From Pseudidiomarina sp. (GTDB lineage: Bacteria > Pseudomonadota > Gammaproteobacteria > Enterobacterales > Alteromonadaceae), in the NCBI GenBank assembly GCA_023260975.1, contig JALQTK010000012.1:1-44852 (forward strand): a DNA stretch of 44,852 nucleotides, read 5' to 3'. The notes beneath the pieces are model-generated. The model was given only the letters and a program-made list of their open reading frames with translations, was not told where the DNA came from and searched no databases. The position numbers and the translations under genes were made by a program. How positions within the stretch are numbered: position 1 is the first letter of the stretch; each line of letters starts with the position of its first letter. Below are positions 1 through 44,852 of the stretch, piece by piece.

Positions 1-469
1 GATGCTCTGGGGTTAACCGTAACAGGGTGAGAGGGCAACCAATATCGTTATTAAAGTTGCCAGCAGTGGCTAACACATTACCGTGACTGGCGAGCATTGC
101 TGCTAGCATTTCTTTCACGGTGGTTTTACCACTGCTACCGGTAATGGCGATAGTGCGTGGGTTTATTGTGGCTTTCACCGCCGCACCTAATTGACCGAGC
201 GCATGGCGGGTGTTTTTCACTACAATTTGCGGCAGCTGTTGCAACGCCGGGTGCTCTGCACGCTGTTCAACTACTACTGCCGCGGCACCTGCAGCGACGG
301 CTTGCTCTAGCAGACTATGGGCATCAAAATTAGGGCCTTTTAAGGCGATAAATAAACAGCCCGGAGTGAGCTGGCGGGTATCGGTGCAAACGCTATCAAT
401 AGCGATGTTATCGCCGCTTAACTGACCGTCTACCACACGGCTTAGCCACTGAATATCGGTTTTAATCAT
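1..469 (-). CDS. murF: MurF, UDP-MurNAc-tripeptide--D-Ala-D-Ala ligase (partial, N-terminal part)
   Basis: MurF is the cytoplasmic ATP-dependent ligase that adds D-Ala-D-Ala to UDP-MurNAc-tripeptide, the last soluble step of the peptidoglycan precursor. About 156 codons are present before the left edge cuts the gene. The visible part reads as a MurF N-terminal domain (the DTR-x5-G-x-LFIALKG region near residues 30-45) followed by the ATP-binding P-loop GSSGKTT at residues 111-117 and the family motif TAGNFNNDIG at 135-144. The ATG at 469-467 overlaps the murE stop as ATGA, so translation is probably coupled. It is the last dcw gene visible; mraY would be expected beyond the edge. Confidence 0.95.
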   Translation of the reverse strand, partial: MIKTDIQWLSRVVDGQLSGDNIAIDSVCTDTRQLTPGCLFIALKGPNFDAHSLLEQAVAAGAAAVVVEQRAEHPALQQLPQIVVKNTRHALGQLGAAVKATINPRTIAITGSSGKTTVKEMLAAMLASHGNVLATAGNFNNDIGCPLTLLRLTPEH

Positions 470-1956
470 GACCGCACCTCGCCCTTTACTTGCACGCCCT
501 GAGCTGCCGCCAGCCATTCGGCAACGACGGCTCGCTCGTTATAGGGCAGGCTTTGCTGACCGATGACTTGGTAGTCTTCATGGCCCTTGCCAGCGAGCAG
601 CACCACATCACCTGCTTGGGCGCTGTGTAACACCTCGACTACCGCCTGTTGGCGGCCATGTTGTACGGTTACGTGCTGCTGTTGCGCGATACCAGCCATA
701 ATATCGGCAACAATTTGCGCCACCGGTTCAGTGCGTGGATTATCATCGGTGATGACCACACGGTCGGCATATTGTGCTGCTATGGCACCCATTTGCGGGC
801 GTTTACCGCGGTCACGATCACCACCGCAACCGAATACACACCAGAGTTTTCCGCGGCAATGGCGGCGCAGCGCTTGCAGCACCTGCTGCAATGCATCTGG
901 AGTATGGGCGTAGTCGACAATCACCAGCGGCTGCTTAGCGCCAGCATAAAAGGTTTCCATGCGTCCTGGCACGGCATGCAGATGAGGCACTGCGGCAACG
1001 ATGTCAGGCAACGCATAGCCGAGGGTATGGACCGCCGTTATCGCCGCCAGCACATTGTAAACATTAAAGCCACCAAGCAGCGGCGACTGCAGTGCGAAGG
1101 TCTGCTCAGCAGCGTGCAATTGTAGCTTGCTACCCTGGTCATTGAATTCAATCGCACTCGCCCACACTGCTTGCGAGTGTTGCTGCGGCTGGCAACTAAT
1201 CCGCCAACTGTCGCTGCGATCAGGCAGCCACGCCATGAGCGCCGCATCATCCACATTCAGAATACTGATTTCGGTGTCCAACTCAGTAAATAAGCGGCGC
1301 TTGGCAGCGGCATAATTACTCATGGTGCCATGGTAGTCCAAATGGTCACGGCTAATATTGGTTGCTACCCCCACTTTAAACGGGATCGCCTCGACCCGAC
1401 GCTGCACCAGCGCATGTGATGAGACCTCCATGGCCACCGCTTGGGCGCCGGCAGCCAGCAGTTGCGCCAAGCGTTGCTGCACCGCAATAGCATTCGGCGT
1501 GGTGCGACTCTCAGCGACTAAGTCGCCGGGAAAGCCACTACCGGTGGTGCCAATCACCCCAGCTTTGCACCCTAACTGGTTGAGTAGCTGGGCAATCAGA
1601 TAGGTGACCGAGGTTTTACCGTTGGTGCCGGTTACCCCAATCACCTTGAGCTGCCGCGCTGGTTCGCCATAGAAGCGCGCAGCCAGGGTTGATAATTGAT
1701 TTTTGAGTTGCGGCACTTCAACCAGCAGCGCACTACCGCGCATGGTCACGCCGACACTCTCGGATTCCGCTAACACCAGCCGCGCGCCGGCAGCAATTGC
1801 GGTATCAATATAATCGCGACCGTCGGTTTGATAGCCAGGTACTGCCACAAACGCATCGCCTGCGGTCACTTCGCGACTATCTAAGCTGAGCCCGGCAATA
1901 TCCTGGAGCGGCAATTCGAGCGGATAGTCGGGTAGTAACTGGCGCAAATTAATCAT
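466..1956 (-). CDS. murE: MurE, UDP-MurNAc-L-Ala-D-Glu--meso-diaminopimelate ligase
   Basis: MurE adds meso-diaminopimelate to UDP-MurNAc-L-Ala-D-Glu in the cytoplasm. The 496-residue protein has the Mur-ligase P-loop GVTGTNGKTS (about residues 107-116), the central-domain motif SRDHLDYHG and the DNPR motif at about 405-408, which in this family selects meso-DAP over lysine. The organism should therefore make DAP-type peptidoglycan. The open frame extends to a TTG at 1968, but I chose the ATG at 1956 because a GGGGG stretch lies 5 nt upstream and the N-terminus then matches family length. It overlaps the end of ftsI by 8 nt and ends in an ATGA overlap with murF. Confidence 0.97.
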   Translation of the reverse strand: MINLRQLLPDYPLELPLQDIAGLSLDSREVTAGDAFVAVPGYQTDGRDYIDTAIAAGARLVLAESESVGVTMRGSALLVEVPQLKNQLSTLAARFYGEPARQLKVIGVTGTNGKTSVTYLIAQLLNQLGCKAGVIGTTGSGFPGDLVAESRTTPNAIAVQQRLAQLLAAGAQAVAMEVSSHALVQRRVEAIPFKVGVATNISRDHLDYHGTMSNYAAAKRRLFTELDTEISILNVDDAALMAWLPDRSDSWRISCQPQQHSQAVWASAIEFNDQGSKLQLHAAEQTFALQSPLLGGFNVYNVLAAITAVHTLGYALPDIVAAVPHLHAVPGRMETFYAGAKQPLVIVDYAHTPDALQQVLQALRRHCRGKLWCVFGCGGDRDRGKRPQMGAIAAQYADRVVITDDNPRTEPVAQIVADIMAGIAQQQHVTVQHGRQQAVVEVLHSAQAGDVVLLAGKGHEDYQVIGQQSLPYNERAVVAEWLAAAQGVQVKGEVRS

Positions 1957-3691
1957 TTGTGCCCCCAAAGCCAGCCACGCGCAGCTGGGTATCGGCTAAG
2001 TTATCTGGAGTAATGTTCATTAAGCGCAGGGCGTCACCAACAATTTCAGCAAATACCGGTGCCGCTACATCACCACCGTAATAATCATCACCACTCGGCT
2101 CATTAATGGTCACCACCACCGCTAAGCGCGGCTCACTCACCGGAGCAATACCGGCAAATAACGTCACGTATTCGTCACCATAACCACCGGCCACGGCTTT
2201 GCGTGAGGTTCCGGTTTTACCGGCAATACGATAACCACGCACCCGCGCACGCTTAGCACCACCTTCAATCACGGTATTTTCGAGCATACTCAGCACCGCT
2301 TGGGCGTTAGCCGCACTAATGACCTGTTGACCTTGCGGCTGGCCTTCACGGCGCTGAATGGTCAATGGCACGCGTACACCACTATTACCAATGATGGCGT
2401 AGGCTTGGGCTAACTGCAGGGTGGTCACCGATAAGCCATAGCCGAACGATAACGTCGCAACTTCAAAATCGGACCAGCGCCGACGCGCTTGCAACACCCC
2501 AAAACTTTCACCCAACAACGCACTGCCGGTATCGTTACCCAGCCCTAAGGCTGCGTAGGTACTCATGACCTGGTCTATACCTGCAGCCAAGGCAATTTTA
2601 GCCGAGCCCATATTACTCGAGGTTTCCAGCACTTGACTGATGGTCAATTCACCACGATTTTGCGGATCGCTAACGCGCCGGCCACCGAGTCGCATCCAAC
2701 CTGGGCTGGTATCAATCACGTCAGTTGCTTTAATGGCTCCAGCTTCAAGCCCAGCAATAACTGCCAGCGGCTTCATGGTTGAGCCGGGCTCATAGGCATC
2801 GGTGATGGCGCGATTACGCAGCCGATGCGGTTGCAGATCAGCGCGATTATTGGGGTTGTACGACGGGCTGTTGACCATTGCCAGTATTTCGCCGGTTTTG
2901 ATATCCAGAATCACTGCCGAACCCGAGGTGGCTTGGTGATAGCGCACGGCTTTCTTCAGTTCAGCATAGGCCAGTGATTGCAGGCGCTGGTCGATACTCA
3001 GCGTCAGTTGTTTGGGTTGTTGCGCTGCGGTCACGCTAATCTCTTCCACCACCCGGCCTTGCGCGTCTTTGCGATACACCCGCTCACCGGGTGTGCCCGT
3101 TAGGGTGGCATCATAGATGGCTTCTAAACCCTCAATACCAACCCCATCAATATCGGTAAAGCCAACCACATGAGCGCTAATTTCACCGCCCGGATAAAAA
3201 CGCCGTGATTCAGTTTTTAAATGGATACCAGGAATATTCAGTTGGCGGACAAATTCAGCCACCGCAGGGGTTACTTTGCGCTCTAGATAAACAAAGCGCC
3301 GCTTTGGATTTTCCACCTTGCTGAGCAGACTGTTGACATCAACACGAAATACTTCGGCCAAGGCCAGCCAGCGCTCGCGGTTAGCGAGGCCATTGCCTTC
3401 ATGCACTTGTTGCGGGTCGGCCCAGACCGTTTCGACCGGCACACTAATCGCTAATTCACGGCCATTACGGTCCATAATTGAACCGCGTTGCACAGTGGTG
3501 GTGGCGGCTCGTAACGAGCGCCGATCTCCCTCAACAATTAACCGTTCAGGGTCGATCACTTGAATGTAGGCGGCGCGCGCCACCAGCGAACTAAACACCA
3601 GGCCGAGCAGCGCTAAGGCCGTGTAGAAGCGACCGTTACCTAAATGCGGTTTTAACTTTTTGCCATTGCGCTTGGTGCGAGTTATTGCCAT
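1949..3691 (-). CDS. ftsI: FtsI (PBP3), septal peptidoglycan transpeptidase
   Basis: This is the monofunctional class B penicillin-binding protein that cross-links septal peptidoglycan in the FtsWI/FtsQLB divisome complex. The 580-residue protein has a short basic cytoplasmic start, one membrane segment at about 22-42, a pedestal domain and the transpeptidase domain. All three active-site motifs are intact: STMK at 304-307 (acylated Ser304), SSN at 358-360 and KTGT at 492-495. The start overlaps the ftsL end by 10 nt and the stop overlaps murE by 8 nt, so it is embedded in the dcw operon. Nothing looks unusual. Confidence 0.97.
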   Translation of the reverse strand: MAITRTKRNGKKLKPHLGNGRFYTALALLGLVFSSLVARAAYIQVIDPERLIVEGDRRSLRAATTTVQRGSIMDRNGRELAISVPVETVWADPQQVHEGNGLANRERWLALAEVFRVDVNSLLSKVENPKRRFVYLERKVTPAVAEFVRQLNIPGIHLKTESRRFYPGGEISAHVVGFTDIDGVGIEGLEAIYDATLTGTPGERVYRKDAQGRVVEEISVTAAQQPKQLTLSIDQRLQSLAYAELKKAVRYHQATSGSAVILDIKTGEILAMVNSPSYNPNNRADLQPHRLRNRAITDAYEPGSTMKPLAVIAGLEAGAIKATDVIDTSPGWMRLGGRRVSDPQNRGELTISQVLETSSNMGSAKIALAAGIDQVMSTYAALGLGNDTGSALLGESFGVLQARRRWSDFEVATLSFGYGLSVTTLQLAQAYAIIGNSGVRVPLTIQRREGQPQGQQVISAANAQAVLSMLENTVIEGGAKRARVRGYRIAGKTGTSRKAVAGGYGDEYVTLFAGIAPVSEPRLAVVVTINEPSGDDYYGGDVAAPVFAEIVGDALRLMNITPDNLADTQLRVAGFGGTND

Positions 3692-3999
3692 GGTACCAGC
3701 ACCTCTTTTTTGCCTTCTGGCCGCACCATATCAAGTTGCTGCTCAGCAATTCGTTCAACGCGGTTATGCTGGGTTAAGGTATTCTGTTCAATCTGCAAGT
3801 GACGGTATTCAATATCGAGGTCATCGCGCTCGGAGAGCAAGCGGTCACGCTCAATGGTTTGTAAGCGATGACTATGGGCAACGTAGATTACCCCCAGTGC
3901 CGAAAGCACGATCGCCATACACAACAACACCAGCATCCAGTGCTGGCGTATATCAGTGAACATCACACTGAGCAATCCGGGTACGCGGCTAGGTTTCAT
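3682..3999 (-). CDS. ftsL: FtsL, divisome bitopic membrane protein
   Basis: FtsL is a small inner-membrane protein that forms the FtsQLB complex and passes the activation signal to FtsWI. The 105-residue product has a short cytoplasmic tail, one hydrophobic segment at about 21-42 and a periplasmic heptad-like coiled coil rich in Arg, Glu and Leu, then the short conserved [14 protein letters not shown] end region. The family is poorly conserved, so identification rests on size, topology and position between rsmH and ftsI. It overlaps both neighbours (11 nt with rsmH, 10 nt with ftsI). Confidence 0.92.
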
Positions 4000-4936
4000 A
4001 AGCTAACCTCTCAGCCACCCGCAGCACTGAGCTGCGACAACGCGGATTGGCTTGAATTTCGGCAGCGCTTGGCATAATGGCTTTGCCAACCAGCTTTAAG
4101 GTTTCGCTGCGTTGAATTTGATCCTCGCGCAGTGGCAGCCCGCGCGGTACTGCCTTGGCTTGGCTTTTGCTGCGCATGAAGCGTTTCACTAAGCGGTCTT
4201 CCAAACTATGAAAGCTAATCACCGCTAAGCGCCCGCCGGGTTTTAACCCAGTTAATGCCGCTTCCAGGGCTTGCTCAATCTCCTCAAGCTCGCCGTTAAT
4301 ATGCATGCGGATGCCCTGAAAACTGCGCGTTGCTGGGTGCTTATGCTTGTCTTGAAAGGGCACTGCTTGGCGAATCAGTTCGGCCAGTTGGCGGGTGGTT
4401 TGCAACGGCTGCTCGGCGCGCTTTGCCACAATCGCTTGGGCAATCCGCCAGGCAAAACGTTCCTCACCGTATTCACGCAACACAAAAGCAATTTCATCGG
4501 CACTAGCGCTGTTGAGGAAATCTGCCGCGGTGGGGCCACGACTGGTATCCATGCGCATATCGAGTGGCCCTTCGCGCATAAAACTAAAGCCACGCTCAGC
4601 GTCGTCTAATTGTGGGGAAGACACACCAAGGTCAAACAAAATACCGTCTAATTGACCAAGCAATTGCTGCTCAGCCAATACCTCACCGAGTTGTGAGAAC
4701 GGCGTGTGGATAATGGTAAAACGCGGGTCAGTTTGTAATGACTGTGCTGCAGCAATCGCGGTGGGGTCACGATCTAATGCAATGACACGGCCTTGAGCAG
4801 AGAGTTTTGCCAGCATAGCGCGGCTGTGACCGCCACGACCAAAGGTGGCATCCAGGTAGCTTCCGTCGGCAGCCATGGCAAGAGCAGAAACCGACTCTTG
4901 CAGCAGCACCGGGACATGTTGGGCTGCAGTCACCAT
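3989..4936 (-). CDS. rsmH: RsmH, 16S rRNA m4C1402 methyltransferase
   Basis: RsmH N4-methylates C1402 in the 16S rRNA P-site region, using SAM. The RsmI product encoded nearby (5936-6787) adds the 2'-O-methyl group at the same nucleotide, so both enzymes for m4Cm1402 lie close together here. The 315-residue protein has the SAM-binding motif [11 protein letters not shown] at 28-38, the conserved block [12 protein letters not shown] and the [11 protein letters not shown] motif. The start codon shares a base with the mraZ stop (TAATG). Length and motifs are normal. Confidence 0.97.
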
Positions 4937-5394
4937 TATAATGAGAAGTCTTGTAGTCGATCACTTAAGGCCAAATCGTCTTGTTGCTCAGCGGCCATAT
5001 CGGTCGCAATTTGCGCTTGCCATGCTTGTTCTGACCAGACTTCGAATTTATTAAGCTGACCAATAATCATGATCTTTTTGCTTAAATCGGCATGATTACG
5101 CAGTGTTGGCGCAATCAAAATACGGCCGTTCTTATCCATCTGGCAGTCTTCGGCATGACCCAGCAATAAGCGCTGGAGACGACGTTCAGCGGAGTTCATA
5201 TTGGATAATGTGGTGAGTTTTTGTTCAATGATTTGCCATTCCGGTAACGGATACAGCAATAAACACGGCTGTTTGATGTCAATGGTGCACACCATCTGAC
5301 CGTCGCAGTCATGCAATAGGCTCTGCCGATACTTGGACGGTATCGCCAGACGACCTTTGTCATCAAGACTGAGTGCTGCTGCGCCACGAAACAT
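4936..5394 (-). CDS. mraZ: MraZ, dcw cluster transcriptional regulator
   Basis: MraZ is an AbrB-fold, ring-forming DNA-binding protein that represses its own dcw operon by binding repeats near the promoter. The 152-residue length equals the E. coli protein when the ATG at 5394 is used; an in-frame extension to 5448 would run through the operator and promoter, so I rejected it. Both tandem MraZ domains are visible, each with the D-x-[KN]-GR-x-x-[IL] signature ([13 protein letters not shown] near residue 11 and DKNGRILI about 70 residues later). It heads mraZ-rsmH-ftsL-ftsI-murE-murF. Confidence 0.97.
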
Positions 5395-5402
5395 AGAAAG
5401 AT

Positions 5403-5426
5403 CCACAATTATCCACTTATCCCCAC
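5403..5426 (-). promoter_or_regulatory. MraZ operator: three GTGG boxes at 10-bp spacing
   Basis: On the minus strand, GTGGGG, GTGGAT and GTGGAT cores begin exactly 10 bp apart (plus-strand CCAC at 5403-5406, 5413-5416 and 5423-5426). They lie between the mraZ promoter and start codon. Known MraZ operators are tandem TGGG-type repeats with this period, so this is very probably the autorepression site. Two of the three cores end in GGA rather than GGG. Confidence 0.85.
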
Positions 5427-5434
5427 AGGGTGAC

Positions 5435-5464
5435 AGTCTAGGTGGCATTTTGGCCTACTGTCAA
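5435..5464 (-). promoter_or_regulatory. dcw (mraZ) sigma70-type promoter
   Basis: The minus strand has a perfect -35 TTGACA (5464-5459), an 18-nt spacer and -10 TAGACT (5440-5435). The inferred start near 5428 falls within or just before the MraZ boxes, which suits repression by blocked initiation. Confidence 0.8.
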
Positions 5465-5569
5465 GTGGAATTGCAGCAATAAATAGCCGCTGCCGGTGTT
5501 TGGATCACCGTCAGTGGGATTAATTGAGTGTGGATATTTGCGCGAATCGCAAAAACGACAGAAAAGAGG

Positions 5570-5924
<355 letters not shown>

Positions 5925-5932
5925 CGCCGCGC

Positions 5933-5961
5933 ATTCTACGCCTTATCAGCAGCCAGAGCCA
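5933..5961 (-). promoter_or_regulatory. Putative rnpB promoter inside the end of rsmI
   Basis: A -10 box TAGAAT (complement at 5933-5938) sits 8 nt before the deduced mature 5' end of RNase P RNA. Its first three bases are the TAG stop codon of rsmI. The -35 at 17-nt spacing (TGGCTC) is weak. The position fits rnpB initiation exactly; read-through from rsmI is the alternative source. Confidence 0.55.
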
Positions 5962-6787
5962 GTTGATATAAGGTATTTTTGCGCACGCCGTGTATTTCAG
6001 CAGCCAGTGCCGCAGCTTTTTTTAGCGGCAGTTCGGTACGCAACAGCTGTAACGTCGCCATGGCGATGGTTGGATCCTGCTCATCGGTGTTGACCACCGC
6101 GCCCGCCAGCATTAACACCATTTCGCCGCGCTGCTGATTGCTGTCGGCCAACACCTGCTGCTGTACCTCGGCAATGCTGCCGGTCAAATAAGTTTCGAAC
6201 TGCTTGGTGAGCTCGCGCGCGAGCACCAACTGCCGTTCGTTACCAAATACCGTAACGAAATCGGCCAAGCTATCGACTATGCGGTGCGGCGATTCGTAAA
6301 ATACCATGGTGCGTGGCTCACTCAGCAGTGCTTGTAGGATTTTGCGACGCTGCTGACCTTTGGCCGGCAAAAACCCCTCAAAGCTAAAGCGATCGGTGGC
6401 CAAGCCAGCAGCCGATAACGCTGTGGTAATGGCACAAGGACCGGGCAGTGCCACCACCTTTATGCCGGCGGCTCGGCATTGCTGCACCAGCACATAACCA
6501 GGGTCACTAATCAGTGGCGTGCCAGCATCACTAATGAGCGCGATGCTATCGCCGCGGTGCAAACGCTCGAGCACTGCTGCCACACGCTGGCGTTCGTTGT
6601 GCTCGTGCAAAGCAAATAACTCATTACGAATGCCTAAATGCTGCAATAATTGTCCGCTATGACGGGTATCTTCTGCGGCAATCGCTTGTACTTCGCGCAG
6701 CACCGCACTAGCGCGCTCACTCATATCGGCCAAATTACCAATCGGTGTTGGCACTATATAAAGCGTTCCGCTGCTGCCGTCAGTCAT
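5936..6787 (-). CDS. rsmI: RsmI, 16S rRNA 2'-O-methyltransferase of C1402
   Basis: RsmI is a SAM-dependent tetrapyrrole-methylase-fold enzyme that 2'-O-methylates C1402 of 16S rRNA, working with RsmH. The 283-residue protein has the N-terminal [18 protein letters not shown] motif, the loop [12 protein letters not shown], the LPGPCA motif and FYESPHRI, all standard for the family. The ATG at 6787 has an AAGGGG ribosome binding site 5 nt away. It diverges from lpoA, and its stop codon forms part of the rnpB -10 box. Confidence 0.97.
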
Positions 6788-6818
6788 GTAAACCCCTTGT
6801 AAGAATAGCCCATGCGCG

Positions 6819-6847
6819 TTGTGTCACGGTGGCGCACAGTTTATAGT
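6819..6847 (+). promoter_or_regulatory. lpoA promoter
   Basis: TTGTGT (6819-6824), a 17-nt spacer and TATAGT (6842-6847) form a good sigma70 promoter with a predicted start near 6854. Because transcription would begin downstream of the in-frame TTG at 6819, it supports the GTG at 6885 as the lpoA start. Confidence 0.65.
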
Positions 6848-6884
6848 AGCAGGTAGTGTGTTCCTACCTTGTATCGGTGTTATT

Positions 6885-8705
6885 GTGCCAAAGAAGTTGC
6901 TGCTGTGCATGCTGATTATTGGCTTTACCACGAACCTTGCGGGCTGCCAGACTGCTGGCCCGCGCAGTGGCGATGCCAGTATCAAGGGCGCTACCAGTGA
7001 TGCGCTTGCCATCACCCCACGGCAAGCTCATGTTGATGTTGAACGCTTACTGCAACAGGCTTACCGCAGTGACCCAGAACAACGCCTGGTGTTACTATTG
7101 CAAGCAGCCACCGCCCTGCAGTACCAACAACAATGGCAAACCAGCGCGACGATTCTTAGTGAATTGCAGCAAAGTACCTTAAACAACACCGAACAACGTC
7201 ATCAACTGGCCTTATTGAATGCCCAATTTGCCGCCCAACAACAGTACTGGCAGCGCGTTGATGCCTTACTCGAACCGCTGTTACAACCGCAGCTAACACC
7301 CTACAATCGGCCGGCAACACTGCGCTTAGCGCTGAATAGTGCAATCGCCCAGCAGCATTGGCAGGCGGCCGGTGATGCACTATTACAATTGGCTGAAGCT
7401 GAGGATATTGGCAGCGAAACGTTGTGGCAGACCTTGCGTATGGTACCGCAACCAGCCAACTTGTATCGTTCTAAGCAAGCGCAGGTAGACGCCTGGCGGC
7501 AATTACTGGTAGCCGTTCATGAGGGCCTCGCAGCGCCAGCACAAATGCCCGAGTTATTACAGCAATGGCGACAGCAACACCCGCGTCATGCTGGTGGCGC
7601 GGTGGTGAAGCAACTAGCTGAGCCACAGTTGCGCGCCGAACAACGCCATGCGCTAGTGCTATTGCCACTGACCGGTCAGTTCAGCGAACAAGGCCAAGCG
7701 GTACTCGATGGTATGGTGATGCGTTTAGCCAGCGATAACAGCCTAACCTTGCAAGTCATCGATAGTAATCAGTTTGACTTCACGCGGTTGCCTGAGCTGT
7801 TGCAACAGCACCAAGCTGAGGTATTAGTGGGGCCACTGTTACGTGATGAAGTGGCGCAAGTGAACGCTCGTTTACTGCCGGCAGAGCTGACTTGGTTGAG
7901 CCTCAATGAGCCACCACAGCGACTGAACGGCACCCCAGCTGGGTTTTTATTCTTTGCTCTTGATCCCGAAACAGAAGTACAACAAGCCGCTGAGTTTCTT
8001 GCCAGTAAAGGCTATCAACGGCCACTGATATTAGCCCCTGATAGCAATCGAGGACAACGGCATATCGCCTTGTTCACCGAGCAATGGCAGCGCCTGGTAC
8101 CCAATACACCGGTTGCCAGCGATGTCTATCGCAACCCCGATGACATGAAAGACATTGTACAAAAACAACTTGGCGTGAGCGCCAGCGAAGCGCGTATTAA
8201 CCAGGTGAAAATTGCTGCACGACGGGTCATTGTCGATGCCCAAGCGCGCAGTCGTGGCGATATTGATGTGATTTATCTGGCTGGTAGTATTGAGCATACG
8301 CGCTTATTGAAACCATTTATTGACGTCAACATTGCGGCATTTATGCAGCCTATCCCGGTTTACGCCAATTCAGCAAGTCACTCATTAGCCGATGCCATCA
8401 GCGAGAACGATCTCGACCAGGTGCATTTTAGTGAGGCGCCATGGCTATTGCCTGACCACCCGCGTTTTGCTGAATTACAGCAGTTATTACAGCTGCGGCG
8501 CAACTGGGGCTATAATCTAGCAAGGCTGGCCGCCTTTGGTCATGACGCCATGCTGATTGCGGCCCGCAGCCCATGGCTGGCGGCAGTGCCAGGCTTTGAG
8601 CTGCAGGGGCTGACCGGACAATTAAGCAGTAGTGAGCAGGGCAAAGTGCAACGACAGCTGCGCTGGGCGCAGTTTTCCGGCCATAGCGTGGTACCACTGC
8701 GCTAA
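6885..8705 (+). CDS. lpoA: LpoA, outer-membrane lipoprotein activator of PBP1a
   Basis: LpoA is an outer-membrane lipoprotein that reaches through the periplasm to activate the peptidoglycan synthase PBP1a (MrcA). From the GTG at 6885 the protein is 606 residues: a KK-containing signal peptide with lipobox LAGC (lipidated Cys21), an N-terminal Gln- and Leu-rich TPR-like helical domain to about 250, then a periplasmic-binding-protein-like domain starting at LLPLTGQFSEQGQAVLDG. An earlier in-frame TTG (6819) overlaps the promoter and would bury the signal peptide. No strong ribosome binding site precedes the GTG. It leads a plus-strand run with yraN, diaA and dolP. Confidence 0.93.
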   Translation: MPKKLLLCMLIIGFTTNLAGCQTAGPRSGDASIKGATSDALAITPRQAHVDVERLLQQAYRSDPEQRLVLLLQAATALQYQQQWQTSATILSELQQSTLNNTEQRHQLALLNAQFAAQQQYWQRVDALLEPLLQPQLTPYNRPATLRLALNSAIAQQHWQAAGDALLQLAEAEDIGSETLWQTLRMVPQPANLYRSKQAQVDAWRQLLVAVHEGLAAPAQMPELLQQWRQQHPRHAGGAVVKQLAEPQLRAEQRHALVLLPLTGQFSEQGQAVLDGMVMRLASDNSLTLQVIDSNQFDFTRLPELLQQHQAEVLVGPLLRDEVAQVNARLLPAELTWLSLNEPPQRLNGTPAGFLFFALDPETEVQQAAEFLASKGYQRPLILAPDSNRGQRHIALFTEQWQRLVPNTPVASDVYRNPDDMKDIVQKQLGVSASEARINQVKIAARRVIVDAQARSRGDIDVIYLAGSIEHTRLLKPFIDVNIAAFMQPIPVYANSASHSLADAISENDLDQVHFSEAPWLLPDHPRFAELQQLLQLRRNWGYNLARLAAFGHDAMLIAARSPWLAAVPGFELQGLTGQLSSSEQGKVQRQLRWAQFSGHSVVPLR

Positions 8706-8733
8706 CTAGTAATCACTAGACGAGGTAACATGG

Positions 8734-9084
8734 ATGTTACGACACCGACAAGGACGCGAGGGCGAGGATACCGCCCGACTCTATCTAGAACAGCAGGGGC
8801 TGCGCTTTATTGAGGCTAACTTTCGCTGCGATATCGGCGAAATCGACTTGGTTATGCAAGACCGCGATTGCCTGGTGTTTGTTGAAGTGAAATATCGAAC
8901 ACTCGAACATTTTGCCAGTATTTTGGAACAAATTCGCCCGGCGCAATGTCAACGCATTCGACAGGTAGCACAATTATATGTGATTCAGCGCCGACTCAAC
9001 GAACATACCACCGCCATGCGTTTTGATGTGGTGGCAGTGGTTGGAGCGCTCGAGCAACTGGTGTGGCTTGAAGACGCTTTTTAA
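8734..9084 (+). CDS. yraN: YraN, UPF0102 nuclease-fold protein
   Basis: YraN belongs to the UPF0102 family with a Holliday-junction-resolvase/restriction-endonuclease-like fold; its substrate is not established. The 116-residue protein shows the family's likely metal-binding motifs, G-E-ID-LV near residue 30 and FVEVKYR near 48-54. A GAGG ribosome binding site sits 8 nt before the ATG. It lies between lpoA and diaA in the conserved order. The middle part (about 56-75) is more diverged than I expect for the family. Confidence 0.93.
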   Translation: MLRHRQGREGEDTARLYLEQQGLRFIEANFRCDIGEIDLVMQDRDCLVFVEVKYRTLEHFASILEQIRPAQCQRIRQVAQLYVIQRRLNEHTTAMRFDVVAVVGALEQLVWLEDAF

Positions 9085-9098
9085 TAGGGATAACAACA

Positions 9099-9671
9099 AT
9101 GCAGCAACAGGTTAAAAGCATTTTCACCGAGTGTATTCAGACCCAAATAGCGGCCGCCGACATGCTGCAAGATGCGCTGATGCAAGCCGCCGAATTGTTG
9201 GTGAGTACCTTATTGAATGGCAGCTCGGTGTTTTGCTGTGGTGAGCGCATGGCACACGCCTCGGCGCGCCATTTCGCCCATATCATGTTAACTGGCTTGG
9301 ATTTTGAGCGGCCACCCTTTGCGGTCACTGCATTACATGCGGATTTGGGCGCCCGTGAACATGAGTATACCTTTGCGCAGCAAATCTTACCGAGTGGCAA
9401 AGCTGGCGATTTGTTGATCGTGCTCAACGCCAGTGCCAGCGCACCGCGGGTTTGTCGAGCGATGGAGGCGGCACTATCACGCGGCATGCTGATTATTGCT
9501 TTGACCAGTGAAGCCGATCAGCAAGTGGCAGGCTTACTCGGTCCTGACGATGTCGAAATTCGTATCCCCTCACGCAATAGCGCCCGCGTTAGTGAGCTAT
9601 TGTTACAGCTAATGAACATGCTATGCCGGTTGAGCGAACAACAAATCTTTCCGCAGGAGATAGAGTCATGA
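9099..9671 (+). CDS. diaA: DiaA-like SIS-domain protein, DnaA initiator-associating factor
   Basis: DiaA is a tetrameric SIS-fold protein that binds DnaA and promotes its assembly at oriC. The 190-residue length, the N-terminal FTECIQTQIAAADML helix and the C-terminal LLGPDDVEIRIPS segment align well with E. coli DiaA, and it sits between yraN and dolP as expected. The SIS phosphosugar loops are not conserved: the usual CGNG-S-A loop reads CGERMAHA (47-54), and the usual STSGNS-type loop reads NASASAPR (110-117). Sugar-phosphate binding is therefore unlikely, while DnaA binding may persist. The stop overlaps the dolP start as ATGA. Confidence 0.88.
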   Translation: MQQQVKSIFTECIQTQIAAADMLQDALMQAAELLVSTLLNGSSVFCCGERMAHASARHFAHIMLTGLDFERPPFAVTALHADLGAREHEYTFAQQILPSGKAGDLLIVLNASASAPRVCRAMEAALSRGMLIIALTSEADQQVAGLLGPDDVEIRIPSRNSARVSELLLQLMNMLCRLSEQQIFPQEIES

Positions 9672-10237
9672 ACAAGCTATATCAGATCGCCCTGATTAGC
9701 GCTGTAGTAGTCAGCCTATCGGGTTGTGTGACGGCTATGGTGGGGGCCACTGCGGTTGGCATCTCTGCCGCCACCGACTCAAGGACCATCGGCACACAAA
9801 TTGATGATACCACCCTCGAAGTTCGGGTTATTGCTGCTTTGAAAGGCGAATCACGACTGGATAGCAGCCGCATTAAGGTGGTTGCCTTTAACGGTGCAAT
9901 CGTTTTGCTTGGCCAAGTACCAGAGCAAGGTCTGAACGCTTTGGCGGCTAAAATAGCCCGCGATAGCCGCGGCGTGGTGCGGGTGCATAACGAGCTGCGC
10001 GTGCAAGAGGTGATTTCGTTAGCGACTATTTCCAACGATGCTTGGCTTACTAGCCGGATTAAAACCAAGCTACTAGCAGATGAGCGCGTCGACGCTGCTA
10101 AAGTAAAACTGCTGACTGAGAACAGTGAGGTGTTTCTGCTCGGCTTGATTGATGCTGAGCAAGCCGCCGCTGCGGTTGAATTAGCCCGCAACACCAACGG
10201 TGTCAGTAAAGTCGTTGATGCCTTCGAAATTCAATAG
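9668..10237 (+). CDS. dolP: DolP (YraP), dual-BON-domain outer-membrane lipoprotein
   Basis: DolP is an outer-membrane lipoprotein that binds anionic phospholipid and helps keep outer-membrane and BAM integrity. The 189-residue protein starts at the ATG at 9668 (ATGA overlap with diaA; an upstream in-frame start at 9623 lies inside diaA). It has a lipoprotein signal peptide with LSGC (Cys20) and two BON domains, roughly 45-115 and 122-189, each with the hydrophobic core around G-x-V-x-LLG. It ends 7 nt from the converging sspB gene with no clear terminator between them. Confidence 0.93.
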   Translation: MNKLYQIALISAVVVSLSGCVTAMVGATAVGISAATDSRTIGTQIDDTTLEVRVIAALKGESRLDSSRIKVVAFNGAIVLLGQVPEQGLNALAAKIARDSRGVVRVHNELRVQEVISLATISNDAWLTSRIKTKLLADERVDAAKVKLLTENSEVFLLGLIDAEQAAAAVELARNTNGVSKVVDAFEIQ

Positions 10238-10244
10238 CGAGCGC

Positions 10245-10661
10245 TTACTTTACCACTTTTAGATGTGATGCTGAGGGTTTCGGCGCTGATACGCTGCTGC
10301 TCTCAACAGTATTATTTTCAGCCGGGCTATCATAGCCGGGCTCATGCTCAAACAGGCTACCGGCGCCATTCTCGCGGGCATACAATGCCAACACTGCCGC
10401 CATCGGCACAACCACCTGATGGGGCTTGCCGGAAAAACGCGCATTAAAGCTCAGCTGGTCGTTGCTAATGAGTAAATTAGCCACCGCAGTTGGGGTGACA
10501 TTGAGGACAATTTGGCCGTCTTGGACAAATTCCCACGGCAATTGACAGCCGGGGATTTCGGCATCGACCACTAAAAACGGAGTCAGTTGGTTATCGAGAA
10601 TCCATTCATACACCGCGCGGACCATGTAGGGCCGCCGCGGTATCATTGCTTGCTCGCTCAT
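10245..10661 (-). CDS. sspB: SspB, ClpXP specificity-enhancing adaptor
   Basis: SspB tethers SsrA-tagged and other substrates to ClpXP. The 138-residue protein has the substrate-binding domain (PRRPYMVRAVYEWILDNQLTP, then FNARFSGKPHQVVVP and LYARENGAG), a short acidic/Ser-rich linker and the C-terminal ClpX-binding tail HLKVVK. The linker is shorter than in E. coli (138 against about 165 residues overall). Its ATG overlaps the sspA stop as ATGA, so the two are co-translated. Confidence 0.96.
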   Translation of the reverse strand: MSEQAMIPRRPYMVRAVYEWILDNQLTPFLVVDAEIPGCQLPWEFVQDGQIVLNVTPTAVANLLISNDQLSFNARFSGKPHQVVVPMAAVLALYARENGAGSLFEHEPGYDSPAENNTVESSSVSAPKPSASHLKVVK

Positions 10662-11290
10662 GAGCGGGCGAGATCGCGCTCTACTTCAGTCAATGACTGC
10701 TGGAACGCTTCACGCTCAAATACCCGCACCATATAGGCTTTGACCGCTTTCGAGCCGGTACCATCAATGCTGATACCGTACAACGGCAAACGCCATAATA
10801 ACGGCGCCAGGTAACAATCGACTAAGCTGAACTCTTCACTCATAAAGAATGCTGAATCAGCAAAAATCGGTGCTAACGATAAGATCCCTTCACGCAACTC
10901 CTGGCGCGCAGCTTCAGCCGCTTTACCGCCCTTCATGATGGTGTTGGCTAAGGCATACCAATCGCGATCGATACGATACATCATTAGTCGGCTGGTACCA
11001 CGCGCCACTGGATACACTGGCATCAGTGGCGGGTGGGGAAAGCGCTCATCTAAATATTCCATGATGATGTGCGCGTTATACAAGACCAAATCACGATCAA
11101 CTAACGTGGGCAGTGCATCTTCATAGGGATTTAGCTGCATTAAGTCTTCTGGTCGATCATTTGGATCAACAAAACAGATCTCAACACCAACACCTTTTTC
11201 CGCCAGAACAATGCGGGTTTGATGACTACGCAGGTCATCCTTGCCTGCATACAGGGTCATCACCGAACGTTTGTTTGCCGCAACCGACAT
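10658..11290 (-). CDS. sspA: SspA, stringent starvation protein A
   Basis: SspA is a glutathione-S-transferase-fold protein that binds RNA polymerase and changes transcription during starvation; it lacks GST activity. The protein (210 residues from the ATG at 11290) keeps the block MEYLDERFPHPPLMPVYPVA, the RNA-polymerase-contacting surface in E. coli SspA. The start has GGAG 6 nt upstream; an in-frame extension to 11305 is less likely. Only 17 nt separate it from petC, so the petABC-sspAB genes may form one transcript. Confidence 0.96.
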   Translation of the reverse strand: MSVAANKRSVMTLYAGKDDLRSHQTRIVLAEKGVGVEICFVDPNDRPEDLMQLNPYEDALPTLVDRDLVLYNAHIIMEYLDERFPHPPLMPVYPVARGTSRLMMYRIDRDWYALANTIMKGGKAAEAARQELREGILSLAPIFADSAFFMSEEFSLVDCYLAPLLWRLPLYGISIDGTGSKAVKAYMVRVFEREAFQQSLTEVERDLARS

Positions 11291-11307
11291 GTCTTTCTCC
11301 ATCATAC

Positions 11308-12054
11308 TTACTTCACGTCTTTAAAGAATTCGCGCTTCAACAACCACGCTAAAATCGTAAAGACCAACAGGAAACCAAAGCTATACCAGCCAATACGACG
11401 TTGCTGAAGCATCATCGGTTCGCCGGTGTAGACTAAGAAATTGGTCAGATCGTTCATTGCTGTATCGAACTCTTCGGTGGTAAGCATGCCGCTGCCGTCG
11501 GTTTTGATACCCACGTAAACGTCTTGCATTTCACCATCAATCATACGCGCTTCGTAAGTTTTACGCGGAACGCCCTGCAACTCTTGCAAGACATGCGGCA
11601 TACCCACATTTTCGAACACGGTGTTATTCACCCCAAATGGACGGCTTTCATCCACATAGAATGAACGGAAATAGGTATACAACCAATCCGCACCGCGTAC
11701 TCGCGCCACCAGCGTTAGATCTGGAGCAGCAGTACCGAACCACGCGTCAGCTTGTTTTGCTGACATGGTATTGGTAATCAAATCACCCGGTTTTTCGCCA
11801 GTAAATTGCAAGTTAGCGACGCCGATATCTTCTGGGATCTCAAGATCACGGAAGGTGCGGTTGTAACGCTGATACTGCATTTGGTGACAACCTAAGCAAT
11901 AGTTCATGAACAACTGTGCACCACGCTGCAATGACTCTTTGTCGTGCAAGTTCACATTGGCTTTGTCTAACGGCACGGTAGGGCCAGCAGCAAGCGTCGC
12001 TACTGACCATACTGATACGGCCGCCAACAGACAGGTTTTCAGTAATTTGTTCAT
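11308..12054 (-). CDS. petC: PetC, cytochrome c1 of the bc1 complex
   Basis: Cytochrome c1 is the periplasm-facing c-type haem subunit of complex III; it takes electrons from the Rieske protein and passes them to soluble cytochrome c. The protein has a signal peptide ending near TLAA, the haem attachment motif CLGCH at about 53-57, the axial Met in NVGMPHVL and a C-terminal membrane anchor near the end. The ATG at 12054 shares its first base with the petB stop (TGATG). A GTG at 12057 is an equally plausible start because AGAGG is better spaced for it. Confidence 0.96.
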   Translation of the reverse strand: MNKLLKTCLLAAVSVWSVATLAAGPTVPLDKANVNLHDKESLQRGAQLFMNYCLGCHQMQYQRYNRTFRDLEIPEDIGVANLQFTGEKPGDLITNTMSAKQADAWFGTAAPDLTLVARVRGADWLYTYFRSFYVDESRPFGVNNTVFENVGMPHVLQELQGVPRKTYEARMIDGEMQDVYVGIKTDGSGMLTTEEFDTAMNDLTNFLVYTGEPMMLQQRRIGWYSFGFLLVFTILAWLLKREFFKDVK

Positions 12055-13316
12055 CACTTGGTGATCCTCTCTGGAACTGGCTTAGTTTTCTCATGCTTAC
12101 TGTAGAACCACAGCAAGATAAAGAAGGCAAAGTACAGGAAGGTAAATATCCGCGCGAACAGCGTGTAAATTTCAGTCGCTGGTTTCACGCCCAAGTAACC
12201 TAGCACCACAAAGCTAATAGTGAATACCGCTAAGTTCACTTTATGAATGCTGCTGCGGTACCGAATTGAACGCACTTTACAGCGGTCAAGCCATGGTAAC
12301 AGGAACAGGAACACAATAGCGGCGAACATTAAAATAACGCCAAACAGTTTATCTGGCACGGCCCGCAAGATCGCGTAGAACGGCGTGAAATACCATACTG
12401 GCGCAATGTGAGCCGGAGTTTTCAACGGGTTGGCCGCTTCAAAGTTAGGTGGCTCTAAGAAGAAGCCGCCCATAGCTGGGGCAAAGAACAACACGTAGCA
12501 GAAGAATGCCAAGAAAATACCAATACCGACTAAATCTTTAACAATGTAGTACGGGTAAAACGGAATGGCATCGACAATGTCGTATTTCTTGGTGAAGCGC
12601 TCATGGAACTCGAACTTTGGTTTTTCTGCGTCTGGTACTGAACCCTTCGGCTTCTTAATTGAGATACCTTCTGGGTTGTTTGAGCCGACTTCGTGCAGCG
12701 CAATAATGTGCAAGAACACTAAAATCACCAGCACCAATGGCAAGGCAATAACGTGTAAGGCAAAGAAGCGGTTCAAGGTGGCACCGGAGATGACGTAGTC
12801 ACCGCGAATCCACAGGGTTAAATCATCACCGATGTAGGGAATCGCACCGAACAACGAAATAATAACCTGTGCACCCCAGTAGGACATCTGGCCCCATGGC
12901 AACAAATAGCCCATAAAGGCTTCAGCCATAAGCACCAAGAAGATCAGCATACCGAAGATCCAGAGTAATTCGCGAGGCTTCTGGTACGAGCCGTACATCA
13001 TGCCGCGGAACATAGGCAGGTACACCACCAAAAAGAACGCTGAGGCCCCGGTGGAGTGCATGTAGCGGATGAGCCAGCCCCAGTCCACGTCCCGCATGAT
13101 GTATTCGACCGAGGCAAAAGCACCCTCAGCAGTTGGCACATAGTTCATGGTTAACCAAACGCCAGTGACGATTTGGTTGACCAATACTAAGGTGGCGAGT
13201 ACGCCAAAAATGTACCAAAAATTAAAGTTTTTCGGCGCAGGATATTGCGCTAAGTGAATGTTCCAGGTTTTCGTGAGTGGAATACGCTCATCAAACCAAG
13301 CAATTAGCTTCTTCAT
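12054..13316 (-). CDS. petB: PetB, cytochrome b of the bc1 complex (haem-ligand His replaced by Pro)
   Basis: Cytochrome b is the membrane subunit of complex III that holds haems bL and bH and both quinone sites. The 420-residue protein is full length with the expected membrane helices. The Qo motif is PVWY (in HIAPVWYFTPFYAILR), a variant known in gamma- and betaproteobacteria. His87 of helix B and the helix D histidines (FALH... and VFLH) are present. The second helix B His, 14 residues after His87 in the family (YLHMFRG-type), is Pro101 here (YLPMFRG; codon CCT at 13016-13014, one base from CAT). By family knowledge this His ligates haem bH, so function should be impaired if the base is real. 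It starts by TAATG overlap with petA. Confidence 0.95.
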   Translation of the reverse strand: MKKLIAWFDERIPLTKTWNIHLAQYPAPKNFNFWYIFGVLATLVLVNQIVTGVWLTMNYVPTAEGAFASVEYIMRDVDWGWLIRYMHSTGASAFFLVVYLPMFRGMMYGSYQKPRELLWIFGMLIFLVLMAEAFMGYLLPWGQMSYWGAQVIISLFGAIPYIGDDLTLWIRGDYVISGATLNRFFALHVIALPLVLVILVFLHIIALHEVGSNNPEGISIKKPKGSVPDAEKPKFEFHERFTKKYDIVDAIPFYPYYIVKDLVGIGIFLAFFCYVLFFAPAMGGFFLEPPNFEAANPLKTPAHIAPVWYFTPFYAILRAVPDKLFGVILMFAAIVFLFLLPWLDRCKVRSIRYRSSIHKVNLAVFTISFVVLGYLGVKPATEIYTLFARIFTFLYFAFFILLWFYSKHEKTKPVPERITK

Positions 13317-13906
13317 TACGCTTGCTCCCCATCTTCACCAATGAGAATGACATCGTCATTGATAAAATAATGCGGTGGTACCACGAGGTTATAGGGTGCT
13401 GGTACGCCTTGGAATACACGGCCGGCAATATCAAAAGTAGAACCATGGCAAGGGCAGAAGAAACCACTTTCGGTACCTTCAACATACTCACCAAAGGTTT
13501 TATCTAAGAACTGCGGCGAACAACCGAGGTGAGTACAAATACCAACCGCAACAAAAAACTCTTGTTTGCGCGAACGGTGAATATTTTTAGCATACTCTGG
13601 TTGTTGTGGTTCATCTGAATTCGGGTCACGCAGTTTATCTGCCAGACCGTCCAACGATTTCAGCATCTCGGGCGTACGACGTACTACCCAAACTGGCTGT
13701 CCACGCCACTCTACCCGAACCAATTGACCTGGTTCGGCCTTTCCAATGTTCACTTCCACTGGGGCACCGGCGTTTTTTGCTTTTTCACTCGGATTCCACG
13801 ACGTTATGAAAGGAACGGCAACAGCCACCGCGCCCGCAGCTCCGACGACAGTTGTCGCGGCAGTCAGGAAACGACGGCGGCCATGATCTACAGGCGCATT
13901 GCTCAT
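13316..13906 (-). CDS. petA: PetA, Rieske iron-sulfur subunit of the bc1 complex
   Basis: The Rieske protein carries the 2Fe-2S cluster that oxidises quinol at the Qo site and shuttles electrons to cytochrome c1. From the ATG at 13906 (GGAG 9 nt upstream) it has 196 residues. A twin-arginine sequence GRRRFLTAATTV (9-20) and a hydrophobic stretch form the uncleaved Tat anchor. Cluster ligands are in CTHLGC (124-129) and CPCHGS (151-156), including the disulfide cysteines. It is first in petABC, behind its own promoter. Confidence 0.97.
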   Translation of the reverse strand: MSNAPVDHGRRRFLTAATTVVGAAGAVAVAVPFITSWNPSEKAKNAGAPVEVNIGKAEPGQLVRVEWRGQPVWVVRRTPEMLKSLDGLADKLRDPNSDEPQQPEYAKNIHRSRKQEFFVAVGICTHLGCSPQFLDKTFGEYVEGTESGFFCPCHGSTFDIAGRVFQGVPAPYNLVVPPHYFINDDVILIGEDGEQA

Positions 13907-13979
13907 CCACTTACTCTCCAGTTTGGATGTTTCACGACAGTTCATCGTGAAATCAGTGTAGGGAAAAATTTGCCCTTCG

Positions 13980-14008
13980 ATGATAAAGAAATGCCTTGAT
14001 TTTTACAA
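13980..14008 (-). promoter_or_regulatory. petA promoter
   Basis: On the minus strand, TTGTAA (14008-14003), a 17-nt spacer and TATCAT (13985-13980) lie just downstream of the rpsI terminator, giving a leader of about 65 nt before petA. This is the likely start of the petABC(-sspAB) transcript. An imperfect TTTCACGA/TCGTGAAA inverted repeat lies in the leader at 13931-13952. Confidence 0.65.
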
Positions 14009-14018
14009 GGATAAAGAC

Positions 14019-14048
14019 AAAAAACCCGGCGTAAAAGCCGGGTTTTTT
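14019..14048. terminator. Bidirectional rho-independent terminator after rpsI
   Basis: AAAAAACCCGGC and GCCGGGTTTTTT form a perfect 12-bp stem (14019-14030 with 14037-14048) around a 6-nt loop. A U tract follows the stem on both strands. It ends the rplM-rpsI transcript and insulates petA from it. Confidence 0.93.
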
Positions 14049-14079
14049 AGAGGCATAACGTCGCACCGTGGCGAAGCGA

Positions 14080-14472
14080 TTAACGCTTCGAGAATTGTGG
14101 ACGTTTACGTGCTTTCTTCAAGCCAACTTTCTTACGCTCAACTTCACGTGCGTCACGGGTTACGTAACCGGCGCGACGTAAGTCGCCACGGAGAGTTTCG
14201 TCGTACTGCATCAGTGCACGGGTGATACCGTGACGGACTGCACCAGCTTGACCGCTTGAACCACCACCAGCAACGGTGATGTAAAGGTCGAATTTGTTCA
14301 GCATATCAACTAACTCAAGTGGTTGACGAACTACCATGCGAGCAGTTTCACGGCCGAAGTACTCTTCTAAGCTGCGTTGGTTGATAACAATGGCGCCGCT
14401 ACCTGGACGCAAGAACACGCGTGCGGTTGAGCTTTTGCGACGACCAGTACCGTAGTATTGATTCAGTGCCAT
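14080..14472 (-). CDS. rpsI: Ribosomal protein S9 (uS9)
   Basis: S9 is a small-subunit protein whose C-terminal tail reaches the P-site tRNA. The 130-residue protein matches the family across its length, with [17 protein letters not shown] at the start, the glycine-rich [11 protein letters not shown] segment and the basic tail ending RPQFSKR. It lies 17 nt after rplM and before a strong terminator. Confidence 0.98.
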
Positions 14473-14489
14473 GGGGTTAATGCTCCGTG

Positions 14490-14918
14490 TTAAATTTCAA
14501 GTTGTTTCGGCTGTTGAGCAGCATGTTGATGCTCAGCGCCGGCATATACTTTCAGTTTACGGAACATGGCACGACCTAGTGGACCACGAGGCAACATACC
14601 TTTCACCGCTTTCTGAATGACCATTTCTGGTGCCTTGGCGATCAACTTCTCGAAGTTGATTTCCTTGATACCACCTGGATACCCAGTGTGCGAGTAGTAA
14701 ATCTTGTCCTGCGCCTTACGGCCAGTAACGGTTACTTTCTCAGCGTTTACCACGATGATGTAATCACCGGTATCAACGTGAGGAGTGTACTCAGGCTTAT
14801 GCTTACCGCGCAAACGGCTGGCAATTTCAGTAGCCAAACGACCTAAAGTTTTACCTTCGGCGTCTACAACGTACCAGTCACGTGTGACAGTTTCTGGTTT
14901 TGCAACAAATGTACTCAT
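14490..14918 (-). CDS. rplM: Ribosomal protein L13 (uL13)
   Basis: L13 is an early-assembling large-subunit protein. Using the ATG at 14918 the protein is 142 residues, the same as in E. coli, beginning [20 protein letters not shown] and containing the [15 protein letters not shown] and MLPRGPLGR blocks. An in-frame extension to 15050 would run through the promoter and is rejected. In E. coli the rplM-rpsI operon is autoregulated through its leader; the 5' leader here is long and structured. Confidence 0.98.
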
Positions 14919-15032
14919 TGAAAATACTCTTATATTAAGTTCACGACAGTAGTTCCGGGCTTCCCCGCGAACCACAACACCCGCTGTGGTTGCAGCCACA
15001 TAGCGGTTTGTTGTACCTGTAACGTGGGCTGG
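14919..15032 (-). promoter_or_regulatory. rplM-rpsI mRNA leader with two competing hairpins
   Basis: About 114 nt separate the predicted start from rplM. Two hairpins cannot form together because they share 14985-14990. One covers 14981-15006 (CCGCT/AGCGG plus GTGG/CCAC, loop CTGCAA). The other covers 14971-14990 (perfect ACCACA/TGTGGT, 8-nt loop). This is a candidate for L13 autoregulation; the regulator and mechanism are inferred. Confidence 0.45.
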
Positions 15033-15038
15033 GCGCGA

Positions 15039-15067
15039 ATTATACGGCAAGGTTGTTGGTTAATCAA
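15039..15067 (-). promoter_or_regulatory. rplM-rpsI promoter
   Basis: TTGATT (15067-15062), a 17-nt spacer and a perfect TATAAT (15044-15039) on the minus strand are followed by a GC-rich discriminator (TCGCGCCC), typical of growth-rate-controlled and stringent-controlled ribosomal promoters. Confidence 0.85.
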
Positions 15068-15094
15068 CCACTGTGTGGAGGACTTTCGAGCGAC

Positions 15095-16210
15095 CTAAGA
15101 CTTATGTGCTAGTGCCAGATATTGATGGCTTTGCATTTCTTGTAAGCGGCTGATACAGCGGCGGAATTCAAAATTTAGCTTACCATCGGAATAAAGCTGT
15201 TCGAGCGGCAACGCGGCCGACAAAATCAGCTTTACTTTGCGTTCATAAAATTCGTCCACTAAGGCAATAAACCGCCGGGCGGCATCGTCATTGTGCGCGC
15301 CAAGCGGTGGAACATCGCTAATCAGTACGGCATGATACAACTGCGCTAGTTCAATATAATCATTCTGTGAGCGCGGCCCGCCGCAAATTGCCTCAAAACC
15401 AAATAACACCACATCATCGCACTCCAAGCGCACCGCAATATCACGATTATTGATACGAATGGTGCCATTGCTATTGCGACGGCTATGGTCTGGCGCCAAC
15501 TCGGCAAAATAGCGTTGTAAATTAGCATCGGCCTCAGCATCAAGCGGGGCGTGATAAATTTCGGCTTTGGTCAGGGTCCGCAAACGATAATCAACACCGC
15601 TATCAACGTTGATCACTTGGCAATTTTGCTTGATCAGATCAATCGCCGGCAAAAACCGCGCGCGTTGCAGGCCATTGCGATACAGTTCGTCAGGCACGAT
15701 ATTTGAGGTCGCCACTAATACCACGCCGCGTTTGAACAGCTCTTGCATGAGGGTGCCGAGCAGCATGGCGTCGGTGATGTCCTGCACAAAGAATTCATCG
15801 AAGCACAACACCTGTGCCTCACGCGAGAGTTTTTCGGCAATCAGCGGTAAGGGGTCACTGCGACCTTTGAGTAATTTTAATTCAGCATGGATACGGTGCA
15901 TAAAACGGTGAAAATGCAGTCGCAACTTGTGCTCGAATGGCAAGGCGTCGAAGAAGGTATCCATCAAATAGGTCTTGCCGCGCCCCACTCCACCCCAAAA
16001 ATACAGCCCTTGAGGTGCCTTGGGGATCGTGCGTAAACGCCCTAAAAAACCGCGCCGTTGGCGTTTATTACGTTGCGCCAACAGCTCATCGTAAAGCCGC
16101 TGTAGCGCTGCCACCGCCTGCTGTTGGGCGGCGTCGGGGCGAAAGCCATGATGAGCGAGATCATGCTGATATTTTTGCAGCGGGGTGATGTTTTGCGTCG
16201 TCACTACCAC
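15095..16210 (-). CDS. zapE: ZapE, cell-division AAA-type ATPase
   Basis: ZapE is a cytoplasmic AFG1-like ATPase that associates with FtsZ at the constricting septum. The 371-residue protein has Walker A GGVGRGKT at 73-80, Walker B LCFDEF at 135-140 and the ATSN sensor-like motif further on. I chose the GTG at 16210 because AAGG lies 6 nt upstream; a second GTG at 16204 cannot be excluded. It diverges from zapG, another division/envelope gene, with about 70 nt between them. Confidence 0.94.
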   Translation of the reverse strand: MVVTTQNITPLQKYQHDLAHHGFRPDAAQQQAVAALQRLYDELLAQRNKRQRRGFLGRLRTIPKAPQGLYFWGGVGRGKTYLMDTFFDALPFEHKLRLHFHRFMHRIHAELKLLKGRSDPLPLIAEKLSREAQVLCFDEFFVQDITDAMLLGTLMQELFKRGVVLVATSNIVPDELYRNGLQRARFLPAIDLIKQNCQVINVDSGVDYRLRTLTKAEIYHAPLDAEADANLQRYFAELAPDHSRRNSNGTIRINNRDIAVRLECDDVVLFGFEAICGGPRSQNDYIELAQLYHAVLISDVPPLGAHNDDAARRFIALVDEFYERKVKLILSAALPLEQLYSDGKLNFEFRRCISRLQEMQSHQYLALAHKS

Positions 16211-16281
16211 TTTGACCTTAATCTGGATTATGCTATGGCACAGAAGTTTACCACGCTATGGCGCTTTTTTAAGGAGTATTT

Positions 16282-16710
16282 ATGAGCTGGATTATTGGCA
16301 TTTTGTTGGTTGGCGCAGGTGCCGTTATCGGTTTCTTCGTTGCCCGGTACTGGTTTCATGAGCACTCCGAGCAGGCGTTACTCACCGATGAAGTGGCGCA
16401 AACTAAACAGCAATTAGCTGATTATCAACGCGAAGTTGCCGAACACTTTGCCACTGCTACGGCCTTGGTGGAACAGCTGGAAGAAACCCAAGACAAATTA
16501 AAAAGCTACTTAAACAACAGCGCCGATATCTTGCAGCGTCAACAAATGCAGCCCACCTTACCGTTCTTTGCCGAAGACACCATGCGCCAACTGCGCATGG
16601 CCAACACCGTCAACCGCGATCGCAAAGACGCCAAAAAAGAACAAGCAGATAGCGCCCCACGCGATTACTCCGAGCAAAAATCAGGGCTCTTTTCTTCGAC
16701 CAAAGAGTAA
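16282..16710 (+). CDS. zapG: ZapG (YhcB), DUF1043 inner-membrane coiled-coil protein
   Basis: YhcB/ZapG is a small inner-membrane protein linked to division and envelope biogenesis. The 142-residue protein has one N-terminal membrane segment (about 3-22) and a cytoplasmic coiled coil rich in Glu, Gln and Leu (about 30-85), then a basic disordered tail. A GGAG ribosome binding site sits 7 nt before the ATG. A weak promoter (TTGACC at 16212-16217, TATGGC at 16234-16239) is possible. In relatives degQ usually follows directly; here a toxin-antitoxin pair intervenes. Confidence 0.92.
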   Translation: MSWIIGILLVGAGAVIGFFVARYWFHEHSEQALLTDEVAQTKQQLADYQREVAEHFATATALVEQLEETQDKLKSYLNNSADILQRQQMQPTLPFFAEDTMRQLRMANTVNRDRKDAKKEQADSAPRDYSEQKSGLFSSTKE

Positions 16711-16736
16711 TGATTAATAATTTTGTAGCCTTTAAA

Positions 16737-16755
16737 TAGTGTACTAGGTACACTA
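16737..16755. promoter_or_regulatory. Palindromic operator of the toxin-antitoxin module
   Basis: TAGTGTACTAGGTACACTA is a perfect palindrome (8-bp arms, 3-nt centre) 27 nt upstream of the toxin start. A -10-like TACACT lies in its right arm. Position and symmetry fit an operator for the HTH antitoxin encoded by the second gene; binding is inferred. Confidence 0.7.
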
Positions 16756-16782
16756 ATCTCGAAAGCAAAAGGAATTGCTTCT

Positions 16783-17115
16783 ATGAGAGCCATTGAGTTC
16801 ATCGAAATACCTATTTTCACTCGACAGTTTCAATTGCTGGCGAGTGATGACGAATTACGAAAGTTACAGTTAGATTTAATCGCTAATTCCTTGCAAGGTC
16901 GCTTGATCTCCAACACCGGCGGTTTACGTAAAATTCGTATTGCGCTGCCAAATCAAGGTAAACGGGGCTCATTGAGGGTTATCTACTTACCGGTAGGGGT
17001 GGAGCGGATTTATCTCATCTATGCCTATCAAAAGAATGACAAGGACGACCTATCCATTCAAGAGAAATTAATATTAAAAAAACTCGTGGTGGAACTTAAG
17101 GGAGAAGCTGAATGA
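16783..17115 (+). CDS. RelE/HigB-like toxin of a type II toxin-antitoxin pair
   Basis: The 110-residue protein resembles the RelE/HigB-type toxins of the PF06296-like group, which act as ribosome-dependent mRNA interferases. Visible hallmarks are the conserved GGLRKIRIA block around 46-54 (the basic strand), LRVIYLPVGVERIYLIYAYQKND around 64-86 and a C-terminal helix. It is toxin-first, as in higBA and unlike relBE. Its stop overlaps the antitoxin start by 4 nt (ATGA). It interrupts the usual zapG-degQ neighbourhood and looks locally more AT-rich, which suggests horizontal insertion. Toxicity and target are inferred from family only. Confidence 0.85.
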   Translation: MRAIEFIEIPIFTRQFQLLASDDELRKLQLDLIANSLQGRLISNTGGLRKIRIALPNQGKRGSLRVIYLPVGVERIYLIYAYQKNDKDDLSIQEKLILKKLVVELKGEAE

Positions 17116-17396
17116 GTATTTTCAATGAATTAAAGTCGGCGCTGGAACAAGCTTGTGAAATTGAACACGGCAAGCGCAAAGCTAGCCGTATCACTCGCTA
17201 TGAAGTCGCCGATGTACGACGTATTCGAGCCCAGCTCAATGTTTCCCAGGCGCAATTTGCGGAAGCGCTAGGCACCAGTGTAGATACCGTTAAGAGCTGG
17301 GAAAGCAAACGTCGTAATCCGACCGGATTAGCTGCCAAAGTTCTAAACGCGATTGATAGCAATCCTGCGATTTATTACCAGCTACACAGTCGATAA
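17112..17396 (+). CDS. HTH-type antitoxin (HigA/NadS-like)
   Basis: This is the 94-residue antitoxin partner of the upstream RelE/HigB-like protein. Its N-terminal part (SALEQACEIEHGK, then ASRITRYEVADVRRIRAQL) matches the NadS-type group I recall, followed by an XRE helix-turn-helix: SQAQFAEALGTSVDTVKSWE around 54-73, with the RRNPTG signature after it. It should neutralise the toxin and repress the operon by binding the palindrome at 16737-16755. No terminator is evident before degQ. Confidence 0.88.
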   Translation: MSIFNELKSALEQACEIEHGKRKASRITRYEVADVRRIRAQLNVSQAQFAEALGTSVDTVKSWESKRRNPTGLAAKVLNAIDSNPAIYYQLHSR

Positions 17397-17402
17397 CTTG
17401 TC

Positions 17403-17463
17403 ATTGGTCTTTTACATCTTGAAACAAAGGGGTCATGAACTTATATCGGTGATATTGGTCTTT
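17403..17463 (+). repeat. Direct repeat ATTGGTCTTT upstream of degQ
   Basis: The 10-mer ATTGGTCTTT occurs at 17403-17412 and again at 17454-17463, 51 bp apart, each followed by a TTACA-like sequence. The pair brackets the candidate degQ promoter. It may be a regulator site or a duplication from the toxin-antitoxin insertion; I cannot tell which. Confidence 0.5.
17419..17463 (+). promoter_or_regulatory. Candidate degQ promoters (sigma70-like and overlapping sigmaE-like)
   Basis: TTGAAA (17419-17424), a 17-nt spacer and TATATC (17442-17447) form a sigma70-like promoter. Overlapping it, TGAACTT (17436-17442), 15 nt and GTCTTT (17458-17463) resembles the GGAACTT/GTC form of extracytoplasmic-stress sigmaE promoters. 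The latter suits a DegP/DegQ protease but is a partial match. Confidence 0.4.
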
Positions 17464-17508
17464 GTTACACACCATTGAATCAAGTTACTTATATAGGAGT
17501 ACGACCCC

Positions 17509-18858
17509 ATGAGAGCAAAGCTAGTTGCTGCTGTCGCGTTATCCAGCATCATTGCCATGGCAACGCCGGTCAGCGCTAATATTCCGTTCTTTAATACCAG
17601 TAAGAACGAGATCCCGACTCTGGCACCGATGCTAGAGGAAGTTACTCCGGCGGTGGTGAATATTTCGGTGAAAGGTACCCGTGAGATTCGTCAGCGTGTA
17701 CCGGAAATTTTTCGCCATTTCTTCGGCCCGAATGGGCCGCGTGAGCAAGTACAAGAGCAGCCCTTTCAAGGCCTCGGCTCGGGCGTCATTATTGACGCTG
17801 AAAACGGCTACGTAGTCACCAACAACCACGTTATCGATAGCGCTACAGAAATTCTGGTCACGCTGAAAGATGGGCGGCAATTTGATGCCACCGTAGTCGG
17901 CACCGACAAGCGCTCGGATATTGCCTTACTGAAGATTAAAGACGGCGACGATTTAACCGAAATTCCGATTGGTAAATCGTCAGCTTTACGGGTCGGTGAC
18001 TTTGTCGTCGCTATCGGCAACCCGTTTGGCCTAGGTCAAACCGTTACCTCAGGAATTGTCAGTGCACTCGACCGCAGTGGTTTGGGTATTGAAGAAGTGG
18101 AAAACTTCATTCAAACCGATGCTGCTATTAATAGTGGCAATTCAGGCGGTGCCTTGGTTACCTTGGATGGCAAATTGATTGGTATCAATACCGCCATTCT
18201 TGGCCCTAACGGCGGTAATATTGGTATTGGTTTCGCTATTCCTGCCGACATGATGCAAGCGTTAGTGGCCCAGTTGATTGAGTTTGGCGAGGTGCGTCGA
18301 GGTATTCTTGGCGTCCGCGGTCGTGACCTAAACCATGAAATTGCCAGCGCATTAGAGCTCAAAGTCAGCCAAGGCGCATTTGTCTCTGAGGTGGTAGAAG
18401 GCAGTGCTGCCGCCGAAGCTGGCATCCAGTCGGGTGATGTGATTATCAGCGTGAATAACGAGCGTATTCGCACCTTTGCTGATTTGATCGCGCGGGTAGG
18501 TACCGTGGGTGCCGGCAAACAAATTGAAATTGGCGTGCTGCGCGATGGCAAGGAGCGTCAACTTGAGGTGACCTTGCGTGCTGAAGAGCGTGAAGTAAGT
18601 GCCGCAGAACTGCACCCAGCGCTCGAGGGTGCCACCTTAACGGCCAATGATCAGGGTGGTGTCAGCTTGACTGCGTTAGAACAAAACTCCATGGCAGCAC
18701 GCTACGGGCTGCGCAAAGACGACGTGATTATTGCAGTTAACCGTCGCCCGGTGAATAGCGTGGCCGAGTTGCGTCAAGCGATGGACCAAGCTGGCAATGT
18801 CATTGCGCTCAATATTCGCCGTGGCAATACCTCGCTGTATTTGGTGTTACGCGGCTAA
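17509..18858 (+). CDS. degQ: DegQ/DegP-type periplasmic serine protease
   Basis: This HtrA-family periplasmic protease/chaperone degrades misfolded envelope proteins. The 449-residue precursor has a signal peptide ending near PVSA (about residue 23), a trypsin-like domain with catalytic triad His107 (TNNHV), Asp137 (RSDIAL) and Ser212 (GNSGGAL), and two PDZ domains (about 255-345 and 365-445). Two PDZ domains and the position just before degS favour DegQ; DegP cannot be excluded without a genome survey. GGAG lies upstream of the ATG, and a strong terminator follows, so degS needs its own promoter. Confidence 0.94.
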   Translation: MRAKLVAAVALSSIIAMATPVSANIPFFNTSKNEIPTLAPMLEEVTPAVVNISVKGTREIRQRVPEIFRHFFGPNGPREQVQEQPFQGLGSGVIIDAENGYVVTNNHVIDSATEILVTLKDGRQFDATVVGTDKRSDIALLKIKDGDDLTEIPIGKSSALRVGDFVVAIGNPFGLGQTVTSGIVSALDRSGLGIEEVENFIQTDAAINSGNSGGALVTLDGKLIGINTAILGPNGGNIGIGFAIPADMMQALVAQLIEFGEVRRGILGVRGRDLNHEIASALELKVSQGAFVSEVVEGSAAAEAGIQSGDVIISVNNERIRTFADLIARVGTVGAGKQIEIGVLRDGKERQLEVTLRAEEREVSAAELHPALEGATLTANDQGGVSLTALEQNSMAARYGLRKDDVIIAVNRRPVNSVAELRQAMDQAGNVIALNIRRGNTSLYLVLRG

Positions 18859-18884
18859 CACCGCAACCGCAGTATAAGCGTAAA

Positions 18885-18915
18885 GCAGGCAGCTCTCAGG
18901 CTGCCTGCTTTTTTT
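18885..18915 (+). terminator. Rho-independent terminator after degQ
   Basis: GCAGGCAG (18885-18892) pairs with CTGCCTGC (18901-18908) around an 8-nt loop, followed by seven T residues. It separates degQ from degS. Confidence 0.93.
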
Positions 18916-18967
18916 CTGCGCCTCGATGCACTAGACTAGCCCTACTTCACTTAGTTATGGACCTATT

Positions 18968-20014
18968 ATGACCCTGCGCGACTGGCTTTGGTATATCGTT
19001 CGCTTCGCCTTGCTTGGCCTGATCGTGGCCGCTGTGGTCATTGCCGTGCAACAGTGGTTAAACAAACATCCGCAGCCACTGCTAAGCGAACCGCCAGCAA
19101 GCTATGCTACCGCGGTGAATCGCGCTGCCCCAGCTGTGGTCAATATCTACAGTATTGGTGAGCTGCCTGATTCATACTATTCGCGCCGCCCCGGCAGCGT
19201 GTTGCGCCTAGGTTCAGGGGTGATCATGGATAATCGCGGGCATATTTTGACCGCCCACCATGTGGTCGCCGATGTCAGTCAAATTCAAGTCGCACTTCAA
19301 GATGGCCGGCAATATTCTGGCCAAGTGATTGGTTTTGATCGGGTCACCGACTTGGCTGTGGTGCGCATTGAAGCCGACAACCTACCGGTAATTCTGACCA
19401 ACGATCAGCTGCAGCCGCGGGTTGGTGATGTGGTACTGGCGATTGGTAATCCGCTTAATCTCGGCCAGACCATTACCCAAGGTATTATTAGTGCAACCGG
19501 TGGTCGTATGGGAGTGATTCACTCGCATGCTGATTTAATTCAAATGGATGCAGCTATTAGTGAAGGCACCTCGGGTGGCGCTTTAGTAAATAGCCAAGGC
19601 TACTTAGTCGGCATCAATAATGCGCAATTTCGCAGCCCGAGCGGCCAAGGCGTTGATGGTATTTATTTTGCCATTCCCTACCCACTGGCAAAAACGGTGA
19701 TGACGGCATTGGTGGAAGAAGGTGAAGTGGTGCGCGGTTACTTGGGCGTGAACGTCGGTGAGGCACCAAATACCGCTGAAATTTATCGCCAACCGGGTAT
19801 TTTTATTAGTGCTGTCGATCGTGCTAGTCCGGCCGAAGAGGCTGGCCTGCGACCTGACGACTACGTGATTGAAATTGGTGGTAAACCGGTCAGCTCGGCG
19901 GCCCAAGGGTTGAATTTAGTTGCGGAAAGTAAGCCGGGTACTGAACTCGAAGTGAAATTCTACCGTGGCCAACAATTAATGACCACGGTGGTTACCATCC
20001 GCAAATTACCCTAA
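18968..20014 (+). CDS. degS: DegS, inner-membrane site-1 protease of the sigmaE pathway
   Basis: DegS senses unfolded outer-membrane proteins through its PDZ domain and cuts RseA to release sigmaE. The 348-residue protein has an N-terminal membrane anchor (about 12-28), a trypsin-like domain with His98 (TAHHV), Asp128 (VTDLAV) and Ser202, and a single PDZ domain (about 255-345), which separates it from DegQ. The active-site serine motif reads GTSGGAL rather than the near-universal GNSGGAL (Thr201, codon ACC at 19568-19570). It converges on murA with a 7-nt gap. Confidence 0.95.
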   Translation: MTLRDWLWYIVRFALLGLIVAAVVIAVQQWLNKHPQPLLSEPPASYATAVNRAAPAVVNIYSIGELPDSYYSRRPGSVLRLGSGVIMDNRGHILTAHHVVADVSQIQVALQDGRQYSGQVIGFDRVTDLAVVRIEADNLPVILTNDQLQPRVGDVVLAIGNPLNLGQTITQGIISATGGRMGVIHSHADLIQMDAAISEGTSGGALVNSQGYLVGINNAQFRSPSGQGVDGIYFAIPYPLAKTVMTALVEEGEVVRGYLGVNVGEAPNTAEIYRQPGIFISAVDRASPAEEAGLRPDDYVIEIGGKPVSSAAQGLNLVAESKPGTELEVKFYRGQQLMTTVVTIRKLP

Positions 20015-20021
20015 CAGGGCC

Positions 20022-21287
<1,266 letters not shown>

Positions 21288-21295
21288 TTACTCTG

Positions 21296-21556
21296 TTAGC
21301 TCAAGTTGGCAAGTTTTTTCTGCCGCAGCCATTCGCCCGGCGTATAGGTTTTTATCGATACAGCATGGAGTTCGCCACTGCCAATTAGTTCCTTCAACGG
21401 CGCATAAACTAATTGTTGTTTTTTCACTCGACTGAGTTCAGCAAAGGCAGCACTAACCACCGTAATGGTCGCATGGCTGCCATCTACTTTAATCAGTAAA
21501 TCCTCCGGGCTCAAGGCACTCACCAGCAGGGTATGAATTTGTTCAGTGGTAATCAA
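21296..21556 (-). CDS. ibaG: IbaG (YrbA), BolA-family protein
   Basis: IbaG is a small BolA-like cytoplasmic protein that pairs with monothiol glutaredoxin and is linked to acid stress and Fe-S homeostasis. The 86-residue protein shows the BolA core, with GSHATITVVSAAF, SRVKKQQLVYAPL and the conserved HAVSIKTYTPGEW end. No ATG or GTG exists in frame before the conserved part; the only usual initiator is a TTG at 21556, with a weak upstream GCGAG, so translation is probably low. It sits between mlaB and murA. Confidence 0.93.
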   Translation of the reverse strand: MITTEQIHTLLVSALSPEDLLIKVDGSHATITVVSAAFAELSRVKKQQLVYAPLKELIGSGELHAVSIKTYTPGEWLRQKKLANLS

Positions 21557-21597
21557 GGGGCAATAACTCGCTATAACAGGTTAACTAATAGCTGCCA

Positions 21598-21906
21598 TTA
21601 ACGCGCCGGCAGCTGCAAAATTTCACTGGCACCACTGACTTCGGCAATAGCTCGTAATTGCGGATTGAGGGCAACGATTGCCAGCTCACAGTGGCGCTGC
21701 TGTAACTCGCCTTTTAACCGCAGCAACATAGCCACGCCAGCTGAATCAGCGTGCTCAACTGCGGCCAAATCGATGCTCACAGTGGCATCATGCAGTGCCA
21801 GTGGCAGCCATTGCTGACGCTGTTGCCACAGGCCCGGAATAGTGTTGCGGGTTAATTCGCCCTGCAGTACCAGTCGCTCACCCTGTTGGCTATAACTCAG
21901 GCTCAT
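21598..21906 (-). CDS. mlaB: MlaB, STAS-domain subunit of the Mla lipid transporter
   Basis: MlaB is the cytoplasmic STAS protein that stabilises MlaF in the MlaFEDB phospholipid transporter. The 102-residue protein has the STAS pattern: TVSIDLAAVEHADSAGVAML (about 42-61) with the Asp-Ser-Ala-Gly helix start, followed by LRLKGEL. It overlaps the mlaC stop as ATGA. Confidence 0.92.
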   Translation of the reverse strand: MSLSYSQQGERLVLQGELTRNTIPGLWQQRQQWLPLALHDATVSIDLAAVEHADSAGVAMLLRLKGELQQRHCELAIVALNPQLRAIAEVSGASEILQLPAR

Positions 21907-22583
21907 AAACTATCGCCACCCTCTTGATACTGACGAATGGGTTCGGCGGCTTTTTCACGTAATAATTCTATGGTGCCATCAATACCGCGTTGACGCACGA
22001 CTTGCGCAACTTCAGCTTGTTTACTATTCAACAAGCTAACACCCTCGACCACTAAATCGTAGGCTTTCCAGATTTTTTCGTCTTTGTCATAACGCATTTT
22101 GAAATCCATGCGAATTGGCGGGCGACCGCCAGCCTCGACCACTCGGGTATTCACTTCGACCATGCGGCTATTGCCATCAAAACGCGCAGCATTGCCGAAT
22201 TCGACGGTATGCTTGGTATCATCATAGGCGGTAAACGCACGGCCGTAGGTAGCAATCAAATAATCGCGAAAGACGCTATAAAACTCTTGCCGCTGCGCCG
22301 CAGTGGTATCCTGCAATGACCGCCCCAAAACCCGCTTTGAGGCATACACCCAATCAACATAGGGCATCATTTCCTCACGGATAATGATCCGCAAATGATC
22401 GAGATCTTGGCTAATCAGCTCACGCTCATTACCAATACGGTCAAAGGTTTTATTAGCAACTTTTTCTAGCAACAGATACGGGTTTTCGTCGCGAATTAAA
22501 TCAGCTTGCGCAGCGACTGGTGCGCTCAACAGCAACATTGCTGTCAGCAGCAGCGCCCATGCTGCGGATTTGTTTACCATCAT
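21903..22583 (-). CDS. mlaC: MlaC, periplasmic phospholipid-binding shuttle
   Basis: MlaC carries phospholipid between the outer-membrane MlaA complex and the inner-membrane MlaFEDB complex. The 226-residue precursor has a signal peptide ending near VAAQA and the family segments MPYVDWVYASKRVLG, IATYGRAFTAYDD and WKAYDLVVEGVSL. Either of two adjacent ATGs (22583 or 22580) can be the start behind GGAG. No mlaA is in the window, as is usual because mlaA lies elsewhere. Confidence 0.95.
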   Translation of the reverse strand: MMVNKSAAWALLLTAMLLLSAPVAAQADLIRDENPYLLLEKVANKTFDRIGNERELISQDLDHLRIIIREEMMPYVDWVYASKRVLGRSLQDTTAAQRQEFYSVFRDYLIATYGRAFTAYDDTKHTVEFGNAARFDGNSRMVEVNTRVVEAGGRPPIRMDFKMRYDKDEKIWKAYDLVVEGVSLLNSKQAEVAQVVRQRGIDGTIELLREKAAEPIRQYQEGGDSL

Positions 22584-22592
22584 ATAATCTCC

Positions 22593-23060
22593 TTAATCTT
22601 TACCCTGGCCAAACAGGAACTGCCCGATCAAGTCTTCTAATACCAAGGCTGATTTGGTGTCATACACGAAATCGCCATCACCCAGTATTTCGACGGTGTC
22701 ATCAATAAAGCCCGGATTCAAACCAATATACTGCTCACCTAATAAGCCCGAGGTTAAGATCGATACCGATGAGGTATCGGAAAACTCGCTGTAACGCTTA
22801 CTGATGGTCATTTCGACCAACGGCTCGTAATAGGTACCATCGAGCGTTATGGCACTGACTCGGCCGACTACCACACCACCCACTTTGACCGGTGAGCGTT
22901 CTTTCAAGCCGCCAATATTGTCGAATTTGGCGAACAGTTTATAGGTATCTCCGTTGGTCACGGTGCTGGTATTGGCGGCGCGCAGACCGAGAAATAACAT
23001 CGCTAAAACACCTAAAATAACAAACATGCCAACCGCTAAATGTGTATTACGTGATTCCAT
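22593..23060 (-). CDS. mlaD: MlaD, MCE-domain substrate-binding subunit
   Basis: MlaD forms a hexameric ring in the periplasm that channels lipids into MlaE. The protein (155 residues from the ATG at 23060) has an N-terminal membrane anchor (about 10-28) and one MCE domain, with KFDNIGGLKERSPVKVGGV, LTSGLLGEQYIGLNPG and the C-terminal LEDLIGQFLFG helix. An upstream TTG at 23072 would overlap mlaE; the ATG gives the family's usual N-terminus. It ends sooner after LEDLIGQFLFG than E. coli MlaD. Confidence 0.95.
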   Translation of the reverse strand: MESRNTHLAVGMFVILGVLAMLFLGLRAANTSTVTNGDTYKLFAKFDNIGGLKERSPVKVGGVVVGRVSAITLDGTYYEPLVEMTISKRYSEFSDTSSVSILTSGLLGEQYIGLNPGFIDDTVEILGDGDFVYDTKSALVLEDLIGQFLFGQGKD

Positions 23061-23064
23061 GAGA

Positions 23065-23841
23065 TTATCCAAACATCAGTGCAGTTAAAACGAAATCCAA
23101 ACCCAATACTGCTAACGAGGCAGTTACCACTGTTGAGGTGGTCGCGCGGCTTATGCCAACTGAGGTTGGGGTACAATTATAGCCTTTGTAGAGCGCTATC
23201 CAGGTCACCACAAAGGCAAACACGATACTTTTGATGAGGCCGTTGATAATGTCTTCTCGCCATTCCACGCTCGATTGCATGACCGACCAAAACGCGCCAT
23301 CGTCAACGCCGAGCCATTGCACACCGACTAAATAGCCGCCGTATATTCCTACCGCGGAAAAAATAGTGGCGAGAATTGGCATGCTGTAAAAACCAGCCCA
23401 AAAGCGCGGTGATACCACCCGCCGTAATGGGTCAACAGCCATCATCTCCAAACTGGATAACTGCTCAGTGGCTTTCATCAAGCCAATTTCGGCAGTTAAC
23501 GCTGAACCTGCGCGACCGGCGAATAACAGCGCAGTGACCACCGGCCCTAATTCGCGTAACAGCGACAATGCGACCATTTGGCCAAGACTTTGTTCAGCGC
23601 CAAAATCAACTAAGATGGTGAAGCCTTGCAAGCCCAATACCATGCCAATAAACAAACCGCTGATAATAATGATGAGCAACGAAAGTACCCCAAGTGAGTA
23701 CATTTGTTGCATCAGCAGCGGCCACGATTTGCGTAAATTCGGTCGCCCAATCAGCGCTCTTACTAGCATTATCAGCGCCGCGCCAGCACCAGCGATGGTG
23801 TCTAACGCCGCTTTACCTAAGGCGGCAATACGATCAAACAT
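23065..23841 (-). CDS. mlaE: MlaE, permease subunit of the Mla transporter
   Basis: MlaE is the ABC permease of the phospholipid transporter that keeps outer-membrane lipid asymmetry. The 258-residue protein has several hydrophobic segments and the family block [20 protein letters not shown], preceded by [16 protein letters not shown]. Its ATG lies 2 nt after the mlaF stop. Confidence 0.96.
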
Positions 23842-23843
23842 GA

Positions 23844-24668
23844 TTAAGCTCCCCGCCCGCCGAGTAACTCGGCACTGAGATCCGCAGCCGGATAATGAAA
23901 GCGCACCGGGCCATCGGCTTCGCCATGTAAAAATTGGTGGACCAGCGCATCGCTCGAGGCCATCAGTTGCTCCGGCGTACCGGCACCGACCACGGTCTTG
24001 TTGGCCATAATGTAAACATAATCGGCAATGGTCATCACTTCTTGTACGTCGTGGGTGACAATAATACTGGTCAGCCCCATCGATTCATTCAAGCGCTTAA
24101 TCAGTTTGACGATAACACCCATTGAAATAGGATCTTGCCCAGCGAATGGTTCATCGTACATGATCAATTCTGGGTCGAGCGCAATCGAACGTGCCAACGC
24201 CGCGCGACGGGCCATACCCCCCGATAATTCACTCGGCATCAAGTCTCTGGCACCACGCAAACCAACCGCTTCAAGTTTCATTAACACCACCGTTTCAATA
24301 ATGTCTTCGCTTAAACGGCTATGCTCCCGCAAGGGAAAGGCAATATTGTCAAACACGCTCATATCGCTGAACAACGCACCACTTTGAAACAGCATGCTCA
24401 TGCGGGTGCGCAACTGGTAAAGCGCTGAGCGCGATAAGGTCGGAATATTGTGTCCGGCAAAGGTGATGCGCCCCTGCTGCGGTTTTAATTGACCGCCAAT
24501 TAAACGCAACAAGGTGGTCTTGCCGATGCCACTTGGGCCCAGCACTGCAGTAATCTTACCGCGCGGAATAGCCAGGTTGAGATCACGGTAGACCGGGTGG
24601 GCACCATGCGCATGAGCGAAATCAACGCCATGCAACTCAACTAAATAGTCTACTGCAGCATCCGACAT
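23844..24668 (-). CDS. mlaF: MlaF, ATPase subunit of the Mla transporter
   Basis: MlaF drives MlaE. From the ATG at 24668 the protein is 274 residues, with Walker [10 protein letters not shown], signature [13 protein letters not shown] and Walker [14 protein letters not shown]; the GQDP ending is typical of MlaF. A longer in-frame start at 24698 is less likely because GGAG sits 10 nt from 24668. It is first in mlaFEDCB-ibaG-murA and diverges from kdsD. The calcium/sodium exchanger gene that lies between them in E. coli is absent. Confidence 0.95.
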
Positions 24669-24867
24669 AGATGGCTTGTCTCCTTTTATCAGCCACATAG
24701 TTTAGCAGATTTGCGCCAAGGTCAGGTACTCCCGTAAGTAAAATTTGTGACAAAACGTGAGTGATGGGTTATTTACGTCTGCAAATAGAAAAACGATCGG
24801 GTATGATTGTTGCATTACTCTTATGTTTCAACTCGATTGGCCGATGATTAACCGCGATGATAAACCT
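24669..24867. other. Divergent intergenic region mlaF/kdsD
   Basis: These 199 bp should hold promoters for both operons. For kdsD, TATGAT at 24802-24807 is the best -10 I see, with a poor -35 (CTGCAA). No strong mlaF promoter, hairpin or repeat stands out. Confidence 0.4.
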
Positions 24868-25848
24868 ATGAGCGCAGCGAAAAAGTCAGAGTTTATAGCC
24901 CTTGCCCAGCAGGTCGTAGATATTGAGGCCGCCGCGATAACTGGCTTGAGCCGTTATCTTGACGAGCAGTTTGCCGAGGCCTGTGCGATGCTACTGCAGT
25001 GTCGCGGCCGAGTGATCGTCATCGGCATGGGTAAATCTGGGCATATTGGCGGTAAAATTGCTGCCACCCTGGCCTCAACCGGCACGCCAGCATTTTTTGT
25101 GCACCCCGGCGAAGCCAGTCATGGCGACTTGGGTATGATTACTGCTGATGACCTGGTGTTGGCGCTATCGAATTCTGGTGAAACCAATGAAGTACTGGCC
25201 ATTGCGCCATTGATAAAACGCCGTGGGGTTGGCTTAATTAGCATGACCGGTAATCGCCACTCAACCTTGGCACAATTGTCTGATGTGCATGTTTGTATCG
25301 CGGTTGACAAAGAAGCCTGTCCACTCGGTTTAGCGCCCACCTCATCAACCACTGCAACGCTGGTTATGGGCGATGCGCTGGCGGTGGCGTTGTTGCATGC
25401 ACGCGGTTTCACAGCTGATGATTTTGCCTTATCTCACCCGGGTGGCAGTCTCGGCCGCCGGTTGTTACTGCACATTCGCGATATTATGCACAGCGGCGAG
25501 CGCTTACCGCAGGTCAGCAGCAGCGCCACTATTAGCGAAGCGTTACTGGAAATGTCACGCAAAGGGCTGGGTATGACTGGGGTCACCGACAGCAGCGGGC
25601 AATTACTCGGCATTTTCACTGATGGTGACTTACGTCGCATCCTTGATCAGCGAATCGATGTGCATAGCACCGCGATTGCGCAGGTGATGACTCACAAGCC
25701 AATTACTATTGCCGCCGATGTGTTGGCTGCGCAAGGTTTAAAGCTGATGGAAGACCATAAAATTAATGGCTTATTTGTGGTCGATCAGCATGGCCATGCC
25801 ATTGGTGCGCTCAATATGCATGACCTGCTCAAAGCGGGGGTACTGTAA
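24868..25848 (+). CDS. kdsD: KdsD, D-arabinose 5-phosphate isomerase
   Basis: KdsD makes D-arabinose 5-phosphate from ribulose 5-phosphate, the first step to Kdo of LPS. It has an SIS domain with an intact GMGKSGHIGGKIAATLAST loop, the HPGEASHGDLGM motif, EACPLGLAPTSSTT, and two C-terminal CBS domains ending in LNMHDLLKAGVL. The start is uncertain: ATGs at 24823, 24844 and 24868 are in frame, none with a strong ribosome binding site. I chose 24868 (326 residues) because it matches the 328 of E. coli. The stop overlaps kdsC (TAATG). Confidence 0.95.
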   Translation: MSAAKKSEFIALAQQVVDIEAAAITGLSRYLDEQFAEACAMLLQCRGRVIVIGMGKSGHIGGKIAATLASTGTPAFFVHPGEASHGDLGMITADDLVLALSNSGETNEVLAIAPLIKRRGVGLISMTGNRHSTLAQLSDVHVCIAVDKEACPLGLAPTSSTTATLVMGDALAVALLHARGFTADDFALSHPGGSLGRRLLLHIRDIMHSGERLPQVSSSATISEALLEMSRKGLGMTGVTDSSGQLLGIFTDGDLRRILDQRIDVHSTAIAQVMTHKPITIAADVLAAQGLKLMEDHKINGLFVVDQHGHAIGALNMHDLLKAGVL

Positions 25849-26426
25849 TGAACCACGTAATCAGCAGCGATAACGGCTATGTAAGCAGCTGGTATGGCGA
25901 TATCAGCGCCACCTTGGTACAGCAACTCAGCGCGATTGAGTTATTGATTTGTGACGTTGATGGGGTATTTTCCGACGGTCGCATTTACCTTGGTAATCAT
26001 GGCGAGGAACTAAAAGCCTTTCACACCCGCGATGGTTTTGGCATTAAGGCGTTACTGAACAATAATGTCGCGGTAGCGGTCATCACCGGGCGGCGTTCTC
26101 AGCTTGTCAGTGAGCGTATGCAGGCGCTCGGGGTGCAGCATATTTTTCAAGGTTGTGAAGATAAGCTGAGTGTTTATCAGCAGTTAGCTCAGCAGTTGGC
26201 GCTCGAGCATAAGCAAATTGCCTGTATCGGTGACGATATTCCTGACGTCGCCATGATGCAGCACGCCGGGGTTGGTATTGCTGTCAATGACGCCCACCCC
26301 TATGTGCAGCAGCAGGCTAATTATGTGACCAGCTTGCGCGGTGGCTTTGGCGCTGTACGCGAAGTCAGTGATTTAATTTTATTAAGCCAAGGTAAGCTGC
26401 AATTGCAGGGTGGAGTGAGCCTGTGA
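25848..26426 (+). CDS. kdsC: KdsC, Kdo-8-phosphate phosphatase
   Basis: KdsC dephosphorylates Kdo 8-phosphate to Kdo. The 192-residue HAD-family enzyme shows motif I DVDGVFSDG with Asp36 and Asp38, HTRDGFGIKAL, motif II ITGR and the metal-binding CIGDDIPD. It lacks a cap domain, as usual for the tetrameric C0 subclass. It overlaps lptC as GTGA. Confidence 0.96.
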   Translation: MNHVISSDNGYVSSWYGDISATLVQQLSAIELLICDVDGVFSDGRIYLGNHGEELKAFHTRDGFGIKALLNNNVAVAVITGRRSQLVSERMQALGVQHIFQGCEDKLSVYQQLAQQLALEHKQIACIGDDIPDVAMMQHAGVGIAVNDAHPYVQQQANYVTSLRGGFGAVREVSDLILLSQGKLQLQGGVSL

Positions 26427-26998
26427 ACCGCAATGTTATTTTGCTCATTGGCATTTTGTTTGTTACGGGCGCACTGCTAATCTGGCGGCCATTTGCGCCG
26501 GCTAATAACGATGCCAATGAAACTGGCTATCGGGCTATTCAACCTGACTTTACCGCTGCCGGTTTGGTGCTGCGGGTGTATGCTGACGATGGCCAACTTA
26601 CGCATAAAATTTCGGCCAAGGAAATGACCCATTTCAGCCCAATTAAACTGACTGAATTAGAGCAACCGGTCTATGTAGTCACCAGTTCTGACCGCACCAG
26701 TAGCTGGGAAGTGATGGCTGAAGCAGGCTCATTTTATGATGATAAAACGCTCGTGTTAGAGCGCGACGTGCGCATTACCAAGCTTGATAGTAGCGATTTT
26801 ATGGAGCGCGCCGAAACCAGTTATTTAACCATTGATACCACTCTGGAAACCATGACAACCGACCAAGCGGTTACCTTATATGGTCGCGACTTTATTGTCC
26901 GCGGTATCGGTTTACAGGCCAATTTACGTGCCCAAACGTTGGAACTCGACAACCATGTTCAAACTATTTACACCAGCACCGCGCAACCTCGCAATTAG
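26423..26998 (+). CDS. lptC: LptC, inner-membrane LPS-transport bridge protein
   Basis: LptC is the bitopic protein that receives LPS from LptB2FG and hands it to LptA. The 191-residue protein starts at a GTG (GTGA overlap with kdsC), has one N-terminal membrane segment (about 5-22) and a beta-jellyroll periplasmic domain with alternating hydrophobic strands (SWEVMAEAGSFYDDKTLVLE). Family conservation is modest; context between kdsC and lptA makes the call firm. Confidence 0.94.
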   Translation: MNRNVILLIGILFVTGALLIWRPFAPANNDANETGYRAIQPDFTAAGLVLRVYADDGQLTHKISAKEMTHFSPIKLTELEQPVYVVTSSDRTSSWEVMAEAGSFYDDKTLVLERDVRITKLDSSDFMERAETSYLTIDTTLETMTTDQAVTLYGRDFIVRGIGLQANLRAQTLELDNHVQTIYTSTAQPRN

Positions 26999-27485
26999 TC
27001 TTGCACTATTGCTCAATGCGTCGGTATTAGCGCAGGGACAGGCAGATTTTAGCCAAGTCATTGAGATTAATTCAGAACGTGAATTCTTCGATTTGGCCAA
27101 CAATTTAGCGGTATTTGACGTCAACGTGGTGATCCGCCAAGGCAGTCTGGAAATCACCGCCGATAATCTGCGGGTTAAACGTGACGCTAGCGCAGGTACC
27201 GATGAATTTATTGCCAGTGGCAGCCCCGCCACCTATAAACAACAGCTCGAAGATGGTTCCTTGATTGAGGCGCAAGCCGAACAAATTAGTTACGATCAAG
27301 TCAAGCAGATCATCACCTTACGCGGCCAAGCCTCGGTGGCGCAGAACAATAGCGTCATTCAAGGTAACGAAATTATTTATAACTTCGCCACCCAACAGCT
27401 AAGCGCCAATCGTGGCGAAGATTCTGATCGGGTTACCACTATTTTCATGCCAAAAAAGAACAACGATGAGCCGATTAATCGCTGA
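26955..27485 (+). CDS. lptA: LptA, periplasmic LPS-transport protein
   Basis: LptA forms the periplasmic bridge carrying LPS from LptC to LptD. The protein (176 residues from the ATG at 26955) has a signal peptide ending near VLAQG and a beta-jellyroll with conserved [19 protein letters not shown] and [20 protein letters not shown]. The only ATG that yields the signal peptide lies 44 nt inside lptC, a longer overlap than usual, and the gene end overlaps lptB by 20 nt. Confidence 0.94.
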
Positions 27486-28191
27486 ACATCTCGCCAAATC
27501 ATACAAACAGCGCCAGGTTGTCAAAGATGTCAGCCTGAGCGTTGAGTCAGGCCAAGTCATTGGCTTACTCGGCCCTAATGGCGCCGGTAAAACCACCACG
27601 TTCTACATGATTGTGGGGCTAATCAATAGCGATAAGGGGCGCATTGTATTAGACGATACCGATATCACCCTATTGCCGATGCATGAGCGAGCCCGCCGCG
27701 GTATTGGTTACTTGCCGCAAGAGTCGTCGATATTTCGCAAGCTCAGTGTGCGCGATAACATTATGGCGATTTTAGAAACCCGCAAAGAGCTCGACGAAAC
27801 CGCCCGTGAAGAAAAGCTGGATAGTCTGCTGGAAGAGTTTCATATTGGCCATATTGCCAACAGCTTGGGTATGAGTTTGTCGGGTGGCGAGCGCCGTCGC
27901 GTTGAAATTGCCCGGGCTTTGGCGGCAGAGCCGGCGTTTATTTTGCTCGACGAACCCTTTGCTGGGGTCGACCCTATTTCGGTACTGGATATTAAGAAAA
28001 TTATTGAACACTTGAGCAATCGTGGTATCGGCGTGTTAATCACCGACCATAATGTGCGTGAAACCTTATCGGTCTGTGAGCACGCCTATATTGTTAGCCA
28101 TGGCGAGTTAATCGCCATGGGCGATGCACAAAGTATTTTGGCCAACCAGCAGGTAAAAGACGTTTATCTCGGTGAACAATTTACGCTATGA
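27466..28191 (+). CDS. lptB: LptB, ATPase of the LPS exporter
   Basis: LptB powers LPS extraction with LptFG. From the ATG at 27466 it has 241 residues, the E. coli length. Walker A is GPNGAGKT (36-43), the Q-loop is in [11 protein letters not shown], the signature is [15 protein letters not shown] and Walker B is [13 protein letters not shown], followed by the switch ITDHNV. The upstream in-frame start at 27412 is inside lptA and was rejected. ATGA overlap with rpoN. Confidence 0.97.
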
Positions 28192-29564
28192 AACAAGGTT
28201 TGCAGTTCAAGTTCAGCCAACAGCTGTCAATGACACCGCAACTGCAGCAGGCCATCAAACTGCTGCAATTGTCGACCTTGGAACTGCAGCAAGAAATCCA
28301 ACAAGCATTGCAAGACAACCCCCTACTGGAGCTCGAAGATAGCGATGTGGATGGCGAGACCAGCAGCGCTGATGACCAGCAGCCGGATTGGAATGACCCC
28401 TACTCAGCTGCATTGAGCTCGAGCGGGCAAAGTTTTGACGACGATGGCGCCAGCTATCAGGGTGAAACCCATACCTCATTGCGCGATCACTTGGTGTGGC
28501 AAATGCGGCTGTCGCATTTCAGCGAACGTGATGAAATCATCGCCACCATGATCATCGACAGCATTGATGACCATGGTTACCTACAAGCCGACATGACTGA
28601 ACTGGTTGACACCCTCGACGCTGAATTAGCTGACCTAGACGATGCCGAAGTAGCCGTGGTACTAAAGCGCATTCAGCATTTTGAACCCGCTGGTGTCGGG
28701 GCCCGTAACATAAGTGAATGCTTACAACTGCAATTGCACCTAGCTGATTCAATCGAGCCAGAACTTAAACACTTAGCTTTGCAAACGGTCGACCAGTATT
28801 TAGAGCTATTGGCAGTGCGTGATTATCGCACTCTTACCCGTCGACTGCGTATCAGCGAGGCGCAATTAGCTCAGGTGTTGGAAGTGATTCAATCACTATC
28901 ACCGCGGCCAGGTGATAATTTTAGTGTCAGCAATGACGATTATGTGATCCCGGATATTTTAGTACGCAAAAAAAACGCGCGCTGGATGGCGGAACTAAAT
29001 CCGCAAAGCGTACCCAAATTAAAGGTGAACCCAACCTATTTGGCGTTAGCCGAGAGCAGCAGTGAACGCGAGGACATGCACTACGTGCGGCAACAAACCC
29101 AAGACGCTAAATGGTTTATCCGCAGCATCGATAGTCGCAATGATACCTTGCTCAAAGTCGCGCAGAGTATTGTGCAGCGGCAACAGGGCTTCTTTGAATT
29201 TGGGGCTGAAGCGATGAAGCCAATGATTCTTGCCGATATCGCCGCGACCGTTGATATGCATGAATCAACAATTTCACGAATAACCACACAAAAGTATATG
29301 CACACGCCGCGCGGTGTGTTTGAATTGAAGTACTTCTTCTCGAGCCAATTGGCAACTGACAATGGCGGAGAATGTTCGTCAACAGCCATACGCGCGTTAC
29401 TGAAGAAGTTGGTCGCCGCGGAGAATCCGAAAAAGCCGTTAAGCGATAGTCAATTGACTGAATTAATGGCAGCACAGGGTATTCAGGTGGCCAGACGGAC
29501 TATTGCGAAATATCGAGAGGCACTGAATATTGCCCCGTCGAGCCAACGCAAACGTCTGATCTAA
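28188..29564 (+). CDS. rpoN: RpoN, sigma54
   Basis: Sigma54 directs RNA polymerase to -24/-12 promoters that need enhancer-binding ATPases. The 458-residue protein has the Gln/Leu-rich region I ([20 protein letters not shown]), a short acidic region II (about 45-85), the core-binding region, the HTH block [20 protein letters not shown] and the RpoN box [10 protein letters not shown] at about 435-444 that contacts the -24 element. It sits in the standard lptB-rpoN-hpf-ptsN-rapZ-npr order. Confidence 0.97.
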
Positions 29565-29590
29565 ATCTTGGACAACAGAAGGAAGATGTT

Positions 29591-29878
29591 ATGCAAATTA
29601 ATCTGACTGGTCACCACGTAGAACTCACTGATGCACTGCGCACCTATGTGAATGAGAAGTTTGCCAAATTAGAGCGCCACTTCGACCATATTACCAACGT
29701 CCATGTGATTTTAAATGTTGAAAAGCTAACGCAAAAAGCTGAAGCTACATTGCATGTGCATGGTGGTGAGATATTTGCAGATTCCACGCATGATGATATG
29801 TACGCTGCCATCGACGGTTTGATCGATAAACTCGATCGGCAAGTAATTAAACACAAAGAAAAATTGAAACGTCACTAA
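29591..29878 (+). CDS. hpf: HPF, short-form ribosome hibernation promoting factor
   Basis: HPF binds the 30S decoding region and promotes 100S ribosome dimers in stationary phase. The 95-residue protein matches the short HPF form: MQINLTGHHVELTDALRTYV, then the basic helix end IDKLDRQVIKHKEKLKRH. AAGGAAG lies 5 nt before the ATG. The long-form dimerisation domain is absent, so an RMF-type partner would be needed elsewhere. Confidence 0.96.
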   Translation: MQINLTGHHVELTDALRTYVNEKFAKLERHFDHITNVHVILNVEKLTQKAEATLHVHGGEIFADSTHDDMYAAIDGLIDKLDRQVIKHKEKLKRH

Positions 29879-29881
29879 CTC

Positions 29882-30334
29882 ATGGAATTAGCCACCTTAT
29901 TACACCCCGACTGCACGCGTTGTGCAGTCGCGGTGACAAGCAAGAAAAAAGCACTGGAGTTAATTGGCCAACTGGCGGCACCGCGACTCTCGCATACTTC
30001 GGCTTTTGACGTATTTGAAAGCTTGCTGCATCGTGAACGGCTCGGTAGTACCGGTATTGGTTTGGGTATTGCCATTCCGCACGGTAAGGTGGCTGACGCT
30101 AGTAAACCCGTGGCGATTCTGATCAGCTTAGCCAATGCCATTGAATTTGATGCGATCGATAATCAACCGGTCGATATTATTTTCGCGCTGCTGGTGCCAG
30201 AACAACAGCATGAACAGCATTTACATACGCTCGCCGCGGTAGCGCAACGTCTGCACGATAAGCAGTGTACACGCGCTATCCGTGCTGCCAGCAGTGATAT
30301 GGAACTTTATCAAGCGTTAATCGCATGCAACTAA
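29882..30334 (+). CDS. ptsN: PtsN, EIIA-Ntr of the nitrogen PTS
   Basis: PtsN is the terminal phospho-acceptor of the nitrogen phosphotransferase system; its phosphorylation state regulates potassium transport and other targets. The 150-residue protein has the PTS EIIA type-2 fold with phospho-acceptor His67 in GIAIPHGK. It overlaps rapZ by 10 nt. EI-Ntr (ptsP) is not in the window. Confidence 0.95.
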   Translation: MELATLLHPDCTRCAVAVTSKKKALELIGQLAAPRLSHTSAFDVFESLLHRERLGSTGIGLGIAIPHGKVADASKPVAILISLANAIEFDAIDNQPVDIIFALLVPEQQHEQHLHTLAAVAQRLHDKQCTRAIRAASSDMELYQALIACN

Positions 30335-31179
30335 TTATTGTCAGTGGCCGCTCAGGCTCCGGGAAAACCATCGCACTGCGGGTACTTGAAGACCTCGGCT
30401 TCTACTGTGTCGATAACTTACCCATTACCTTGTTACCAACACTAGTGCATGCGGTGGTAGAGCAATACGACAAAGTCGCGGTCAGTGTTGATGTGCGCAA
30501 CTTATCGAAAGACTCCGACGAACTGACCGATGCGCTGGATTTTTTACCAAACAAAATAAAGCCTGAGATCCTCTACATCGATGCGCATGATCAGGTGTTA
30601 TTGCGGCGCTTTGGTGAAACCCGCCGTTTGCATCCGCTGTCCAAAAATGAATTACCGCTCGCTGACGCCTTAGCTGAAGAACATCGTTTGTTAGAGCCGC
30701 TTGCTGAGCGGGCGGTATGGCGTATTGATAGTACCGAATTGAGTGTCCACCAGTTAAGTGAACAAGTCAGTGAGCGCGTGCTTGGCAAAGCGGCATCACG
30801 CTTGCTGGTAGTATTTCAATCGTTTGGCTTTAAATACGGCTTGCCGGGTGATCTCGATTATGCTTTCGATGCGCGTATTCTGCCCAACCCACATTGGGTG
30901 CCGGAACTAAAACCACTGACCGGTAAAGATGAAGCGGTACAAGAGTTCTTTGCCCAGCAGCCGCTGATGACGAAGTTTGTTAATCAAGTCGAGCTATTTT
31001 TCGATACCTGGTTACCGCATTTCCAACACAGTAATCGCAGCTATTTAACCATCGGCATCGGCTGTACCGGCGGTAAACATCGCTCGGTCTATATTGCCGA
31101 GCAACTGGCAGCGCGCTTTAAAAACCAAGATATCAAGGTACAAGCGCGGCATCGTGACATGCTGCGGCCACGCTCATGA
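30325..31179 (+). CDS. rapZ: RapZ, RNase adaptor and amino-sugar sensor
   Basis: In enterobacteria RapZ binds glucosamine-6-phosphate and the sRNAs GlmY/GlmZ and directs RNase E to GlmZ, controlling GlmS. The 284-residue protein has Walker A GRSGSGKT (8-15), the DNLP motif, the QSFGFKYGLP and FDARILPNPHW blocks and the C-terminal GIGCTGGKHRSVYIAE region. Whether the sRNA partners exist in this lineage cannot be seen here. ATGA overlap with npr. Confidence 0.95.
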   Translation: MQLIIVSGRSGSGKTIALRVLEDLGFYCVDNLPITLLPTLVHAVVEQYDKVAVSVDVRNLSKDSDELTDALDFLPNKIKPEILYIDAHDQVLLRRFGETRRLHPLSKNELPLADALAEEHRLLEPLAERAVWRIDSTELSVHQLSEQVSERVLGKAASRLLVVFQSFGFKYGLPGDLDYAFDARILPNPHWVPELKPLTGKDEAVQEFFAQQPLMTKFVNQVELFFDTWLPHFQHSNRSYLTIGIGCTGGKHRSVYIAEQLAARFKNQDIKVQARHRDMLRPRS

Positions 31180-31451
31180 GTCCACTGCAACAAACCGTCA
31201 CTATCCGCAACAAGCTTGGTTTGCATGCGCGGGCAGCAACCAAGCTGGCGAAATTGGTGCATCAGTTCGAAGCAGAGGTGAAGGTACTCAGCGATGGCAA
31301 AGCCTATGACGCCTCAAGTGTTATGTGCTTGCTGCTACTGGCTGGTAGCCAAGGTAAACAGTTTGAGATTGTGGCTGATGGTGTCGATGCTGAGCAGGCA
31401 CTTAGTGCTATTACTGCCCTGGTCGAAGCGCGTTTTGATGAAGACTGCTAA
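31176..31451 (+). CDS. ptsO: NPr (PtsO), HPr-like protein of the nitrogen PTS
   Basis: NPr passes phosphate from EI-Ntr to PtsN. The 91-residue HPr-fold protein has the phosphorylatable His17 in KLGLHARAATKLAK and the second conserved block DASSVMCLLLLAG, where the Ser-46 region of HPr lies. It closes the kdsD-to-npr operon; the hairpin just before mgtE (31516-31544) is the likely operon end. Confidence 0.95.
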   Translation: MSPLQQTVTIRNKLGLHARAATKLAKLVHQFEAEVKVLSDGKAYDASSVMCLLLLAGSQGKQFEIVADGVDAEQALSAITALVEARFDEDC

Positions 31452-31491
31452 GCGACCCGATGAGCGCTCCGCAGAGCCTTGCAACAGACTG

Positions 31492-31520
31492 CTGACGAAA
31501 CTCTGAAAATCAGCTAAACT
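31492..31520 (+). promoter_or_regulatory. Candidate mgtE promoter overlapping the terminator hairpin
   Basis: CTGACG (31492-31497), a 17-nt spacer and TAAACT (31515-31520) form a moderate sigma70 promoter. The -10 box overlaps the 5' arm of the hairpin, so a start near 31527 would fall in the loop and give an mRNA without that arm. Confidence 0.4.
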
Positions 31521-31544
31521 CCTCAAATCACGAGGAGTTTTTTT
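31516..31544 (+). terminator. Terminator hairpin that also hides the mgtE ribosome binding site
   Basis: AAACTCCTC (31516-31524) pairs with GAGGAGTTT (31532-31540) around a 7-nt loop and is followed by TTTT, then the mgtE ATG. It reads as an intrinsic terminator of the npr operon. Its 3' arm GAGGAG is also the mgtE Shine-Dalgarno, 7 nt from the ATG, so read-through mRNA would have the site sequestered. Confidence 0.8.
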
Positions 31545-32906
31545 ATGCTTGCCGAAGTTGCCGACTTAGAATTTGCTGAACAGCGCTTACAAGAAGTAAC
31601 CGCTGCCTTAGCCCGTGGCATGTACGTGCAAGCACGGCGCTTACTGCATAATCTGCCGGCGTGGGACATTGCCCTGCTGCTGGAATCGTCACCACCGAAG
31701 TCACGGTTAATTATTTGGCAACTGGTCGACGCCGAAGAGCATGGTGATATCCTCGAGGAACTCTCCGAAGAAGTTCAGAAATCCATTATTCGGCAAATGG
31801 CGCCAGATAAACTGGCCGCCGCCACCGAAGGCATGGATACCGATGACTTGGCCTACGTACTACGTAGCCTGCCTGAGCCAGTCTATCAAGAAGTACTTAA
31901 ATCGATGGACGAGCAGGACCGCCAGCGCGCCGAGTTAGCGCTGTCGTACGATGAGGAAACCGCCGGTGCCATGATGAGCACCGACACCATCACCGTTCGA
32001 CCTGATGTCAGTATTGATGTGGTATTGCGCTATTTACGCTTGAAAGGTCAACTACCCGACGGTACCGACAAACTCTACGTAGTTAATCGCGACGATAAAT
32101 TCATTGGTACTATCGCCCTGACCTCGCTATTAACCGTTGACCCAGCACGCTTGGTCAATGACGTGATGGATGATGACGTGCAAAGCATACCGGTTGACAT
32201 GGATGAAACCGAAGTAGCTAAGTTATTCGAGCGCCAAGACTGGATCTCAGCACCGGTCGTGGATGTCGACAAGCGTTTACTCGGTCGTATTACCATTGAT
32301 GACGTGGTTGATATCATTCGCGAAGACGCCCAGCACTCGATGTTGAGCATGGCCGGTCTTGATGACGATGAAGATACTTTTGCGCCAGTGGCTAAATCAG
32401 CTGGGCGCCGTTCATTGTGGCTGGGTATTAACCTGATTACCGCGTTGATGGCGGCGATGGTCAGCTCGTTATTTGAGGATATCTTGGCGCAGATGGCGAT
32501 TCTCGCTATTCTCAACACCATTGTACCGAGTATGGGTGGTATTGCTGGTTCACAAACACTGACGCTGGTTATTCGCGGTATGGCACTGGGTCACGTGAGT
32601 GCCAGTAACCAACGCTGGCTGATTTGGAAAGAGTTATCCATCGGCCTAGTAAACGGTGTGGTGTGGGCACTGCTGATTGCCGGCGTGGTGGCGCTATGGA
32701 AACAGGACGTCACCATTGGCATCATTATTGCGGTGGCGATGTTCGCTAACTTAGTCGCGGCTGGGTTAGCCGGGGTGACCATTCCACTAATACTGAAAAA
32801 ATTCGACATCGACCCAGCCTTGGCCGGTGGAGTAATCCTCACCACGGTGACTGATGTGGTTGGTATTTTTGCCTTCCTCGGTACCGCAACGCTATTACTC
32901 GGTTAA
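31545..32906 (+). CDS. mgtE: MgtE-family magnesium transporter
   Basis: MgtE is a Mg2+-selective channel gated by cytoplasmic Mg2+ binding. The 453-residue protein has the superhelical N domain (about 5-130), two CBS domains (about 135-260; AGAMMSTDTITVRP starts the first) and a C-terminal transmembrane domain of about five helices from residue 287, containing PSMGGIAGSQTLTLVIRG and the helix ILTTVTDVVGIFAFLG with the pore-associated Asp. It starts directly after a terminator hairpin holding its ribosome binding site. It converges on pmbA. Confidence 0.95.
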   Translation: MLAEVADLEFAEQRLQEVTAALARGMYVQARRLLHNLPAWDIALLLESSPPKSRLIIWQLVDAEEHGDILEELSEEVQKSIIRQMAPDKLAAATEGMDTDDLAYVLRSLPEPVYQEVLKSMDEQDRQRAELALSYDEETAGAMMSTDTITVRPDVSIDVVLRYLRLKGQLPDGTDKLYVVNRDDKFIGTIALTSLLTVDPARLVNDVMDDDVQSIPVDMDETEVAKLFERQDWISAPVVDVDKRLLGRITIDDVVDIIREDAQHSMLSMAGLDDDEDTFAPVAKSAGRRSLWLGINLITALMAAMVSSLFEDILAQMAILAILNTIVPSMGGIAGSQTLTLVIRGMALGHVSASNQRWLIWKELSIGLVNGVVWALLIAGVVALWKQDVTIGIIIAVAMFANLVAAGLAGVTIPLILKKFDIDPALAGGVILTTVTDVVGIFAFLGTATLLLG

Positions 32907-32911
32907 TTCAA

Positions 32912-32931
32912 CTGGGGGTGTTACACCCCAG
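32912..32931. terminator. Hairpin between convergent mgtE and pmbA
   Basis: CTGGGG-GTGT and ACACCCCAG form a near-perfect stem with one bulged G, overlapping the pmbA stop codon. No U tract follows on either strand, so it is at best a weak terminator or a 3'-end stabiliser for both genes. Confidence 0.35.
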
Positions 32932-34267
32932 CCAAGCGCATTGAATCAATCCACACCGACCCGGTGCGCACACCATGACGCATATCGACATCGTTGCCGA
33001 TAGCCACCAGGTTGGCGAACATGTCTTTGAGATTACCCGCAATGGTGATTTCTTCGACCGGATATTGAATCTCCCCATGCTCTACCCAAAACCCGGCAGC
33101 ACCGCGCGAGTAATCACCAGTCAATAAATTAACCCCCTGCCCCATGAGTTCGGTCACTAATAATCCGGTACCCATATCACGACACATGCTCGCTAACGAA
33201 TCGGCATTATGGCCAACCTGCCAGGTATGAATACCGCCAGCATGTCCGGTAGGTGCCAGACCTAATTTCCGGGCCGAATAACTGGTCATCAAATAGGTCT
33301 GTAATACCCCATCGGCAATGATGTCACGCTCAACCGTAGCGACTCCCTCGTGGTCAAATGGACTGCTGGCCAGCGCCCCACGCAAATGCGGCAACTCACG
33401 AATAGTCAACCAGGCGGGCAACACCTGCTGGCCCAACTGATCGATTAAAAAGCTCGATTTGCGATACAAATTGCCGCCACTAATTGCTCCCACTAAATGA
33501 CCAAACAGCGAATTAGCCACATCGGCACGGAAAATAACCGGTACCTGTGCGGTGGCAATTTTGCGTGAATCAAGCCGCGCCAGCGTGGCGTCAGCAGCCT
33601 CTTCTGCCACCTGTTCTGGGCTCAGCAGGAGTTCACGCTTGCGCGCCACGGTGTAGCTGTAATCGCGCTGCATGGCATCACCACTTTTAGCAATCAACGA
33701 GCAACTTAAGCTATGCCGAGACTGTAGATAGCCGGCCAAAAAACCATGACTATTACCATACACGCGATAGCCCACATGGCTGCTATAACCAGCGCCATCC
33801 GAATTGACAATGCGTGGATCGAGCGCTAATGCATGGCGCTCACAAGCCAGTGCTTGGGCTAGCGCAAACTCAGCACTTTGGTCGGCTGGATGACATAAAT
33901 CAAGATCAGCAATGGTCTGTGCCATCGCCGCTGCAGGAGCCAAGCCAGCATATTCATCGGGCGAGGTATAGCGGGCAATATCATTAGCCTTTTCTACCGC
34001 CGCGCGAATCGCCGCAGCAGTTAAGTCAGTGGTCGACGATGAGCCCTTCTGCTGACCACGATACAAGGTAATACCGAGTGCGCCGTCTTGATTAAATTCA
34101 ACCGTTTCGACCTCTCCTAAGCGGGTGCCCACGTTAATACCGCGACTGCGGCTGATAGCGCACTCAACGGCACTGCTACCGAGCTTTTTGGCGTACGCTA
34201 ACGCGTCGGCAACGGCCTGTTCAACATCCTGCATTTCTTGGCGTAACTGCTGCATATCTGGGGTCAC
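32921..34267 (-). CDS. pmbA: PmbA (TldE), TldD/TldE protease subunit
   Basis: TldE pairs with TldD to form a metalloprotease that processes unfolded peptides such as microcin B17 precursor and CcdA in E. coli. The 448-residue protein has the U62-family pattern (SRGINVGTRLGEVETVEF near 40-58, SSFLIDQLGQQVLPAW, GTGLLVTELMGQGVNLLTGDYSRGAAGF) and lacks the HExxxH site, as expected for the non-catalytic partner. The GTG at 34267 has GGAG 6 nt upstream. Its partner tldD lies beyond darP, which is on the opposite strand. Confidence 0.95.
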   Translation of the reverse strand: MTPDMQQLRQEMQDVEQAVADALAYAKKLGSSAVECAISRSRGINVGTRLGEVETVEFNQDGALGITLYRGQQKGSSSTTDLTAAAIRAAVEKANDIARYTSPDEYAGLAPAAAMAQTIADLDLCHPADQSAEFALAQALACERHALALDPRIVNSDGAGYSSHVGYRVYGNSHGFLAGYLQSRHSLSCSLIAKSGDAMQRDYSYTVARKRELLLSPEQVAEEAADATLARLDSRKIATAQVPVIFRADVANSLFGHLVGAISGGNLYRKSSFLIDQLGQQVLPAWLTIRELPHLRGALASSPFDHEGVATVERDIIADGVLQTYLMTSYSARKLGLAPTGHAGGIHTWQVGHNADSLASMCRDMGTGLLVTELMGQGVNLLTGDYSRGAAGFWVEHGEIQYPVEEITIAGNLKDMFANLVAIGNDVDMRHGVRTGSVWIDSMRLAGV

Positions 34268-34401
34268 TGCATACTCCGTAGTCCGCTATATAGGTTTAAC
34301 AATGGCGTTATGCCGTTGAGTTTATCATGATTAGTCATGTCGATTTAACGCTTCTAATGGTAAACTGTGCCAGTAAAGCGTAACCACGGAACCGCCAGCG
34401 C

Positions 34402-34911
34402 ATGAGCAATCAGTACGACGACGATGAAATTTACTACATCACCAAATCACAGCAAAAGCGTGACGCTGAAGCGCAGCAAGACATTGGTGAAAAGCTGATT
34501 GCGCTAGTGCCATCACAGTTGGCCAAGATCCCCATGGACGACATCTTGCGCGATGCAATTTTGCTAGCACAGCGTATTCGCGGCAAACGCGAGGGCTATC
34601 GACGCCAAGTGCAATTAGTCGGCAAACTCATGCGGCAACGTGATAGTGCACCGATTGAACAAGCACTGCATGAGCTTGAACACCAACACGATGCTATGAA
34701 CGCTTTGTTTCATCAGCTAGAAAAACATCGTGATGCCATTATTGCTGAGGGCGATAGCGCTATTCAGGCATTCATTGACCGCTATCCGTTGGCTGATCGG
34801 CAACAACTGCGGCAGTTACAACGCAACGCCAGTAAACAACAGCAACTCGGTAAACCACCCGCTGCAGCGCGCGAGCTATTCAAGTATTTACGCCAGGTGG
34901 CAAGCGCTTAA
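34402..34911 (+). CDS. darP: DarP (YjgA), 50S assembly factor
   Basis: YjgA/DarP is a helical protein bound to late 50S precursors and the peptidyl-transferase-centre region. The 169-residue protein has the acidic start [20 protein letters not shown], the block [20 protein letters not shown] and long charged helices. It sits between pmbA and tldD but on the opposite strand. Its stop TAA and the tldD stop TAA lie on opposite strands of the same TTAA (34908-34911). Confidence 0.95.
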
Positions 34912-36347
34912 GCGGTGCCACCCACAGTCAGGGCATCGAGCTTCAGGGTCGGTTGACCCACCCCTACCGGGACGCTCTGACCATCTTTACCACACACGCC
35001 TACACCTGCATCCAAGGCTAAATCATTACCTACCATAGAGACTTGGCACATGGCTTCGGGGCCATTGCCAATCAGTGTGGCGCCTTTAATGGGTGCGGTA
35101 ATTTTACCATCTTCAATGAGATACGCTTCGGAGGCTGAGAACACGAACTTACCCGAGGTAATATCCACTTGGCCACCGGCAAACTGCGGCGCATAGATAC
35201 CTTTTTTTACGCTGCCAATAATATCCGCTGGATCATGCTCACCGGCGAGCATATAGGTATTGGTCATGCGCGGCATAGGTAATTGCGCGTATGACTCGCG
35301 CCGACCATTACCGGTCGCTGCAACACCCATCAAACGTGCATTCAGTTTATCTTGCATGTAACCGACCAAACGCCCCTTTTCGATCAACACGTTATAACCT
35401 GCGGGGGTGCCCTCGTCATCAACTGTGAGCGAGCCGCGGCGATCGGTGATGGTGCCATCATCGACAATAGTGCAGTGTTCTGAAGCGACCAGTTGGCCAA
35501 TTTTACCGGCATAAGCACTCGCGCCCTTACGGTTAAAATCGCCTTCTAAACCATGGCCCACCGCCTCATGCAGCAATACTCCCGGCCAACCAGCACCAAG
35601 TACTACCGGCATGGTACCAGCCGGTGCTGGACGCGCTTCCAGGTTAACCAGTGCTTGGCGAACCGCTTCTTTGGCGTACTGCTGCCAGCGTAAATCAGTT
35701 AAAAAATAGCCATAACCAACGCGCGCACCGCCGCCAGCATTGCCGCGCTCGCGTTTTCCATTGTGCTCAACCAGCACCGTGCAATTCAATCGCACCAATG
35801 GCCGAATATCTGCGGCCAGCACGCCATCGGTCGCGACCACCAGAATTTCATCGTAACTACCACTGATACTGGCAATCACTTCGACGACTCGCTTATCAAG
35901 ACTACGGGCGTAGGCATCCACTTCACGGAGCAAATCAATTTTCGCCGCTTCATCGAGACTCTGCAGCGGATTGAGCGCCTCATAGCGTGCTGTCGCAGTC
36001 GGCCGATGCCAAGCGTTTAGACGCCCATGCGCCCCAACTGCGGCGATACCACGAGCGGCAGCAGCGGCGTGTTGCAAGGCTTGCGGACTAATATCATCAG
36101 CATAGGCGAAACCGGTCTTGTCGCCATGAATAGCACGCACGCCTAGGCCGCTCTCAATATGAAAGCTACCGTCTTTGACAATACCATCTTCCAGTACCCA
36201 CGACTCATTGACACTGCTTTGCAAATAGATATCGGCAAAGTCAATTGAGCCGCTGTACAACTGTTGCATTGCTTGCTGTAACGCATCAACGCCTAACTGG
36301 TGTTGGCTCAAAAGATTATGGCTGACGTGCTCAAAGGCTGACTGCAT
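34908..36347 (-). CDS. tldD: TldD, metalloprotease subunit
   Basis: TldD is the zinc-bearing subunit of the TldD/TldE protease. The 479-residue protein has the catalytic HEAVGH (HExxxH; His260, Glu261, His265), followed by [20 protein letters not shown], and the C-terminal [20 protein letters not shown] block. No microcin gene is in the window, so a general peptide-processing role is likelier. It begins 2 nt after nit. Confidence 0.96.
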
Positions 36348-36349
36348 GA

Positions 36350-37201
36350 TTAAACTACCTGCTGTGTTTTAAATTGTGTAATTACCGGCATAGTGCGGCG
36401 AATATGCTGCTGTTGCTCAGCCGCAAACACGGCAGTGGCAAAGCTTGGGCTGGCTTGTTTAGCGTCAGCTTGCAGGTTACCCCAAGCGTCGACCACCAGC
36501 GCATGCCCATAGGTTTCTCGGCCATTGGCATGGCGTCCAACTTGCGCCGCTGCAACCACTGCAACTTGCTGCTCAATAGCGCGCGCTCTAGTTAATACGT
36601 GCCAATGCGCTGAACCGGTCACTTGGGTGAATGCCGACGGTAACACGACAATATCAGCAGCGGCTAAACGCAAGGCGCGGAAGAGCTCCGGAAAACGCAC
36701 ATCATAACATACCGCCATACCAATAGTGCCAATTTCAGTGGCCACAGTGACCACTTCAGTGCCGGCCATGGTGGCTGCCGATTCACAATAATTGCCGGTA
36801 GCATCGGCTACTTCAACATCAAATAAATTAATTTTGTTATACCGCGCAATACAGTCGCCCGCGGGGTTGTAGAGCAGACTCGCGGCACTAAAACGCGATT
36901 GTTGCGGATGATCAATAAGTGGAATGGTACCAGCTACTAGCCACACCCCAAAATCAGCAGCTAATGCCGCTAGGCCTTCTTGCATTGGCCCTTGCCCTGG
37001 CAGTTCCGCTAGGCGGCGCTGAGCGGCATCGCCAGCAGCAAAACACAAACAGGCCTCCGGTAAGACCACCAGCTGCGGGCGCTGCGCTGGTAACTGGCTA
37101 AACAATTCACGCAAAGTGGCTAAATTTGTTGCGGGGTCAGGGCTACTACTTCATTGCACCGCTGTCAGTTGCAGCGGCGGGCGGTTGTCGCTGTTGCTCA
37201 T
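36350..37201 (-). pseudogene. Nitrilase-superfamily amidase (Nit-like) interrupted by TGA at codon 17
   Basis: This carbon-nitrogen hydrolase is of the type found between yhdP and tldD in many gammaproteobacteria, related to omega-amidases and deaminated-glutathione amidases. The catalytic triad is intact: Glu49 (LPE), Lys123 (YNKINLF) and Cys165 (AVCYD), counted from an ATG at 37201-37199 that lies inside yhdP with AGGAG 7 nt upstream. That reading gives LQLTAVQ, then TGA (37153-37151), then SSSPDPATNLATLREL, the family's normal N-terminus with one codon turned to stop. The only later usual initiator nearby is a TTG at 37114, which would lose the first core beta strand. It may be a pseudogene, a sequence error or a read-through case. 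Confidence 0.85.
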
Positions 37202-40200
37202 TGAGTTGCTCCTGCGGCGGCTTTAACTGTTGTAGCGGAATCTCAACATCACGACTATCACGGGCAACCTCTTCAACCAGAGGCTGCTCAATGGTTCCGG
37301 TAATACGATATTCCAGCCGACTGATCACTTGGGCATCATGCAGTACCCGATCGATCAACAGCGCGGCTAATCCCGATGGCGGATTAACCATCCAGGCCAC
37401 AATCACCGGTAAGCTTGAGGTGACTTTGGGGATATAAAATATCTGATAGTTGAGTTCGGAACTAACCAAGTTGACGGTACCGTTAATTTCCATATCACCA
37501 GCCGACCCATTTAAACGCGTATTTGCGGTACTCACCAGACCATCATCAATACTAAATTCGCCGCCGAACTCGGTATAGAACAAGCCATTAGCGAACACAT
37601 CGCGGAAATCAAAGCGCAGTTTTCGAATCAACCCCTCTAAACTTAACAACGAGAAAATCCGTGCTGCACCGTCACTGACTTCGTTCAAATAACCTTGGCC
37701 GAGGCGCCAGTTCATACTACCGTTGAGACTGGCGCTATTATAAGCAAACGGGCTACCTTGCCAATTGAGGTCGAAGGTGAAATCAGCAGGGCTATCTTGC
37801 ACCATGGTGGTAATATCGTGCTCGCGCAGAAACGCGCCTAAATCAGCTGAACGAAAGCGCCCCTGCAATTGCGTTTGTGCGGCTGTTTGCGGCTTTTCAA
37901 CCCGCCAGTAGCCACTGGCCTGCAGTTGATGACGGCCCTGCTGGGCAGTTAATTGCTGCAGCCACAGGTCTTTGCCAGCGGGGCTCAGCTGCAGTTGTAC
38001 ATTACCCAAATCGTAACTGCCGTAACGACAGCGCTTACAGTTCAGATTAAGTTGCGGAAACTGACTAAAGTCGCCAACAGCTGGCTCCTCAACGCGATCA
38101 CTAGTGGGCGCTGGCAAAGTAATAAATTCAGCATCGAGATCGAGCTGTAGCCGCTGTTCATTGCGAAAAATATGACCCGTCACAGCAGCATTTTCGGCCT
38201 CGACATCAAGCCGCCAACCCGTTTCGTTATCGGGCCATAACACCGCGGAACTTGGGCCCAAAGCATAACCATATAAATCGAACTGATTACTGCTAATTTG
38301 GATTAAATCAGGGCTTAACGATGGCCGTTGCGGGGCCTTGGTCGATTCCTCCGAGGCTGCCACTGTGCTGCTGTTATCGAGCGCTTGCCACCATTGCGCC
38401 AGGGCATTACCGCTGCGTAACCACTGTTCGAGATGAATCGCATCGGTGTGAATATCCACGGCAAAAGTTGGCTTTAGCCTGACCATATTGGCCTGCGGCG
38501 TTTGGCTAGCTTGCTCGCCGAGGCGCGCATAACCTTGTACTAGCTCAGTACCATCGCCACTTAGCTGTAATTCAAGTAAGCCGCGTTCAGCCAGCTCAGC
38601 GTTCAGCAAAATATGTTCAGGCCCAGCAGATACCTGCAGTTGTAATGGCCACGCACTATTTAGGGGTTTCGACAGCGGCTCCGGCAAATTTAAAGCAAGT
38701 TCACTGAGATCGACTTGTTGCCGCCAATGTAGCGCATAGTCACCGCCCTTGGGCAGTCGCAGCTCGAGCTGGCTTTGCCAGTTCAATTGACCGCTGAGCA
38801 ACTGATCAAGACCTTGCGTGTGCGCCGGTACTTGCCCGATTGGCCAAGCTGCAGTGAAATCGGCACTGAGCTGATAGGCATCGGCTTGGTTGGCACTGCT
38901 GACATTAGCAGTCAACGGCAAGCCCTGCCACTGCATGGTCAGTTCACGCGCTTGCAATTGCTCATTGATAAAGCTCAAGCGCCCACTAAAACCGCTTAGC
39001 GTTTGATCGACAGCGCGAAGATAAAGCGCATTATCGCTAAAGTCGATGTGCCCCTGCGCCTGCACTTTCGACTTTGCTGCCAGCGGAATAGACAGCGCCA
39101 AGGCGCCCGTTATCGGGCCACGCGGTTGCACTTGTTGTAAACTCTCGGCCACACTCGCGGCCAATGGCGATTGCGCGAATATCGGCTGTAGCTGCTGCGC
39201 CAGACCAGTCACTTGCGCGCTCACTTGCAGTGCGGCATCAGCGGCTTTAATGTTGCTAATCACCGTATCGATGCGTGGCAGCTGCATTTGCCCAAGCGCG
39301 GCATTGGTTGCCACAATATGCATGCGTTGGTTGCTAAAATTGAGGGCGATATCGGCATCGTAAACGGGCAACCAGTTAGGCTGAAATTTAAGCATCACCT
39401 GATTTAAATTTGCTTGCGCAGCAAAACTTCCTTGCTGCTGAGCATAAGGAAATTCACTGAGTGTTCCGCGCCATACCATCGCTATTTGCTCGGCTTCACC
39501 AGCGAGCAAGGCAGTATTTAAATAGCTATGCAGCTGGTCACCCATCACCGTCGGTAAGTAAGCGCGTAAAGCGTCAACCGTCACCGGTGCCTGGTTAATA
39601 GTATGCGCCCGGGCCGCCACGAAGAGATCATTATCGAGCTTTTGTAAGCGAGCACTTACTCCTAGCTTCATACCTTGTAAATCAACGTGACTACGTTGTT
39701 CGATAAGCAACTGCCAGGCCCCTTGGCGCCATTGCCAATCACCCATCACCGCCAGCTGCGGCAGTTGCCAGCTGCTAGTTAATGAGGCGGCATCGCTCTG
39801 TAACGTCACCGCTTCGCCGCTGATCCGCCATTGCGCACTGTCACCCTGACCAACGACGCTGACATTAACTGCTTGCAAGCCCGGCAGCCAACCTAGCTTT
39901 GGCCAGCTCAACTGATCTCCTTGCAATTGCCATTGCAGCGGCTCACCCAACGCTTGGCGCATCTTCACTGACAGGGCACCGGCTAGTGCTGCATCATCAA
40001 GCTGCGGCTGCAGCAATCGTAGCAATGGCGCCAGCGCCAGTTGTTGCATGCTCAACTGCCATTGCTGCGGCTGTTGCTCGATACTTAGTGGCGGTAACTG
40101 CCAGCTCTGGTCGTTATGCTGAACGGTAATTGGGTTACTATTCACTAACCAACCGTCACCGTGGCTACGTAATCGCGCTGCACCGTTGGCGATGTAAAGG

Positions 40201-41042
40201 GTATGCGCTTGCTCTGCAGACTGCCAGTGCAGACTGGTATCACCTAAGGTCAGCAAGCCATCGGCAAAAATACCCTGGCGGACATTAAGCCAGAGGGTAA
40301 AATTAAATTGCGCTTTGGCCACATCAATAGCAACCATTTGTTGCTGCAACCAGGTAGCAATATCGACTTGCTCAGCATGCATGTAGATTTGCCCACTGAG
40401 GCCTTGGTCATCGGCACTGCTGAGATTAATTTGAATATCAAGTTCATTCGCATCAAGATCAGCAATACGGAAACGGCCGACCCCTTGATGCTGGTCATTT
40501 TGATTAAACCAGCGTAACTCATCCATGATAATACGCCGCTGTTGGCCGACTAAATTAGTTAATGTGATCGCGCTATCGCGCACATCAATATGCACTAACT
40601 GCTGCAACAAGAACCGTTGTAGTGGTTTGATGGCCAACCGATTATTGGCTTGATTGAGATGGCGTAAATCATAACTAAACTGCGCATTATCGAGCGTCAC
40701 GCGCTCAATTTGCCATGACCAGCGGCGTAGCGATTGCCAAAAATTGAAATGAATGCGTGCTTCATCGGCGACCAGCAAGGGTGGCTCGCCCGCGAGCCCG
40801 GGTAGCTGTAATTGCCGCAACACCAACTGCGGGCCACTACGATTCCAATCGGCACTGAGTTCTGCCACGCTGGCGGTGACCTGATAACGCTCGGCTAACA
40901 GATACTCAAGCTGGCGGGTAACATCGGGTAGCTGCGGCAATAAATAACGTAACACCGTTAACAGCAGCGCCAACAACACCAACAGTGTTACCACACTGTA
41001 GAGTATTGTTTGGTAGGTAAATTTCGCTGAGCGCCGCAACAT
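37146..41042 (-). CDS. yhdP: YhdP, AsmA-like inter-membrane phospholipid transport protein
   Basis: YhdP is a large inner-membrane-anchored periplasmic bridge that, with TamB and YdbH, moves phospholipid to the outer membrane. The 1298-residue protein has one N-terminal membrane segment (about 13-33) followed by a long, beta-rich, AsmA/DUF3971-like repeat region, and ends in the AsmA C-terminal-like block FSIDDGLVSTANTRLNGSAG and a Gln/Pro-rich tail. Size matches the family. Its last 56 nt overlap the true start of nit in another frame. It lies after rng, as in E. coli. Confidence 0.94.
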   Translation of the reverse strand: MLRRSAKFTYQTILYSVVTLLVLLALLLTVLRYLLPQLPDVTRQLEYLLAERYQVTASVAELSADWNRSGPQLVLRQLQLPGLAGEPPLLVADEARIHFNFWQSLRRWSWQIERVTLDNAQFSYDLRHLNQANNRLAIKPLQRFLLQQLVHIDVRDSAITLTNLVGQQRRIIMDELRWFNQNDQHQGVGRFRIADLDANELDIQINLSSADDQGLSGQIYMHAEQVDIATWLQQQMVAIDVAKAQFNFTLWLNVRQGIFADGLLTLGDTSLHWQSAEQAHTLYIANGAARLRSHGDGWLVNSNPITVQHNDQSWQLPPLSIEQQPQQWQLSMQQLALAPLLRLLQPQLDDAALAGALSVKMRQALGEPLQWQLQGDQLSWPKLGWLPGLQAVNVSVVGQGDSAQWRISGEAVTLQSDAASLTSSWQLPQLAVMGDWQWRQGAWQLLIEQRSHVDLQGMKLGVSARLQKLDNDLFVAARAHTINQAPVTVDALRAYLPTVMGDQLHSYLNTALLAGEAEQIAMVWRGTLSEFPYAQQQGSFAAQANLNQVMLKFQPNWLPVYDADIALNFSNQRMHIVATNAALGQMQLPRIDTVISNIKAADAALQVSAQVTGLAQQLQPIFAQSPLAASVAESLQQVQPRGPITGALALSIPLAAKSKVQAQGHIDFSDNALYLRAVDQTLSGFSGRLSFINEQLQARELTMQWQGLPLTANVSSANQADAYQLSADFTAAWPIGQVPAHTQGLDQLLSGQLNWQSQLELRLPKGGDYALHWRQQVDLSELALNLPEPLSKPLNSAWPLQLQVSAGPEHILLNAELAERGLLELQLSGDGTELVQGYARLGEQASQTPQANMVRLKPTFAVDIHTDAIHLEQWLRSGNALAQWWQALDNSSTVAASEESTKAPQRPSLSPDLIQISSNQFDLYGYALGPSSAVLWPDNETGWRLDVEAENAAVTGHIFRNEQRLQLDLDAEFITLPAPTSDRVEEPAVGDFSQFPQLNLNCKRCRYGSYDLGNVQLQLSPAGKDLWLQQLTAQQGRHQLQASGYWRVEKPQTAAQTQLQGRFRSADLGAFLREHDITTMVQDSPADFTFDLNWQGSPFAYNSASLNGSMNWRLGQGYLNEVSDGAARIFSLLSLEGLIRKLRFDFRDVFANGLFYTEFGGEFSIDDGLVSTANTRLNGSAGDMEINGTVNLVSSELNYQIFYIPKVTSSLPVIVAWMVNPPSGLAALLIDRVLHDAQVISRLEYRITGTIEQPLVEEVARDSRDVEIPLQQLKPPQEQLNEQQRQPPAAATDSGAMK

Positions 41043-41046
41043 AAGC

Positions 41047-42513
41047 TTACATCATGACCACATCAAACTGCTCTTGATGATAGAGCGGTTCGGTCATTAC
41101 CTTAACCTGTTTGGCAATAAACACTTCAAGCTCGGCCAAGGCATGTGACTCCTCATTCAGTAGCGCCTCAGCCACCGCCGCCGAGGCGTAAACAACAAAA
41201 CGAGCGGCGGCATAAGCGCGATTAACCCGAACAATTTCGCGCATAATTTCGAAGCACACGGTTTCCACCGTTTTCATCGAACCACGGCCATTACATACCG
41301 GGCACTCGGAGCACAGCACATGCTCAAGACTCTCACGCGTACGTTTACGCGTCATTTCAACTAAACCAAGGGTGGTGAAGCCATTAATCGAGTTTTTTGC
41401 ACGGTCTTTGCTGAGCGCTTGTTCCAAGCTATGCAGGACGCGCCGGCGATGATCGCTACTTTGCATGTCAATAAAGTCGATAATGATGATACCGCCCAAA
41501 TTACGCAAGCGAAGCTGCCGGGCGATGGCTTGAGTCGCCTCAATATTGGTATTAAAGATAGTCTCTTCTAAATTACGATGGCCGACAAAAGCGCCAGTAT
41601 TAATATCAATGGTGGTCATGGCCTCAGTTTGGTCAATCACAATTGAGCCACCAGATTTTAATTCCACTTTACGCTCTAAGGCCCGTTGAACTTCATTTTC
41701 AACATCGAATAAGTCAAAAATAGGTCGGTCGCCCGGGTAGTACTCCAGCACATCGTTTAATTCTGGAATAAATTCGTCGACAAATTGGCGCAGTTGCTCG
41801 TAGGTGACCTTTGAATCAACACGAATACGCTCAATCGGCTCGCCGACAAAATCGCGCAGAATACGACAGGCTAAATTAAGATCCTCGTAAAGCAGGCCAA
41901 CTTTACGCAGGGTCTTTTTACGCTTTTGGATGGTATCCCACAGTCGGCGCAAAAAGGCCGCATCTTGACTCAGTGCCTGATCGGCAGCGCCTTCGGCGGC
42001 AGTGCGGACAATAAAACCACCATCGTCATCACAATACGGCAAGGCCGCCCGTTTCAGCCGTTCGCGCTCGGCTTCGTCCTCAATACGTTGGGAAATACCG
42101 ACGTGCGGCGAGCGCGGCATCAACACCATGTAGCGTGATGGAATAGTGATATCGGTGGTTAAACGCGCACCTTTGGTGCCTAACGGGTCTTTCACCACCT
42201 GCACCACCAGCAACTGACCAGGGCGCACCAGTTGAGCAATATCTTTCGGCTGTTCGGGCCGACTGGCGAGCTCTTCTTGGTCAATATGGGTGATGATATC
42301 GGAGGCGTGCAAAAACGCGGCCTTATCCAAACCAATATCGATAAAAGCCGCCTGCATACCGGGTAACACGCGCGATACTTTGCCCAGAAAGATATTACCC
42401 ACCAAGCCTCGCTTGGCTTGGCGTTCAATATGGATCTCTTGCAAGATGCCATTTTCAATCAGCGCAACCCGCGTTTCCGTGGGTGTTACATTCATCAGAA
42501 TTTCGGCACTCAT
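41047..42513 (-). CDS. rng: RNase G, endoribonuclease
   Basis: RNase G is the RNase E-like enzyme that matures the 16S rRNA 5' end and decays some mRNAs. The 488-residue protein has the S1-containing start (GNIFLGKVSRVLPGMQAAFI), the catalytic Asp in TTIDINTGAFVG with IIIDFIDM, and the Zn-link CPVC (Cys404 and Cys407). The long C-terminal scaffold of RNase E is absent. Its ATG overlaps the maf stop as ATGA. Confidence 0.97.
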   Translation of the reverse strand: MSAEILMNVTPTETRVALIENGILQEIHIERQAKRGLVGNIFLGKVSRVLPGMQAAFIDIGLDKAAFLHASDIITHIDQEELASRPEQPKDIAQLVRPGQLLVVQVVKDPLGTKGARLTTDITIPSRYMVLMPRSPHVGISQRIEDEAERERLKRAALPYCDDDGGFIVRTAAEGAADQALSQDAAFLRRLWDTIQKRKKTLRKVGLLYEDLNLACRILRDFVGEPIERIRVDSKVTYEQLRQFVDEFIPELNDVLEYYPGDRPIFDLFDVENEVQRALERKVELKSGGSIVIDQTEAMTTIDINTGAFVGHRNLEETIFNTNIEATQAIARQLRLRNLGGIIIIDFIDMQSSDHRRRVLHSLEQALSKDRAKNSINGFTTLGLVEMTRKRTRESLEHVLCSECPVCNGRGSMKTVETVCFEIMREIVRVNRAYAAARFVVYASAAVAEALLNEESHALAELEVFIAKQVKVMTEPLYHQEQFDVVMM

Positions 42514-43124
42514 TGTGCGCGTTCCTCGCTGAAGCAGTGTTCGCGTTGCAATAATAACTGTTCGGTTTCATACAGTGGCAAACCCACCACTGCAGAATAG
42601 CTACCGCTGAGCTGCGTGACAAATTTACCAGCCCGCCCCTGAATGCCATAGCCACCAGCTTTATCGGCTGCTTCACCGCTGGCCCAATAGGCTTCTAACT
42701 CAGCCTCACTGAGGGTTTTAAAATGCACCTCGGTGCGCACCAAGCACTGGCTCACACCGCGCTTATCAACCACCGCAACGGCGGTAAGCACCTCATGCAT
42801 CTGCCCCGATAGTAACGCCATCATGCGACAAAAATCAGCAAAATGTTGGGGTTTCTCTAACACCTGATCAGCGGCGACTACAATGGTATCGGCGCCCACT
42901 ACATAATACTCCGTCTGTGGCGCTGCGGCAGCACTGGCTAAGGCCAGGCCAGCGTGAGCTTTGGCCTGCGCCAGCCGCTGCACATAAGTGCTGGCCGTTT
43001 CATTGGCCTGACGTTGTTCAGGTACGTACGGTAATATCAGCGTAAACGGCCGCTCGAGTAATTGCAGTAATTGCTGACGCCGCGGTGAAGCTGAGGCTAA
43101 CAGCAGCTGAAAGGTTGATGCCAT
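42510..43124 (-). CDS. maf: Maf-family nucleotide pyrophosphatase (YhdE)
   Basis: Maf proteins of the YhdE type hydrolyse dTTP/UTP and modified pyrimidine nucleotides and are linked to septum control. The 204-residue protein has the ASASPRR substrate loop (10-16), the catalytic GADT with Asp79 and the conserved KAGGYGIQGRAGKFV segment. It lies between mreD and rng, the standard position for this paralogue. Confidence 0.95.
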   Translation of the reverse strand: MASTFQLLLASASPRRQQLLQLLERPFTLILPYVPEQRQANETASTYVQRLAQAKAHAGLALASAAAAPQTEYYVVGADTIVVAADQVLEKPQHFADFCRMMALLSGQMHEVLTAVAVVDKRGVSQCLVRTEVHFKTLSEAELEAYWASGEAADKAGGYGIQGRAGKFVTQLSGSYSAVVGLPLYETEQLLLQREHCFSEERAQ

Positions 43125-43133
43125 GGCGATAAC

Positions 43134-43616
43134 CTAGCGAATTGCGTAAGTTTGGCGGTATTTGCGCAATAACAAATACACCCATGGCCAAGCCAACATG
43201 GAGGTAATCACCGGATATAAATACGGCAGATTAAATACCGCATCATTCAACACATGCTCGAGCTGATAGACAATCATTCGTTTGGCTAGCACTAACAAAC
43301 CAACAAAAACCGTTAGCTGCAGCATTGATTGATTGCGCAAACGCTGAAAATGGCGCAATACCGGGTAGGCCACTGCCACTAAGGCAATGGTATAAATACC
43401 AAAACCTGAGCCCATCAATATATCGGTTAATAACCCCAGCATAAGCACGGTAACAAAGCCTACTCGGTGCGGTATAGCCATCAACCAATAAATTAACAGC
43501 AAACTGATCCAATCGGGCCGCCAGACTTCGAGCACTGATGGCAGCGGCAGCACCATTAATACTAAAGCCGCCAAATAACTTAACAACAACGGTACTAAGC
43601 CAGATTTAATCCACAT
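43134..43616 (-). CDS. mreD: MreD, rod-shape membrane protein
   Basis: MreD is an integral inner-membrane protein of the elongasome, working with MreC, MreB, RodA and PBP2. The 160-residue protein, from the ATG at 43616, has about five hydrophobic helices, with the RPDWISLLLIYW and LTDILMGSGFG motifs. E. coli MreD is 162 residues. An in-frame extension to 43784 lies wholly in mreC and was rejected. It overlaps mreC by 11 nt. Confidence 0.95.
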   Translation of the reverse strand: MWIKSGLVPLLLSYLAALVLMVLPLPSVLEVWRPDWISLLLIYWLMAIPHRVGFVTVLMLGLLTDILMGSGFGIYTIALVAVAYPVLRHFQRLRNQSMLQLTVFVGLLVLAKRMIVYQLEHVLNDAVFNLPYLYPVITSMLAWPWVYLLLRKYRQTYAIR

Positions 43617-44499
43617 AGTTGACCTCCGGCCGTTGCGCTGCATCATCATTGGCACGGCCAAAAACCGGTTGCTCATCAACATGACCTGGCCACAGCAACA
43701 ATAAACTACGCACCCGATCGAGCTGGGCATAGGGCCGCACGGCGACTTGGGCATATTGAAATTGCTCGTTGCGGTCAATTTCAATCACTTCGGCAACCGG
43801 GTAGCCTTCTGGGAATACTTCGTCAAGACCAGACGACAACAGCACATCGCCTACTTCAATATCGCTACTATGGGAAATGTAAAGCAGCGCTAATTTCTGT
43901 AAATCACCGGTGCCCTGCGCTAGTACGCGAATATCGTTGCGCTGTACCCGCAATGAAATGGCATGACTTTGATCAGAAATCAGTAATACCCGTGCGGTAT
44001 TCAAGCCGACACTGACCAGTTGTCCGACAATACCGCGATTATCTAATACCGGCTGACCAACATAGGCACCATTACTCGAACCTTTGTTGATCACCACTTG
44101 GTGTGAAAATGGATCGGAGGCCACCGCCACCACTTCGGTCACCATGCGGCGGGAAGCACCGCGCACATCGGAACCAAGTAACTGGCGTAAGCGGTCATTT
44201 TCACTTTCAATAAAATTCAGCCGTTGCGCCGCCATTTCTAGCTCCAGCAACGGATTTCCTAAGCGCTCATTGTCTTTACGTACTTCACTACGAGTGGTCA
44301 AACTATAATCAATGCGAGCAGAGATTTGCTGGGGTAACACCGCCAAATATTGAATAGGGGAAACTACAGTGGATAAAAACGAACGCACCGGCTGCATGGT
44401 ATTCAGCCGGTGGTCTAAAAAAAGCAGTAAGCTGGCGCAACCCAGCGCAATGAAAAAGCGTGTGCGTAGCGACGGCCCGCGTTCAAACAGCGACTTCAT
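43606..44499 (-). CDS. mreC: MreC, rod-shape periplasmic scaffold protein
   Basis: MreC is a bitopic protein that activates the RodA-PBP2 elongation synthase. The 297-residue protein has a membrane segment at about 14-31, a coiled coil (about 65-105, ending NDRLRQLLG) and the beta-rich domain with VINKGSSNGAYVGQPVLDNRGIVG. It lacks the long proline-rich C-terminal extension of some relatives. It begins 8 nt after mreB. Confidence 0.95.
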   Translation of the reverse strand: MKSLFERGPSLRTRFFIALGCASLLLFLDHRLNTMQPVRSFLSTVVSPIQYLAVLPQQISARIDYSLTTRSEVRKDNERLGNPLLELEMAAQRLNFIESENDRLRQLLGSDVRGASRRMVTEVVAVASDPFSHQVVINKGSSNGAYVGQPVLDNRGIVGQLVSVGLNTARVLLISDQSHAISLRVQRNDIRVLAQGTGDLQKLALLYISHSSDIEVGDVLLSSGLDEVFPEGYPVAEVIEIDRNEQFQYAQVAVRPYAQLDRVRSLLLLWPGHVDEQPVFGRANDDAAQRPEVNYVD

Positions 44500-44507
44500 G
44501 CCGTCGC

Positions 44508-44852
44508 CTACTCATAACTGAACAGGTCACCGCCGTGCATGTCAATCATCTCAAGGGCCTTACCACCACCACGGGCAACACAGGTCAAGGGATCATCAGC
44601 GACAATCACCGGGATACCGGTTTCTTCCATGAGCAAGCGGTCGAGATCACGCAACAAGGCACCACCACCGGTTAATACCATACCACGCTCAGAAATATCT
44701 GAAGCGAGCTCCGGGGGTGATTGCTCCAATGCCAGCAACACCGCACTGACGATACCCATCAGTGGCTCTTGCAAGGCTTCTAAAATTTCGTTGCTGTTGA
44801 CGGTAAATGAGCGTGGTACGCCCTCAGCTAAATTACGGCCACGTACTTCTAT
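44508..44852 (-). CDS. mreB: MreB, actin-like rod-shape protein (partial, C-terminal part)
   Basis: MreB is the actin homologue that guides lateral wall synthesis. About 114 C-terminal residues are present; the frame is open to the right edge. It includes [35 protein letters not shown] and [13 protein letters not shown] near the C-terminus, and matches other gammaproteobacterial MreB proteins almost exactly. It is upstream of mreC in the usual mreBCD order. Confidence 0.97.

Follow-up and report, generated by a model that had tools for sequence, protein, structure and literature searches.

In the cytochrome b of the Rhodobacter capsulatus bc1 complex, His212 is assigned to haem bH; the excerpt cited here terms the single replacement H212N a 'heme bH knock-out' and describes its revertant H212K as active, with a working haem bH in His-Lys ligation (PMC4807273). 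The gene considered in this study, petB, was found in a window of 44,852 nucleotides (the whole stretch of DNA that was analysed) from a draft genome of Pseudidiomarina sp., and as sequenced it encodes proline at position 101, where a haem bH ligand is expected. Pro101 was attributed, with moderate confidence, to a local chimera or a consensus error and is most likely absent from the living organism.

The petB locus and its haem ligands

petB, the gene for cytochrome b of the bc1 complex (12054-13316, minus strand), was an open frame of 420 amino acids with matches to PF00033, PF00032 and PF13631 above the cut-offs; the N- and C-terminal cytochrome b domains (PF00033 and PF00032) were thus present in one chain. 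It was flanked by open frames for the Rieske iron-sulphur protein (petA, 13316-13945, minus strand; PF00355) and for cytochrome c1 (petC, 11308-12057, minus strand; PF02167), as in a co-encoded bc1 complex. The motifs CTHLGC and CPCHGS were present in petA and CLGCH in petC, which we take to be the Rieske and haem c motifs, respectively. Elsewhere in the window, neighbouring open frames with homologues in relatives overlapped by about 49 nt (9623-9671) and about 179 nt (43606-43784), and their start sites may have been wrongly set. A petB-like stretch (42% identity over 84% of the query) was also observed at 35732-36760 of PQ159902.1, at the very end of a record named Helicobacter phage, and is probably host DNA at the record edge.

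Codon 101 was CCT (13014-13016, minus strand; AGG on the plus strand), where relatives encode histidine, and His87 stood 14 residues earlier, both as described in the sequence-only reading of this DNA. In the phmmer alignments, Pro101 fell opposite a histidine in two solved cytochrome b chains, 8smr_I, presumably from Pseudomonas, and 1zrt_C. In 1zrt_C this histidine was residue 111 (counted by hand), which we take to pair with His212 as a ligand of haem bH. The earlier placement of Pro101 at a haem bH ligand was sound, and so was its expectation that the bc1 complex would fail to hold haem bH normally. The three other ligand positions (87, 188 and 203) were histidine in 111 of 111 aligned rows, the own gene included. 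The haem bL pair, His87 and His188, was thus complete, and in the haem bH pair position 203 was histidine and position 101 was proline as sequenced. The helix D ligands, 188 and 203, were 15 residues apart here and in 8smr_I, and a one-residue gap in 1zrt_C gave a distance of 14. A helix D spacing of 14 or 15 is a known difference among these proteins.

Histidine at position 101 was found in all 109 other petB loci of a first set (111 rows minus two copies of the own gene), which comprised 80 loci kept from at least 592 candidate contig loci plus those of an earlier search. After 44 more had been added, the count was 153 of 153 other loci, all fetched by similarity, so that some may be one species twice. 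At codon 101, the 25 close relatives whose codons were read carried CAT (13) or CAC (12), and none carried a proline codon. Moreover, a degenerate pattern left open at codon 101 matched 167 of 274 class genomes, and every match listed except the own gene, as read by eye, had CAT or CAC. The nearest relatives by petB were G014 (96%) and G001 (95%), and the named petB genes of Idiomarina xiamenensis and Pseudidiomarina salinarum stood at 86%, which probably places the source genome in their group. Against G014, 115 codons differed silently and 16 differed in the amino acid, which supports the earlier view that long-term decay is unlikely.

A bc1 complex that still works through an unusual arrangement at haem bH, in which His203 would pair with another residue or with water, was considered very improbable. 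H212K speaks for such an arrangement, since its working haem bH implies that bis-His ligation is not absolutely required. However, proline has no iron-binding side chain and would probably distort helix B, the proline was shared by none of the 153 other petB loci, and the residues unique to this petB against 27 genus-level relatives (W79, I83, L96, P101 and S356) included no new Lys, Met or His. The description of H212N as a knock-out in the cited excerpt also weighs against it. If real, Pro101 would be a natural exception to the bis-His ligation of haem bH, at a position where all 153 other petB loci have the ligand.

A foreign-looking tract beside codon 101

The surroundings of Pro101 had been read as fully conserved, which the comparison contradicted: W79, I83, L96 and P101 were absent from all 27 genus-level relatives compared, and codons 76-91 resembled those of another family. 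An exact match of 50 nt (13042-13091, minus strand; codon 76 to the second base of codon 92) to the petB of G265, a high-GC gammaproteobacterium of another family, carried W79 and I83 and ended 25 nt from codon 101. This match to L143, the petB locus of G265, was the longest exact run among the 153 petB loci, and the best genus member reached 41 nt. The identity of petB to L143 was 67% at codons 106-299 and 93% at codons 74-96. Across the broader stretch of codons 74-111, the difference was modest, with 89% identity to L143 versus 83-85% to three genus members. The tract resembled a distant organism more than the genus, and its flanks resembled the genus more, as expected of a local chimera. 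When 13003-13110 was searched against 369 class genomes, the best matches listed after the own sequence were G265 (92%) and G142 (91%), of another family, and no other genome of the own genus was among the matches listed.

Several features of the tract were less telling. The DNA identity of codons 76-90 was 78% to both G014 and G001, which were 89% identical to each other there; this value is weak alone because other petB blocks also dropped to 76-78%. The GC content was 0.62 at codons 74-100, 0.48 for petB overall and 0.625 for the petB of G265, and it added little to the case for a mosaic because the same codons of G014 also reached 0.58. Part of the 50-nt tract (about CACTCCACCGG) was common in the genus, so that the truly foreign portion may amount to about 36-48 nt. 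After codon 91, the codons were genus-like again except for 96 and 101. Codon 96 (13029-13031, minus strand) was TTG for leucine, and the genus genomes had valine (24/25) or isoleucine (1/25).

Four of the five unique residues lay within 23 positions (79-101), with a uniform-site chance of 0.002 in a test chosen after the data had been seen. Similarly, six of the 16 residues differing from G014 (77, 79, 82, 83, 96 and 101) fell within 25 residues, for which the permutation chance was 0.010 when all sites were used and 0.037 when the test was restricted to genus-variable sites. In terms of unique residues per 20 invariant sites, petB had 3, the contig genes at 466-1968 and 32921-34267 had 4 each, and four genes of G014 equalled the value of petB. 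Hence, the clustering alone was not decisive. In the two contig genes, the four residues seen only in the window lay at residues 144-173 (466-1968) and 209-241 (32921-34267), each set falling within 20 sites that are invariant in the others; these clusters may be additional short mosaic tracts or reflect natural change.

No donor with proline at codon 101 was found, and the best two candidates, G265 and G142, both had CAC for histidine; these two were the only members of the genus of G142 among the matches listed. Since the donor-like sequences have histidine, the proline does not come from the tract itself, and even in a chimera the proline base would be a separate miscall or mutation.

Genome quality, respiration and the origin of Pro101

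A local chimera or an unreliable consensus at this highly conserved stretch would explain the whole cluster of residues. In this view, the short, highly conserved helix B region would be a local composite, built from reads of poor quality or of more than one organism. The tract (codons ~75-91), unchanged in length, appears to derive from a gammaproteobacterium of high GC content, and the bases called at codons 96 and 101, shortly after it, would be doubtful. The anomaly would then have arisen during assembly rather than in nature, for example when a bubble flanked by two conserved k-mers was collapsed. Because Pro101 adjoins a seemingly copied stretch, an error of sequencing or assembly was regarded as likelier than a new respiratory enzyme. 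A counter-point to the chimera is that P101 and L96 lay outside the exact tract, in otherwise native-looking codons. If Pro101 is an artefact, it cautions that in draft assemblies striking active-site changes in conserved genes can sit next to short stretches of foreign appearance.

The source genome was a 1.9 Mb draft split into 186 contigs, with a completeness of 86.6%. Outside the petB contig, unique residues at invariant sites numbered 0/399 in Rho and 1/305 in an AtpA fragment, so the anomaly was not general in the genome. Generally poor sequence quality found no support in these two genes. Contig-wide, the window differed at 170/8393 sites that are otherwise invariant, and G014 at 98/8393; a second set gave 32/2572 in the window, 28/2572 in G001 and 7/2572 in G014. 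The excess may reflect branch length or errors. A single miscalled base at 13015, alongside genuine natural variation in the upstream tract, was considered very unlikely: CCT is one base from the CAT of relatives, and Rho and the AtpA fragment suggest a mostly accurate sequence for the conserved genes of this genome, but the unusual neighbouring codons make independent causes less economical.

The oxidases found were a cbb3 operon and a CtaD (aa3) fragment adjoining the CtaG and subunit III genes; the types and gene names were assumed from the sequence and its neighbours, and both types presumably use cytochrome c. The aa3-type oxidase subunit I at L132 (G000 contig 22, 2-433) was cut by the contig end. 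A bd oxidase (PF01654) was present in 21 of 26 genus genomes and was found neither in the source genome (86.6% complete) nor in its sister G014 (99% complete), and a quinol oxidase bypass of the bc1 complex was rejected on this basis. The search for AOX gave no match in the control genomes. G014, G017 and G023 each contained a third PF00115 match, a frame of 770-795 amino acids that, judging from its length, is probably a quinol NO reductase, and it was not found in the source genome. The proposed search for a second petB returned one PF00033 match, and rescue by a second cytochrome b was rejected within the limits of the 86.6% complete assembly. Since the genome is incomplete, an oxidase or a petB could have been missed. 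Given that the oxidases found use cytochrome c and include no bd type, strong selection against a dead bc1 complex is to be expected.

This dependence bears on a real and recent allele, in which a short petB tract was imported from another gammaproteobacterium and a point mutation, arriving with it or separately, removed the haem bH ligand. In that case haem bL may be retained, but electrons could not reach the Qi site, and such a strain would be a dead-end or low-frequency variant. Such an allele came second in likelihood, well behind the chimera or consensus error, and several observations fit it: the tract joins in frame with length kept, I83 and W79 are ordinary elsewhere (63/153 and 65/153 sequences, respectively), and petB is otherwise constrained in its codon differences from G014. 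Natural transformation is also reported to bring in fragments that are short and interrupted, which was counted for it (PMC2650093). This combination of import and mutation explains the cluster too, but it needs survival without a working bc1 complex, and an organism with the cytochrome c-dependent oxidases found would hardly grow. Furthermore, an import of 36-50 nt from DNA about 67% identical (codons 106-299) would be unusual. That a very short import of foreign petB gave rise to a running natural bc1 complex without the helix B ligand of haem bH, or to a living lineage abandoning the Q cycle, is highly unlikely. Of the three explanations offered by the sequence-only reading, sequencing or assembly error was favoured by the draft state of the genome, the foreign-looking tract and the failure to find a quinol oxidase that could rescue growth; a recent mutation and an unusual haem arrangement were left as less likely.

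Comparison with known systems

The protein was closest to proteobacterial bc1 cytochrome b, and the nearest solved chain, 8smr_I, was aligned over residues 1-419 of 420 with an E value of 3.1e-187. Three of the four haem ligands of this family were kept and the Rieske and cytochrome c1 genes were adjacent, whereas the fourth ligand was proline. As in H212N and H212K of Rhodobacter capsulatus, within what the cited excerpt describes, one of the two haem bH ligands was replaced (PMC4807273). However, those are laboratory mutants of the helix D ligand, whereas the replacement here concerns the helix B ligand and occurs in a draft genome sequence.
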